Assembly: GCF_002163585.1 (NCBI RefSeq)
Contig: NZ_CP015579.1
Span: 3,410,001-3,474,000 of the forward strand
From: Tatumella citrea
Lineage (GTDB): Bacteria > Pseudomonadota > Gammaproteobacteria > Enterobacterales > Enterobacteriaceae
Direction of reading: 5' to 3'
DNA: 64,000 nucleotides
Shown: in pieces, positions 1 to 64,000 of the stretch
How positions within the stretch are numbered: the stretch's first letter is position 1
Layout: each line of letters opens with the position of its first letter
The notes under the pieces: generated by a model
Told to the model about the DNA's origin: nothing
Databases searched by the model: none
Seen by the model: the letters and a program-made list of their open reading frames with translations, nothing else
Made by a program: the position numbers and the translations under genes

Positions 1-380
1 TCGGTATAGGGAAGAGTATCGGTTCCTTCCAGCTCAATACCTACAGAAAAATCATTGCAATTACTCTGCCCCTGGTAACAAGACTGTCCGGCATGCCAGG
101 CCCGCTTATCAAAGGCCACATACTGGACAATTTCTCCGTCACGGCGAATCAGGCAATGCGCGGCCACTTTTAGCTCAGCAATATCTTTGAAATAAGGATC
201 GGCCTGCGGGTCAAGGTTGCCGGTAAATAACTGATCAATCCATGGGCCGCCAAACTTGCCAGGAGGCAGGCTGATATTATGTACAACCAGTAACCAGGGA
301 CTGGTATCTTCAGGACGCTCATTAAAATGTTCTGAAGGTACCTTCCTTGCCTCTGTCAGCCAGCCTGATTCTATTTTCAT
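1..380 (-). CDS. ampD: 1,6-anhydro-N-acetylmuramyl-L-alanine amidase AmpD (C-terminus cut off by window edge)
   Basis: AmpD is the cytosolic zinc amidase that cleaves the L-alanine bond of anhydro-muropeptides during cell-wall recycling, and so sets the inducer level for AmpR/AmpC systems where these exist. The first 126 codons are in view, from the ATG at 380-378 (MKIESGWLTEARKVPS). His34 in VVHNIS is the first zinc ligand of the family, WHAG is at residues 95-98, and Glu116 in the GIELEG segment matches the catalytic glutamate. The remaining zinc ligands lie beyond position 1. It is divergent from the nadC homolog, as in E. coli. The reading is secure; whether the missing end is intact cannot be seen. 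Confidence 0.95.
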   Translation of the reverse strand, partial: MKIESGWLTEARKVPSEHFNERPEDTSPWLLVVHNISLPPGKFGGPWIDQLFTGNLDPQADPYFKDIAELKVAAHCLIRRDGEIVQYVAFDKRAWHAGQSCYQGQSNCNDFSVGIELEGTDTLPYT

Positions 381-420
381 ACCTGTGCCGTTCCCCTGCC
401 TGAATTTGAGAATATCATAA

Positions 421-461
421 ATACTGGCATGATATTGTTTCCTGTTAATACAGACCAGTAT
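421..461. repeat. Inverted repeat in the ampD/nadC divergent intergenic region
   Basis: ATACTGG (421-427) and CCAGTAT (455-461) form perfect 7-bp arms around a 27-base AT-rich loop, within the 206-bp region between two divergent genes. Such an arrangement could be an operator or a structured leader. No family-specific binding site was recognised, and arms of this length can arise by chance. Confidence 0.3.
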
Positions 462-586
462 CATATGTTTATTGTGGTTATTCCGATGCTTACCCTGATA
501 CTTAACTGGTTACTCTATTCAACTGGTGGTGTGTTGCGCTTCAGGCTACAGTATTTATTCCTGCCATTAAAGGAGCAAACCGTCTT

Positions 587-1465
587 ATGCCGATCAGCCA
601 TTACGCAGCAGAACACTGCCGCCAGTTATTACTGGAACGAATTCAAACAGAAATTCCTGAATCTGTTCAACTGGCACTTAAAAATGCGCACCCCGCATCT
701 ACCCTGCCAGGAGACAGACCAGGACAGGCCATTATTGTCTGTAAAGAAGACGGTATTTTCTGTGGAAAGGCCTGGGCAGATGAAATATTTAGCCAACTGG
801 ATACCAGCATCACTGTGCAATGGCAGGTCAACGATTCGGACGCTATTCAGGCCGGTCAGACACTGGCAATAGTAAATGGCCCGGCAGCAGCGCTGTTAGT
901 TGCGGAGAGTGTGGTTGTTAATTTTTTACAAAATCTTTCCGGAGTTGCCACACAAATCAATAAGCTTGTTGAGCAACTGAATGGTTCCCAAACCCGGTTG
1001 ATTGACAGCCTGAGCAGCACCCCCGGCACGAACAGTCTGAAATATGCTCTGCTCATGGGTACGAAGCAATCCGCCTGTCTGGACTTCAGTGACATGATTC
1101 CGTTGCGGGAAAACCATATTATTGCCTGTGGTTCAGTATTAGAAGCGATAGAAAATGCCCGCTGGATAGATCCGGACCGGCCGGTTGAAATTGAAGTGAC
1201 ATCTCAACAGCAGTTGTCAGAGGCGAGCAGTGCCGGAGCTAACTTTATTTTGCTTAATGGTTTTACTACAGCTGAGATCACAACTGCTGTCGACTTTGTC
1301 AGAAAAAATGCAGCACAAACTCATCTGGAAGCCGGAGGGAATATTTCCGGGGATGACCTTGATGAACTGGTCCGGACAGGCATCGGTTATGTATCAGCAG
1401 ACGCCCTGATTCGCCACCAGAGACCTCTCAGTATATCGCTGCAATTCCAGGCTGCTGCCAGCTAA
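587..1465 (+). CDS. nadC: NadC-like protein, probable catalytically dead quinolinate phosphoribosyltransferase
   Basis: By position (divergent from ampD, before ppdD), length (292 aa against 297 in E. coli, from memory) and scaffold segments (LLERI near residue 15, GIFCGKAW 56-63, LSGVA 117-121, ENHIIA 175-180), this is the nadC ortholog. NadC makes nicotinate mononucleotide from quinolinate and PRPP, the last committed step of de novo NAD synthesis. Here the active site is gone. DTRKT is DSLSS (140-144), the GGGANHR segment is GTKQSAC (158-164), the lysine of KENH is Arg174, LDN is LNG (223-225), the arginine of GER is Ser108, and EVSGN is EAGGN. The REDLG..D.T loop after residue 30 is replaced and about ten residues shorter. 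The frame is unbroken and has a good ribosome binding site (AAAGGAG, 569-575) before ATG 587. It is therefore either decaying without stops or kept for a non-catalytic role. Confidence 0.85.
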   Translation: MPISHYAAEHCRQLLLERIQTEIPESVQLALKNAHPASTLPGDRPGQAIIVCKEDGIFCGKAWADEIFSQLDTSITVQWQVNDSDAIQAGQTLAIVNGPAAALLVAESVVVNFLQNLSGVATQINKLVEQLNGSQTRLIDSLSSTPGTNSLKYALLMGTKQSACLDFSDMIPLRENHIIACGSVLEAIENARWIDPDRPVEIEVTSQQQLSEASSAGANFILLNGFTTAEITTAVDFVRKNAAQTHLEAGGNISGDDLDELVRTGIGYVSADALIRHQRPLSISLQFQAAAS

Positions 1466-1505
1466 TCACAACCGGCTGCTACCAGGCAGTTTTTTGAAGC
1501 CATCT

Positions 1506-1602
1506 CCCACGTTTTATTGTATGGCCGAAACCTCCCGATAATCACGCAGAGCCCTTTCTCAACGTGATTATCGGCCCCAGGTATTTCAGCCATGCCCACG
1601 TT
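1506..1602. repeat. Long hairpin element flanked by 8-bp direct repeats
   Basis: Perfect 12-bp arms CCGATAATCACG (1535-1546) and CGTGATTATCGG (1563-1574) enclose a 16-base loop. The stem continues outward through ACCT/AGGT (1530-1533 with 1579-1582) and ATGGC/GCCAT (1521-1525 with 1589-1593), with small bulges. CCCACGTT stands directly outside on both sides (1506-1513 and 1595-1602). The pattern is that of a small palindromic mobile element with a target duplication. It could instead be a structured 5' leader of ppdD or a 3' end of nadC. No T-run follows, so it is not a normal terminator. Confidence 0.6.
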
Positions 1603-1634
1603 ATTCTCCTGGCTTAGTGCTTAAGGAGGACAAC

Positions 1635-2081
1635 ATGCATAACCAGCAAGGATTTACGCTAACAGAGCTGATGATCGTGATTGCTATCATTGCAATCCTC
1701 AGCGCCATTGGGTTACCTGCTTATCAGAACTACCTGCAGAAAGCCGCTATCACCGATATGCTGCAACTGATGATGCCCTATAAAACCGCCATTGAGCTCT
1801 GTGCTATGGAAAGAGGCAGCGTGCAAAACTGCAATGCTGAAACCTATGGCATCCCCGCCGAAAAGGGCTCCCGTTACAGCGAAAAAGTGACCATCAGCAA
1901 CGGGCAAATCACACTCACTGGCCTTGAAACCCTGAAAGGTTTAAGTGTGCAACTTTTCCCTCACTGGGACGCCAAAAAAGGGGATTTGCAGTGGTATAAG
2001 AAGTGCCAGAGCGAGAATCGCTTACTTCTGAATAACTGCCAGAACCAGTTCAGATTTAGTGATCAACAGGAGCAACTATGA
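1635..2081 (+). CDS. ppdD: Type IV major prepilin PpdD
   Basis: PpdD is the major pilin subunit of the enterobacterial type IV pilus. The start is ATG 1635, preceded by a strong AAGGAGG; an ATG-less extension upstream would spoil the short leader. The leader MHNQQG is cut by prepilin peptidase before Phe7, and the hydrophobic N-terminal helix carries the conserved Glu at mature position 5 (Glu11), followed by ILSAIGLPAYQNYLQKAA-type sequence. Cysteines occur in pairs near the middle (ELC...QNC) and near the end (KKC...NNC), consistent with pilin disulfides. The protein has 148 aa, close to the E. coli length. Its stop overlaps the hofB start (ATGA), indicating translational coupling with the assembly ATPase. 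Confidence 0.95.
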   Translation: MHNQQGFTLTELMIVIAIIAILSAIGLPAYQNYLQKAAITDMLQLMMPYKTAIELCAMERGSVQNCNAETYGIPAEKGSRYSEKVTISNGQITLTGLETLKGLSVQLFPHWDAKKGDLQWYKKCQSENRLLLNNCQNQFRFSDQQEQL

Positions 2082-3478
2082 CCGGTTTATCCCTGGATAT
2101 TCTCTGTCGTCAGCTCCCTGCCTGCATTATTTCCAGGGATCATCAACAGTTGAAACTGGCGGTGGCTACACAGCCTTCTGCGGAAATCACCGAAGCATTA
2201 TGTTTTGCCAGCCAGTGTCAGGTGGAATATGAGATTTGGCCACTGACCCGAATTGAAAATCAGCTCAGGAATCAGCCTCGCCGTTTGCACCAGGAAGTTC
2301 CTGAATATGAAATCCCAGGTGTTCCGCAGGTTGCCAGCCAACTGCTGCAGCTGGCGGTCAGACAACGTGCATCAGATATTCATCTTGAACAAACGCTTCA
2401 GGGTACCGTTATTCGTTTACGTATTGATGGTTTGCTGCAACCCGCGACTCTTCCCGGCTCGTTTACTGCTCCGGCACTGATTGCCAGGTTTAAGATCCTG
2501 GCCGGGCTGGATATTGCCGAATCCCGCTTACCTCAGGACGGCCAGTTATCACTGGAAATTAACGGAGAAAATCACAGTTTTCGTTTATCGACTCTGCCTA
2601 CCAGGCTTGGAGAAAAACTGGTGCTCAGGCGGTTGCAGCTACTTCCCGCCACCCTGAATCCGCAACAACTGGGACTGAGCGAACAGCATTTAAAGCAGGT
2701 CATTGATGTTCTTAGCCAACCCCAGGGAATGATTCTGGTGACCGGCCCGACAGGCAGTGGGAAGACATTTACCCTGTATAGTCTGCTGAACCAGCTTAAC
2801 ACCAGTGATAAAAATCTCAGCAGTGTTGAAGACCCCGTTGAAATGCCTCTGAATGGTGTCAACCAGTCGCAGATTAACAGCAAAGCGGGACTTGATTTCG
2901 CCCGTATTCTACGGGCCTTACTTCGCCAGGACCCTGATGTCATCATGATTGGCGAAATTCGGGATAATGAAACCGCAGAAATAGCGGTAAAAGCTGCACA
3001 AACAGGACATCTGGTTCTGTCCACACTGCATACCAATTCAACTCATGAAACACTAATTCGCCTGCGACAGATGGGCATTGCCGGCTATTTGCTGGCCGCC
3101 TCTCTTAAACTGGTGATTGCCCAACGGCTGGTTCGCAAACTTTGCACTCACTGTCGCAGAGTTTCTGAGTCAGTGATTACACTGCCGGTTTCATTCGGAG
3201 ATCCCTGCTTAACACACTGGCTGCCTGTTGGTTGTGACTTCTGTTTTTCCGGGTATTACGGCCGTATTGCATTATTTGAAATACTGACCGTACAGGGAGA
3301 CCTTCATCAGGCTATTGCCCGTGATGCTACTGCTGAGGAGCTAATCTCCATAACTACCCGTCAGGGAATGCAGACACTATTCTTTGCAGGGCTCAACGCC
3401 GTCAGAGAGGGCCAGACATCCTGGGCTGAGGTTGTCAGGATAACCGGAGGTCCCGGTGAATCATTCAATATTGTTTGA
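2078..3478 (+). CDS. hofB: Type IV pilus assembly ATPase HofB (GspE/PilB family)
   Basis: HofB is the cytoplasmic secretion-type ATPase expected to power polymerisation of PpdD. In its 466 aa are Walker A GPTGSGKT (223-230), the Walker B/Asp-box segment DVIMIGEIRD (287-296), the His box HLVLSTLHTN (311-320), and four cysteines C356, C359, C386 and C389 of the tetracysteine zinc motif. The N-terminal region (1-80) is the shorter, variable GspE-type domain. It overlaps ppdD by 4 bases and hofC by 23 bases. All catalytic motifs are intact, so the protein should be functional if the other pilus genes (secretin, peptidase, elsewhere) exist. Confidence 0.95.
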   Translation: MTGLSLDILCRQLPACIISRDHQQLKLAVATQPSAEITEALCFASQCQVEYEIWPLTRIENQLRNQPRRLHQEVPEYEIPGVPQVASQLLQLAVRQRASDIHLEQTLQGTVIRLRIDGLLQPATLPGSFTAPALIARFKILAGLDIAESRLPQDGQLSLEINGENHSFRLSTLPTRLGEKLVLRRLQLLPATLNPQQLGLSEQHLKQVIDVLSQPQGMILVTGPTGSGKTFTLYSLLNQLNTSDKNLSSVEDPVEMPLNGVNQSQINSKAGLDFARILRALLRQDPDVIMIGEIRDNETAEIAVKAAQTGHLVLSTLHTNSTHETLIRLRQMGIAGYLLAASLKLVIAQRLVRKLCTHCRRVSESVITLPVSFGDPCLTHWLPVGCDFCFSGYYGRIALFEILTVQGDLHQAIARDATAEELISITTRQGMQTLFFAGLNAVREGQTSWAEVVRITGGPGESFNIV

Positions 3479-4655
3479 CTGGCAGGCAGTCAACCGTGAG
3501 GGCGAACACTGTTCAGGGACAAGACTGGTCAGAACACGCCAACAGTTGGACGATTTCATGCAGACTGAAGGACTGGTGCCGGTACAGATTACCAGAAAGA
3601 AAACCTACTCAGCGCGCCACTGGCGCTGGTCGGACAGAATACTGTTTTTCAGCCAGGCAGGTACTCTGCTACAAGCCGGTCTGCCGCTGGCAGATGGCTT
3701 AAATCTGCTGGCTAGCAGCCATCCGGCGAAACACTGGCGGTCGGTAATGCTGCAGTTACAGCAGCAAATACTATCCGGACAATCATTTTCGGTAGCACTT
3801 CGTCAGTGGCCAGAGATTTTCCCGTCAGTCTGTATTTCACTGGTCAGTGCCGGAGAGCAGACCGGGAAACTGGAATACTGCTGCATGAAACTGGCACAGC
3901 AACAGCAACGTCAGTTGCAGTTGAAACAGCAGCTATTCAAAGCTATGCGCTATCCATTGTTTATGCTGTTGCTAACAGTGATGATCAGTGGCGGAATGCT
4001 GTTATGGGTGCTGCCCGAATTTGCAGAGATTTACCGCTCATCAGACACACCACTACCTGAATTCACCCGCTGGTTAATCTCGTTATCAGACAACCTGCTA
4101 GCCATGTTACCCGGGATTCTGTTGTTCTGGATTGTCTTAATTTTCGGATGGCGGCTCAAAAGAAAAAACAATCTCTCATGGCAACAGACTGAACAACGCT
4201 GGTTGCTGCGACTACCGCTGGCGGGTGTTTTGTGGCAGTCCACAATTCTGGCACAGATATTCAGCATACTGGCGCTGACACAGCAATCCGGATTGCCACT
4301 AAGGGAAGGACTGAACATCACAGGACAACTACAACATGGCGGGCTCTGGCATCAGGCACTGGAAAATTTGCGCCTGCATATTGAACAAGGACAATCGCTG
4401 TCATCAGGCTTAATTCAACAGGTAGGTTTTCCGCCGCTCTGCTATATGCTGATAAGGTTGGGTGAACAAACCGGCACTCTTGACCAGTTATTTGGCAGGC
4501 TGGCTGACTGGTATGAAGCCCAGGCCAGCAGAACTACAGCTGAACTGACAACGTCTGTCGAACCAGTCATGTTAATGATTACCGGTATTATTACCGGCAG
4601 CATTGTGGTGGCAATGTATTTACCCATGTTCAGTCTGGGTGAAGCCTTGTTTTAG
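3456..4655 (+). CDS. hofC: Type IV pilus inner-membrane platform protein HofC (GspF/PilC family)
   Basis: HofC is the polytopic inner-membrane protein on which the pilus is assembled, partner of HofB. The start chosen is GTG 3456, which has GGAGG at 3446-3450 and gives 399 aa, about the E. coli length. Two GspF domains can be seen: the first follows FFSQAGTLLQAGLPLADGL (about 65-83), the second ILALTQQSGLPLREGLNI (about 270-287). Membrane segments lie near 170-190 and 215-235, with a C-terminal one ending near MYLPMFSL. The gene overlaps hofB by 23 bases, so the three pilus genes form one operon. No terminator with a T-run follows directly. Confidence 0.93.
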   Translation: MNHSILFDWQAVNREGEHCSGTRLVRTRQQLDDFMQTEGLVPVQITRKKTYSARHWRWSDRILFFSQAGTLLQAGLPLADGLNLLASSHPAKHWRSVMLQLQQQILSGQSFSVALRQWPEIFPSVCISLVSAGEQTGKLEYCCMKLAQQQQRQLQLKQQLFKAMRYPLFMLLLTVMISGGMLLWVLPEFAEIYRSSDTPLPEFTRWLISLSDNLLAMLPGILLFWIVLIFGWRLKRKNNLSWQQTEQRWLLRLPLAGVLWQSTILAQIFSILALTQQSGLPLREGLNITGQLQHGGLWHQALENLRLHIEQGQSLSSGLIQQVGFPPLCYMLIRLGEQTGTLDQLFGRLADWYEAQASRTTAELTTSVEPVMLMITGIITGSIVVAMYLPMFSLGEALF

Positions 4656-4997
4656 CAGCAGGCTACGGGATTCAGCTTGTTCCATACCTGTTAACTTCGC
4701 GGGCGTTGGCCCGTTGCCAGTGGAAGAAGCTGATGAAAACGGCACACAGTTATTCACCAACACCAGACAGGTGTTGTAGCAAGGGTTATCAGACAGCCCT
4801 GTATAGCGCTACAACCTTAATGAGGTTACAACCTGTGAAGCTACAACCGGTGAAGCTACAACCTGCAGCGACATAAACGACAGACTTATATCGCCATTCG
4901 CGTCAGGGATGACAGAGTCGTTCAGTATCTGTCCGATTAAGAAGGCAGCCTGCGGATTACTATTATGCAGACTGCTTTTATACAGACGGCGGGGAAA
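4656..4997. other. Intergenic region between convergent hofC and guaC with repeats and alternative hairpins
   Basis: This 342-bp stretch holds no convincing gene. GGTGTTG (4770-4776) can pair with CAACACC (4758-4764) in a short hairpin. The overlapping GTTGTAGC (4773-4780) is instead complementary to GCTACAAC at 4808-4815 and 4840-4847, nearly so to 4825-4832 (GTTACAAC), and partly to the copy at 4855. The last four copies form a short tandem array of GYTACAACC spaced 17, 15 and 15 bases. AAGGG/CCCT (4781-4785, 4797-4800) extends the first long hairpin. This may act as a 3' RNA structure or terminator region for hofC; its function is unknown. Confidence 0.55.
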
Positions 4998-6044
4998 TTA
5001 CTCTTTACCGTTGTATGTGCGGTTTTCCTGCTCTGCGACCCTGATAAACGTAGTGCGCTTGGTGAGTTCTTTTAATCGCTCAGCTCCTACATAAGTACAG
5101 GCAGATCGTAATCCTCCCAGAATATCTCTGACGGTAGGGTCAACAGGCCCCCGAAGTGGCAGGCGAACAGTCTTACCTTCTGCAGCGCGATACTCTGCGA
5201 CACTTCCTGAATGGCGCTTCATCGCAGATTCCGAACTCATTCCATAAAACAGCATAAAGGAGTGACCGTTCTCTTCAACAATGGTGCCTTCACATTCATC
5301 ATGTCCGGCCAGCATTCCGCCAAGCATAACAAAATCGCCACCGCCGCCGAATGCTTTAGCTACGTCACCCGGCACGCTGCAGCCACCATCACTGACTATC
5401 TGTCCTCCCAGTCCGTGAGCTGCGTCAGCACATTCAATGACGGCCGATAGCTGCGGATAACCTACACCGGTTTTAACCCGGGTTGTGCATACTGAACCAG
5501 GACCAATCCCGACTTTTACAATATCGGCACCGCTAAGAATCAGCTCTTCAACCATTTCGCCGGTAACGACATTACCGGCACAAATCGTTTTATCAGGAAA
5601 AGCGTCTCTGGCACGTTGTAAAAAATTAACAAAGTGCTCTGAGTAACCATTCGCCACATCAATACAGATAAAACTCAATCGGGTGGACAATGACAGTATC
5701 TGCTTCAGCTTATCAAAATCAGCAGCAGACGTTCCGGTTGATACCATCACATGACTAAGTACCTTTTCCGGAGCAGCCTGTAAAAACTGCTGCCACTGTT
5801 CTACGCTGTAGTGTTTGTGAACGGCGGTCAGCATACCAAAATCGGCCAATGCAGTTGCCATCCGAAAAGTGCCGACAGTATCCATATTTGCGGCAATGAC
5901 CGGCACCCCGGACCAGCTTAGTCCGGAATGTTTAAAGGTAAAATCACGGCTGAGTTCAACCTGAGAGCGGCTTTGCAGTGTAGAGCGTTTGGGTCTGATC
6001 AGGACATCCTTGAATCCCAGTTTAATATCTTCTTCAATACGCAT
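4998..6044 (-). CDS. guaC: GMP reductase GuaC
   Basis: GuaC converts GMP to IMP with NADPH, releasing ammonia, and feeds guanine nucleotides back to the adenine branch. The 348-aa protein keeps the IMPDH/GMPR fold: [15 protein letters not shown] at the start, NMDTVGTF near residue 54, the nucleotide-binding [11 protein letters not shown] loop with the catalytic cysteine near 186, and the VSDGG...[10 protein letters not shown] segment near 215-235. Length equals the E. coli enzyme within one residue. It is transcribed alone, divergent from coaE and convergent with hofC, as in E. coli. Confidence 0.96.
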
Positions 6045-6095
6045 AATTTAGTCCGTTCCTGTTACAGTGAGACAACGTAGGTTCCTTCCAGTGTT

Positions 6096-6123
6096 ATCAT
6101 ACGCCGCAATAAAGCAACAACAA
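6096..6123 (-). promoter_or_regulatory. Candidate sigma-70 promoter of guaC
   Basis: Reading the minus strand, TTGTTG (6123-6118) is followed after 16 bases by TATGAT (6101-6096), about 50 bases upstream of the guaC start. The spacing and position suit a sigma-70 promoter. It is a by-eye match only, and no PurR operator was seen around it. Confidence 0.4.
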
Positions 6124-6241
6124 GGCTGCGTTTTTGGTTTTTATTGCGCTACAATTCGCTTAATCAGGCTGAGATAATTTTCGCCACCCGTGAGTTTCTC
6201 TGCATTCCGGTTCGTCCGCTTACAGTCAGGATACATGCAAT

Positions 6242-6859
6242 ATGCCTTATGTTGTTGCGCTCACCGGAGGTATTGGTAGCGGCAAAACCACTATCGCAGA
6301 GATGTTTGCCCGGTTAGGGGTAAAAATTGTTGATGCAGACATCATAGCCCGTCAGGTCGTCGAACCCGGTTCACCGGCTCTTGAAGAGATTCGCCATCAC
6401 TTTGGCCCACAGGCCATACTGCCTGAAGGCAATCTGGACAGGGGATGGTTACGACAGCGCATTTTTGCTGATCCTGCCAGTAAAAACTGGCTGAACGCTC
6501 TGTTGCACCCATTAATTCAGCAACAGACACAGCAATTGATTACCGCAATTACCGATGACTGGTGCCTTTGGGTCGTGCCACTGCTGGCAGAAAACGGCTT
6601 GCATCATCGTGCAGATCGGGTGTTGGTGGTGGATGTCGATGAAGAAACCCAGATACGGCGCACCATGGACAGAGATAATATTACGCGTCAGCAGGCCGCT
6701 GACATTCTGACGGCTCAGGCCAGCCGGCAATCGCGCTTACAGATTGCCGATGATGTGATTGATAACTCCGGTTCACCGGAGGATCAGCAGCAGGTCGTGG
6801 CGATGCTACACCAGCGCTATCAGTTACTGGCGTCAGCAAAAAAAGGATCGGTACCATGA
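6242..6859 (+). CDS. coaE: Dephospho-CoA kinase CoaE
   Basis: CoaE phosphorylates the 3'-hydroxyl of dephospho-CoA with ATP, the final step of coenzyme A synthesis in the cytosol. The 205-aa protein starts [16 protein letters not shown], with the P-loop at residues 9-16, followed by the VDADIIAR substrate segment (about 31-38) and a lid region with RQQAADI. Length matches E. coli (206 aa). Its stop overlaps the zapD start (ATGA, 6856-6859), so coaE-zapD-yacG read as one operon. Confidence 0.96.
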
Positions 6860-7599
6860 GTTCTGTTGTCCTGTTTGAATATCCGTTAAATGAAAAAATG
6901 CGTACCTGGCTGAGAATTGAGTATCTCATACAACAATTAACCGGAAGCATGCCGGTCAGTGATCCGGTATCCGCTCTGAGTTTTTTCCGCGGAATCGGCG
7001 ATTTACTGGATATCTTTGATCGTGGTGATATGCGGGCAGATCTTGTAAAAGAACTGGATCGCCAACAACAGAAACTGCAAAGCTGGCTGAGCGTCAGCGG
7101 GGTTGATACGCTCAGGGTATCTGAACTGCAGCAACAGCTGAAAGGTCAGTCAGCCCGGCTGATGAGTGCCCCGCGTATGGGACAGCAGCTTCGCGAAGAC
7201 CGGTTTATTAGCCAGGTTCGCCAGCGTCTGAGCATCCCGGGTGGATGTTGCAGCTTTGACCTGCCAGCTTTGCATGTCTGGCTGAATCTTCCGGAAGATG
7301 AACGTCAGTCTCAGGTGACAGAATGGTTCGATTCGCTGGAACCGTTGCGCGAAAGTCTGACTTCAGTACTGGAACTGATTCGCCAGTCAGGCAATTTTCA
7401 GCCACAGACCAGCCTGAATGGTTTTTTCCAGGATACCGCCGAAGATGCCGATTTGTTAAGGCTCAGGCTGGAGAACAGCTCGGCACTTTATCCACAAATT
7501 TCCGGCCACAAAAATCGTTATGCCATCCGTTTTTTACCGATGGACACTGGCGGCGGGGAAATACCGCCCCGGTTACAGTTTGAACTCGCATGTTGTTAA
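6856..7599 (+). CDS. zapD: Cell division protein ZapD (YacF)
   Basis: ZapD binds the C-terminal tail of FtsZ and bundles protofilaments at midcell. The product has 247 aa, the same as E. coli, and carries the family's opening [20 protein letters not shown] and a mostly helical N-terminal half. It begins within the end of coaE (4-base overlap) and is followed nine bases later by yacG. Its place beside coaE and yacG and close to the ftsZ cluster is the usual enterobacterial one. Confidence 0.95.
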
Positions 7600-7608
7600 G
7601 AGGAAAGT

Positions 7609-7800
7609 ATGCAGGAAGATATTGTCACGGTTCAATGCCCGACTTGCCAAAAAGATGTTATCTGGGATGAGCTCAGCCCGTGGCGACCGTTTTGCTCAAA
7701 ACGTTGCCAGATGATTGATTTAGGTGAGTGGGCTGCTGAGGAAAAACGTATCCCGGTGGATGATAAACTTTCTGAAGATGAAGAGTGGAGCGGAGAATAA
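7609..7800 (+). CDS. yacG: DNA gyrase inhibitor YacG (zinc-binding)
   Basis: YacG is a small zinc protein that binds the GyrB subunit and inhibits gyrase in E. coli. The 63-aa product has the four zinc cysteines C10, C13, C29 and C33 (CPTC...CSKRC) and the acidic tail typical of the family. AGAGGAAAG stands just before ATG 7609. It ends the coaE-zapD-yacG operon ahead of a terminator. Confidence 0.95.
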
Positions 7801-7815
7801 CACGCCCACCAGACA

Positions 7816-7846
7816 GGGGCTAAATGCCTATGGCATCGCCCCTTTT
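7816..7846 (+). terminator. Rho-independent terminator after yacG
   Basis: GGGGC (7816-7820) pairs with GCCCC (7838-7842), and ATGCC (7824-7828) with GGCAT (7832-7836) inside it; TTTT follows directly at 7843-7846. It closes the plus-strand coaE operon in front of convergent mutT. Confidence 0.85.
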
Positions 7847-7850
7847 CTGA

Positions 7851-8246
7851 TTACAGCTCTCCGGCAACCAGTCTGCCGACCAGTTGATGATTAGCCGGTG
7901 GAAATTCTTCCGCCTGAAGATCCTGCTGTGCAACCCAGCGTTGCGGCTGCCCTTCTTTTCCCCACGGCTCGCCATTCCATTGTTCCACAATAAAAAAGTG
8001 CAGGGTCACCCGGACATTGTCATACGTGTGATCGGCATTGCCCACTGGCCGGGAAGAGAGTACTTCAATGCCGGTTTCTTCCATCAGTTCACGCTTCAGC
8101 GCTTGCTCAGCGGTTTCACTCTGTTCAATTTTCCCGCCGGGAAATTCCCATTTATTTGCCATATGGGAGGTTGATGAACGTTGGGCCAGGAAAATTCCAC
8201 GCACAGGGTCCCGAATAATACCTACCGCTACCTGAAGATGTTTCAT
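7851..8246 (-). CDS. mutT: 8-oxo-dGTP diphosphatase MutT
   Basis: MutT hydrolyses 8-oxo-dGTP to the monophosphate and prevents A:T to C:G transversions. The 131-aa protein has a complete Nudix box from Gly38 to Ile60 (G38, E44, R52-E53-L54, E56-E57, G59), preceded by WEFPGGK. Length is close to the 129 aa of E. coli. It lies downstream of secA on the same strand, separated by about 164 bases, with AAGGT a few bases before its ATG. Confidence 0.96.
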   Translation of the reverse strand: MKHLQVAVGIIRDPVRGIFLAQRSSTSHMANKWEFPGGKIEQSETAEQALKRELMEETGIEVLSSRPVGNADHTYDNVRVTLHFFIVEQWNGEPWGKEGQPQRWVAQQDLQAEEFPPANHQLVGRLVAGEL

Positions 8247-8383
8247 TGATTACCTTTAGAGTCATTGCATGCCCGGAGATAAAATGCCGGTGTTCGTGGC
8301 ATATCTGTAGTGCTGCCCGGGAATGACGGCCAAGAAAAAGGTCCATGTTGCCATGAACCTCCGTCATATTGGTTAGCAATATC

Positions 8384-8399
8384 CCGGCCTTACGGCCGG
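8384..8399 (-). terminator. GC-rich hairpin after secA, weak terminator candidate
   Basis: CCGGCC and GGCCGG form a perfect 6-bp stem with a 4-base loop just after the secA stop. No T-run follows on the minus strand, so complete termination is doubtful and mutT may be partly co-transcribed with secA. It could instead stabilise the 3' end. Confidence 0.4.
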
Positions 8400-8410
8400 T
8401 TGCCTGTCAC

Positions 8411-11116
8411 TCAGGCAATACGCCCATGACATTGCTTGAATTTTTTACCTGAACCACAAGGGCAAGGGTCATTACGACCAACTTTACGCTCACCGCTTTG
8501 AGAAGCTAACTCTGCTGCTGCAGCGGTATCAGAATCCACATGACTAAGCTGCTGCTGGCTGGCTAAACGTTCCGCTTCTTCGCGACGTTGCTGCTCGAGC
8601 GCTTCAATTTCTTCTGGCATGCGAACCTGAACCTTGCTCAGGGTACTGATAACTTCATATTTCAGTGATTCCAGCATGTTAGAGAACATAGAGAAGGATT
8701 CACGTTTATATTCCTGTTTAGGATCCTTCTGTGCATAACCACGTAAATGAATCCCCTGACGTAAATAATCCATAGCCGCCAGATGTTCTTTCCACAATGA
8801 ATCCAGGGTTTGAAGCATCACCCCTTTTTCAAAGTTACGCATCATATCTGCACCGACCACAACTTCTTTCTCGCTGTAGTTCTCCAAAGTGCGCTGCATA
8901 ATACGTTCGCGCAATGTCTCTTCATGCAGTTCCGGCTCTTTATCCAGCCAGTCGGCAATCGGCAGATTCAAATCGAAATCATTACGTAACCGCTCTTCCA
9001 GTCCTGGAATATCCCACATCTCTTCCAGTGACTGTGGTGGAATATAACTGTCAATGGTCGCGGTCATGACATCTTCGCGAATACCATTAATGGTCTCACT
9101 GACATCAGACACATCCAGCAATTCATTACGCTGGGTATAGATTGCACGGCGCTGATCGCTTGCAACATCATCGTATTCAAGCAACTGCTTACGGATATCG
9201 AAGTTGCGGCTTTCAACTTTACGCTGTGCATTAGCGATAGCTTTGGTCACCCACGGGTGCTCGATAGCTTCCCCTGGTTTCATTCCCAGTTTACGCATCA
9301 TGCCAGACACACGATCAGAGGCGAAGATACGCATCAGAGCATCTTCCATCGACAGGTAGAAACGGGAAGAACCCTTATCTCCCTGACGACCAGCACGGCC
9401 ACGCAGCTGGTTATCGATACGACGTGATTCATGACGTTCGGTACCGATAATATGCAAACCACCTGAGTTTAGTACTGCATCATGACGTTTTTGCCATTCA
9501 GCTTTAATCTCACTAATTTCTTCTTCCGATGGATTATCCTGGGCCTCAACCTCAGCATGCCAGCTACCGCCCAGCATAATATCGGTACCACGACCGGCCA
9601 TATTGGTGGCGATGGTCACAGCAGATGGCTGACCAGCCTGCGCGATAATATCAGCTTCACTGGCGTGGAATTTCGCATTCAGAACATTATGCTTAATTCC
9701 CGCTTTAGTCAGTTCATGAGAAACCACTTCTGATTTCTCGATCGAGATAGTACCGACCAGTACCGGCTGTCCGTTAGCGGTACGCTCGCGGATATCTTCG
9801 ATGATGGCATCAATTTTCTCTTTCTCTGTCATATAGACCAGGTCAGGAAGGTCTTTACGTACCATCGGACGGTTAGTTGGCAGCACAATCGTATCCAGTT
9901 TGTAGATTGAGCTGAATTCAAAGGCTTCGGTATCTGCAGTACCGGTCATCCCGGCCAGTTTTTCATACAAACGGAAATAGTTCTGGAAGGTAATTGACGC
10001 CAGAGTCTGGTTTTCATTCTGGATTTCAACACCTTCTTTAGCTTCTACCGCCTGATGCAGACCATCAGACCAGCGACGGCCCTGCATGGTACGACCGGTG
10101 TGTTCATCAACGATGACAACTTCACCGTCTTTCACAATGTAGTCAACATCACGGGTAAACAGCGCATGGGCACGCAGTGCAGCAGTGACGTGATGCATCA
10201 GCATGATATTGGTTGGAGAGTACAGAGACTCGCCTTCTTCCATAATCCCCTGGCTGACCAACAGCTGTTCAATTTTCACCAGCCCACGTTCAGTCAGATG
10301 CACCTGACGTGATTTCTCATCAACAGAGAAATCTCCCTCGCCCTGGAAAGTGTCAGAGTCTTCTTTATCCTGACGAACCAGGTGAGGAATAATTTTATTC
10401 ACCTTGATATACAGCTCAGAACTGTCTTCTGCAGGACCAGAAATAATCAGAGGTGTACGTGCTTCATCGATCAGGATGGAGTCGACTTCATCCACCAGCG
10501 CATAGTGCAGTTTGCGCTGTACGCGCTCTTCCGGGCTGAAAGCCATATTGTCGCGCAGGTAGTCAAAACCATATTCGTTGTTGGTACCGTAGGTAATATC
10601 TGCACCATAGGCTTCACGCTTAGCAGGTGCCGGCATTCCAGGCAGGTTAATACCAACAGTCAGGCCAAGGAATTCAAACAGAGGACGGTTATTTTCCGCA
10701 TCACGCTGAGCCAGGTAATCGTTGACTGTTACCACGTGCACGCCTTTACCTGACAATGCATTCAGGTAAGCAGGCAGGGTCGCGGTCAGTGTTTTACCTT
10801 CACCTGTACGCATCTCAGCAATACAGCGTTCGTTCAGAACCATACCACCCATTAACTGCACGTCGAAATGGCGCATATTAAAGATACGGCGACTGGCTTC
10901 ACGAACCGTGGCAAAGGCTTCAGGAATCAGGCTTTCCAGGACTTCGCCTTTTTCCAGGCGAGCGCGGAATTCTGTAGTTTTCTCTTTAAGCTGTTCATCA
11001 GTCAGTGCTGTGAACTGAGGTTCCATTTTATTAATAATATCAACCGTTTTACGCATACGGCGTAAAGTACGATCATTACTGCTACCAAAAATTTTAGTTA
11101 ATAATTTAATGACCAT
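8411..11116 (-). CDS. secA: Preprotein translocase ATPase SecA
   Basis: SecA is the ATPase motor that drives unfolded proteins through SecYEG. Length (901 aa) equals E. coli SecA. Visible motifs include the P-loop in MRTGEGKT (about 102-109), the [18 protein letters not shown]-box stretch (about 207-220), the [10 protein letters not shown] motif VI region, and the C-terminal zinc motif C885-C887-C896-H897 that binds SecB. The ATG at 11116 lies 65 bases after the secM stop. A short CAGCAA/TTGCTG hairpin (11135-11140 with 11145-11150) lies in that spacer, in line with SecM-controlled exposure of the secA start. Confidence 0.97.
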
Positions 11117-11181
11117 TTTTTTATAATCTCAATTCAGCAAAAATTTGCTGCAAAAAACCGGGGGTAATTGTTTGCTTGATC

Positions 11182-11688
11182 TCAGGCGGCCACGGGTCCG
11201 GCACGTATGCCCTGAGTCCCGGCCAGCCACAGGCCACTATTGAAAACGGAAGGGTGCCGCATACCCTCAGGCAGCGGGCGGGAGATCAGTACACCAACAG
11301 GAGGCCGGGTAGTCAGCAACGCATGCAGTGACTGTAGCACTGCAATTTTTTGTACTGCCAGTGGCAATAATTGTTGCTGTGTTTCTGGCTGAAGCTGCGG
11401 TAGGGAAAATGACAGATGGCGGATTACCACCCGGATAGCATGCTGATGCCAGTAATCGACATTCACTCCGGGACGGCGTACCGTCGAGCGAATTCGCAGC
11501 AGATTCTCAAACGGAGCAGCAGTACCGATGAACAGTGTATTTGCGGGGACATCTGCCCCGTTGCCGGATTCAAGCGCCTGAGCATTCGCTACCGGCAAGC
11601 CAAGACTCGCCGCGACCATCCCCAGCAGGAGATGCGGCCAGAAATAACGCATGCCAAGTTGTCGCCAACGCGAAAAAAGTCCGATCAC
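11182..11688 (-). CDS. secM: Secretion monitor SecM with translation arrest peptide
   Basis: SecM stalls its own ribosome when its export is slow, opening the mRNA so that secA is translated. The GTG at 11688-11686 is preferred: it gives 168 aa and the start V/M-IGLFSRWRQLGMRYFW, which lines up with the E. coli N-terminus; an upstream ATG at 11718 would add ten unlikely residues. A long signal peptide runs to about ANA-Q near residue 36. The arrest region spans residues 149-165: Phe149, Trp154, and Gly160-Ile-Arg-Ala-Gly-Pro165, matching the E. coli pattern except that Leu155 replaces Ile156. Three residues follow the arrest proline. The middle of the protein is poorly conserved, as usual for SecM. 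Confidence 0.93.
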   Translation of the reverse strand: MIGLFSRWRQLGMRYFWPHLLLGMVAASLGLPVANAQALESGNGADVPANTLFIGTAAPFENLLRIRSTVRRPGVNVDYWHQHAIRVVIRHLSFSLPQLQPETQQQLLPLAVQKIAVLQSLHALLTTRPPVGVLISRPLPEGMRHPSVFNSGLWLAGTQGIRAGPVAA

Positions 11689-11880
11689 AATCTGTCCATT
11701 GAATACGGGTATACACATCTCCGGGGGAAATTCAGCTATCCCTGCAAAAGCCGGCCGGACATGTCATTTGATATAAGAGAGATAGTAACACTAATGACAG
11801 TTTTCAACATCAGAGAATAAGAAACCAGGGAAGAAATTCGGGGTTTTGCTGTTTTTTTCAACAGAACAACTGAAGGGTAT

Positions 11881-11932
11881 AAAAAAACAGCAGGCTTACT
11901 GACCGGAGAGAGTATCAGTAATTCCTGCTGTT
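11881..11932 (-). terminator. Strong rho-independent terminator after lpxC
   Basis: AACAGCAGG and CCTGCTGTT (9-bp arms, 11924-11932 and 11886-11894), with an inner TTACTGA/TCAGTAA pair, form a long stem. On the minus strand it is followed by a run of seven T (11887-11881, partly in the stem). It marks the 3' end of the dcw/lpxC transcript, so secM-secA needs its own promoter in the 11689-11880 region. Confidence 0.9.
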
Positions 11933-11943
11933 CTTAGATTTTA

Positions 11944-12861
11944 TCAGGCAAAGACCAGATTCGGTGCTTTAAACGCCTGAGGCAACTCAGCTTCATCTTC
12001 GAAGGTCGCCCATTCCCAGGCTTCCTGTTTCGCCAGTACTGCCTGCAGCAACTTGTTATTCAGTGCGTGTCCGGATTTGAATGCAGTAAATGCACCAATC
12101 ACGTTATGGCCACACATAAATAAGTCACCGATAGCATCCAGCATTTTGTGACGAACAAATTCGTCTTCAAAACGCAGGCCATCTTCGTTCAGTACACGAA
12201 ATTCATCCAGCCCAATCGCACAGTCAAGACTACCGCCCAGGCACAGGCCACGAGACTGCAGATATTCAATTTCATGCATGAAGCCGAAAGTACGGGCACG
12301 GCTAATCTGGCGAACAAACGCGTCGGCGGAGAAGTTCAGCTGATAGCGCTGTGAACTCGCATCAATCGCCGGGTGTTTAAAGTCGATAGTAAAGTCGAGT
12401 GAGAAACCATTGTAAGGTTTCAGCTCTGCCCACTTGTCACCGTCTTCAACACGTACAGCCTGTTTGATACGAACGAATTTTTTAGCACTGTTAAGTTCTT
12501 CAACTCCTGCATCAAGCAGCAGATAAACGAACGGCGCAGCACTACCATCCATAATCGGGATTTCTGGCGCATCAACTTCAACAATAATGTTGTCGATACC
12601 CAGGCCAGCCAGCGCTGAATTTAAATGTTCAACGGTTGAAATACGCACACCTTCATCGTTAACCAGGCAGGTACTCAGCATGGTATCGCGCACGTATTTT
12701 GCATCAGCCGGGAAATCCACCGGTGGATTCAAGTCTGTGCGACGATAGATGACCCCGGTATTGGCCGACGCAGGGCGCAGTGTCAGAGTGACTTTCTTAC
12801 CGGTATGTAAACCGATACCTGTCGCCTGAACAATACGTTTTAATGTCCTTTGTTTGATCAT
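11944..12861 (-). CDS. lpxC: UDP-3-O-acyl-N-acetylglucosamine deacetylase LpxC
   Basis: LpxC is the zinc deacetylase that commits UDP-acyl-GlcNAc to lipid A synthesis. The protein has 305 aa, the E. coli length. His79 in [10 protein letters not shown] and the [10 protein letters not shown] segment (His238 and Asp242 by equal length) supply zinc ligands, and the C-terminal SGHALNN segment carries the general acid histidine. The C-terminus ends LVFA, related to the degron through which FtsH controls LpxC in E. coli; the exact signal differs. It lies about 100 bases after ftsZ and ends just before a strong terminator. Confidence 0.97.
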
Positions 12862-12962
12862 CGTATTAATCTCGCAAAATTACTCTTCGTTCGTGACTAT
12901 ACACTACTTAGTTGCCGCCATTTTAGCACAAAGAGCGAGCAAGGCCAAATATCGGTATATTC

Positions 12963-14117
12963 TTAGTCAGCCTGCTTACGCAAAAACGCCGGAATATCAA
13001 GATAATCAGGCTCTTTGTTCGCCTGGCCTGCCGGATCGTTGACCACTTTAGCCGCAGGTTTTTGTTCCTGTGGTAATGGAGTCAGACCATGCTGCTGGTA
13101 ACGATGATCCATCACTGGCTGGCTGGCATTCTTATTGGTCACCAGGGTGATTTCAGGACGTTTGTCCATGCCAATACCGGTCGCAACGACAGTAACACGC
13201 AGCTCATCGTTCATTTCCGGATCCAGGGAAGTACCGATAACCACGGTGGCATTATCTGAAGCAAATGCGCGGATGGTGTTACCGACGGTTTCAAACTCAT
13301 CCAGACGCAGGTCGAAGCCTGCAGTGATGTTAACCAGCACACCACGAGCACCAGACAGGTCGATATCTTCCAGTAACGGGCTGGAAATTGCCATTTCGGC
13401 AGCTTCTTCAGCACGGTCTTCACCACAAGCTACACCAGAACCCATCATGGCATAACCCATTTCAGACATCACTGTACGTACGTCTGCAAAGTCGACGTTC
13501 ATCAGGCCCGGGCGGGTAATCAGTTCAGCGATACCCTGAACAGCACCTTTTAATACATCGTTAGCTGCGCCAAAGGCATCCAGCAACGAAATACCACGGC
13601 CCAGCACTTTCAGCAGTTTGTCATTAGGGATGGTGATTAATGAGTCAACATGTTTGGAAAGCTCAGCAATACCTTGTTCAGCAAAAGCCATACGCTTTTT
13701 GCCTTCAAAGTTAAATGGCTTAGTAACAACAGCCACTGTCAGAATGCCGAGATCTTTGGCCACTTCAGCAACAACCGGTGCAGCACCTGTTCCGGTACCA
13801 CCACCCATGCCTGCAGCGATAAACACCATGTCTGCACCATCCAGTGCGGCACGCAGTGCTTCACGATCTTCTTCTGCCGAGTTACGACCAACTTCAGGGT
13901 TAGCACCCGCACCCAGCCCTTTAGTAATGTTATTACCAATCTGGATGGTCTGGCCGACAGCAGTCTTACGTAATGCCTGAGCATCGGTATTTACTGCAAA
14001 GAATTCAACACCTTCGATACGCTCGCGTACCATATGCTCTACGGCGTTACCGCCGCCGCCGCCAACGCCGATGACTTTTATCACCGCATCGTTGGTTAAT
14101 TCCATAGGTTCAAACAT
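12963..14117 (-). CDS. ftsZ: Cell division GTPase FtsZ
   Basis: FtsZ polymerises into the cytokinetic Z-ring. The 384-aa product has the tubulin signature [10 protein letters not shown] (about 103-112), the N-terminal [26 protein letters not shown], and the conserved C-terminal tail [16 protein letters not shown] that binds FtsA, ZipA and ZapD. The linker before the tail is rich in Gln, Pro and Lys, as usual. GGAGAG lies shortly before the ATG. It follows ftsA after about 70 bases. Confidence 0.98.
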
Positions 14118-14188
14118 GATTTCTCTCCGTTATGTGCCTGTCGCCTGGAGACCATAAATGCTGTTAGCATGATCTCCTTTAGTAAAAA

Positions 14189-15445
14189 TTAAAACTCTTT
14201 TTTGAGCCAACTGTTGATTCGTTTGAACCAACCGCCGACTGATGCTCTTTTTTCGCTGTCACCATCGCCACCCATATGCGACTCCTTACCATAATGCAAC
14301 AGGCCAACAGCCGTTGAATAGTAAGGTTCCTGCGCATAATCGGTCAGGCCGGTAATATTTAAAGGCTGGCCAATACGAACCTGAGTATGGAATACCCGTT
14401 GTGCACATGCTGCCAGACCTTCGATCTGCCCTGCCCCACCGGTTAACACGATACCGGCAGCCAGATGATGCTTAACTCCCTGCTGACGTAACTGTTCCTG
14501 AAGTTCCAGGATTTCGTCATTCACCAGATTTAACAGTTCGGTATAACGAGGTTCGATAACCTCTGCCAGCGTCTGACGTTGCAGGCTACGTGGTGGTCGT
14601 CCACCCACGCTCGGGACTTCGACATTCTCGTCTTTACCCACAATCGAACCTAATGCACAGCCGTGACGGACTTTAATCGCTTCCGCATCGGTCGGTGGGG
14701 TGCCAAACGCATAAGCGATATCGCTGGTCACCACATTCCCTGCATAAGGAATCACTTTGGTATGACGCAATGCACCGCCGGTATAAACCGCCATATCCAT
14801 TGTACCACCACCAATATCAACCACACAGACACCCAGTTCACGTTCATCTTCGGTCAGAACGGCATAACTTGATGCCAGTCCGGCAAAAATCAGCTGGTCT
14901 ACTTTCAGCCCGCAGCGTTCAACTGCTTTGACGATGTTTTTCGCCATATCGTTGTGACAGGTGATCAGGTGTACTTTCGCCTGCATCCTGACTCCCGATA
15001 ACCCTACAGGATTTTTGATCCCTTCCTGGTAATCGATGGCGTATTCCTGAGGAATAACGTGCAGAATACGATGTTCATCACGGACGCGAACTGATTTCGC
15101 CGTATGTACCACATTCTCTACATCATCCTGGGTTACTTCTTCTTCTGAAATCGGAACCATCCCGATTTCGTTCTGACAACTGATATGCTTACCGGACAGT
15201 GCCAGGTAAACCGACGATATCTGGCAGTCAGCCATTAATTCAGCCTGGTCGATTGCCCGCTGAACACATTTCACCACTGACTCAAGATCGTTTACGCCGC
15301 CTTTATCCATCCCACGGGACGGACAGCTGCCTACTCCGATAATATTGACCATACCATCGGGCAGAATCTCCCCTACAAGGGCAGCAACCTTAGCGGTGCC
15401 GATTTCAAGTCCTACTACAAGTTTTCTGTCCGTTGCCTTGATCAT
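14189..15445 (-). CDS. ftsA: Cell division protein FtsA
   Basis: FtsA is the actin-like ATPase that tethers FtsZ to the membrane. In its 418 aa are the phosphate 1 motif VVGLEIGTAKVAALVG (from residue 9), the phosphate 2 motif VVDIGGGTMD (about 205), the adenosine motif VLTGGAGQIEGL (about 335), and a C-terminal amphipathic helix ending WFKRINSWLKKEF, the membrane anchor. It overlaps the end of ftsQ by one base (TAATG). Confidence 0.97.
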   Translation of the reverse strand: MIKATDRKLVVGLEIGTAKVAALVGEILPDGMVNIIGVGSCPSRGMDKGGVNDLESVVKCVQRAIDQAELMADCQISSVYLALSGKHISCQNEIGMVPISEEEVTQDDVENVVHTAKSVRVRDEHRILHVIPQEYAIDYQEGIKNPVGLSGVRMQAKVHLITCHNDMAKNIVKAVERCGLKVDQLIFAGLASSYAVLTEDERELGVCVVDIGGGTMDMAVYTGGALRHTKVIPYAGNVVTSDIAYAFGTPPTDAEAIKVRHGCALGSIVGKDENVEVPSVGGRPPRSLQRQTLAEVIEPRYTELLNLVNDEILELQEQLRQQGVKHHLAAGIVLTGGAGQIEGLAACAQRVFHTQVRIGQPLNITGLTDYAQEPYYSTAVGLLHYGKESHMGGDGDSEKRASVGGWFKRINSWLKKEF

Positions 15446-16281
15446 TATTGTTTAGCCTGTGCCTGCTTTTGTTGCTGATTAGTGGTCTTTGGGTCAACAG
15501 GAACGGCTATCCAACCAACAGCCGCACCGGAGTCATACCGCAGGTCCACATAACCTATCCGTTTATTTTCTGCCTGCCCCTGCCTGAGCAGTACCGGGTA
15601 AAGGTCTATAAAACGCTGTAGGCGTTTCATTGTTTCATCGCGTCCCAGTTCGATTTTCATATCATCGCTGGTGACCAGTTGCCATGAACGTCTGGCGGTC
15701 ATCGACGCTGCCTTCAGAGTGACTTTTGAAGGCTTTAACATATCGCTCATCTGATAGAAACCAGCCATGACCTCTTTCTCGCTGCCTTCCGGCCCGTAAA
15801 GCATGGGCATCGCCTGCTTACCTAACTGACTAAGCGGCAAACTAAAGGAAACACCGTCTGCATCCACAACGTTCTGATCATTCCAGCGGGCTACAGGAAC
15901 ATATTCAACCAGGTGAATCTTTAACTCATCAGGCCATTGCTTACGTACACTGACCTGTTTAATCCATGGCAACCGCTCTATCTGCTGCTGTATCACGTCC
16001 ACATTCTGGGACATGAAAGTGCCTGGCGGGCCCAGTGATAAAATCGCCTGGCGGATATCATCATGAGTGGTGTAATGAGTTTCACCGGTGACCACCAGTT
16101 TCGAAAGTGGCAAACGGGATGCATCATCCATCCACTTCAGGACCATTACACCGCCCAACACCATGACACCGATGACCATTAACAAAAAGATCATCCCGAA
16201 CAGGCGTGAACCATTACTACGTCCGGACCCCATACGATCCTGTGGTTCCCGGTTGCGTGTATTTAAAGCCGCCTGAGACAT
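15445..16281 (-). CDS. ftsQ: Cell division protein FtsQ
   Basis: FtsQ is a bitopic membrane protein that joins FtsB and FtsL in the divisome. The 278-aa product has a short cytoplasmic N-terminus, one membrane segment (about 28-48, [18 protein letters not shown]), then the POTRA domain beginning [16 protein letters not shown] and a beta domain. It is placed between ddlB and ftsA with almost no gap. The C-terminal tail is rich in Gln and Lys. Confidence 0.96.
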
Positions 16282-16282
16282 A

Positions 16283-17203
16283 TCAGTCTGTTAACTCCAG
16301 AATCATGGTCACTAATTGCGAAAACTCCATACCCGCCTGCTTTGCTGCCATTGGCACCAGACTATGGCTGGTCATGCCTGGCGAGGTATTGACTTCTAAC
16401 AGCTGAAAATTACCGTCTCCGTCCATCATGACATCAACACGGCCCCATCCGGTGCAACCTAAAGAATGCCATGCCGCAATCACTAATTCATTCAGCGCAA
16501 TCTGTTGTTGTTCATCTAATCCTGACGGACAAAAATATTCTGTGTCATCAGCGAGATATTTTGCATTGTAGTCGTAAAATTCTGTTTTAGCTTTAATTCG
16601 TATCGAAGGCAGAACTTTATCGCCAATAATTGCAACCGTATATTCTGCGCCACTAACAAAAGCTTCGACCAGAACTTCGTTATCATATTGAAAAGCAAGC
16701 TCTAAAGCAGCGAACAGGTCGTCAGCATGGTTAACCCGGCTAATACCGACACTGGAACCTTCGTTACCAGGCTTTACAAATAATGGCAGCCCCAGTGCGT
16801 TAACTGACTCCAAAGTGGACTGATCCAGCCCTGCCGTCATCTGCTGATGAGTCAGACAAACAAACCGACTGGTAGGTAATCCGCACCCCTGCCATAACCA
16901 TTTAGTCCGTGCTTTATCCATGGTGATTGCCGAAGCCATCACACCACTGCCGGTATAAGGCAAACCGATAAAATCCAGGACTGCCTGCAAAGTACCATCT
17001 TCCCCTCCCCGCCCGTGCAGAGCGATAAAGGCACGGGTAAAACCCTGCTCTTTCAAAGTCAGCACGGACTGGTCGCGGGTATCTATGCCGTAAGCGTTGC
17101 GTCCCGCTGCTTTTAATCCGGCCAAAACAGCATGACCAGACTCAAGAGAAACTTCACGTTCTGCGGAGGTTCCGCCCATCAGAACAGCAATTTTTTCAAC
17201 CAT
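16283..17203 (-). CDS. ddlB: D-alanine--D-alanine ligase DdlB
   Basis: DdlB joins two D-alanines using ATP to make the dipeptide added by MurF. The start chosen is ATG 17203-17201, which has GGAGGAG just upstream and gives 306 aa, as in E. coli; a start further upstream would lengthen the protein without family support. The ATP-grasp enzyme begins [23 protein letters not shown], with further conserved segments HGRGGEDG (about 63-70), [11 protein letters not shown] (about 144-154) and [11 protein letters not shown] near the end (metal and substrate binding). It overlaps the end of murC by eight bases. Confidence 0.96.
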
Positions 17204-18671
17204 GCTGCTCCTCCGTTCGGGTGACCTGCTGTAACTTATGCTCTGCCAGAGTACGGGCAATACGACCAACAGTCCCTGCTCCCTGAGCCAGAATCAGATC
17301 ATTACCGCTAAGCACCGGAGCTAGCATTTCAGCCAGTAACTCATTGTCAGCGACCAGAATCGGGTCGACTTTGCCACGGCTACGGATTGACCGGCATAAT
17401 GCCCTGCTGTCTGCTCCGGCAATCGGCGCTTCACCGGCCGAATAGACATCCAGCATCAGTAACACATCGACCTGGCACAGCACATTAGCAAAATCATCAA
17501 ACAGGTCACGGGTCCGGGTATAGCGATGTGGCTGAAATATCATGACCAGTTTCTTATCTGGCCAGCCCGCCCTCGCCGCTTTAATAGTGGCATCAACTTC
17601 TGTCGGGTGATGACCATAGTCATCCACCAGCATCGCTGTTCCACTGATGCCATTTACCGGGGCTGTCGGGTATTCGCCAAGTAGATCGAATCGCCGGCCT
17701 GTTCCCTGGAAATTCTCCAGTGCCGCCAGAATTTCTTCATCTTCAATGCCTTCTTCTGTCGCGACACTGACAGCAGCGGCGGCATTCAGTGCATTGTGTC
17801 GGCCAGGAGCATTCAGTGTCACTTCCATAACCGGCTTGTCATGGCGCACCAGCCGGAAGTGGCCACGGGCACCTTGCTGCTGATAATTTTCAATTCTTAC
17901 GTCAGCATCATCACTGAAACCATAAGTTGTTATCTGACGCCCGACTCGAGGGATCAGTTCACGGATCACAGGGTCATCCACACACAGCACAGCACGGCCA
18001 TAAAATGGCAGGTTATGCAGGAAGTTAACGAACGTCTGTTTCAGGTTTTCAAAATCACCCTGATACGTGTCCATATGATCCGCTTCAATATTGGTAACAA
18101 TCGCAACCATCGGTTGCAGGTGCAGGAACGATGCATCGCTTTCATCTGCTTCAGCAATCAGGTAACGGCTGCTGCCCAGCCGTGCATGGGTTCCGGCAGC
18201 TTTAACCAGACCACCATTAACAAATGTTGGATCCAGACCACCTTCCGCGTAGATGCTGGAAACCATCGCGGTAGTTGTGGTTTTACCGTGAGTACCGGCA
18301 ATCGCAATTCCGTGCCGGAAACGCATCAGTTCAGCCAGCATTTCAGCCCGACGAATTACAGGAATCCGTGCCTCACGGGCAGCGACCAGTTCCGGGTTAT
18401 CCTGAGAAATCGCACTGGATACCACGACCACACTGACATCTGTCACATTTTCCGGGCGGTGGTTAAAGTAAACCGTCACACCCAGTGAACTCAGATGCTG
18501 GGTCACCGGATTTGGCGCCAGATCAGAACCACTGATCTGATAGCCTTCATTTGCCAGCACTTCAGCAATACCGCCCATGCCGGCACCACCGATGCCGACA
18601 AAATGGATATGCCTGACCCGACGCATTTCAGGCACAACAGAGCGAAGTTTTGCTAATTGCTGAGTATTCAT
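17196..18671 (-). CDS. murC: UDP-N-acetylmuramate--L-alanine ligase MurC
   Basis: MurC adds L-alanine to UDP-MurNAc, the first amino acid of the stem peptide. The 491-aa product (E. coli length) has the N-terminal [14 protein letters not shown] nucleotide fold (about 25-38), the ATP loop [11 protein letters not shown] (about 125-135), the Mur ligase segments [10 protein letters not shown] and [10 protein letters not shown], and the [14 protein letters not shown]-terminal domain motif. It sits between murG and ddlB in the standard dcw order. Confidence 0.97.
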
Positions 18672-18735
18672 TTATTCACACTACCTGTTATCACTTTGCC
18701 CGTTTTACCGGGAAGCTGCTCTTCTGGAGCACTAT

Positions 18736-19794
18736 TCATTTGGCGGCTTTCGCCACTTCATTTGCCACACGTTCTGTTGCATCCGGAATCGCAATGGCAC
18801 GAGCTTTTAAAGCCATAGCCAGTAACTGTGGGCGATCCCAGCCCGCCAGGGTATCAGCGACCACCTGAGCGTTAAAATCTGGCTGTTCGAAAATCTTTGC
18901 GGCCCCCGCCTTTTCCAGCGGTAAGGCATTCCAGTACTGCTGGCGATCTTTATGTTGAAACGGAACAAAAATCGCCGGTAAACCTGCCGCCGCTATTTCA
19001 CTGACCGTCAGTGCTCCGGAACGGCACACCACCACATCAGCCCAGGCATAGGCTTCGGCCATATCATCGATAAATTCAGCAACCCTGTGGCCGGTTTGTC
19101 CGACGCTGGCATACAAGTCATTTACCTGTTGCAAAGCACCTTTACCGGTCTGATGCCAGAGGGTAATACTCTCACCTGCTTTTTCAGCGACCAGTGGCAT
19201 AGTCTGATTAAGGATTCTGGCTCCCTGACTACCACCAATCACCAGTACCCGTACCGGTCCTGTTCTGTCGGCAAAACGCTGTTCCGGTGCCGGCAGCGCC
19301 AGCACATCGGTTCGTACCGGATTGCCAACCACTTCTGCATCAGGGAACGCCCCGGGAAAAGCCTGCAACACTTTGCGCGCGATTTTCGATAGTCCTTTAT
19401 TTGTCAGCCCGGCTATCCCGTTTTGCTCATGCAACACTACAGGGATTCCACAACTCCAGGCTGCCAGACCACCAGGGCCGGAAACGTAACCGCCCATTCC
19501 GAGTACTACGTCTGGTTGCCAGGACTTCATAATTGTCCGGGCCTGCCGCCATGCGGTAAAAATCCTCAACGGCGCCATTAACTGTGCTTTTATTCCTTTG
19601 CCACGCAATCCACTGATACGAATAAAGTCGATATCAATTCCATGCTTTGGCACCAGATCAGCTTCCATCCGGTCTGCCGTTCCCAGCCAGCGCACCTGCC
19701 AGCCTTGTTCCATCAGATAATGGGCTACAGCCAGTCCGGGAAACACATGTCCGCCGGTGCCTCCGGCCATCACCATCAGTCGTTTGCCGCTCAT
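18736..19794 (-). CDS. murG: MurG N-acetylglucosaminyltransferase
   Basis: MurG transfers GlcNAc to lipid I, giving lipid II, on the cytoplasmic face of the membrane. The 352-aa GT28 protein begins [24 protein letters not shown] with the first glycine-rich loop, has [13 protein letters not shown] (about 103-115) and [14 protein letters not shown] (about 188-201) as the other loops, and [23 protein letters not shown] in the UDP-GlcNAc site (about 260-282). It starts four bases inside the end of ftsW. Confidence 0.97.
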
Positions 19795-21017
19795 CGACTA
19801 CCCCGGGTAAACGCCTGTGCTTTTGTCAGACGTGTTTCATAATCTATTCGTAATAACAACACTATCGCTGTAGACATAATGATCAGACTCGATCCCCCGT
19901 AACTGATCAGGGGTAACGTCAGACCTTTAGTTGGCAGCATTCCTGCAGCCGCCCCGACATTAACCAATGCCTGGAAACTGAACCAGACACCTATCGCACA
20001 CGCCAGGAATCCGGAAAAACGCTGATCTAACTCCAGCGCCCTGCGGCCAATGGACATAGCACGAAAAGCGACGAAGAATACCATTAAAAGTGCGAGTACC
20101 ACACCGAAAAAGCCCAGTTCTTCACCAATAATCGAGAAGATAAAGTCGGTGTGGGCTTCCGGTAAATATTCAAGTTTCTGGACCGAATTTCCCAGTCCCT
20201 GCCCCCAGAACTCTCCGCGACCAAAGGCCATAAGTGACTGGGTTAACTGATAACCACTGCCGAAAGGATCGGCCCATGGGTTCCAGAACGAAGTTACACG
20301 CCGCATGCGGTAAGGTTCAGCGATAATCAGCAAAACAACCGCAAACATACCGGACCCGATAATCGCCAGGAACTGCCATAACTTTGCCCCGGCCAGAAAC
20401 AGCATCGCCAGCGTGGTAACAAACAGTACAATCACCGTACCAAGGTCTGGCTGCGCCAGCAGTAATACGGCCAGAACAACCATCACTCCCATCGGTTTAC
20501 AGAATCCCCAGAAGTTACTCCGGACTTCATCCACCTTTCGCACCAGATAACTGGCGAGATAACAAAACAGGGACAGTTTGGAAAATTCTGCTGGCTGAAT
20601 ACGCAACGGGCCCAAAGCAATCCAGCGCGAGGCCCCGTTTACAGAGCTTCCCACCACCAGAACGACCAGTAACATAACCACCGAGGCCATCAGCATCACA
20701 TTGCTGTAGCGCTGCCAGAAAGACATCGGTAGCCGCAATGTGAACAGTGATATCGCAAAACCCAGTCCCAGGTAGAACGCATCACGCTTTGCAAAGTAGA
20801 ACGGATCGTCACTCATACGCTGCCCCACCGGAACAGACGCCGAAGTCACCATCACAAAACCAATAATCGCCAGACCAAAGGTCAGCCACAGCAGAGTGCG
20901 GTCATAGAGAATGATGGCAGTATCATCACTTTCTCTGGCACCCATGACCCAGTCTCTTAACCGACTGGAAACTGCCATCACTGCCGTGCCGGCAAGTGCC
21001 AGGCCTGGAATACGCAT
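19791..21017 (-). CDS. ftsW: Peptidoglycan glycosyltransferase FtsW (SEDS family)
   Basis: FtsW is the divisome SEDS polymerase that works with FtsI. The 408-aa protein has about ten membrane segments, the signature [13 protein letters not shown] (about 182-194), the [23 protein letters not shown] loop with the family's conserved residues, and the C-terminal [12 protein letters not shown]. It is a few residues shorter at the N-terminus than E. coli FtsW. It is coupled to murD upstream (shared base) and murG downstream (4-base overlap). Confidence 0.96.
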
Positions 21018-22336
21018 TAGCCTAACTCCTTAGCTAAACGGGTAAAAAGATCGCCCCGTTGCTCAAAATTTTTAAACTGATCCAGACTGGCACACGCCGG
21101 AGACAGCAACACCATATCTCCCTGTCGGGTCTGTGGCGCAATCTCTGCCATGACCTGCTGCAATGTTTCCCGGCATTCAGAAACGTCAGGACGTAATGCC
21201 GCCAGTTCAGCCGCATCCCGGCCAAAACAGTAGACCTTCAGATTATCCCGCTGCAGGTAAGGTTGCAGAGGTGAGAAGTCTGCTGACTTTCCGTCTCCCC
21301 CCAGTAATAACCATAATGTTCCTGCAACATTGAGACCTTTCAACGCAGCTTCAGTACTGCCAACATTGGTTGCCTTGGAGTCATTGATCCAGTCCACACC
21401 CTTGTTACGATGGGCCAGATTAAAACGATGGCTCAGCCCGCTGAATGTAGTCAGTGCTTTAAGGCTGGATGCACGAGGCAGACCTACTGCATCAGCCAGT
21501 GCCAGAGCCGCCAGCGCATTGGTAAAGTTATGCTGGCCGGTCAGCTTCATTTCCCGGGTATCCAGCACTTTTTCGCCTTTCACTCTTAACCAGGTACTGC
21601 CTTGCTGGCTGTTCAGGTGGTAATCACCCACATTCACGCCAAAGCTGATACAACGGTCATCGACTCCGCGTACCGGCATCGTCAACGCATCATCGGCATT
21701 AACCACACAGACACTGGCATTTTCATAAACTCGTAATTTGGCCGCACGATACTGCTGCATCCCGAGTGGATAACGATCCATATGATCTTCGGTAACATTC
21801 AGAATCGTTGCCGCTGCCGCTGCCAGGCTGTAAGTAGTTTCCAGTTGAAAACTGGATAATTCCAGTACATACAACTGAGCCGGTTGTTCCAGTAAGGACA
21901 ACACCGGTAAACCAATATTGCCGCCTACTCCTACCTGCCAACCGGCAGCCTTAGCCATTTCTCCAACCAGAGAGGTGACGGTGCTTTTACCGTTAGAACC
22001 AGTAATCGCAATGATCGGCGCACGGGCTTCCCGACAGAACAGTTCAACGTCACCGATAATTTCCACTCCGGCATCGGCAGCTTCTGCCAACGCCGGATGT
22101 GCCAGCGCAATACCCGGGCTTGCAATAATTAAATCGGCATCCAGTAACCAGTCTTCATTAATCCCCCCCAGGTAACGCTCCAGATGCTCCGGCAATTTAT
22201 CCAGACCAGGTGGGGACATTCGGGTATCTACCACCCGCGGCGTTACCCCACGGGCTAAAAAGAAATCAACACAGGACAGGCCGGTCAGCCCCAGCCCGAT
22301 AATGACAACTTTTTTACCCCGATAGTCAGACATCAT
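21017..22336 (-). CDS. murD: UDP-N-acetylmuramoyl-L-alanine--D-glutamate ligase MurD
   Basis: MurD adds D-glutamate to UDP-MurNAc-L-Ala. The 439-aa protein shows the N-terminal [18 protein letters not shown] fold, the ATP loop [13 protein letters not shown] (about 112-124), [10 protein letters not shown] (about 180-189), and the [14 protein letters not shown] motif (about 317-330). Length is within one residue of E. coli. It begins at the end of mraY and runs directly into ftsW. Confidence 0.97.
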
Positions 22337-23418
22337 TAGCGTACCTTAAGGGTCGCCAGTCCAATCAGAACCAGCATTAAAGAAATAATCCAGAAACGCA
22401 CGATAACGCGAGGTTCCGGCCAGCCTTTCAGTTCATAGTGGTGATGGATAGGAGCCATACGGAAAATACGTTGTCCGCGCAGCTTAAATGACCCTACCTG
22501 CAGAATGACCGACAGAGTTTCAACCACAAATACCCCGCCCATAATCACCAGTAAGAATTCCTGACGTAATAACACAGCAATTGTCCCAAGCGCACCGCCC
22601 AGAGCCAGCGAACCGACATCCCCCATAAAGACCTGTGCCGGGTAAGTGTTAAACCACAGGAAGCCCAGTCCTGCTCCGACAATCGCCGTGCAGACAATCA
22701 CCAGCTCCCCTGCATGACGCAGATAAGGGATGTGCAGATATTCAGCAAAGTTCACGTTACCAGTGGCCCAGGCCACCAGACCGAAACCGGCAGCGACGAA
22801 TACTGTTGGCATAATTGCCAGGCCATCCAGACCGTCTGTCAGGTTTACTGCGTTACTGGTGCCCACAATGACAAAGTAAGTCAGTAGCAGATAACTCAGA
22901 CCCAGTTGTGGCATAACATCTTTGAAGAATGGAACCACCAACTGGGTGGCAGGAGTGCCTTTACCAATGGCATAGAGTGCGAAAGCGACACCCAATGCAA
23001 TTACCGACTGCCAGAAGTATTTCCAGCGGGCAATCAGACCTTTGGTATCTTTGCGCACCACTTTGCGGTAGTCATCGACAAATCCGATGATCCCGTAACC
23101 AATCAGAACGACCAGGACACACCAGACATAAGGGTTAGACGGATAAGCCCACATCAGCACCGAAATAGTGATCGATGTCAGAATCATCAGCCCGCCCATC
23201 GTTGGCGTGCCACGTTTGCTGAAATGTGACTCCGGGCCGTCGTTACGAACAACCTGGCCAATCTGCAGTTTTTGCAGCCATGCAATCAAGCGCGGCCCCA
23301 TCCACAGGCTGATAAACAGCGATGTCAGCAGACTGACGATGGCGCGAAACGTCAGGTACGAAAAGATATTAAATCCTGAGTAGAGGGAAACCAGGTGCTC
23401 AGCAAACCAGACTAACAT
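22336..23418 (-). CDS. mraY: Phospho-MurNAc-pentapeptide translocase MraY
   Basis: MraY is the polytopic enzyme that attaches phospho-MurNAc-pentapeptide to undecaprenyl phosphate, forming lipid I. At 360 aa it equals E. coli MraY. Visible signatures are [10 protein letters not shown] (about 70-79), DDYRKV (Mg-binding aspartates, about 115-120), [11 protein letters not shown] (about 190-200) and the [19 protein letters not shown] stretch with the three histidines (about 321-339). The start overlaps the end of murF by seven bases. Confidence 0.97.
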
Positions 23419-24776
23419 GTGCCTTTCTCCTGTAATTGCTGAACCACTTCTTCCATAGCTGCACTTCTCGAACCTTTAATCAAAATGGTAACTTCCTGAT
23501 GTTCAGATAATAATGTCCGCAACCGTGCAATCAGCTCCGGTTTGCCAGTAAAATGTTCACCGTGCTGGCTTTCCTGAGAGATAAAACGGCTCAGTGCTCC
23601 GACACTTAATACTTTATCAATACCTGCTTCCCGCGCAGCGACGCCAACCGCACGATGGCATTGTTCAGCCTCATCGCCTAATTCAGCCATGTCGCCTACT
23701 ACCATAATCCGGTATCCGGGAATCTCGCCCAGCACCTGTGCTGCTGCCGTCATTGAGCCGACATTTGCGTTATAACTGTCGTCCAACAGTTGCTGTTGTT
23801 CGGATAATCTGACCGGGAACAGTCTTCCGGGTACCGGTTGCAGGTCACTGAGCCCTTTAGCAATTGCTGACAGCGGAGCGCCAACCGCCAGAGAGAGCGC
23901 AGCTGCAGCAAGTGCATTGGCAATATTATGTCGTCCGGGCAATGGCAGACGAACCGCCACACTGCCCTGCGGGGTAGATAGGGTGAATGCAGTACCCGCA
24001 CCACTAACGACAATATCGCGGGCATGAAAATCTGCTGTCGACTCTGCGGCAGGGGAGAAACGCCATACTGTCTTATCCGACAGCTGAGTCTGCCAGTGAG
24101 GCCAGTCATTGCTGTCATCATTGAGGATGGCGATACCATTCTGTGGCAGGCCACCGAAAATTTCGCCTTTAGCTTTGGCAACACCAGCCAGCGATCCAAA
24201 ACCTTCAAGGTGTGCTGCTGCCAGGTTATTGACCAGAGCAGCTTCCGGGCGGACCATCGCGGTGGTATAGGCGATTTCACCCTGATGATTAGCACCCAGT
24301 TCAATTACTGCATATTCGTGCTCCGGCGTCAGCCGTAACAGGGTCATGGGCACGCCAATGTCATTATTCAGGTTCCCTGCGGTATACAAGGTATTGCCGC
24401 ATTGTTTCAGAATAGATGCGGTCATCTCTTTAACCGAGGTTTTCCCGGACGAACCTGTCAGGGCAACGACGCGCGCCGGTACCTGCTGGCGGACAAACGC
24501 AGCCAGTTCGCCGAATGCGATACGGGTATCTCTGACCACCACCTGAGGGACATCCAGCGGCAAAGGTTTGCTGACCAACAGCGCGGATGCTCCGGCTTTC
24601 AGGGCATCGCTGATAAAATCATGGGCATCAAAACGTTCACCAATCAGGGCGATAAACAGGCAACCTGCCGTGACTTTACGGGTATCTGTGGTCACCGAAG
24701 AAAAGCTCAGTGCAGAATCTCCGGAAAGCTGACCGCCGGTCAGATCTGCCAGTTGCTGCAGGGTCATCGAAATCAT
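23412..24776 (-). CDS. murF: UDP-MurNAc-tripeptide--D-alanyl-D-alanine ligase MurF
   Basis: MurF adds the D-Ala-D-Ala dipeptide to complete the pentapeptide precursor. The 454-aa protein starts [17 protein letters not shown] as in the family, with the ATP loop [13 protein letters not shown] (about 105-117), the conserved [13 protein letters not shown] (about 138-150), and [11 protein letters not shown] (about 337-347). It overlaps murE by four bases and mraY by seven, consistent with tight translational coupling through the cluster. Confidence 0.97.
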
Positions 24777-26260
24777 GCCAGCACCCCCAGTAATGAAGCT
24801 ACGGTCTCTCTGTCTGAGTAATCCAGACGGCGCTGACCTATTATCTGATAATCTTCATGCCCTTTACCTGCCACCAGGACGATATCCTGCGGGCCAGCCT
24901 GCATCAGTGCATGAGTAACTGCACGTGCGCGTCCGGGTACCACCAGCGCTCTGCCCGGGTCCAGCAGCCCGCTCAGAATGTCATTAACAATCGCCTGAGC
25001 ATCTTCGCTGCGTGGGTTATCATCGGTAACAATCACCTGATCGGCCAGTTGTTCGGCAATAGCTCCCATCAGTGGGCGCTTACCTTTATCGCGATCGCCG
25101 CCACATCCGAACACGCACCAAAGTTTGCCACTACAATGCAACCTGGTTGCAGCCAGTGCTTTTTCCAGCGCATCCGGGGTATGAGCATAATCGACCACTA
25201 CCGTCGGTCTGCCATCAGCATGGAAAACTTCCATCCGGCCACAGACAGGTTGCAAGCGGGCAGCCGTGTCACGCAAACGCTCCATCGGATAACCTAATGC
25301 CAGCAGAGTCGCCATAGCCATCAGCATGTTGCTGACATTAAATGCACCCATCAGCTGACTGGTAAACTCGCCGTTACCCCAGTCAGAGCGGAACGTGACT
25401 TTCGCCCCTTTATCCAGATATTCGACCTGAATGGCTTCCAGACGACGGCCATGATGATCGGCAGGAATCTGTCCCTGCATGCTAACCGCAACAGCATCGG
25501 TGAGTTTTCCAAGCCAGCGACGGCCCGTTTCATCATCGGCATTAATAATCGCCTGCCCGACCTGGTGTTCAGCAAACAGCGACCATTTTGCCGCTTCGTA
25601 ATTTTGCATATCACCATGATAATCCAGGTGATCACGGCTCAGATTGGTGAACACTGCCGCGGCAAATGGCAAGGCAGCAACACGATGCTGAACCAGCCCG
25701 TGTGACGAAACTTCCATCGCCGTCAGTGTTGCACCCTGCTCCACTAATCCTGCTAAAACCTGCTGGATATCAACTGCCGAGCCGGTGGTATTTTCTGTCG
25801 GCGTGAGGTGTCCGTATAAGCCATTACCTACCGTGCCCATTACCGCACCGGTTTCACCCAGCAGATTAGCCCACTGAGCCAGCAACTGACTGGTAGTGGT
25901 TTTACCATTGGTGCCGGTAATACCGATTAATGTCTGTTTCTCTGCCGGATTATCATAGAAACGACCAGCCAGTGCAGATAGCCGTTGAGATAATTGCTTC
26001 AGATAAACAACCGGCACACCATGCAATTCTTTGATATCACCATCTGCAGCTTCGCCTTCTGCTTCGGCAATCACTGCAGCTACACCCTGGGCAATGGCCT
26101 GAGGGATATAGTGACGTCCGTCAACGCTATGTCCCGTCACAGCCACAAACAGATCGCCGGCAGCCGCAGTGCGGCTGTCCAGTGTCATTTCCTTTAGCTG
26201 ACGTTCCGGCGCACCGGGCACCCACGGGGCCAGCAGGTCGCGCAAGTTACGATCTGTCAC
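24773..26260 (-). CDS. murE: UDP-MurNAc-L-Ala-D-Glu--meso-diaminopimelate ligase MurE
   Basis: MurE adds meso-diaminopimelate to the stem peptide. The start chosen is GTG 26260-26258: GAGGA lies six bases before it, the protein then begins [18 protein letters not shown] like E. coli MurE, has 495 aa, and overlaps ftsI by 14 bases. The ATG at 26272 sits 5' of that ribosome binding site and would add four residues. ATP loop [15 protein letters not shown] (about 113-127), the carbamylated-lysine region, and the DAP-specificity motif [11 protein letters not shown] (near 413-423) are present. Confidence 0.95.
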
Positions 26261-28013
26261 TTTCGTCCTCATTTCTGTTATCCACGAAATCGTTTTTGTC
26301 ATTGGCAGGTAATGCATCCGGTTCGATATTCATCGTTCGCAATACGCCACCCATGATGGCGCCGAAAACCGGTGCAGATACCGCACCACCGTAATACTTG
26401 CCTGCCTGTGGATCGTTAATCACCACAACCAGTGCAAAACGTGGATGACTGGCAGGCGCTACGCCTGCGGTGTAAGCAATATACTTGTTAACATACTGAC
26501 CATCCGGACCCACTTTCTTGGCCGTCCCGGTCTTGATAGCAATCCGGTAACCCTTAATGGCAGCTTTAACGCCACCACCGCCAGGCAGAGCAACACTTTC
26601 CATCATGTGCAGCACAGTTTTTACAGTCGATTCAGGGAAGACCCTTTCTCCTGCTACCGGTGGGTCAACTTTGGTGATTGATAATGGTCTGGCGATGCCG
26701 TAGCTGCCAATGGTGGCGTAAACACGCGCTAACTGTAACGGCGTTACCATTAGCCCGTAGCCGAATGAGAAGGTGGCCCTCTCTATGTCAGACCACCGTT
26801 GTTTTTTAGGGTATATGCCACTGCTTTCCCCGACCAGCCCCAAATTAGTCGGTTTACCCAATCCAAAACGCGAGTAGGTTTCTACCAGCGCTGAGGAGGG
26901 CATCGCTAATGCCAGTCTTGATACACCGACATTACTCGATTTTTGTAAGACACCTGTCAGTGTCAGTTCGTTATAGCGTGCGACATCCTTGATTTCATGG
27001 CCGTTAATCCGGTACGGCACGGTGTTGATGACGCTGTTTTCGCGGATAACCCCACGCTGTAACGCGGTCATCACCACCATCGGTTTTACAGTAGAACCCG
27101 GTTCAAAAATATCGGTAATGGCCCGGTTACGCATCGCATCTTTGGTGGTGGTACCCAGATTATTCGGGTTGTATGCGGGGCTGTTTGCCATAGCCAGCAC
27201 TTCTCCGGTGTTCACATCCACCAGCACGGCGGAACCAGATTCAGCTTTATTGAACGCAACCGCATTACTCAGTTCACGATAAACCAGCGCCTGTAAACGC
27301 TCATCGATACTCAGGGTCAGGTTATGTGCGGCCTTGCTGTCGACAGAGGAGATATCTTCAATCACTCTGCCCTGGCGATCTTTGCGTACGGTTCTGACAC
27401 CTGGCTGTCCTGTCAGCCATTTATCAAAACTCTTCTCGATTCCTTCAATGCCTTCACCATCAATATTGGTGAAACCTATCAGATGAGCGGTCACCTGGCC
27501 TGCCGGATAGTAACGGCGGGATTCTTCACGCAGATGGATACCCGGTAATTTCAGTTTTTTAATATATTCGCCGACTGACGGGTTGATCTGCCGGGCAAGA
27601 TAAATAAACCGGCCATTAGGATTGGTATTTACGCGGGCATAGAGCTGGTCCTGAGTCATCGACAGCGCATCAGCCAGCGCCTTCCAACGATTATCAACCG
27701 TGATCCCGCCTTTATCATTCAGCTCTTTCGGATCGACCCAAACGGCGTTCACCGGCACACTTACCGCTAAAGGACGACCGGCACGATCGCTTATCATTCC
27801 CCGGGAGGTAGGCACCGGTTGAACACGCAATGAACGGAGATCGCCCTCTTTGACTAAACGATCCGGGCTAACGACCTGTAGATATCCTACCCGCGAAACC
27901 AGTCCCACCAGTGCAGCCAGAATTCCGACACACAGCAACGCAAAACGCCAGCTGATAAAGCTGGCTTTGTTTTCCGGTTTTCTGGACTTCAGCGTTTTTT
28001 TCGCGCTGCTCAT
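26247..28013 (-). CDS. ftsI: Division-specific transpeptidase FtsI (PBP3)
   Basis: FtsI cross-links septal peptidoglycan and is the target of aztreonam-type beta-lactams in relatives. The 588-aa product (E. coli length) has a cytoplasmic tail, one membrane anchor (about 22-42), the pedestal domain, and the penicillin-binding motifs: SxxK as STVK (Ser307 by equal length), SSN in [10 protein letters not shown], and KTGTAKK. The C-terminus ends with an acidic stretch that E. coli processes. It lies between ftsL and murE, overlapping murE by 14 bases. Confidence 0.97.
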
Positions 28014-28028
28014 GCCGTTATCGGTTTC

Positions 28029-28349
28029 CTATGGTTGAACCACAATGTTTTCTTGAGAAGGATCAACATGTTGCATATGAAGTTTTTCAATCGCCAGTCG
28101 TTCTACCCGACTATGATCTCCAAGCGCATTCTCTTCAAGGATCAGGTTTCGCCACTCGATATCCAACGAATCCCGCTCCAGTACCATCTGTTCACGCTGT
28201 GCGGTCAGTAACCTGGTTTTATGGGTAGTGATAACCACCATTACCGCCGAAACCAGTACTGCAATAATTAACAGCAAGGGCAATTTTCCGTGGCGCAGTA
28301 AATCTCCGCCTATAATGCCGGGCAGGCTGTGGCGTTCATTGCCGATCAT
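28029..28349 (-). CDS. ftsL: Cell division protein FtsL
   Basis: FtsL is a small bitopic protein that forms the FtsQBL complex and activates FtsWI. The 106-aa product has a membrane segment (about 22-40, [18 protein letters not shown]) followed by a periplasmic leucine-zipper coiled coil ([20 protein letters not shown]). The C-terminal half is nearly identical to E. coli. The N-terminus is about 15 residues shorter than E. coli's 121 aa; ATG 28349 overlaps the rsmH stop by four bases, which supports this start. Confidence 0.94.
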
Positions 28350-29287
28350 TCAGCGGTCCTCTGTGCAATACGCAATACCGAACTGCGGGCCCGGGGATTA
28401 TCGGCAACTTCACGTTCTCCTGGTACCAGCTTGCCCAGTGTTTTCAGTTCACGACCGCCCAGAGCTTTCAACTGTGCTTCAGTCAGTGGTAATCCCGAAG
28501 GAACCTGTGCACCACGACTCTGATCACGCATAAAGCGTTTTACCAGTCGGTCTTCCAGTGAATGGAAACTGATCACTGACAGGCGACCTTCCGGTGCCAG
28601 GGCTGTCAGAGCCCCGTTTAATGCCTGTGAAATCTCTTCGAGTTCACTGTTCACCCAGATCCGGATAGCCTGAAAGCTGCGGGTTGCCGGGTGTTTAAAC
28701 TTGTCTTTCACTGGCGTCGCGTTATAAATCACTTCGGCCAGCTCTTTGGTACGGGTCATCGGTTGTTCACGATTACGTTCAACGATGGCCCTGGCGATTC
28801 GTTTGGCAAAGCGTTCTTCACCATATGCCTTAAGTACAAACGCAATATCCTGCTCTTCCGCCTGCAACAACCATTCTGCAGCTGATTGTCCACGCGTCGG
28901 GTCCATACGCATATCCAGTGGCCCGTCACGCATAAAGGAGAATCCACGCTCGGCATCATCGAGCTGCGGGGAAGAAACTCCCAGATCCAGTAAGATGCCG
29001 TTTATTTTGCCACGCAATCCCAGTGAATCTGTGTATTCAGCCAGGCCGGAAAATGGACCATGGATAATGGAAAAACGCGGATCATTAATTTCCGCCGCCG
29101 CCGCAATCGCCTGAGGATCTCGGTCAATCGCGATAAGCCGGCCATTTTTTCCCAACCGGGAAAGGATCAGACGTGAGTGCCCTCCCCTGCCAAAGGTGCC
29201 ATCAATGTAGATGCCGTCTTCCTGAAGGTTAAGTCCGTTGACTGCTTCATCTAACAGCACTGTGGTATGTTTAAAATTTTCCGACAT
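28346..29287 (-). CDS. rsmH: 16S rRNA m4C1402 methyltransferase RsmH (MraW)
   Basis: RsmH methylates N4 of C1402 in 16S rRNA using S-adenosylmethionine. The 313-aa protein has [13 protein letters not shown] at the start, the SAM loop [10 protein letters not shown] (about 29-38), and the conserved [20 protein letters not shown] segment (about 98-117). Length equals E. coli. It is the second gene of the dcw operon, three bases after mraZ, and overlaps ftsL by four. Confidence 0.97.
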
Positions 29288-29290
29288 AAG

Positions 29291-29746
29291 CTATAGCGAT
29301 AAATCCTGCAAACGCTCAGATAACACATCCTGAGCCGTCTCTGCTTCAATATCTTCCTTGATCTGTTGATACCAGGCCTGTTCATCCCACAGTTCAAATT
29401 TGTTGAACTGACCGACCAGCATGATTTCTTTCTGTAATCCGGCATGTTGTCTGAGTGTTCCTGCCAGCAACAACCGCCCTGCACTGTCCATCTGACATTC
29501 ACTGGCATGCCCGAGTAACAGGCGCTGCACACGGCGTTCGGCCGGGTTCATAGTCGACAGGCGAGACAGCTTTCTTTCAATGACTTCCCACTCAGGCAGG
29601 GTATAAAGCAGCAGGCAGGGCTGGTGGAGGTCAATGGTACATACCATTTGCCCCTGAGATTCCCCGATCAGTATTTCCCGGTAGCGAGTAGGTACTGCTA
29701 TCCGGCCTTTACCGTCGAGATTAACCAGCGTTGCCCCGCGAAACAT
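29291..29746 (-). CDS. mraZ: Transcriptional regulator MraZ
   Basis: MraZ is a ring-forming AbrB-type DNA-binding protein that represses the dcw operon by binding repeats in its own leader. The 151-aa product contains two SpoVT/AbrB-like repeats: [23 protein letters not shown] at the start and the [23 protein letters not shown] segment (about 82-104). It is the first gene of the dcw operon, immediately downstream of three matching GTGG boxes, as the autoregulation model requires. Confidence 0.97.
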
Positions 29747-29772
29747 TGACTGTTGATCCCCTCAGTTAACCT

Positions 29773-29802
29773 GTTTCACCACTTTACCCCACAATTTACC
29801 AC
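29773..29802 (-). promoter_or_regulatory. MraZ operator: three GTGG boxes at 10-bp spacing
   Basis: On the minus strand GTGGTAAATT, GTGGGGTAAA and GTGGTGAAAC follow each other with exactly 10-base period (CCAC on the plus strand at 29799, 29789 and 29779). Three such direct repeats in the mraZ leader are the known MraZ binding pattern in enterobacteria. They begin at about the predicted transcription start and would block the promoter above. Confidence 0.88.
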
Positions 29803-29808
29803 TAATTG

Positions 29809-29838
29809 AGTGTACGGAGCGGATGAAATCCTTGTCAA
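29809..29838 (-). promoter_or_regulatory. Main promoter of the dcw cluster (Pmra)
   Basis: A perfect TTGACA (29838-29833) is separated by 18 bases from TACACT (29814-29809) on the minus strand, about 60 bases upstream of mraZ. It is the best sigma-70 match in this region, and the MraZ boxes follow it directly. It should drive mraZ to at least the first division genes. Confidence 0.85.
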
Positions 29839-29839
29839 G

Positions 29840-30174
29840 CAACAAAGGTCGCTTAATAACATTATTTCCTGCGGCAAATTCATATAATTCCAGAGACATC
29901 ACTGATAAAAAACAGAGCCAAAAGAATTAACTCGATGAATAACTGCAATAAATTGAGAACACTGCGGGGAAGGGTTAATAAAAATCGGCGAAAAACGACG
30001 GAATTGTTAACTTCGGGCGGTGTATTCACGGCGGGCATTTTAAGGAATTTCTTACCGGAATCACAGCAGAGATACTGTGATATTAGTAAAGCTAATCAGC
30101 CTGTGGCTGTCTGAGTCAAACGACAGCCATGAAAACTGAGCTCTGTTGGCAAGAAAGCAGCTTCAGCCGGTGAG
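29840..30174. other. Non-coding stretch between Pmra and cra with two inverted repeats
   Basis: No gene is evident in this AT-rich 335-bp stretch. Two inverted repeats stand out: TCACAG (30061-30066) with CTGTGA (30075-30080), and TGGCTGTC (30104-30111) with GACAGCCA (30122-30129). The second lies about 45 bases after the cra stop and may stabilise or end the cra transcript, although no T-run follows on the minus strand. The rest shows nothing I can name. Confidence 0.45.
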
Positions 30175-31185
30175 TTATTGAGGCCGGCGCCCCAGTTTGC
30201 CGCGCTGATAAAGATTACGACGAATACGGGTCAGCCCCGGTTTAGGCCGTTTAGGCTCATCCAGGCTGGCCAGAACTAATTCAAGCACTCGTTCAGCAAT
30301 ATCCCGGTGACGTTGTCCTGCCGACAGTACCGGGCATTCCAGAAAATCCAGCAGTTCATTATCACCAAACGTAGCAATCGAAACATGACCAGGCAGATGA
30401 CCATGAACCCGCAGGCAGGCATCCATCATTCCCTGCAGCAGGCCAAATGAGGTAGTGAACAATGCTGCAGGCATCGGATGTGTTTCCAGGTAACGGACAA
30501 AAGTCTCTGCCGCCGCACTTCGCTCAAAACTGTTGCTGTAGATAAATTCCACCTGACGGTTGTCACCGCGCCAGGCATCACGAAAGCCTTGCTCGCGAAG
30601 AAAGCTTACTGACAGTTCGGGTAATGCGCCTAAAAACAATACATTGTCTATCGGCTGTTTGCGTAATTCGCTGGAGAGAGCAAATGCATCCTCCTGATCA
30701 GCCCCTACTACGCTGGTGAAATGTTCTCTGTCCAGAGCCCGGTCCAAAGCAATAATCGGCAATGAATCGCCAACCCAGCGCTGATAGAAAGGGTGCTCAG
30801 GGGGCAACGACGTTGATACAATTAATGCATCCACCTGGCGTTGTAGTAAATGTTCGATGCACCGGATTTCGTTATCTGGCTGGTCTTCAGAACAGGCAAT
30901 CAGAAGCTGATAACCGCGCTGTCTGGCCTGGCGTTCGAGATATTTTGCAATCCGGGTATAGCTGGTATTTTCCAGATCAGGGATCACCAGCCCGATAGAA
31001 CGAGTACGTCCTGCACGTAATCCTGCTGCAACCGCATTTGGCTGATAATTATGTTCCCTGACAACAGCCATGACTTTTTCTACCGTTTTTTCGCTGACAC
31101 GGTATTGCCTGGCTTTGCCATTGATTACATAACTCGCCGTCGTCCGGGAAACACCCGCCAGACGTGCAATTTCATCCAGTTTCAC
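30175..31185 (-). CDS. cra: Catabolite repressor/activator Cra (FruR)
   Basis: Cra is the LacI-family regulator of glycolytic and gluconeogenic flux; it senses fructose 1-phosphate and related phosphosugars. The start chosen is GTG 31185-31183 with GGGG upstream, giving 336 aa that begin [23 protein letters not shown], as in E. coli where the start is also GTG. The helix-turn-helix is at residues 4-21, the hinge near 45-60 ([11 protein letters not shown]), then the periplasmic-binding-like domain ([20 protein letters not shown]). It lies between ilvH and mraZ, the standard location. Confidence 0.96.
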
Positions 31186-31254
31186 TTTTACCCCAGCGTA
31201 CAAAGAATTCTACCGATGCCCGATGAGCTGCGTACAGCCGCGAACTTTTTTCTG

Positions 31255-31283
31255 ATCTAAGCGCAGATGCCGCAACGGAGCAA
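31255..31283 (-). promoter_or_regulatory. Candidate promoter of cra
   Basis: TTGCTC (31283-31278) and TTAGAT (31260-31255) are separated by 17 bases on the minus strand, about 70 bases before the GTG start and just after the ilvIH terminator. No convincing copy of the E. coli fruL leader peptide was found here. Confidence 0.45.
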
Positions 31284-31302
31284 CCGTTTTATTGATACCG
31301 AT

Positions 31303-31327
31303 AAAAAAGGCCCGGATAACGGGCCTT
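31303..31327 (-). terminator. Rho-independent terminator after ilvIH
   Basis: AAGGCCCG (31307-31314) pairs with CGGGCCTT (31320-31327) around a 5-base loop. On the minus strand a T-run (31308-31303) follows directly. It separates ilvIH from cra. Confidence 0.9.
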
Positions 31328-31355
31328 AAATAATGACAGAGGCAGGATTCTGCCT

Positions 31356-31847
31356 TTAGCCGATGGTGCGTTCGCCACGGGAAAGCCCGATGACTCCGGA
31401 ACGAACCACTTCGACAATGTCTGTCACTCCGCGCAGTGTATTCAGGAATGCGTCCAGTTTGTCACTGGTTCCCGCCAGCTGTACGGTGTACAGAGAGGCG
31501 CTCACGTCAACAATCTGTCCGCGGAAAATATCAGAACAGCGTTTAACTTCATCACGCTGAGCGCCTTCCGCCTGAATTTTAACCAGCATAATTTCGCGTT
31601 CTACGCAGGCAGCCTGGCCCAATTCACTCACCCGTAATACGTCTACCAGTTTGTGTAACTGCTTCTCGATTTGCTCCAGAACTTTGGCATCACCTACAGT
31701 CTGAATTGTCATCCTGGATAAAGTAGGATCATCAGTCGGTGCTACCGCCAGGCTCTCGATATTATAGCCACGTTGTGAAAACAGTCCGATAACGCGCGAT
31801 AATGCTCCGGATTCATTCTCAAGTAATACAGATAAAATACGGCGCAT
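31356..31847 (-). CDS. ilvH: Acetolactate synthase III regulatory subunit IlvH
   Basis: IlvH is the valine-sensing ACT-domain subunit of acetohydroxyacid synthase III. The 163-aa product (E. coli length) opens [29 protein letters not shown], the ACT domain with the effector-binding residues, followed by the C-terminal regulatory domain ([14 protein letters not shown]). Its start lies at the last base of ilvI, so the two subunits are translationally coupled. Confidence 0.97.
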
Positions 31848-33568
31848 TATTCAGTCCTCTCGGTTTTGCTTAACCACATTTCATTCATACCGCCACCACG
31901 AATCAGCATCGGGTAAACGTGCTCACTGCCATCGACATGCACATCAACAAATACCAGACGGCCACCGGCAACAATTTTCAGAGCTTCACTCAGCTTTTCA
32001 TCCAGCTCAGCCGGATTACTGATGGTCATTCCGACATGGCCATAAGCTTCTGCAAGCCGGACAAAATCGGGTAATGACTGCATATAGGATTGTGAGTGGC
32101 GACCAGAATAGATCATATCCTGCCATTGCTTCACCATCCCCAGATAACCGTTATTCAGGTTCAGAATTAACACTGGCAATTCATACTGCAATGCCGTCGA
32201 TAATTCCTGAATATTCATCTGGATACTGCCGTCGCCTGTTACGCAGACAACCGTGGCATCCGGCACCGCCATTTTCACGCCTAACGCAGCAGGCAGACCA
32301 AAGCCCATCGTGCCCAGACCACCAGAGTTAATCCAGCGACGCGGCTGATTAAAGCGATAGTGTAACGCTGCAAACATCTGGTGCTGACCGACATCAGAGG
32401 TCACGTAAGCATCGCCGTTTGTCAGACGCCAGATGGCATCAATAGCGGCCTGAGGTTTAATGGTCTCACCTTCGGTATCAAAAGCGAGGCAGTGACGGGC
32501 ACGCCAGCCTTCAATCTGTTGCCACCAGTCACTGTGATCTTCGGCAGTTTTCTCACCGGCGTTCAACAGTTCCAGCATCTGCTGTAATACCTGCCCTGCA
32601 TCACCAACAACAGGAATATCCGCAGCAACGGTTTTGGAGATGGATGTCGGGTCGATATCGATATGGATTACCGTGGCATCCGGACAATATTTTGCCAGGT
32701 TATTGGTAGTACGGTCATCAAAACGCACACCTATCGCAAAGATAACATCAGCATTATGCATCGTCATATTGGCTTCATAGGTTCCGTGCATACCCAGCAT
32801 ACCGACACTTTGCTGATGTGTACCAGGGAAAGCACCCAGGCCCATCAGAGTCGTGGTCACCGGAATATTCAGGGTTTCTGCCAGTGTAATCAGCGCCTGT
32901 TCGCAGCCGGAAGTAATCACCCCGCCACCGGCATAAATCACTGGCTGTTTCGCCGCCCGCAACACCTGCAAAGCCCGCTTAATCTGGCCACGGTGGCCCT
33001 GGGTCGTTGGGTTATAAGAACGCAGGGATACCTGTTCCGGCCAGTAATAGGGCAGTTTTACTGCCGGGTTCAGAATATCTTTTGGCAGATCGATCACTAC
33101 CGGCCCCGGACGCCCGGACGATGCCAGCCAGAAGGCTTTCTTTATAATGGCAGGAATATCTTCGGTGCGTTTTACCAGAAAACTGTGTTTAACCACGGGG
33201 CGGGATATTCCCACCATGTCACATTCCTGAAAAGCATCACTACCAATGAGCGAGGAAGCTACCTGCCCCGAAAGAACAACCATCGGAATTGAATCCATAT
33301 AGGCCGTCGCAATACCGGTAATGGCGTTAGTTGCTCCCGGCCCGGAAGTCACCAGTACCACGCCGGTTTCCCCGGTGGCGCGGGCCAGGCCGTCAGCCAT
33401 GTGCACAGCAGCCTGTTCATGACGAACAAGGATATGGTCAATCCCGCCAACGGTTTGCAGTGCATCATAAATATCCAGCACTGCCCCCCCGGGGTAACCA
33501 AAAACCTGTTTTATGCCCTGGTCAATCAACGATCGAACGACCATCTCGGCTCCTGACAACATCTCCAT
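31847..33568 (-). CDS. ilvI: Acetolactate synthase III catalytic subunit IlvI
   Basis: IlvI is the TPP- and FAD-dependent large subunit that condenses pyruvate with pyruvate or 2-oxobutyrate, the first common step to valine, leucine and isoleucine. The start ATG 33568-33566 has GGAGG upstream and gives 573 aa beginning [18 protein letters not shown], as in E. coli; upstream codons in frame have no support. Visible features are [10 protein letters not shown], the catalytic Glu in [10 protein letters not shown] (about 47-56), [13 protein letters not shown], and the TPP motif [12 protein letters not shown]...NLNN (about 430-460). Confidence 0.96.
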
Positions 33569-34233
33569 TTTTGCCTCCAGGCGATAACTGAATTCACGGA
33601 CACGCACGACTGACAAACGATAGCCTTCCGTTAATGACATTCTGCAATGAAGATCAAAAGCTTATACCTTGAGTAAGGTGCTGGAATCATCTCTTCATTG
33701 AGTGTATACAGGGAAAGACAGCATTTATTATCTGCATTTCATTCGGCTAACATAACCGCAGAAATGTTGTCAGGCAAACCCCTGTCTGTTTAAGGGAGAT
33801 AAATATTTAATAAAAGTTACTGCGATCACGAACAACCGGTCCTGAATAAAACTACTGCCACGTTTTTTCGTAGTTTAATATTCTGACTTTATGATTACCC
33901 ACAGATAATAATGAAATTTAACTATTTTATTTCTGCCATAAACTCAGAACCCTGTTCCGGATATCTTTGCAGTGATAACGTTATTCTCTGAAAAATAATC
34001 GCCTTGCAAAATATTTCACTGGAACCCTTCATCTGCACCAAAGCATTCACCCTTAATCACCAGACATAAAGTGACTTTATTTCAGCATGTTATGATTCAA
34101 TCTTCGTAAACAAACTCAACAACCGCACCACCTCCGCATACCGATAACACACTCTTACGACAGATATCTTGCTGAGCTGATGAATGCAGAATAATCCTCT
34201 GTTGCCCCCCGCAGAATAGCCACTGACTTTAAG
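33569..34233. other. Long AT-rich non-coding region between ilvI and the leu promoter; leuO absent
   Basis: About 665 bp contain no open frame with coding character on either strand. In E. coli this interval carries leuO, a LysR-type regulator of about 314 aa; no trace of its helix-turn-helix or effector domain was found in the translations. The minus-strand side must hold the ilvIH promoter, which in E. coli depends on Lrp bound to several AT-rich sites; the base composition here would suit that, but no site could be assigned. Confidence 0.6.
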
Positions 34234-34262
34234 TTGACATCAGCCACAGATTCCAGTACCAA
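34234..34262 (+). promoter_or_regulatory. Promoter of the leuLABCD operon
   Basis: A perfect TTGACA (34234-34239), preceded by G and followed by TC, is separated by 17 bases from TACCAA (34257-34262). The surrounding bases (GTTGACATC at the -35 and TTCCAGTA before the -10) resemble the E. coli leu promoter as I remember it. Transcription would begin about 25-30 bases before leuL. Confidence 0.65.
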
Positions 34263-34296
34263 TATAGGCATACTTTATTTTCCAGGGTCTGAACCA

Positions 34297-34380
34297 ATGA
34301 TTCGTTTTATCCGCCTATCAGGACTACTCCTTCTCGCATTAAATGTGCGCGGTAGTTTTGTGGGCGGAATCAAAAAATGA
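34297..34380 (+). CDS. leuL: Leucine operon leader peptide LeuL
   Basis: This 27-codon frame (MIRFIRLSGLLLLALNVRGS...) is the leuL attenuation peptide. Codons 10-13 are four consecutive leucine codons (CTA CTC CTT CTC), with further leucine at 7 (CTA) and 15 (TTA), so ribosome stalling would report on charged leucine tRNA. It lies between the leu promoter and a terminator hairpin, 90 bases before leuA, as in E. coli. The C-terminal half differs from E. coli and ends GGIKK. It mixes several leucine codon types, unlike a run of one rare codon. Confidence 0.9.
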   Translation: MIRFIRLSGLLLLALNVRGSFVGGIKK

Positions 34381-34400
34381 TTCGGGCCTGAAAACAGAAA

Positions 34401-34427
34401 AACCCGCGCCGCAGCGCGGGTTTTTTT
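34401..34427 (+). terminator. leu operon attenuator
   Basis: AACCCGCGC (34401-34409) pairs with GCGCGGG plus TT (34414-34422) around CGCA, followed by a run of seven T (34421-34427). It is placed 20 bases after the leuL stop and ahead of leuA, which makes it the attenuation terminator of the operon. Confidence 0.93.
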
Positions 34428-34470
34428 ATGCCCGCAGACTGGTGCCATAAAACACACAAGGAATTTACTG

Positions 34471-37130
<2,660 letters not shown>

Positions 37131-37133
37131 AAA

Positions 37134-38534
37134 ATGAGCAAAACTTTATACCAGAAGTTATTTGATGCACATGTCGTCTATGAAGCAGAAAACGAAACCC
37201 CGTTACTGTATATCGATCGCCACTTAGTTCATGAAGTGACCTCACCGCAGGCATTTGATGGCTTACGCGCTCATGGCCGCCGTTTACGGCAGCCATCCAA
37301 AACCTTCGCCACCATGGACCATAACGTGTCTACCCAGACCCGTGATATTAATGCGTCCGGTGAGATGGCCCGTATTCAGATGCAGGAACTGATTAAAAAC
37401 TGCGAAGAATTCGGCGTACAGCTGTATGACCTGAACCACCCTTACCAGGGTATCGTGCATGTTATCGGTCCTGAGCAGGGAATGACCCTGCCTGGCATGA
37501 CCATCGTCTGCGGAGATTCACATACCGCTACTCATGGTGCCTTTGGTTCACTGGCGTTTGGTATTGGTACTTCAGAAGTTGAACATGTCATGGCAACCCA
37601 GACCCTGAAACAGGGTCGTGCGAAAACCATGAAAATTGAAGTCACCGGTGAAGCTGCCGTGGGAATTACCGCGAAAGATATCGTGCTGGCGGTGATCGGT
37701 AAAACCGGTAGTGCCGGTGGTACCGGACATGTGGTGGAATTCTGCGGCCCGGCCATCGAAGCGCTGAGCATGGAAGGCCGTATGACCCTGTGCAATATGG
37801 CGATTGAAATGGGTGCTAAAGCCGGACTGGTTGCTCCGGACGAAACCACTTTTAATTACCTGAAAGGCCGTCAGTTCTCTCCTACCGGCGAACAGTGGGA
37901 CGAGGCTGTAACTTACTGGAAAAGTCTGAAATCTGACAGCGACGCGGTTTTTGATACCATCGTTACTCTGGATGCTGCTGATATTGCACCACAGGTAACC
38001 TGGGGAACTAACCCTGGTCAGGTTATTGCAATTAATCAGGCCATTCCGGCCCCTGAATCTTTCAGCGATCCGGTTGAACGTGCCTCAGCAGCAAAAGCAC
38101 TGGCCTATATGGGACTGGATGCCGGCGTTAAACTGACCGATGTCGCCATTGATAAAGTGTTTATCGGTTCCTGTACCAATTCACGTATCGAAGATTTACG
38201 TGCCGCAGCAGCCATTGCCAAGGGCCGTAAAGTTGCCCCGGGAATCGTGGCAATGGTAGTACCGGGTTCAGGTCCGGTAAAAGCCCAGGCAGAGGAAGAA
38301 GGTTTAGATAAAATCTTTACCGATGCAGGTTTCGAATGGCGCCTGCCTGGTTGCTCAATGTGTCTGGCAATGAACAACGATCGGCTGAATGCCGGTGAAC
38401 GTTGTGCCTCCACCAGCAACCGTAACTTCGAAGGCCGTCAGGGCCGTGGCGGGCGTACTCATCTGGTCAGCCCGGCGATGGCCGCTGCTGCAGCTGTGAT
38501 GGGCCGTTTTGCCGACATCCGTGAACTGAACTAA
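37134..38534 (+). CDS. leuC: 3-isopropylmalate dehydratase large subunit LeuC
   Basis: LeuC carries the [4Fe-4S] cluster of isopropylmalate isomerase. The 466-aa protein has the aconitase-family signature [14 protein letters not shown] (about 125-138) and the cluster cysteines: one in [13 protein letters not shown] near 347 and two in [10 protein letters not shown] near 407-410. Length equals E. coli. It is followed by leuD after ten bases with AAGGAG between. Confidence 0.97.
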
Positions 38535-38544
38535 GGAGCTTCTG

Positions 38545-39150
38545 ATGGCCACTAAATTTACCCAACATACCGGGATTGTTGCGCCGCTGGATGCAGCCAA
38601 TGTCGATACTGATGCAATTATTCCAAAGCAATTCTTGCAGAAAGTAACCCGTACCGGATTCGGTCAGCACTTATTTAATGACTGGCGTTTTCTGGACGAT
38701 GCAGGGAAAATCCCTAATCCTGAATTTGTACTGAACAAACCCGTGTTCAAAGGTGCCAGTATTCTTCTGGCACGGGAAAACTTCGGTTGTGGTTCATCAC
38801 GTGAGCATGCTCCGTGGGCTCTGACTGATTTTGGATTCCGTACCGTTATCGCCCCAAGCTTCGCTGACATTTTTTATGGAAACAGCTTCAACAACCAGCT
38901 GTTGCCGGTAAAACTGAAAGAAGAAGAAGTGGATGAGTTGTTCCGTCTGGTCGCAGAACAACCGGGGATCGAATTCCTGGTTGATCTTGAAAAACTGGAA
39001 GTAGTCGCAGGTGATAAACACTATCCGTTTACCCTGGACAGTTTCCGCCGCCATTGCATGCTTAACGGTCTGGACAGTATTGGCCTGACGTTACAGCACG
39101 AAGCGGCTATTTCGGCCTACGAAACCCGCCAGCCGGTGTTTCTGCGTTAA
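38545..39150 (+). CDS. leuD: 3-isopropylmalate dehydratase small subunit LeuD
   Basis: LeuD is the swivel-domain partner of LeuC. The 201-aa product begins with the family's [25 protein letters not shown] and has the [13 protein letters not shown] loop (about 75-87) that contacts substrate. Length equals E. coli. It ends the operon about 30 bases before a terminator. Confidence 0.97.
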
Positions 39151-39181
39151 GCCGCAGCTGAGTCACTGTTTTTAGCCGATA

Positions 39182-39208
39182 CCCCCTCTTTTGAGGGGGT
39201 TTTCGTTT
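39182..39208 (+). terminator. Rho-independent terminator after leuD
   Basis: CCCCCTC (39182-39188) and GAGGGGG (39193-39199) form a 7-bp GC-rich stem with a TTTT loop, followed by TTTTCGTTT. It ends leuLABCD against convergent setA. Confidence 0.9.
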
Positions 39209-39216
39209 CCGGCCTG

Positions 39217-40416
39217 TTATGCCGACTCTTTCACCCGCCAGGTCAGCAGTAGTGACACCAGTATCAATCCTGAGGCCAGCCAGTAAATTGCCTCATGCCC
39301 CCACCAGTCACTGACACTCCCCTGTAATAATCCGGCAAAAATCATCCCGGTAGAGACAGAGTTAGTAAACATAGTGGTCGCAACACCAGCCCGGCCAGGC
39401 ATCAGATCCTGGAACCACAGCATAACCAGTCCGGCCACAATACCAATAAATATGGCATTCAACAGTTGCAGCATCAGCATACTGTGGAACGAATGAAACA
39501 ACAGCATCCCCGGGTAAAACAGCACCCCTGCAAATACTGCGGCCAGCACCAGTGGGCGTTTACCAATTCGTTTCGCCATCAACCCCGCCAGCAGCATCAC
39601 AGGAATTTCCAGACCCGCCGCAGTTCCCATAAAGATCCCCGCGACCTTCTCCTGCATCCCCAACGTACTACTGATATAGAGTGGCATATCAATGATGTAC
39701 ATAATGTTGCAGGTCCACATCAGCACCGACGCAATAAATAAGCGGCGTACTCCAGGTATTTTCCAGCCAGAGACAGTACTGCGGGCAATATTTGCCTCCG
39801 GAAAAATCTTCGGTACCGAAGGCAGGCTAAGCCGGATAAAAAACAATGCCACCAGAAACAACGACGCGGCCACCAGATAAAGGGTCATAAACCCCCAGTT
39901 CAGCGCCAGTGCAAACGAAAGCGGAGGGCCTATCACCCAGGCCAGCGACATCTGGGCCCGCATTAGTGAGCTGAACATCACGACTTCCCGCGAGGTATAG
40001 TCGGCATATTCCCTTGCCAGTGCAAAAATCTGTGGCATTACCACGGTTGAAAAAGCCGACAGCAATAATCCCAGACTAATCAGCAGCCAGTAGCTGCGGG
40101 TAAAAGCAAACACAATGGCATTGCCAATCGCCATCATGCAGCAAAGCATCAGTAAATTACGGCGATCTCCTTTCTTATCCGATCGCTTAGCTAGCAAAAA
40201 GCTGACCAGAATCCCGGTTATGGCATTCACGGTAAAAAACAGCCCGACTTTAAAGGGCTCAGCATGCAGTTCCTTACTGAGAAACAGGCTAAGTGTCGGT
40301 GCCTGCAACGCGCCGGCAATACTGACGATAAAGGTCACCAGCATAAAAAATACAAATATGGTGTTGCCTTTTGCTGGCTGAGGCTCAGGGGTTTGCATAG
40401 AAAAATACATCCGCAT
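39217..40416 (-). CDS. setA: Sugar efflux transporter SetA (major facilitator family)
   Basis: SetA exports glucose analogues and lactose-type sugars, and in E. coli helps relieve sugar-phosphate stress together with SgrS. The protein has about twelve membrane segments and SET-family stretches such as IAGALQAPTLSLFLS (from residue 33), LAKRSDKKGDRR (the cytoplasmic MFS loop), ALAREYADYTSREVVMFSSLMRAQ and TAAGLEIPVMLLAG. Starts are uncertain: ATG 40416 is given, but ATG 40398 would yield 393 aa, nearer to E. coli, and neither has a strong ribosome binding site. Its position next to sgrR favours setA over setB or setC. Confidence 0.87.
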   Translation of the reverse strand: MRMYFSMQTPEPQPAKGNTIFVFFMLVTFIVSIAGALQAPTLSLFLSKELHAEPFKVGLFFTVNAITGILVSFLLAKRSDKKGDRRNLLMLCCMMAIGNAIVFAFTRSYWLLISLGLLLSAFSTVVMPQIFALAREYADYTSREVVMFSSLMRAQMSLAWVIGPPLSFALALNWGFMTLYLVAASLFLVALFFIRLSLPSVPKIFPEANIARSTVSGWKIPGVRRLFIASVLMWTCNIMYIIDMPLYISSTLGMQEKVAGIFMGTAAGLEIPVMLLAGLMAKRIGKRPLVLAAVFAGVLFYPGMLLFHSFHSMLMLQLLNAIFIGIVAGLVMLWFQDLMPGRAGVATTMFTNSVSTGMIFAGLLQGSVSDWWGHEAIYWLASGLILVSLLLTWRVKESA

Positions 40417-40454
40417 CAAAATGTGACGATAGAAAGATCATATAACAAATAGGG

Positions 40455-40585
40455 AAAAGCCGGCAGACATTGTCTGCCGGCAGAGCAATTAACACCCGAA
40501 ATGTCGCAAATTTTTTTGAGAAAGATGAACAAAAGACGGGGAGCACAAAACCGGCATCGCAGACTTCCGTTCACCTGAAGTCTGC
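40455..40585 (-). ncRNA. Candidate SgrS-position small RNA
   Basis: Between divergent sgrR and setA, where E. coli encodes sgrS, the minus strand holds TATATT (40595-40590) as a -10, a 9-bp hairpin GCAGACTTC/GAAGTCTGC (40559-40567 with 40577-40585), an A/T-rich middle, and a 10-bp stem GCCGGCAGAC/GTCTGCCGGC (40459-40481) with four T. That predicts an RNA of about 130 nt ending before setA. The -35 is poor, as expected if SgrR must activate it. The exact ptsG-pairing core of E. coli SgrS is not recognisable, and no sgrT reading frame is seen. It is an inference from position and structure. Confidence 0.45.
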
Positions 40586-40638
40586 TCTTAATATAAGGAA
40601 ATTAATATTGAGCAGTTTAAAAAAAGAGTTCCTCTTTT

Positions 40639-42300
40639 ATGACAACCAAACGACTGAAAGAGCAATTTATCCGTCTGTGGGAACTGAGCCACGGTGAGGA
40701 CCAGCAAACCACTCTGGCACAGCTGGCAGAACAACTGCATTGTTCTGCCAGGCATATCCGTAACCTGCTAAATCGTATGCAACAGCAGCAATGGCTGCGC
40801 TGGGAAAGCCACTCCGGCAGAGGAAAACGCTCCGGGCTGTACTTTCAGATAACCGCAGGTGAACTCCGTCAACAACAAGCCGAAGCACTTCTGGAACAAG
40901 ACCAGACTGAACAGTTACTACAACTAACAGGAGATCAGTCACGGGTACGGCAAATGATACTGGCAAGGCTCGGCCGCAGCTTTCGCCAGGGGCGACATAT
41001 TCTGCGGGTACCCTACTACCGGCCATTGCTCAGTTTACTCCCGGGCTCACCGCTACGGCGCAGTGAAACTCACATTGCCCGGCAAATATTTAATGGTCTG
41101 GTACGGGTTGATGAGCTTTCCGGCGAAACCGGTCCCGATATTGCCCATCACTGGCAACAGCTCTCACCATTGCACTGGCGATTTTATATTCGCCCTGCGG
41201 TTCACTTTCATCATGGTCGTGAACTGCAGGTCACCGATATTATTAGTAGTCTGCAGCGCTTAACCAACCATCCTTTGTTTTGTCATCTGGCAAGTATCGA
41301 CTCACCGGCGGCCTGGATTGTGGATATCCATCTGACTTCTGCTGATGAATGGCTGCCCTGGCTGCTTGGCAGCGTTGCTGCCCTGATACTGCCCGCAGAA
41401 TGGCAAACCATGCCCGACTTTGCCACTAAACCCAGCGGTACGGGCCCCTATTACGTGGTGGAAAACCAGAAAAGCCAGCTCCGTATAGAAGCGTTTGATG
41501 ACTACTTTGGTTATCGCCCACTGATTGACAATGTCACTATCTGGGTATTGCCGGAAATCAGTGAAGATCTTGTTTATCAGGGCCTGACATTACAGGGAAA
41601 TGAAAATCAGCAAACCACCGGAGAGAGCCGGCTGGAACAAGGTTGCTATTTTATGTTGTTCGATCAGCGTTCAGCGCTTGCTCGCCAGCCATCAATACGA
41701 CGCTGGCTGAGTAATTTGTTTAACCCGGACAATTTATTGCAACAGGCCGCCTCAACACACCAACGCTTCTGGTCTCCGGCGCGAGGGATGTTACCTGACT
41801 GGCAACACACCTGTTATGAGTCTCTGTCAGAAAAGCCGGACGGCCTTACTCATCTCACGCTCTGCTGGTACGGCTCACATATTGAACATCTGGCCATTGT
41901 GAAGATTGTGAGCCCACTACTCGCCCGTCATGGCATCCGGTTAATCAGTAAAGAAGTCAGCTACCAGCAATGGTTTAACGGTGATGCCAGTGCCGATCTC
42001 TGGCTGGGGAGTTGCAACTTCACCGCCCCGTTGGAGTGGTCGGTGTTTGCCCTGGTCTGTGAAATGCCGCTTTTTCATCACTGCCTGGGAGATGAACTCT
42101 CGCTGTCGTTACCATCCTGGCACCAGAAGGTACTCAATACAGAACAGTGGTACCAGCAATTACATCACCGCCATCTCCTGCTGCCACTGTTCCATCACTG
42201 GCTGACATTACAGGGACAACGAAGCATGCGTGGCATCCGGATGAATTCGCTGGGCTGGTTTGATTTTAAATCAGCCTGGTTTGTTCCACCGGAACTTTGA
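40639..42300 (+). CDS. sgrR: Sugar-phosphate stress regulator SgrR
   Basis: SgrR activates sgrS when glucose 6-phosphate-like compounds accumulate, and represses its own gene. The 553-aa protein has an N-terminal winged helix-turn-helix (about 24-47, TTLAQLAEQL...), the linker GRSFRQGRHILRVPYYRPL, then a large solute-binding-protein-like domain (from about 130) that ends MNSLGWFDFKSAWFVPPEL, as in E. coli. It is divergent from setA and lies directly upstream of the thiamin transport operon, the E. coli layout. Confidence 0.95.
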   Translation: MTTKRLKEQFIRLWELSHGEDQQTTLAQLAEQLHCSARHIRNLLNRMQQQQWLRWESHSGRGKRSGLYFQITAGELRQQQAEALLEQDQTEQLLQLTGDQSRVRQMILARLGRSFRQGRHILRVPYYRPLLSLLPGSPLRRSETHIARQIFNGLVRVDELSGETGPDIAHHWQQLSPLHWRFYIRPAVHFHHGRELQVTDIISSLQRLTNHPLFCHLASIDSPAAWIVDIHLTSADEWLPWLLGSVAALILPAEWQTMPDFATKPSGTGPYYVVENQKSQLRIEAFDDYFGYRPLIDNVTIWVLPEISEDLVYQGLTLQGNENQQTTGESRLEQGCYFMLFDQRSALARQPSIRRWLSNLFNPDNLLQQAASTHQRFWSPARGMLPDWQHTCYESLSEKPDGLTHLTLCWYGSHIEHLAIVKIVSPLLARHGIRLISKEVSYQQWFNGDASADLWLGSCNFTAPLEWSVFALVCEMPLFHHCLGDELSLSLPSWHQKVLNTEQWYQQLHHRHLLLPLFHHWLTLQGQRSMRGIRMNSLGWFDFKSAWFVPPEL

Positions 42301-42339
42301 TGCTTTCACCACGGCCGTGAATTGACTAGAATAAGCCGT

Positions 42340-42416
42340 TCTCAACGGGGTGCACATTGTTGCTGAGATATACCCGTAGAACCTGATCCGGTTAACACCG
42401 GCGTAGGGATTTGAGA
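42340..42416 (+). promoter_or_regulatory. TPP riboswitch (thi-box) of thiBPQ
   Basis: The conserved thi-box parts are present in order: GGGGTGC (42347-42353), GCTGAGAT (42362-42369), ACCCGT and GAACCTGATCCGG (from 42379), then GCGTAGGGA. TCTCAA (42340-42345) and TTGAGA (42411-42416) close the P1 stem. Binding of thiamin pyrophosphate should lower expression of the transporter genes that follow. Confidence 0.97.
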
Positions 42417-42432
42417 CTGACTCACTCAGATC

Positions 42433-42470
42433 CTTTGCGCACAAAAATTCCCGCCTCAAGGAGCGCAAAG
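42433..42470 (+). promoter_or_regulatory. Hairpin covering the thiB ribosome binding site (riboswitch expression platform)
   Basis: CTTTGCGC (42433-42440) is fully complementary to GCGCAAAG (42463-42470). The AAGGAG ribosome binding site (42458-42463) lies in the loop and edge, and the GTG start of thiB begins at the last base of the stem. This suggests control at the level of translation. No T-run is present, so it is not a terminator. Confidence 0.65.
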
Positions 42471-43456
42471 TGTTAAAAAAAGTTCTGCCTGTATTATTGC
42501 TGATATCTGCCCCGGTTCTGGCCGCCAAACCAGAACTGACCGTTTACACCTACGACTCTTTCTCGTCAGACTGGGGCCCGGGACCCGCCATTAAAAAAGC
42601 CTTTGAAACTAACTGCAACTGCACCCTGAAATATGTCTCCCTCGGTGATGGCGTTGCTCTGTTAAACCGCCTGAGAATGGAAGGGAAACACAGTAAAGCC
42701 GATGTCGTAGTCGGGCTGGACAACAATCTGTTGGATGCCGCGCAAAAAACCGGCCTGTTCGCACCTACACCAGTTGATTACAGCCATCTCACCGTACCAG
42801 GCGGCTGGAATAACACAACCTTTGTTCCTTATGACTACGGTTACTTTGCGTTCGTGTACAACAAAAAACTCCTGAAAAATCCCCCGACCAGCCTGAAACA
42901 ACTGGTCGAAAGCCCGGAGAAATGGCGGGTTATTTATGAAGATCCACGGACCAGTACTCCGGGACTTGGCCTACTGCTGTGGATGCAAAAAGTTTACGGC
43001 GACCAGGCTCCGGCTGCCTGGCAGAAACTGGCCGCCAAAACAGTGACCGTGACCCGTGGCTGGAGTGAAGCTTATAGTCTGTTCCTGAAAGGGGAAAGTG
43101 ATCTGGTTCTGAGCTACACCACCTCACCGGCCTATCATATTATTGAGGAGCATAATTCTGATTATGCCGCCGCCAACTTCCCGGAAGGTAACTATATGCA
43201 GGTGGAAGTGGCAGCCCGGCTGAAAGACAGCCCACACCCGGCGCTGGCAAAACAGTTTATGCAGTTTGTCACCAGCCCGGCCTTCCAGCAAACGCTGCCG
43301 ACCGGGAACTGGATGTATCCGGTCATAAAAACCACTTTGCCAGCGGGTTATCAGCAACTCACGGTTCCTAAAACTGCCCTGCAGTTTACACCTGAAGAAG
43401 TCGCTACTCACCGCGATGCATGGATTAGCGCATGGCAGAACGCAGTCAGCCACTGA
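42470..43456 (+). CDS. thiB: Thiamin-binding periplasmic protein ThiB (TbpA)
   Basis: ThiB captures thiamin, thiamin monophosphate and thiamin pyrophosphate in the periplasm for the ThiPQ transporter. The 328-aa protein starts at GTG 42470 (AAGGAG seven bases upstream), with a signal peptide MLKKVLPVLLLISAPVLAA cut near residue 19, then the mature start KPELTVYTYDSFSSDWGPG, the family hallmark. It follows the TPP riboswitch and overlaps thiP by 25 bases. Confidence 0.97.
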   Translation: MLKKVLPVLLLISAPVLAAKPELTVYTYDSFSSDWGPGPAIKKAFETNCNCTLKYVSLGDGVALLNRLRMEGKHSKADVVVGLDNNLLDAAQKTGLFAPTPVDYSHLTVPGGWNNTTFVPYDYGYFAFVYNKKLLKNPPTSLKQLVESPEKWRVIYEDPRTSTPGLGLLLWMQKVYGDQAPAAWQKLAAKTVTVTRGWSEAYSLFLKGESDLVLSYTTSPAYHIIEEHNSDYAAANFPEGNYMQVEVAARLKDSPHPALAKQFMQFVTSPAFQQTLPTGNWMYPVIKTTLPAGYQQLTVPKTALQFTPEEVATHRDAWISAWQNAVSH

Positions 43457-45042
43457 TGCCTCGCTGGTTAATACCAGGGCTGCTGGCAGCCCTGGTCACC
43501 TGTGGTATAGCGCTGCTGGCTTTCGCAAGCCTGCTTTGGAATGCACCTCTGACTCACGGATATCGCTGGCTGAGCGATCCTTATCTGCGGCATGTCATCG
43601 CTTTTTCCTTTGAGCAGGCAGCATTATCCACCTTACTCTCTGTGCTGCCGGCGATTCTGGTCGCCAGAGCACTCTACCGACGCCGCTTTCCGGGCCGAAA
43701 ACTGCTACTCCGCTTGTGCGCAATGACACTGGTACTGCCGGTATTAGTGGCGGTGTTTGGTCTGCTGAGTGTCTATGGCCGAGATGGCTGGCTGGCAAGC
43801 CTCGCTACTCTTGCCGGGTTCCACTACAGCTTTTCTGTCTATGGTCTGCAAGGGATTTTGCTGGCACACGTCTTTTTTAACCTGCCACTGGCAGCCCGGT
43901 TATTGCTGCAATCTTTAGAACAGATCCCAGCCGAACAGCGTCAGTTGGCAGCACAGCTCAATATGCAGGGATTTTACCTGTTCCGTTGGCTGGAGTGGCC
44001 CTGGCTGAAACGCCAGTTACTGCCGGTGGCTGCGCTGATTTTCATGCTCTGTTTTGCCAGTTTTGCCATTGTACTAGCGTTGGGCGGCGGGCCACGGGCA
44101 ACGACACTGGAACTGGCGATTTTCCAGGCACTTAGTTACGATTTCGACCCGGAGAAAGCCGCAGTACTCGCGTTGGTTCAGTTGAGTTTCTGTCTGCTGC
44201 TGGTATTGCTCAGCCTGCGGCTAAATACAACGCTGGCTGGTAACAGTCCGCTGGTCAGTCACTGGCGTTCCCCGGACGATCGCTGGCGCCCCAGAATTAC
44301 CGACAGTCTGGTGATCATTCTGACTTTGTTATTATTGATCCCGCCTGTACTGGCGGTGGTAATTAATGGTCTGAACCCTAATCTGTTCAGTTCATTACGT
44401 CAGTCCGGACTTTGGGTAGCCACCTGGAATTCTGTCAGTATTGCAGTACGCGCAGGGGTGTTATCAGTCATCCTGACCATGATGCTACTGTGGAGTAGTC
44501 GTGAGTTGCGGCTGCGCGGAAATCTGCTGCCAGCGCAATTGCTTGATACCAGCGGTATGTTGATCCTTGCGATGCCAGGAATCGTACTGGCCAGCGGAAT
44601 TTTTATGTTTTACAACAGCACCAGCGGGGTCCCGGATTCTCCGGAAAATATCATTGTACTGGTGAATGCCCTGATTGCCATGCCCTATGCCCTAAAAGTT
44701 CTGGATACGCCAATGCGTGATATTGCCCAACACTATAACCAGCTCTGTCTGTCACTGGGAATTCAGGGCTGGCAAAGAATACGTCTGGTTGAAGAACGGG
44801 CACTGAAGCGGCCGCTGGCTCAGGCACTGGCCTTTGCCTGCGTACTGTCGGTAGGTGATTTTGGGGTGGTATCGTTATTTGGCAGCGATGATTTCCGGAC
44901 TCTGCCGTTCTACCTTTACCAGCAGATTGGTGCCTATCGCGGACAACAGGCAGCAGTCAGTGCCCTGCTGCTGTTACTGGTGTGTTTTGTACTGTTCACT
45001 TTGATTGAAAAAATTGCAGGAAATCATGCTGACGCTGAATGA
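43432..45042 (+). CDS. thiP: Thiamin ABC transporter permease ThiP
   Basis: ThiP is the inner-membrane permease of the thiamin importer. The 536-aa product (E. coli length) is a fused two-domain permease with about twelve membrane segments and two EAA-type loops, [18 protein letters not shown] (about 163-180) and a second near [16 protein letters not shown] (about 438-453), that contact the ThiQ ATPase. Its start overlaps the end of thiB and its end overlaps thiQ by 17 bases. Confidence 0.96.
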
Positions 45043-45739
45043 TTTGACCTATCACTATCAGTCACAAACGATGCGCTTCTCAATGCAGATAGCGCGGAGC
45101 CAACGGGTCGCCATTCTTGGCCCCAGCGGCGCGGGTAAAAGTACTCTGCTCAGTATGATAGCCGGCTTTTTGCCACTCAGTGGCGGTGAGCTATGGATTG
45201 ACGGGAAAAACTGTACCCGATTGCCCCCTTCCAAACGGCCGGTATCGATGCTGTTCCAGGAAAATAACCTGTTTGCTCATCTGACCGCCGGGCAAAACCT
45301 GGGGCTTGGATTGCATCCGGGACTGCGGCTCACCCGTCAGCAGCAGCAACAGGTAACAGATATTGCCGCCAGTGTTGGATTGCAGGGACTGCTGGACAGA
45401 CTCCCCGGACAACTATCAGGCGGGCAGCGCCAAAGAGTCGCACTGGCCCGTTGTCTGTTACGTCAACAACCGGTGTTATTGCTGGATGAACCTTTTTCGG
45501 CACTGGACCCGGCACTGCGTCAGGAAATGCTGATACTGACCGATCAAATGTGCACCGCTCATAATATTACATTACTGATGGTGTCACATAATCTGGAAGA
45601 TGTCCGGCAAATTGCCGGACAGACTTTGCTGGTGAATGATGGTCACATTGTCTGGCAGGGAGAGAGTCAGACACTGCTTAACGGAGAGGTTGCGGATGCA
45701 GAACTGCTCGGCATCTCACCCGCGACAATCAGGCAATAA
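45026..45739 (+). CDS. thiQ: Thiamin ABC transporter ATPase ThiQ
   Basis: ThiQ is the ATP-hydrolysing subunit of the thiamin importer. ATG 45026 (AGGA upstream) is preferred to a start 21 bases earlier because it gives [11 protein letters not shown], like E. coli, and 237 aa. It has Walker A GPSGAGKS (32-39), the Q-loop FQENNLF (about 77-83), the signature LSGGQRQR (about 131-138), Walker [13 protein letters not shown], and the switch histidine in LMVSHNLED. The last 11 bases overlap the 3' end of yabI on the other strand. Confidence 0.96.
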
Positions 45740-46493
45740 ATACCCGCCATAATAGTTGTCGAAAATGCGGCATCATCGGATCGAACTGTAAACCCACCAG
45801 CCCGGCAACGGCCAGAATAATCAGTAACGGTGCGAGCCAGCGCAGGCGACCGGCCGGCAACAGTTTGCTGGCCCAGTCCTGTTTTTTGGTGCCGCGTAAC
45901 CAACGCCACCCGGTCCAGACAGCCAGCCACAGAGCGATAGCTTCGGCCAGTAGCAGCCACTTAAATAAACTGGTTTGCGCATTATGAGGTGCGTCAATCA
46001 CCACTCCGGCCAGAATACCGGGTAACAGATAAACCGGCGGCCACAAAATACAGCCAATAATGTTCGGCGGAAGAAATTTCTTCACTGGTAATTCCAGCAT
46101 CCCCGCCAGCAGTGGAATCAATGGCCGGGTAGGACCAACAAACCGGCCAATCAGAATCGTTGCCACACTGTGTTCATTCAGGGCATGTTCAGTTTTGTCC
46201 AGTAAATTGCGATGCTTTTGCAGATATTTCCAGCGATGCAAAGGGCCCTGGAAACGCCAGCCTATATAGAAGGAAAGCCAGTCGCCCAGCAGACACCCTG
46301 CCAGCCCTGCCCCCCATGCCGGATACAAACCAATTTTTCCGCTGCCAATCAGTGCGCCAAGACTTGCCATCAACACCGTTCCCGGGAGGATCAACCCCAC
46401 CAGCGCCAGAGACTCAAAAAAAGTCACCACGGCGACCGCAAACAAAGCCCACTCCAGTGACTGAGTCAGAAGGTGTTGGATCCAGACTTCCAT
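45729..46493 (-). CDS. yabI: DedA family membrane protein YabI
   Basis: YabI belongs to the DedA/SNARE-associated membrane family; relatives act in undecaprenyl phosphate or phospholipid translocation, but the role of YabI is not settled. ATG 46493 is chosen because GAGGA lies six bases ahead of it and the protein then has 254 aa, as in E. coli; the ATG at 46499 touches that same ribosome binding site. Family motifs [23 protein letters not shown] (about 31-53), [10 protein letters not shown] and [17 protein letters not shown] are present, with several membrane segments. It is convergent with thiQ and divergent from polB. Confidence 0.93.
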
Positions 46494-46635
46494 AAACATT
46501 CCTCACGTAAACTGAGCCTGGATTGTCCAGAGCAAGCGCACAGACGTCAAGCAATGTCTGAGCTTTAATACAAACAAATACAAAACCACACATCAGGCTA
46601 TGACCCCGGGGAATGCCGGTCCCTCCCGGCAGATA

Positions 46636-46644
46636 TGTTATACT
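46636..46644 (+). promoter_or_regulatory. Extended -10 promoter candidate for polB
   Basis: TGTTATACT matches the extended -10 form (TG, one base, TATACT), 27 bases ahead of the polB GTG. No good -35 is visible, which such promoters tolerate. No LexA operator was recognised nearby, although E. coli polB is an SOS gene. Confidence 0.4.
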
Positions 46645-46670
46645 CCGGGGAGTGAAACTCCGGAGATCCC

Positions 46671-49031
46671 GTGAATAATCCCCAACCTGGCTTTCTGTTA
46701 ACCCGTCACTGGCGGGATACCCCTCGTGGCATCGAACTGACCTTCTGGCTGGCAACCGACCAGGGGCCGGTGCAGATTCGTGTGCCGCCGCAGGAAGCTG
46801 TCGCGTTTATCCCGCAGTCTGCGGCAGATGAAGCGGCAAAGCTGTTAAGCGGCGAAAGAAATATTCGTTTGCTGCCATTGCAGCTACGTGATTTCCACCA
46901 GCAACCTCAGTCCGGTCTTTACTGCCGTCAGTACCGGCAACTGCAGCGGCTGGAGAAAGTTCTCCGTGAGCAGGGAATTCCGGTGTATGAGGCCGATATC
47001 CGCCCGGCAGAACGCTTTCTTATGGAACGGTTTATCACCGCCCCGGTATGGTTCAATGGTGAGCAGGACGGCACGCTGATTGATAATGCCCGGCTGAAAC
47101 CACATCCTGATTACCGGCCAACGTTAAAGTGGATGTCTCTGGATATTGAAACCAGCGAACACGGAGATCTCTACTGTATTGGCATTGAAGGTTGTGGCCA
47201 GCGTCAGGTGATGATGCTGGGAGAACCAACAACGGAAAATCAGCAGGTTGATTTTCAACTGGATTACGCAGCTACTCCTCAGCAGTTACTGGAGATGCTT
47301 AATCAGTGGTTTGTTGACCACGACCCCGATGTCATCATTGGCTGGAATCTGATCCAGTTTGATTTACGGGTTCTGCAAAAACATGCCGACCGTTACCAGA
47401 TTCCGTTAAGGGCCGGGCGTGGTGGCAGCACTCTGGAATGGCGGGAACATGGTTTTAAACCCGGTGTCTTTATGGCGCAGGCCGCTGGCCGACTGATTGT
47501 TGATGGTATTGAAGCGCTCAAATCTTCGTTCCGCGAATTCAGCTCTTTTAGTCTGGAAAATGTGTCACGTGAACTGCTCGGTGAAGGCAAACTTACCGAA
47601 GATCCTGACCAGCGAATGGACGAAATTAACCGCAATTTTGCCACCAATAAGAGTGCTCTGGCCCGCTATAATCTGCGGGACTGTGAACTGGTGACCCGAA
47701 TTTTCCACGAAACCAGCCTGATGCCCTTCTTACTGGAAAGAAGCAGTGTCAACGGGCTTCAGGCCGATCGCCATGGCGGTTCGGTGGCCTCTTTTGGGCA
47801 TTTGTACATCCCGCGTATGCACCGTTCTGGCTTTGTTGCTCCGAATTTAGGAGAGGTGACTCCGGCAGCAAGCCCCGGGGGATATGTTATGGACTCCCGG
47901 CCCGGATTATATGACTCAGTGCTGGTACTGGATTTTAAAAGCCTCTACCCGTCGATCATCCGAACCTTTCTGATAGATCCTGTGGGACTGGCAGAAGGAA
48001 TGGGAAACCCTGCCGATCCTGATCCGGTGCCGGGCTTCCTCGGAGCCTTTTTCTCACGGACAGTGCAATGCCTGCCCGGAATCATCAGTCAGATCTGGCA
48101 AAACCGTGAACTGGCAAAGCAGCAGAAAAATCAGCCGCTGTCCCAGGCGTTGAAAATAATTATGAACTCCTTTTACGGCGTGCTTGGGACTCCGGCCTGT
48201 CGTTTCTTCGATCCGCGACTGGCTTCATCGATTACTCTGCGCGGGCATGAAATCATGCAAAAAACCCGTGATTTTATTGAACAGCAGGGATACGAGGTGA
48301 TTTATGGTGATACTGACTCCACATTTGTCTGGCTGAAAACCGCCCACAGCGAACAGCAAGCCGCGGATATTGGCCGGCAACTGGCAGAAGGCGTGAATGC
48401 CTGGTGGCAGCAGCAACTGGCTCAGCAGTTCAATCTGGTGAGTGCACTGGAACTGGAATATGAAACTCACTTCAGCCGCTTTCTGATGCCTACCATCCGT
48501 GGAGCAGAACAAGGTAGTAAAAAACGCTATGCAGGGCTGGTTAGCCAGCAAGGCGAACAGCAAATCATTTTTAAAGGGCTGGAAACGGTACGTACCGACT
48601 GGACCCCACTGGCCCGACAGTTTCAGCAGACACTGTATGATTTAATCTTCCGTCGCCAGCCCTGGCAACAATATGTGCGGGATACCGTCGCACAACTGAT
48701 GGCAGGGGAACTGGATGACTTGCTGATTTATAGTAAGCGACTGCGCCGGCCACTGGGCGACTATCAGAAAAATGTTCCACCACACGCCCGGGCAGCCTTA
48801 CTGGCAGATGAACAGCACCGTAAAGCCGGCCAGCCTTTGCGTTACCAGAAAGGTGGCACAATACATTATGTGATAACCACCCGTGGACCTGAACCCCTGA
48901 ACGCCCGTACTGCACCGCTGGATTATGATCACTATCTGAGCCGGCAGTTAGAGCCGATTGCAGACGGCATACTTGGGTTTGTAGGCGGAAATTTTGCCAC
49001 ACTGATTACCGGGCAACTGGGGCTGTTTTGA
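46671..49031 (+). CDS. polB: DNA polymerase II PolB
   Basis: PolB is the family-B polymerase of E. coli used in SOS-associated replication restart and translesion synthesis. The 786-aa product starts at GTG 46671 (CGGAG just upstream). Exonuclease motif I is MSLDIETSEHG (about 154-164), and the polymerase motifs are A, DFKSLYPSIIRTF (about 423-435); B, ALKIIMNSFYGVLG (about 493-506); and C, IYGDTDSTF (about 544-552). All catalytic aspartates appear intact. In E. coli ara genes lie between yabI and polB; here the two are neighbours. Confidence 0.96.
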   Translation: MNNPQPGFLLTRHWRDTPRGIELTFWLATDQGPVQIRVPPQEAVAFIPQSAADEAAKLLSGERNIRLLPLQLRDFHQQPQSGLYCRQYRQLQRLEKVLREQGIPVYEADIRPAERFLMERFITAPVWFNGEQDGTLIDNARLKPHPDYRPTLKWMSLDIETSEHGDLYCIGIEGCGQRQVMMLGEPTTENQQVDFQLDYAATPQQLLEMLNQWFVDHDPDVIIGWNLIQFDLRVLQKHADRYQIPLRAGRGGSTLEWREHGFKPGVFMAQAAGRLIVDGIEALKSSFREFSSFSLENVSRELLGEGKLTEDPDQRMDEINRNFATNKSALARYNLRDCELVTRIFHETSLMPFLLERSSVNGLQADRHGGSVASFGHLYIPRMHRSGFVAPNLGEVTPAASPGGYVMDSRPGLYDSVLVLDFKSLYPSIIRTFLIDPVGLAEGMGNPADPDPVPGFLGAFFSRTVQCLPGIISQIWQNRELAKQQKNQPLSQALKIIMNSFYGVLGTPACRFFDPRLASSITLRGHEIMQKTRDFIEQQGYEVIYGDTDSTFVWLKTAHSEQQAADIGRQLAEGVNAWWQQQLAQQFNLVSALELEYETHFSRFLMPTIRGAEQGSKKRYAGLVSQQGEQQIIFKGLETVRTDWTPLARQFQQTLYDLIFRRQPWQQYVRDTVAQLMAGELDDLLIYSKRLRRPLGDYQKNVPPHARAALLADEQHRKAGQPLRYQKGGTIHYVITTRGPEPLNARTAPLDYDHYLSRQLEPIADGILGFVGGNFATLITGQLGLF

Positions 49032-49085
49032 TAGGTGACGAATGGCTCGCCTTCCAGTACCATAGCGCCCTCCCTGAATTTCATT

Positions 49086-49142
49086 GCTCTGCATTTATTT
49101 ACCAGACCTCTTGTCTGGTCACCGTGCTATTGCCTGCAGAGC
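49086..49142. repeat. Nested inverted repeats between polB and rapA
   Basis: GCTCTGC (49086-49092) and GCAGAGC (49136-49142) enclose a second perfect repeat ACCAGAC/GTCTGGT (49101-49107 with 49113-49119, 5-base loop). The transcript entering rapA could fold into a branched hairpin here. No T-run follows. It may end the polB transcript or structure the rapA leader. Confidence 0.45.
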
Positions 49143-49185
49143 ATGAATATCTTTTTACATGTTAAGAGAATCGAGCTAATTATTT

Positions 49186-52092
49186 ATGCCTTTTACACTT
49201 GGTCAGCGCTGGATTAGTGATACAGAAAGTGAACTTGGACTGGGGACGGTCGTCGCTATCGATGCACGTATGGTCACTTTACTTTTTCCGGCAACTGGCG
49301 AAAACAGACTCTATGCCCGCAATGATTCTCCGATCACCCGCGTCATTTTTAACCCGGGCGATACCATTACCAGCCATGAAGGCTGGCAGCTAACCGTAGA
49401 AAACGTCACAGATAATGACGGGATAATGACTTACACCGGAGTGCGGACTGATACGCAGGAAACCGGTGTCAGCATGCGGGAAGTTATGCTCGACAGTAAA
49501 CTGGTATTCAGTAAACCTCAGGACAGATTGTTTGCCGGTCAGCTTGACCGCATGGACCGTTTTGCTCTGCGTTTTCGTGCCCGTAAATATCAAAGTGCTC
49601 AGTACCGTCTGCCGGTTAGTGGATTACGTGGTATGCGCACCAATCTGATCCCACATCAGCTACATATCGCTCATGATGTTGGTCACCGGCACGCTCCCCG
49701 GGTATTACTGGCTGATGAAGTCGGACTGGGGAAAACCATTGAGGCAGGGATGATAATCCAGCAACAATTACTGGCAGGCCGTGCCGAACGTGTCCTGATT
49801 ATTGTACCGGAAACCCTGCAACATCAGTGGCTGGTGGAGATGCTGCGTCGCTTCAATCTGCGTTTTGCGCTGTTTGATGACGAACGCTATACCGAAGCTC
49901 AGTTTGATACCAGCAATCCGTTCTACACCGAGCAACTGGTCATTTGCTCGCTGGATTTTGCCTGTAAAAATAAGCAGCGTCTGGAAGCGATGGCTGAAGC
50001 CGAATGGGATTTGCTGGTGGTGGATGAAGCCCATCACCTGGCCTGGAATGATGGTAAAGCCGGTCGTGAATATCTGGTGGTTGAAAAGCTGGCAGAAAAT
50101 ATTCCCGGAGTGTTGCTGCTGACAGCAACCCCTGAGCAGCTGGGAATGGAGAGCCACTTCGCCCGTCTGCGGTTGCTCGATCCTAACCGTTTCCATGATT
50201 ATCAGCAATTTGTGGCAGAGCAACAGCAGTACCAACCGGTTGCTGATGCCGTTACCTCATTACTCGCCGATCATCCGGTCTCCGCAGAAGAAGTCGCAAT
50301 GATCAATAATCTGATCAGCGATCAGGATATCGCCCCATTGATCGAAAAAGCCAACAGTCGCGATGAACAACGGCTGGAAGCTCGCAGGAAACTGGTGGCA
50401 CTGTTGATGGATCGTCATGGTACCAGCCGTGTTCTGTTCCGTAATACCCGTCAGGGTGTGAAAGGCTTTCCGCAACGCCAGTTACAGCAATTCCGTCTGC
50501 CGTTACCTTCTCAGTACCAGACCGCGATCAAAGTATCCGGCATTATGGGCAGCCGTAAGAGCGCCGAAGAACGAGCCCGGGACATGCTCTATCCGGAGCA
50601 GATTTATCAGGAGTTTGAAGGTGACAGCGGAACCTGGTGGGCATTTGATCCACGCGTTGAGTGGCTGAGCAATTACTTACTGGAAAACCGCAAAGAGAAA
50701 GTGCTTGTTATCTGTGCTAAAGCCGCCACCGCGCTGCAACTTGAACAATATCTTCGTGAGCGCGAAGGTATCCGTGCCGCAGTATTCCATGAAGGTTTAT
50801 CCATCATTGAACGGGATAAAGCCTCGGCGTTTTTTGCCTCCCGCGAAGATGGCGCTCAGGTCCTGTTGTGTTCGGAGATTGGCTCGGAAGGCCGTAACTT
50901 CCAGTTCGCCAGTCGACTGGTCATGTTTGACCTGCCTTTCAACCCGGACCTGCTGGAACAACGTATTGGTCGTCTGGATCGTATCGGCCAGCAGAATGAC
51001 ATTCAGATTCTGGTACCCTGGCTGGAAAATACCGCCCAGGCTGTGTTACTTCGCTGGTTCCATGAAGGTCTGGATGCTTTTGAACATACCTGCCCTACTG
51101 GTCGCACGATCTATGACAATGTACATCCACAGCTACTGAAATATCTGGCCTCGCCGGAAGATACCTCAGGGCTGGATGAATTTATAGCCGACAGCCGCCA
51201 ACAACACGAATCACTGAAATCACAACTGGAGCAAGGTCGCGACCGGTTGCTGGAGCTTAACTCCAACGGTGGAGAGCAGGCCGTAGAGCTGGCTGATGCC
51301 ATTGCCGCTCAGGATAATGATACTGAACTGGTCAACTTTGCACTGAATCTGTTTGATATTGTCGGGATCAATCAGGACGACCGCAGTGACAACCTGATTG
51401 TGCTTACACCATCAGACCATATGCTGGTACCGGACTTCCCCGGGTTACCGGAAGATGGCTGTACTATCACTTTTAACCGTGAACAGGCATTGTCCCGTGA
51501 AGATACTCAGTTTATTACCTGGGAACATCCATTAATCCGTAACGGGCTGGACCTTATTCTTTCCGGTGATACTGGCAGCAGCGCTATTTCATTACTGAAA
51601 AACAAAGCATTACCGGTAGGTACTCTGCTGGTAGAACTGATGTATGTTGTTGAAGCGCAGGCGCCAAAACATCTGCAACTGACCCGCTTTCTGCCGCCGA
51701 CTCCGCTTCGCCTGTTACTGGATAAAGCCGGCAATAATCTGGCGACCAAAGTGGAATTTGAAAGCTTTAACCGCCAACTGACAGCAGTAAACCGTCATAC
51801 CGGCAGTAAACTGGTCAATGCCGTCCAGCAGGATGTTTACCAGATTCTGACCCGTGGTGAAGAACTGGTGGTCAGTGATGCACAGGGGGTCATTGAACAG
51901 GCTCGTCGCCAGGCTGATGAAACACTGGGGGCTGAACTGGATCGTCTGCGGGCATTACAGGCCGTCAACCCGAATATCCGTGACGATGAAGTTGAAGCAC
52001 TGGAAACTAACCGCCGTGAAGTCACCGAAAGCCTGGCTCAGGCCAACTGGCGACTGGATGCATTACGGCTGATTGTTGTCACACATCAGTAA
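49186..52092 (+). CDS. rapA: RNA polymerase recycling factor RapA (HepA)
   Basis: RapA is the Swi2/Snf2-type ATPase that binds RNA polymerase and helps it recycle after transcription. The 968-aa product has the E. coli length, with two N-terminal Tudor-like domains (1-105), Walker A in [10 protein letters not shown] (175-184), a DEAH box in [10 protein letters not shown] (near 280), and helicase domain 2 with [35 protein letters not shown] motifs V and VI (about 565-600). It lies between polB and rluA as in E. coli. Confidence 0.97.
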
Positions 52093-52100
52093 CCGCAAAC

Positions 52101-52117
52101 GGGGGGAAAATCCCCCC
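52101..52117 (+). repeat. GC-rich hairpin between rapA and rluA
   Basis: Six G (52101-52106) and six C (52112-52117) flank AAAAT nine bases after the rapA stop and 13 bases before the rluA ATG. There is no T-run, so it is more likely a pause or stability element that modulates rluA, which sits in the same transcript. Confidence 0.5.
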
Positions 52118-52129
52118 GATGGATACACA

Positions 52130-52783
52130 ATGGAAGCTTATAATCCCCCCACCGAACCCTGGCTGCATATCCTGTATCAGGACAGTCATATCATGGTGGT
52201 TAACAAACCCAGCGGGCTGTTATCCGTTCCAGGTCGCCTGCCTGAACATCAGGACAGTGTGATGCTGCGGATTCTGCGCGATTTTCCTGGTGCACAGTCG
52301 GTGCACCGGCTGGATATGGCGACCAGCGGTGTTATTGTGGTGGCATTAACCAAAGCGGCAGAGCGCGAGCTGAAGCGACAGTTTCGGGAACGTGAACCTA
52401 AGAAAACCTATATCGCACGGATCTGGGGACACCTGGAAAAAGACGAGGGGCTGGTGGATCTGCCGTTAATTTGTGACTGGCCGAACCGGCCAAAGCAAAA
52501 AGTTTGTTTTGAAACCGGTAAAGCAGCTCAGACTGAATGGCGGGTGCTTGAGTATTGCGACGACTTAAGTTGCAGAGTCGAATTAAAGCCTGTCACTGGT
52601 CGCTCACATCAGTTGCGGGTTCATATGTTGGCACTCGGTCATCCGATTCTCGGAGATGGCTTCTACGCGCATCCGGAAGCCAAAGCACTGGCAGACCGTC
52701 TGTTATTGCATGCAGAATCACTGACTATTACTCACCCGCACTATGGCACTCCCATGACATTCCGCCAGCCGGCGGACTTCTGA
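52130..52783 (+). CDS. rluA: Dual-specificity 23S rRNA/tRNA pseudouridine synthase RluA
   Basis: RluA makes pseudouridine at 23S rRNA position 746 and position 32 of several tRNAs. The start ATG 52130 gives 217 aa beginning MEAYNPPTEPWLHILYQDSH, like E. coli (219 aa); an upstream in-frame ATG would begin inside rapA. The catalytic aspartate is Asp62 in HRLDMATSG, and KPVTGRSHQLRVHMLALGHPILGD is the RluA-family motif III region. Confidence 0.96.
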   Translation: MEAYNPPTEPWLHILYQDSHIMVVNKPSGLLSVPGRLPEHQDSVMLRILRDFPGAQSVHRLDMATSGVIVVALTKAAERELKRQFREREPKKTYIARIWGHLEKDEGLVDLPLICDWPNRPKQKVCFETGKAAQTEWRVLEYCDDLSCRVELKPVTGRSHQLRVHMLALGHPILGDGFYAHPEAKALADRLLLHAESLTITHPHYGTPMTFRQPADF

Positions 52784-52806
52784 AAATGCACAATCGGCTC
52801 TGCGGA

Positions 52807-52827
52807 CATTACCCATAAGTGGTAATG
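52807..52827. terminator. Hairpin between convergent rluA and djlA
   Basis: CATTACC (52807-52813) and GGTAATG (52821-52827) form a perfect 7-bp stem with a 7-base loop midway between the two convergent genes. Only a short T stretch (GTTT) follows, so it is a weak two-way terminator candidate. Confidence 0.4.
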
Positions 52828-52840
52828 CCCGTTTCCGGGG

Positions 52841-53656
52841 TTATTTAAACCCTTTTTCCTTACGGATCAGATCGTAAGCAGACTGTATTTTTTGGGTTTT
52901 CTGTTTTGCCATTTCCATCATCTCTGGTGGCAAACCTTTCGCCACCAGTTTGTCCGGATGATGTTCCGACATCAGTTTCCGGTAAGCCCGTTTGATAGTA
53001 GTACTGTCATCTCCCGGATTCACTCCCAACACACTGCAGGCATCTTCCAGTGTCGGACCTCGCTGTTGCTGCTGATAACTCCCCTGGTGATATTCACCAC
53101 CCGAACCGGAGAATTGTTCACCGCCAGCCATCATCCGCAGAAACTGATCGAATTGTACCCTCGAGATCCCCAGCTCCTCTGCAATCACATACAGCACCTG
53201 GCGCTCTTTAGGATGCAATACGCCATCTGCAAAAGCAGCCTGTACCTGAATTTCCAGAAACATCCGGATGAGGTCAAAACGCCCAAAACAGGCGCTGCGA
53301 AATTCCCGCAGTTTTTCCCGCAACGGATAATTGCTGTCTTTACCTTCACGAAAGGACTGTTGAGCCGAAAGGCGGGATTCGCCATGCAGCTGCATCCGCT
53401 CCATAAATGCCGACGCAATCTGAATATCTGCTTCCGTCACACGCCCTTTAGACTTGGTCAGATGCCCCATCACCTGGAAAGTGGTGCGGAAGAACAGATT
53501 CTGCCGGGACTGGTTATCTGAAAAGTACCCTTGCCCGTTTCCGATACGAACTTTGTCGATTGCGTGGCCTATCATTACTCCCAGAACAATGCCCCAGAAG
53601 CCTGCTCCGGATAAAATACCCACTGCTAATCCAATTACTTTACCCCAATAGCGCAT
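52841..53656 (-). CDS. djlA: Membrane-anchored DnaJ-like co-chaperone DjlA
   Basis: DjlA stimulates DnaK from the inner membrane and in E. coli influences the Rcs response. The 271-aa product has a single N-terminal glycine-rich membrane segment (about 5-30, [22 protein letters not shown]), a TerB-like central helical domain (about 55-180), a Gly/Gln-rich linker, and a C-terminal J domain with the HPD motif at 233-235. Length equals E. coli. It is divergent from lptD. Confidence 0.96.
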
Positions 53657-53835
53657 AAACTCCTCAATTCGCCATGCTTACGGCCGAAATTTGCATTATC
53701 ATACCTGTCATTTGGTTAACCGCCTATCCGCAAACCGAAGAGATCAGGATTAACACCAGCGCTATTATGCGGTAAGTTAGTCTCCGTCTGATTGTCGGCA
53801 TGATGCCAGTTTTTACGGAATCCTTAATACTACGT

Positions 53836-56211
53836 ATGAATAAAAGATTACCAACCTTGCTGGCCACGATGATTGGCGCAGCGCTCTACAGCCAGCACAG
53901 CCTTGCCGATGATCTTATGTCGCAATGTATGCTGGGCGTACCCTCTTATAACCGTCCTTTAACCAGCGGTACGCCGAATGAGCAACCGGTCACTATTCAT
54001 TCTGATTCCGCTAAAGGGACTTATCCTGACGATTCCGTTTTTACCGGCAAGGTCAGTGTAAACCAGGGTAACGGCCAGCTACAGGCTGATGAAGTCCAGC
54101 TTCATCAGCGCCAGCAGCCCGGGCAGGGTACACCGACACGTACCGTTGATGCATTGGGAAACGTGCATTATGACGATAATCAGGTAATTCTTAAGGGCCC
54201 GAAAGCGTGGTCCAATCTGAATACTAAAGATACTAATGTCTGGAACGGCGATTATCAGATGGTTGGCCGCCAGGGCCGTGGTTCTGCTGATCAGATGAAA
54301 TTACGCGGTAATAACCGTTATACCATCCTTGAAAACGGTAGTTTTACTTCCTGCCTCCCCGGAGACAACAGCTGGAGTGTCGCCGGTTCAGAGATCATTG
54401 AAGACCGCCAGGAACAGGTGGCAGAAATCTGGAATGCCCGCTTTAAAGTGGGTTCAGTGCCAATTTTCTACAGCCCATACCTGCAGTTACCGATTGGCGA
54501 TCGTCGCCGCTCCGGTTTCCTGATCCCGAACGCAAAATACGGTAATGATAATGGCTTCGAGTTTATGCTGCCATATTACTGGAATATTGCGCCGCAGATG
54601 GATGCGACTATTACTCCGCACTACATGAGTAAACGCGGCCTGCAACTGCAAAACGAATTCCGTTATCTGTCTGTATTTGGTAGTGGTCTGATGGAACTGG
54701 ATTATCTGCCTTCTGATAGCCAGTACAATAAAGACAAAGCAGCTCGCGACATTGCATCCGATGACAGTTCAAACCGTTGGCTGTTCTACTGGCGCCATAC
54801 CGGTGTTTATGACCAACACTGGCGCTTCAACGTAGATTACAGCAAAGTCAGTGACAGCTATTACTTCAACGATCTGGCGTCAAAATACTACAGTTCGACT
54901 GACGGCTATGCGAACCAGAAATTCAGTATCGGTTATGCAGATACGAACTGGGACGCCACACTGTCCAGTAAAGACTTCCAGACCTTCTCACATACCAACT
55001 CCAACAGTATTTACCGTGTACTGCCACAGCTGGATGTGAATGTTTACCAGAATGATATCGGTCCGTTTAATGCGCATGTTTACGGCCAGTTTGCAAGGTT
55101 TACCAACACTAACCCGAATTATCCGCGGGCAGACCGGTTGCATATTGAACCCACTCTCGATTTGCCACTGTCAAATGGCTGGGCCAGTCTGGATACTGAA
55201 GCAAAATTACTGGCGACCCACTATCAGCAGGATAATATTGAAAACTATAACAACGGTTCAATTGACAGCTCCGCTGATCGCTATCAGCTGAAAAACTCGG
55301 TTAACCGCACCATGCCACAGTTTAAAGTGGATGGAAAAATGGTGTTCGACCGGGATATGGACTGGTCGCCTGGCTATACCCAGACGCTGGAACCCCGGGT
55401 TCAGTACCTGTATGTGCCATACCGTAACCAGAGTAATATCTATCCCTACGATTCAACATTGTTACAGACCGACTATACCGGGCTGTTCCGTGACCGCACA
55501 TACAGTGGTCTGGATCGTATCTCTTCTGCTAACCAGGTTGCTTCCGGGGTGACCACCCGAATTTATGATAACAATCTGGTTGAACGTTTTAACGTTTCTG
55601 TAGGTCAAATCTATTCGTTTACACCAGCACGTACGGGAAGTGATGAACTTGACGATAGTAACGACCGTGGAAGTCTGACCTGGGCCGGTGATACTTACTG
55701 GAAAGTTAGTGATTACTGGGGTGTCCGTGGCGGTCTGCAATATGATACAAAACTGGATAACATTGCCCAGGGCAATGCGATTCTGGAATATCGTCGTGAT
55801 GCCGATCGTATGGTGCAACTGAGTTATCGCTACAGCAGCCCGCAATATGTCGCGCAGGCACTGAATGATGCATCATTGTTGGAGAACCCGATTTATAAGA
55901 ACGGGATTTCACAGGTCGGGATGACGGCAAGCTGGCCGATTGCAGATGCATGGTCTATCGTGGGTTCTTACTATTACGATACCCGTAATAGCAAACCGGC
56001 GGACCAACTGTTAGGCGTTCAGTACAGCTCCTGTTGTTACGCTATCCGTTTCGGATACGAGCGTAAAATCAACGGCTGGGAAAATGACACAAGTAAATAT
56101 GACAACTCGATTTCATTCAACATAGAGTTCCGGGGCCTGAGTTCTGATTACAGTCTGGGAACTGCTCAAATGCTGCATCAGGGAATTATCCCTTATCAGC
56201 CAGCGTTTTGA
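53836..56211 (+). CDS. lptD: LPS-assembly outer-membrane protein LptD
   Basis: LptD with LptE inserts lipopolysaccharide into the outer leaflet. The start ATG 53836 gives 791 aa and the signal peptide [19 protein letters not shown]..., cut near SLA-DD; an in-frame ATG at 53800 would add twelve hydrophilic residues before it. Cys31 of the [10 protein letters not shown] start, a cysteine in SFTSCLPGD, and the adjacent pair in SSCCYAIRF are the four disulfide cysteines. The beta-jellyroll is followed by a large barrel ending in an aromatic-rich C-terminus. It heads the lptD-surA-pdxA-rsmA-apaG-apaH run. Confidence 0.96.
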
Positions 56212-56266
56212 TGTTGTAATGTATGGCCGGTAAATTCCGCAAAGCGGTAACAACGATGGATAAAGT

Positions 56267-57559
56267 ATGAAGAACTGGAGAATGCTGATTCTGTGCGTAG
56301 CGATGAATGCTACTACTGCTATTGCAGCACCACAGATGGTTGATAAAGTCGCTGCGATTGTGAATAACAGTGTGGTGTTAGAAAGCGACGTTGATGACAT
56401 GATGAGTACGGTGAAGACTCAGGCTAAAGAGGCCGGCCAGCAATTGCCTGACGATCAGACGTTACGTCATCAGATTCTGGATCGTGAAATCATGGACAGT
56501 ATCATCACTCAGATAGGCCAGCGTGCCGGAATTCAGATAAGCGATCAGGAACTGGATCAGGCTATTCAGAATATTGCGGCGCAGAACCATATGACTCTGG
56601 ATCAGTTGCGCAGCCGACTGAGCTATGACGGTGTTAACTACGCGAACTACCGTAACCAGATCCGTAAGGAAATGCTGATCTCTACCGTTCGTAACAACGA
56701 AGTCAGAAGCCGGGTCACTATTCTCCCGCAGGAAGTTGATAACCTGGCAAAACAGATAGCCAGCCAGAACGTACCAGGTACTGAACTGAACCTGAGCATG
56801 ATTCTGTTACCATTGCCTGAAAATCCTACTCAGCAACAGGTAGATGATGAAGAAGCTCTGGCTAAGAAACTGGTTGGTGAACTGAAGAACGGTGCCGATT
56901 TCGGTAAAATGGCCGTCACTTACTCTGCTGACCCTCAGGCGCTGAAAGGCGGCAACATGGGTTGGGGTAAAATTGAAGAGCTGCCAAGCCTGTTCAGCCA
57001 GGCGCTGAGCACCGCTCATAAAGGCGATATCATTGGCCCTATCCGCTCTGGTGTTGGTTTCCACATTCTGAAAGTGAATGATGTACGCGGTGAATCTCAA
57101 AATGTTTCGGTCACCGAAGTTCATGCTCGTCATATTCTGGTTAAAGTCTCGCCAATCATGTCTGACCAGCAGGCGCGCGCTAAAATTGAGCAAATTGCCG
57201 CAGACATCCGTAGCGGTAAAATTACCTTTGCTCAGGCTGCAAGACAGTACTCAGAAGATCCGGGATCAGCTAACCAGGGCGGCGATCTGGGTTGGGCTTC
57301 ACCTAACATTTACGACCCGGCTTTCCGTGACGCAGTTATGCATCTGAATAAAGGCCAGATCAGCGAGCCTGTCCGTTCATCTTTCGGCTGGCATTTAATT
57401 CAACTGATGGATACCCGCCAGGTTGACCGCACCGAAGATGCCGGTAAAGACCGTGCTTACCGGATGCTGTTTAACCGTAAGTTTGCAGAAGAAGCACAGA
57501 CCTGGATGCAGGAACAACGTGCTGAAGCTTATGTGAAGATTCTGGATAACAATGGCTGA
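56267..57559 (+). CDS. surA: Periplasmic chaperone and peptidyl-prolyl isomerase SurA
   Basis: SurA escorts outer-membrane proteins, LptD among them, through the periplasm. The 430-aa protein has a signal peptide ending ATTAIAA-PQ (about residue 20), an N-terminal chaperone domain, two parvulin domains (about 170-270 and 280-390; [18 protein letters not shown] and [19 protein letters not shown] mark each), and a C-terminal helix. It lies 55 bases after lptD and overlaps pdxA by eight bases. Confidence 0.97.
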
Positions 57560-58544
57560 TATTCCAAGAATAGTGATCACTCCCGGCGAACCCGCCGGGA
57601 TTGGTCCTGATTTGACCGTACTTCTGGCCGGCCAGCAATGGCCGGCCGAATTAGTTGTTTGCGCTGACAGAAAGCTACTGCTGGACCGGGCAGCACAACT
57701 TGGACTGCCACTCACGCTGAGAGATTATCAGCCAGGCATTCCGGCACAACCCCAGCAAGCGGGTAGTTTAACCCTGTTATCCGTTCCTCTGAATACTGAT
57801 ACTATTGCCGGACAGTTGTCAGTAGACAATAGTGATTATGTACTGCGAACTCTGGCAACGGCCTGTGATGGCTGTCTGAATGGTGAATTTTCCGCGCTGG
57901 TTACCGGCCCGGTTCATAAAGGCATTATTAATGATGCCGGCATCCCGTTCACCGGACATACTGAGTTTTTTGCTGACCGCGCAGGCTGTGAGAAAGTAGT
58001 AATGATGCTGGCAACCACAGAGTTGCGGGTAGCATTAGCCACAACTCACCTGCCCCTGAAAGATGTCTCTGCGGCAATTACCCGCGAGAATCTTCATGAA
58101 GTAATCACTATTCTTCATCACGATTTACAGCATAAATTTCATATTGCCAGCCCTAAAATTCTGGTTTGCGGCCTGAATCCGCATGCTGGTGAAGGTGGTC
58201 ATATGGGCCATGAAGAAATTGATGTCATTGAACCGGCACTGGAAGAACTGCGGCAGCAGGGGATTTCCCTTATCGGGCCTTTACCCGCCGACACCCTGTT
58301 CCAGCCTAAGTATCTGCAAAACGCAGACGCGGTGCTGGCGATGTATCACGATCAGGGCTTACCCGTGTTAAAATATCAGGGCTTTGGCCGGGCGGTGAAT
58401 ATTACCCTTGGCCTGCCATTTATCCGGACTTCTGTTGACCACGGAACTGCGCTTGAGTTAGCCGGCCAGGGCCTGGCAGATCCGGGAAGCTTTATTACGG
58501 CGATCAACCTCGCCATAAATATGATTAAGAGCAGTAATGAATAA
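57552..58544 (+). CDS. pdxA: 4-hydroxythreonine-4-phosphate dehydrogenase PdxA
   Basis: PdxA oxidises 4-phosphohydroxy-L-threonine with NAD+ in pyridoxal phosphate synthesis. The 330-aa product begins [17 protein letters not shown], has [12 protein letters not shown] with the following GHTEFF (metal-site histidine), [27 protein letters not shown] and [12 protein letters not shown], all family hallmarks with metal and phosphate ligands. It overlaps surA and rsmA by eight bases each. Confidence 0.97.
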
Positions 58545-59361
58545 TCGCGTCCATCAGGGGCACTACGCCCGTAAACGTTTCGGGCAAAACTTCCTTAACG
58601 ATCAATACATTATAGATAGCATCGTCTCAGCCATTCATCCGCAAAAAAGCGATGCGATGGTTGAAATCGGTCCCGGACTCGGAGCACTGACTGAACCCGT
58701 CGGAGAGCAACTCGATGCCTTAACGGTGATCGAGCTCGACCGTGATCTGGCTGCGCGTTTGCAGACTCATCCGTTCCTTGGTCCGAAACTGACGATTTTC
58801 CAGCAGGATGCCATGACCTTCAATTTTGCTGAGTTATCAGTAGAACGAGGACAGCCACTGCGGGTGTTTGGTAATTTGCCTTACAACATCTCTACCCCAC
58901 TGATGTTCCACCTTTTCAGCTATCCTGGTGCGATTAAAGACATGCACTTTATGCTGCAAAAAGAGGTGGTTAACCGGCTGGTGGCTGGTCCGGGCAGTAA
59001 AGCTTATGGGCGCTTAACCGTGATGGCACAATATTACTGTCAGGTTATCCCTGTACTGGAAGTACCGCCACACTCTTTCACGCCTCCGCCTAAAGTCGAC
59101 TCTGCGGTTGTTCGTCTGATACCGCATACGCAGTCTCCTTATCCGGCAGTCAGTGTGAAAGTGTTGAGCCGTATCACTACCGAGGCTTTCGGTAAACGCC
59201 GTAAGACTCTGCGTAACAGTCTGGGACACCTGTTTCCTGAAGCTGTCCTTGCCGATTTAGGTATTGATAATAATCTGCGTGCAGAAAATGTGACTATTGC
59301 CCAGTATTGCCAGTTGGCACACTGGCTGACTGAACATCCGGAGCAACCTCAGGAGAGCTAA
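58537..59361 (+). CDS. rsmA: 16S rRNA m6(2)A1518/A1519 dimethyltransferase RsmA (KsgA)
   Basis: RsmA dimethylates two adjacent adenosines near the 3' end of 16S rRNA and acts as a late 30S checkpoint. The 274-aa protein has the N-terminal [15 protein letters not shown], the SAM motif [14 protein letters not shown] (about 43-56), and the catalytic [10 protein letters not shown] (about 113-122). Loss would give kasugamycin resistance in relatives. It is followed three bases later by apaG. Confidence 0.97.
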
Positions 59362-59364
59362 ACC

Positions 59365-59742
59365 ATGAGTGGATCCAGACGCGTTTACGTCAACGTACAG
59401 ACGTTTTATGTAGCTTCACAGTCTCAACCGGAAGCTGAACGTTATGTGTTCGCCTATACTATTACTATTCGTAATCTTGGGCATGACACTGTCCGGTTGC
59501 TTGAACGCTACTGGCTGATTACTAATGGTAACGGCAACGAAACTGAAGTTCGCGGAGAAGGTGTGGTCGGTGAACAACCCGTGATTGCGCCAGGTGGTGA
59601 GTATCAATACACCAGTGGTGCCGTCCTGGAAACACCTATTGGCACCATGCAGGGACATTATATTATGCAGGATGAGCATGGCGAACAATTCCATACCCCT
59701 ATCCCTGTATTCCGTCTGGCCGTCTCCGCACAGCTCCATTAA
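59365..59742 (+). CDS. apaG: ApaG (CorD) family protein
   Basis: ApaG is a 125-aa fibronectin type III-like protein linked to cobalt/magnesium tolerance in Salmonella; its biochemical role is unsettled. The family core [25 protein letters not shown] (about 47-71) and the [17 protein letters not shown] segment are intact. Length equals E. coli. AGGAGAG precedes the ATG, and apaH follows after a 54-base gap. Confidence 0.95.
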
Positions 59743-59796
59743 GAACCATCGCCGGCCTGTCCCCCGGGGCGGCTGTTTTACGCTGACAGGATTTTC

Positions 59797-60621
59797 ATGA
59801 GTACCTATCTGATTGGTGATATTCACGGTTGCTACGCTGAATTTACTGCGTTGCTGAAAAAGGTCAACTTCGACCCGTCAACAGATGAGCTCTGGCTGAC
59901 CGGTGATCTGGTGGCTCGTGGGCCTGATTCCCTGGCGGTGTTACGTAAAGTGAAAGCGCTGGGTGATTCGGTCCGGCTGGTTCTTGGCAACCACGATTTG
60001 CATATCCTTGCGGTATATGCCGGAATTAGCCGTAATAAACCAAAAGACAATCTTTCTGCCTTACTGACTGCTGAAGACTGTGACAGTCTGATCAACTGGC
60101 TTCGTCGTCAACCGTTACTGCAGATAGACGAGAAGAAAAAACTGGTTATGGCTCATGCCGGTATCACACCACAGTGGGATATAGAGACTGCGAAAGCCTG
60201 TGCCAGAGAACTGGAAGCCATTCTCTCCAGCGGCAGTTACCCACTATTTCTTGATGCAATGTATGGTGATATGCCTAATAACTGGTCACCGGATCTCAGC
60301 GGTTTGTCACGCCTGAGATTTAGTGCAAACGCATTCACCCGGATGCGCTACTGTTTTCCTAACGGGCAGTTGGATATGATCTGCAAGGACTCTCCGGAAA
60401 AAGCCATTCCTCCGCTAAAACCCTGGTTTATGCTGAATGGCCCGGTTCGGGATAACTACACTATCGTATTTGGTCACTGGGCATCACTGGAAGGCAAAGG
60501 AACACCTGAAGGGATTATCGGACTGGATACAGGCTGCTGCTGGGGTGGTAATCTGACGATGTTACGCTGGGAAGACAAAAAATATTTCCGCCAGCCGTCA
60601 CTGAAACGTAAAAAGAACTGA
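59797..60621 (+). CDS. apaH: Diadenosine tetraphosphatase ApaH
   Basis: ApaH cleaves Ap4A symmetrically to two ADP and also removes Np4 caps from RNA in E. coli. The 274-aa metallophosphatase has the metal motifs GDIHGC (7-12), [10 protein letters not shown] (about 37-46), GNHDLH (about 64-69) and a later MAHAGI (about 117-122). It closes the lptD-to-apaH run. In E. coli the next gene is folA; here a beta-glucoside cassette on the other strand follows. Confidence 0.96.
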
Positions 60622-60633
60622 TCCGTTGATACA

Positions 60634-60661
60634 GTTGCCCCGTGATAAGTCACAGGGCAAC
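60634..60661. terminator. Hairpin between convergent apaH and the beta-glucosidase gene
   Basis: GTTGCCC (60634-60640) and GGGCAAC (60655-60661) pair, with GTGA/TCAC stacked inside the loop. The stem is strong, but T-runs are short on both sides. It probably serves as the common 3' boundary of the two convergent units. Confidence 0.5.
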
Positions 60662-60672
60662 CGTAAATGCCT

Positions 60673-62064
<1,392 letters not shown>

Positions 62065-62131
62065 TTATCTCTCCTTAGATAGTGGCTGTCATTCTCCGGC
62101 ACAGTGGCCGTAGTCTCTGATTTCCGGCAGG

Positions 62132-62147
62132 CCTGCAATCTTGCAGG
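62132..62147. repeat. Short hairpin in the 112-bp gap between EIIBC and beta-glucosidase genes
   Basis: CCTGCAA (62132-62138) and TTGCAGG (62141-62147) are perfect arms nearly back to back, so the real stem is CCTGC/GCAGG with a 6-base loop. The T-run lies on the plus-strand side, so it is not a terminator for this operon. It does not match the BglG/LicT antiterminator target sequence. It may set the relative expression of the two genes. Confidence 0.35.
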
Positions 62148-62176
62148 TTTTACAGATTGTGGCCCACCGGTAGTTA

Positions 62177-63595
<1,419 letters not shown>

Positions 63596-63655
63596 TTACT
63601 GTTTAATTTCCTTATTTACTGTTAATATCCGTTCAACAGTTTCGTCTGCTTTCAT
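63596..63655 (-). CDS. Possible 19-aa leader peptide upstream of the PTS gene
   Basis: ATG 63655-63653 opens MKADETVERILTVNKEIKQ, ending 15 bases before the PTS start. AGAGAGAA stands just upstream and could bind ribosomes. Its first codon overlaps the stop of another short frame (ATGA), an arrangement typical of translational coupling. I do not recognise the sequence; at this length it may be chance. Confidence 0.25.
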   Translation of the reverse strand: MKADETVERILTVNKEIKQ

Positions 63656-63729
63656 TTCTCTCTGCAGTCACGGAAATAACTTTCTGCATTCCCGGCTGTC
63701 ATTGTTTCTGATGACATATCCTTATTCAT
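63652..63729 (-). CDS. Possible 25-aa leader peptide, first of two overlapping short frames
   Basis: ATG 63729-63727 opens MNKDMSSETMTAGNAESYF..., 25 codons, and ends in ATGA, which starts the next short frame. No good ribosome binding site precedes it. No family was recognised. Listed only because of the coupled arrangement in front of the PTS gene. Confidence 0.2.
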   Translation of the reverse strand: MNKDMSSETMTAGNAESYFRDCREK

Positions 63730-63853
63730 AAAAATGTTAACTTTGTGTTACAAGCAAGCACGCCAGGAAAGTAACATTTAAGGACTGCCATTAAAGTTTA
63801 CAATTCCAGAGACAACTACAGATTAAAAACACTTTCTTCAGGTAATCACCGAC

Positions 63854-63877
63854 ATAATGATGATTTACGATCATTAT
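63854..63877. promoter_or_regulatory. Operator-like palindrome upstream of the PTS gene
   Basis: ATAATGAT (63854-63861) and ATCATTAT (63870-63877) are perfect 8-bp arms around an 8-base spacer, about 275 bases upstream of the PTS start. Total size and symmetry suit a dimeric regulator spanning two turns of DNA. The regulator is unknown. Confidence 0.4.
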
Positions 63878-64000
63878 TATGGAAAATTCCTATTGCCTTA
63901 CTGGCATCGATATTTCCAAAAATAACACTGCAGGCTGGTTAATCCACTTTTATTTACCGGGAAGATAAAAATTGTGAACGAGATCGTTTTATAAAAAGAG

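Follow-up and report, generated by a model that had tools for sequence, protein, structure and literature searches.

The window analysed here is a stretch of 64,000 nucleotides from Tatumella citrea, and near its start lies a homologue of nadC, the gene for quinolinate phosphoribosyltransferase (QPRTase). It is flanked by a divergent ampD and by ppdD-hofB-hofC, which is the place of nadC in the outgroup loci examined (Table 1). An earlier note, made from the letters of the window, had described a NadC scaffold of 292 codons without a stop in the nadC position, and this description is borne out by the open reading frame and by matches to the NadC profile and to both Pfam domains. A search of the whole 4.49-Mb genome at E ≤ 0.001 returned no second NadC homologue or paralogue. 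Compared with the window, the three named Tatumella loci gave values of 83% (T. morbirosei, the nearest), 67% (Tatumella sp. JGM91) and 48% (JGM118).

Table 1. Features of the nadC region in window coordinates, with residues numbered as in the window protein
Feature	Position	Strand	Remarks
ampD	3..464	-	Divergent neighbour, truncated by the window edge; marker of the nadC position
Upstream element GGCTACAGTAT...TAAAGGAG, with ribosome-binding site at ~568-575	544..575	+	From the alignment
nadC homologue, putative QPRTase-fold pseudoenzyme	587..1465	+	292 aa, frame open, nadC position
Residues 1-23, N-terminal helix region	587..655	+	Relative rate 0.65 in Tatumella, 1.27 in canonical NadC
Loop-shortening site (canonical EDLGG...D), around residues 35-37	689..697	+	10 residues shorter
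S108, replacing quinolinate-binding Arg (M. tuberculosis R105)	908..910	+	
L142-S143, replacing Arg-Lys of DTRKT (M. tuberculosis R139, K140)	1010..1015	+	
A163-C164, replacing His-Arg of NHR (M. tuberculosis H161, R162)	1073..1078	+	
Residues 166-206	1082..1204	+	Slowest of 13 site classes in Tatumella-type proteins (0.49; canonical 0.66)
R174, replacing Lys of KENH (M. tuberculosis K172)	1106..1108	+	
ENARWIDPDRP, residues 189-199, newly fixed motif	1151..1183	+	From the rate analysis
N224, replacing Asp of LDN (M. tuberculosis D222)	1256..1258	+	
G250, replacing Ser of SGN (presumably S248 in M. tuberculosis numbering)	1334..1336	+	
ppdD, prepilin-like	1635..2081	+	Downstream neighbour of the nadC homologue

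The surroundings of the gene vary between the six Tatumella genomes (G000 to G005). The guaC gene (4998-6044 of the window, minus strand) adjoins hofC in G000, G004 and three outgroup loci; no guaC turned up within the ~19-kb loci from G001, G002, G003 and G005. For hofC of G002 (L037), the best tblastn piece covers only residues 155-399 of the window hofC, and the frame may be broken. In G001, the gap between the nadC-like gene and ppdD is 1,666 bp, compared with 166-169 bp in the remaining five genomes, and contains an ORF matching T6SS_HCP (104.4 bits; L034:11844-12344, minus strand) together with other ORFs.

The window protein scored 204.1 bits against TIGR00078, for which the cut-off is 198.4, and was also above the cut-offs of PF02749 and PF01729. 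Among the 13 clusters of similar proteins described below, six proteins were scanned and two of them, the window protein and P0006 (206.3 bits), passed the TIGR00078 cut-off, with P0009 (184.9), P0026 (148.8), P0121 (145.4) and P0011 (141.2) falling below it. Mean pLDDT was 87.2 for the AlphaFold2 model of the window protein and 87.8 for that of P0026, two proteins with 41% identity. When the model of the window protein was searched against PDB structures, the top-ranked matches were QPRTases, indicating that the two-domain QPRTase fold is kept; nicotinate phosphoribosyltransferases share this fold. A replacement of nadC by a ModD-type gene was rejected, given a score against TIGR01334 of 42.1 bits with a cut-off of 178.85.

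A NadC search over 60 genomes, comprising the window's own, five congeners and 54 others, showed that every one of the six Tatumella genomes carries a single intact nadC-like copy. In an alignment of 16 of the 30 loci (six Tatumella and 10 outgroup), the catalytic motifs are gone in every Tatumella copy, whereas DTRKT, NHR and the lysine of KENH are kept in all 10 outgroup copies; aligned with NadC of close relatives in this way, the active-site changes that the earlier note had seen in one genome turn out to be common to the genus sample. Proteins with an erased active site form 13 clusters, of which P0001-P0011 and P0026 came from a protein search and P0121 from a profile search that scored the 7996 candidates sharing most words; among the best 120 of its 271 hits, P0121 stands at 422 bits and the score then falls to 307 bits. 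DTRKT is absent from 14 of the 168 proteins collected, namely these 13 clusters and P0152, which reads ETRKT and is canonical-looking otherwise. P0121, which likewise has no DTRKT, was found later and is outside the 16-row counts given below.

A tree was built from 40 rows, and one of its branches, supported at 100/100, separates the 16 Tatumella-type rows from all others; rooting was by midpoint alone, and the program gave a warning about meeting long branches. The alignment behind the tree omits seven distant loci (L024-L030) of the 30 as well as P0001 and P0006, judged by eye to be copies of G000 and G002, and includes seven further proteins chosen as canonical rows. The 16-row set amounts to about 12 distinct sequences, because G004/P0004, G003/P0009, G005/P0007 and G001/P0026 are near-duplicates. 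Since the 16 rows share one fully supported branch, the simplest reading of the sequences is a single origin of the active-site loss before these Tatumella species diverged. Sequencing error was discarded as a cause, because the changes are consistent across six assemblies and recur in additional protein clusters.

At the level of individual residues, each of the replacements listed in the earlier note (DTRKT to DSLSS, GGGANHR to GTKQSAC, KENH to RENH, LDN to LNG, and GER to AES) was recovered in the alignment, as was the persistence of the GIFCGKAW and ENHIIA segments. Its statement that the whole active site is rewritten is slightly too strong: eight of 10 tabulated catalytic positions are changed, and E203 and H277 are still canonical in the window protein. 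The shortening of the REDLG loop by about ten residues holds for the window protein, where a 10-column gap is seen, but not as a trait of the genus, because only three of the six Tatumella copies have a 10-column gap in the EDLGG..D loop, while the gap in G001 spans four columns and G003 and G005 have none. The clustering of changes at the catalytic centre, also claimed there, is supported statistically: the ancestral residue is kept in 16% of cases at 10 catalytic sites, compared with 59% at the other canonical-invariant sites (113 in total), and a retained fraction as low occurred in only 3 of 5000 permutations.

Single alanine mutants of M. tuberculosis QAPRTase at R105, R139, R162, K172 and H175 had undetectable activity, and the primer table fixes the motif of R105, R139, R162 and K172 (PMC4065032). 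In the window protein the first four of these residues are replaced by S, L, C and R, respectively, and the equivalent of H175 (H177) is kept. In porcine QPRTase, Lys139 and Asp222 make contact with NaMN at its phosphate and ribose groups (PMC3633916). The equivalents of R105, R139, K140, H161 and D222 are lost in 16/16 Tatumella-type rows, differing from 24/24 canonical rows, and those of K172 and R162 are lost in 14 and 7 of the 16; overall, a Tatumella-type row retains between 0 and 4 of the 10 catalytic residues. As the published single mutants at the same residues had no detectable activity, QPRTase activity has presumably been lost. Some of the pocket persists, with H177, N176, K152, D169 and E107 kept in all 16 rows and site 142 uniformly L or I, and these remnants leave room for a new ligand. 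Most old-pocket positions vary among Tatumella species (S/T/N, S/G/N, A/G/K/Q/E, R/K/N/T, N/R/Q/H).

Selection on the gene was estimated pairwise with our own GY94-type codon-model script. Omega for nadC was 0.174 for G000-G004 (dS 0.61), 0.164 for G003-G005 (dS 0.47) and 0.144 for G000-G002, a pair whose dS of 1.8 is near saturation, and omega = 1 was rejected in all three (LRT 95.0, 86.6 and 134.2, respectively). In the same pairs, omega was 0.14-0.18 for coaE, 0.10-0.13 for hofC, 0.10-0.12 for hofB, 0.06-0.14 for zapD, 0.04-0.07 for ampD, ppdD and mutT, and 0.01-0.03 for secA, which makes nadC and coaE the least constrained of the nine genes compared. Canonical NadC gave 0.043-0.055 in five moderately diverged pairs and 0.131 in a sixth, nearly identical pair; relative to the five, the Tatumella gene is clearly constrained, but roughly threefold less tightly than that of the enzyme. 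In a neutral simulation that counts point stops only, 120, 20, 7, 0, 0 and 0 of 2000 frames stayed open at 0.1, 0.2, 0.3, 0.5, 1 and 2 substitutions per site.

Upstream of the gene, the segment GGCTACAGTAT...TAAAGGAGCAA is nearly identical across the six Tatumella genomes, and no sigma-70 consensus promoter was found there. Within the gene, codons 189-193 hardly vary among the six genomes, a pattern that raised suspicion of constraint at the nucleotide level. Where a codon column encodes one shared degenerate amino acid throughout the six genomes, the codons are identical in 12/76 columns of nadC (0.16), a synonymous identity within the range of 0.10-0.25 shown by seven neighbouring genes; the longest run of identical degenerate codons is 2, and positions 1-12000 of the window have no Rfam match.

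The loss of active-site residues is accompanied by loss of the pathway upstream. Neither nadA nor a NadB above cut-off was found in any of the six Tatumella genomes, whereas each is present in 8 of 11 other genomes. The NadB profile does match Tatumella proteins at ~335 bits, but such matches are also seen in genomes that have a genuine nadB, and they are probably SdhA. The pncB gene is present in all 12 genomes searched, six Tatumella included, so that NAD in Tatumella is presumably made from nicotinate. De novo NAD synthesis has been lost repeatedly in the family, as seen in G008, G017 and G027 from three other genera (the same family by the grouping given with the genome collection), which lack nadA, a NadB passing the cut-off and NadC, apart from one weak NadC match in G027 (E 4.8e-6). 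At their ampD loci (L043, L044 and L042, respectively), a prepilin-like ppdD ORF comes next after a gap of ~245-305 bases, with no nadC between. The loss of nadABCX in Tatumella has already been published, with 0/3 genomes carrying these genes compared with 21/21 in Pantoea (PMC5808187); the passages of that article on this loss do not mention a retained nadC-like gene, and its main text does not contain the word 'pseudogene'.

The distribution of evolutionary rates along the protein indicates where constraint has moved. Nine catalytic positions evolve at a relative rate of 1.05 in Tatumella, compared with 0.07 in canonical NadC, and within Tatumella the difference between catalytic and other canonical-invariant sites is modest (1.07 versus 0.75; 765 of 20000 permutations). 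Residues 189-199 form the slowest 11-residue window in Tatumella (0.32 versus 1.44 in canonical NadC), with the lowest ratio of 282 windows. In the N-terminal helix region, S4 and H10 are fixed in 16/16 rows and C11 in 15/16, and D166, P172 and C181 are newly fixed elsewhere in the Tatumella-type proteins. The AlphaFold2 model places a helix at 184-194, a loop at 195-199 and a strand at 200-204. In alpha/beta barrels, the loop before a barrel strand sits opposite the active-site face; because this helix end and loop precede such a strand, the order of secondary structure suggests that residues 189-199 face away from the old active site. Loops that follow strands, on the old active-site side, have a rate of 0.82 in Tatumella and 0.28 in canonical NadC; for loops that precede strands, on the other side, the rates are 0.95 and 0.80, indicating that the old side has lost its privilege and that the other side as a whole has gained none. 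The gain of constraint is thus local to residues 189-199 and the N-terminal helix, and there is no wholesale exchange of faces.

Judged from sequence comparison, the protein is very probably dead as a QPRTase and selected for another function of the protein itself, and the best explanation overall, which we consider probable, is a pseudoenzyme derived from NadC. In an ancestor of the Tatumella examined, the de novo NAD pathway would have been lost and the QPRTase active site dismantled, with NAD then supplied from nicotinate via the retained pncB; the two-domain fold would have been kept under purifying selection for a role other than the production of nicotinate mononucleotide. Judging by secondary-structure order, the most strongly newly fixed residues, in the N-terminal helix and at 189-199, lie off the pocket, and the pocket positions mostly vary, for which reason we suppose that the protein may work by contact with another macromolecule, possibly as a binding partner or scaffold. 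Whether it acts mainly through protein contacts we regard as evenly balanced, and a role as a partner in NAD metabolism is a doubtful refinement. Equally tentative is the more detailed proposal that, after the switch to nicotinate salvage, the QPRTase became a dedicated binding protein, with selection shifting towards the N-terminal helix and towards the 189-199 stretch of the opposite face, and that it serves as a regulator or obligate partner of some other component of the cell, perhaps of NAD salvage. An unlikely alternative is a neofunctionalised enzyme or small-molecule sensor, in which the re-lined barrel cavity would bind or convert another ligand using the conserved pocket remnants and new residues. 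The intact fold, the uniform L or I at 142, the newly fixed D166, P172 and C181, and loops on the old active-site side that evolve no faster than those on the other would all suit such a protein. However, most positions of the old pocket differ between species, which is unexpected for one conserved ligand site, and the strongest new constraint lies at 189-199, ahead of a barrel strand.

Slow decay of a gene made useless by the loss of nadA and nadB was the rival named in the earlier note, which expected it to bring dN/dS near 1 and frameshifted copies in sister strains; the opposite was found, and its preferred reading, a pseudoenzyme kept for another role, is upheld by the omega values and by the disappearance of the genes supplying quinolinate. 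An absent pathway and an omega above that of canonical NadC are what decay would predict, but with omega = 1 rejected in three pairs, all six frames intact, the upstream region and ribosome-binding site conserved, and no nadC left at the locus in three pathway-less relatives, we reject simple decay as highly improbable. It is just as hard to maintain that the protein is still a phosphoribosyltransferase for quinolinate or a related substrate with a redesigned active site: the window protein scores above the family cut-off and keeps the H175 equivalent, but four residues that are individually essential in M. tuberculosis are replaced, the K140 and D222 equivalents (phosphate and ribose contacts in the porcine enzyme) are lost in every Tatumella-type row, and neither NadA nor a NadB above cut-off is there to make quinolinate. 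Least credible of all is that the stretch is kept as a DNA or RNA element, such as a promoter, sRNA or operon leader. The near-invariant neighbouring codons 189-193 would fit an element of this kind, but ordinary synonymous identity, the short runs of identical codons and the Rfam result speak against it, and the omega values place the constraint on amino acids; nucleotide-level constraint was accordingly rejected.

Rarity of such a protein was assessed in 394 genomes drawn evenly from the order. A TIGR00078 match at E ≤ 0.001 was present in 325 of them and the DTRKT..PG DNA signature in 277; by hand count, 48 genomes had a match without the signature, 30 at E ≤ 1e-50 (the window's own included) and 18 weaker. 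Loci were fetched for 13 of the 48 and for G346, in which the signature is present, and 13 of these 14 were aligned, with G276 omitted. Those read were G042 and G087 (two of 18 from their genus), G169 and G242 (two of 8 from theirs), G065, G283, G212 and five weaker matches. DTRKT, NHR, KENH and LDN are kept in G042, G087, G169, G242 and G283; G065 has DTRKS, KEIH and LHN and keeps NHR; the five weaker matches look ModD-type by sequence. The only other suspicious case among the candidates read is G212, a 2.0-Mb genome from another family of the order, whose NadC homologue (L055, G212:C154:7083-7889, minus strand) scores 176.6 bits, below the nadC cut-off, and reads STRKA, GSLWG for NHRLG, RPIH for KENH, and LSN; from these motifs, it is possibly a second, independent NadC pseudoenzyme. 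As 35 of the 48 candidates (the window's own aside) were left unread, rarity is supported, not proven.

In the open-licence literature of PubMed Central, we found no report of a Tatumella nadC or quinolinate phosphoribosyltransferase pseudoenzyme, and, by title, none of the articles there on pseudoenzymes and phosphoribosyltransferases concerns NadC. A pseudoenzyme is often a surplus paralogue of an enzyme that still works. Here, the sole copy of a core metabolic enzyme appears to have lost its chemistry alongside its pathway and yet is kept in all six Tatumella genomes returned. Set against the absence of nadC from this place in three other genera of the family that lack the pathway genes, this retention amounts to a natural experiment on a fold outliving its reaction. 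There is also a practical consequence for annotation: P0006 and P0009 bear the NCBI-sourced name carboxylating nicotinate-nucleotide diphosphorylase, despite their missing active-site residues, and because such names are those of a functional NadC, a name-based reconstruction of the pathway would credit Tatumella with a step that it most likely cannot perform.

Among known systems, the closest is NadC itself (EC 2.4.2.19; TIGR00078, PF02749 and PF01729; PDB 1qap, 3paj and 1qpr), with which the Tatumella-type proteins share the fold, the length, a gene location flanked by ampD and ppdD, the N176-H177 pair and many other residues of the core, at ~40% identity to enteric NadC. They differ from it in that the residues binding quinolinate and PRPP are replaced, the genome has no NadA and no NadB above cut-off, and the conserved stretch now lies elsewhere, in the N-terminal helix and at residues 189-199. 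ModD (TIGR01334) belongs to the same superfamily as the window protein, but the five weak TIGR00078 matches that we presume to be ModD-type keep TRKS and the following HR, whereas TRK is gone from the Tatumella proteins. Metabolic enzymes have reportedly given rise to pseudoenzymes elsewhere too: the second APRT isoform of Trypanosoma brucei is said to be one, with an active isoform kept, to judge by the title of the paper, and a plant indole pseudoenzyme is reportedly another. In T. brucei the active isoform stands alongside, unlike in the window's genome, where a second NadC homologue is absent and the upstream pathway genes are gone; what both cases appear to have in common with the Tatumella protein is that relatives of an enzyme are retained without the ancestral activity.
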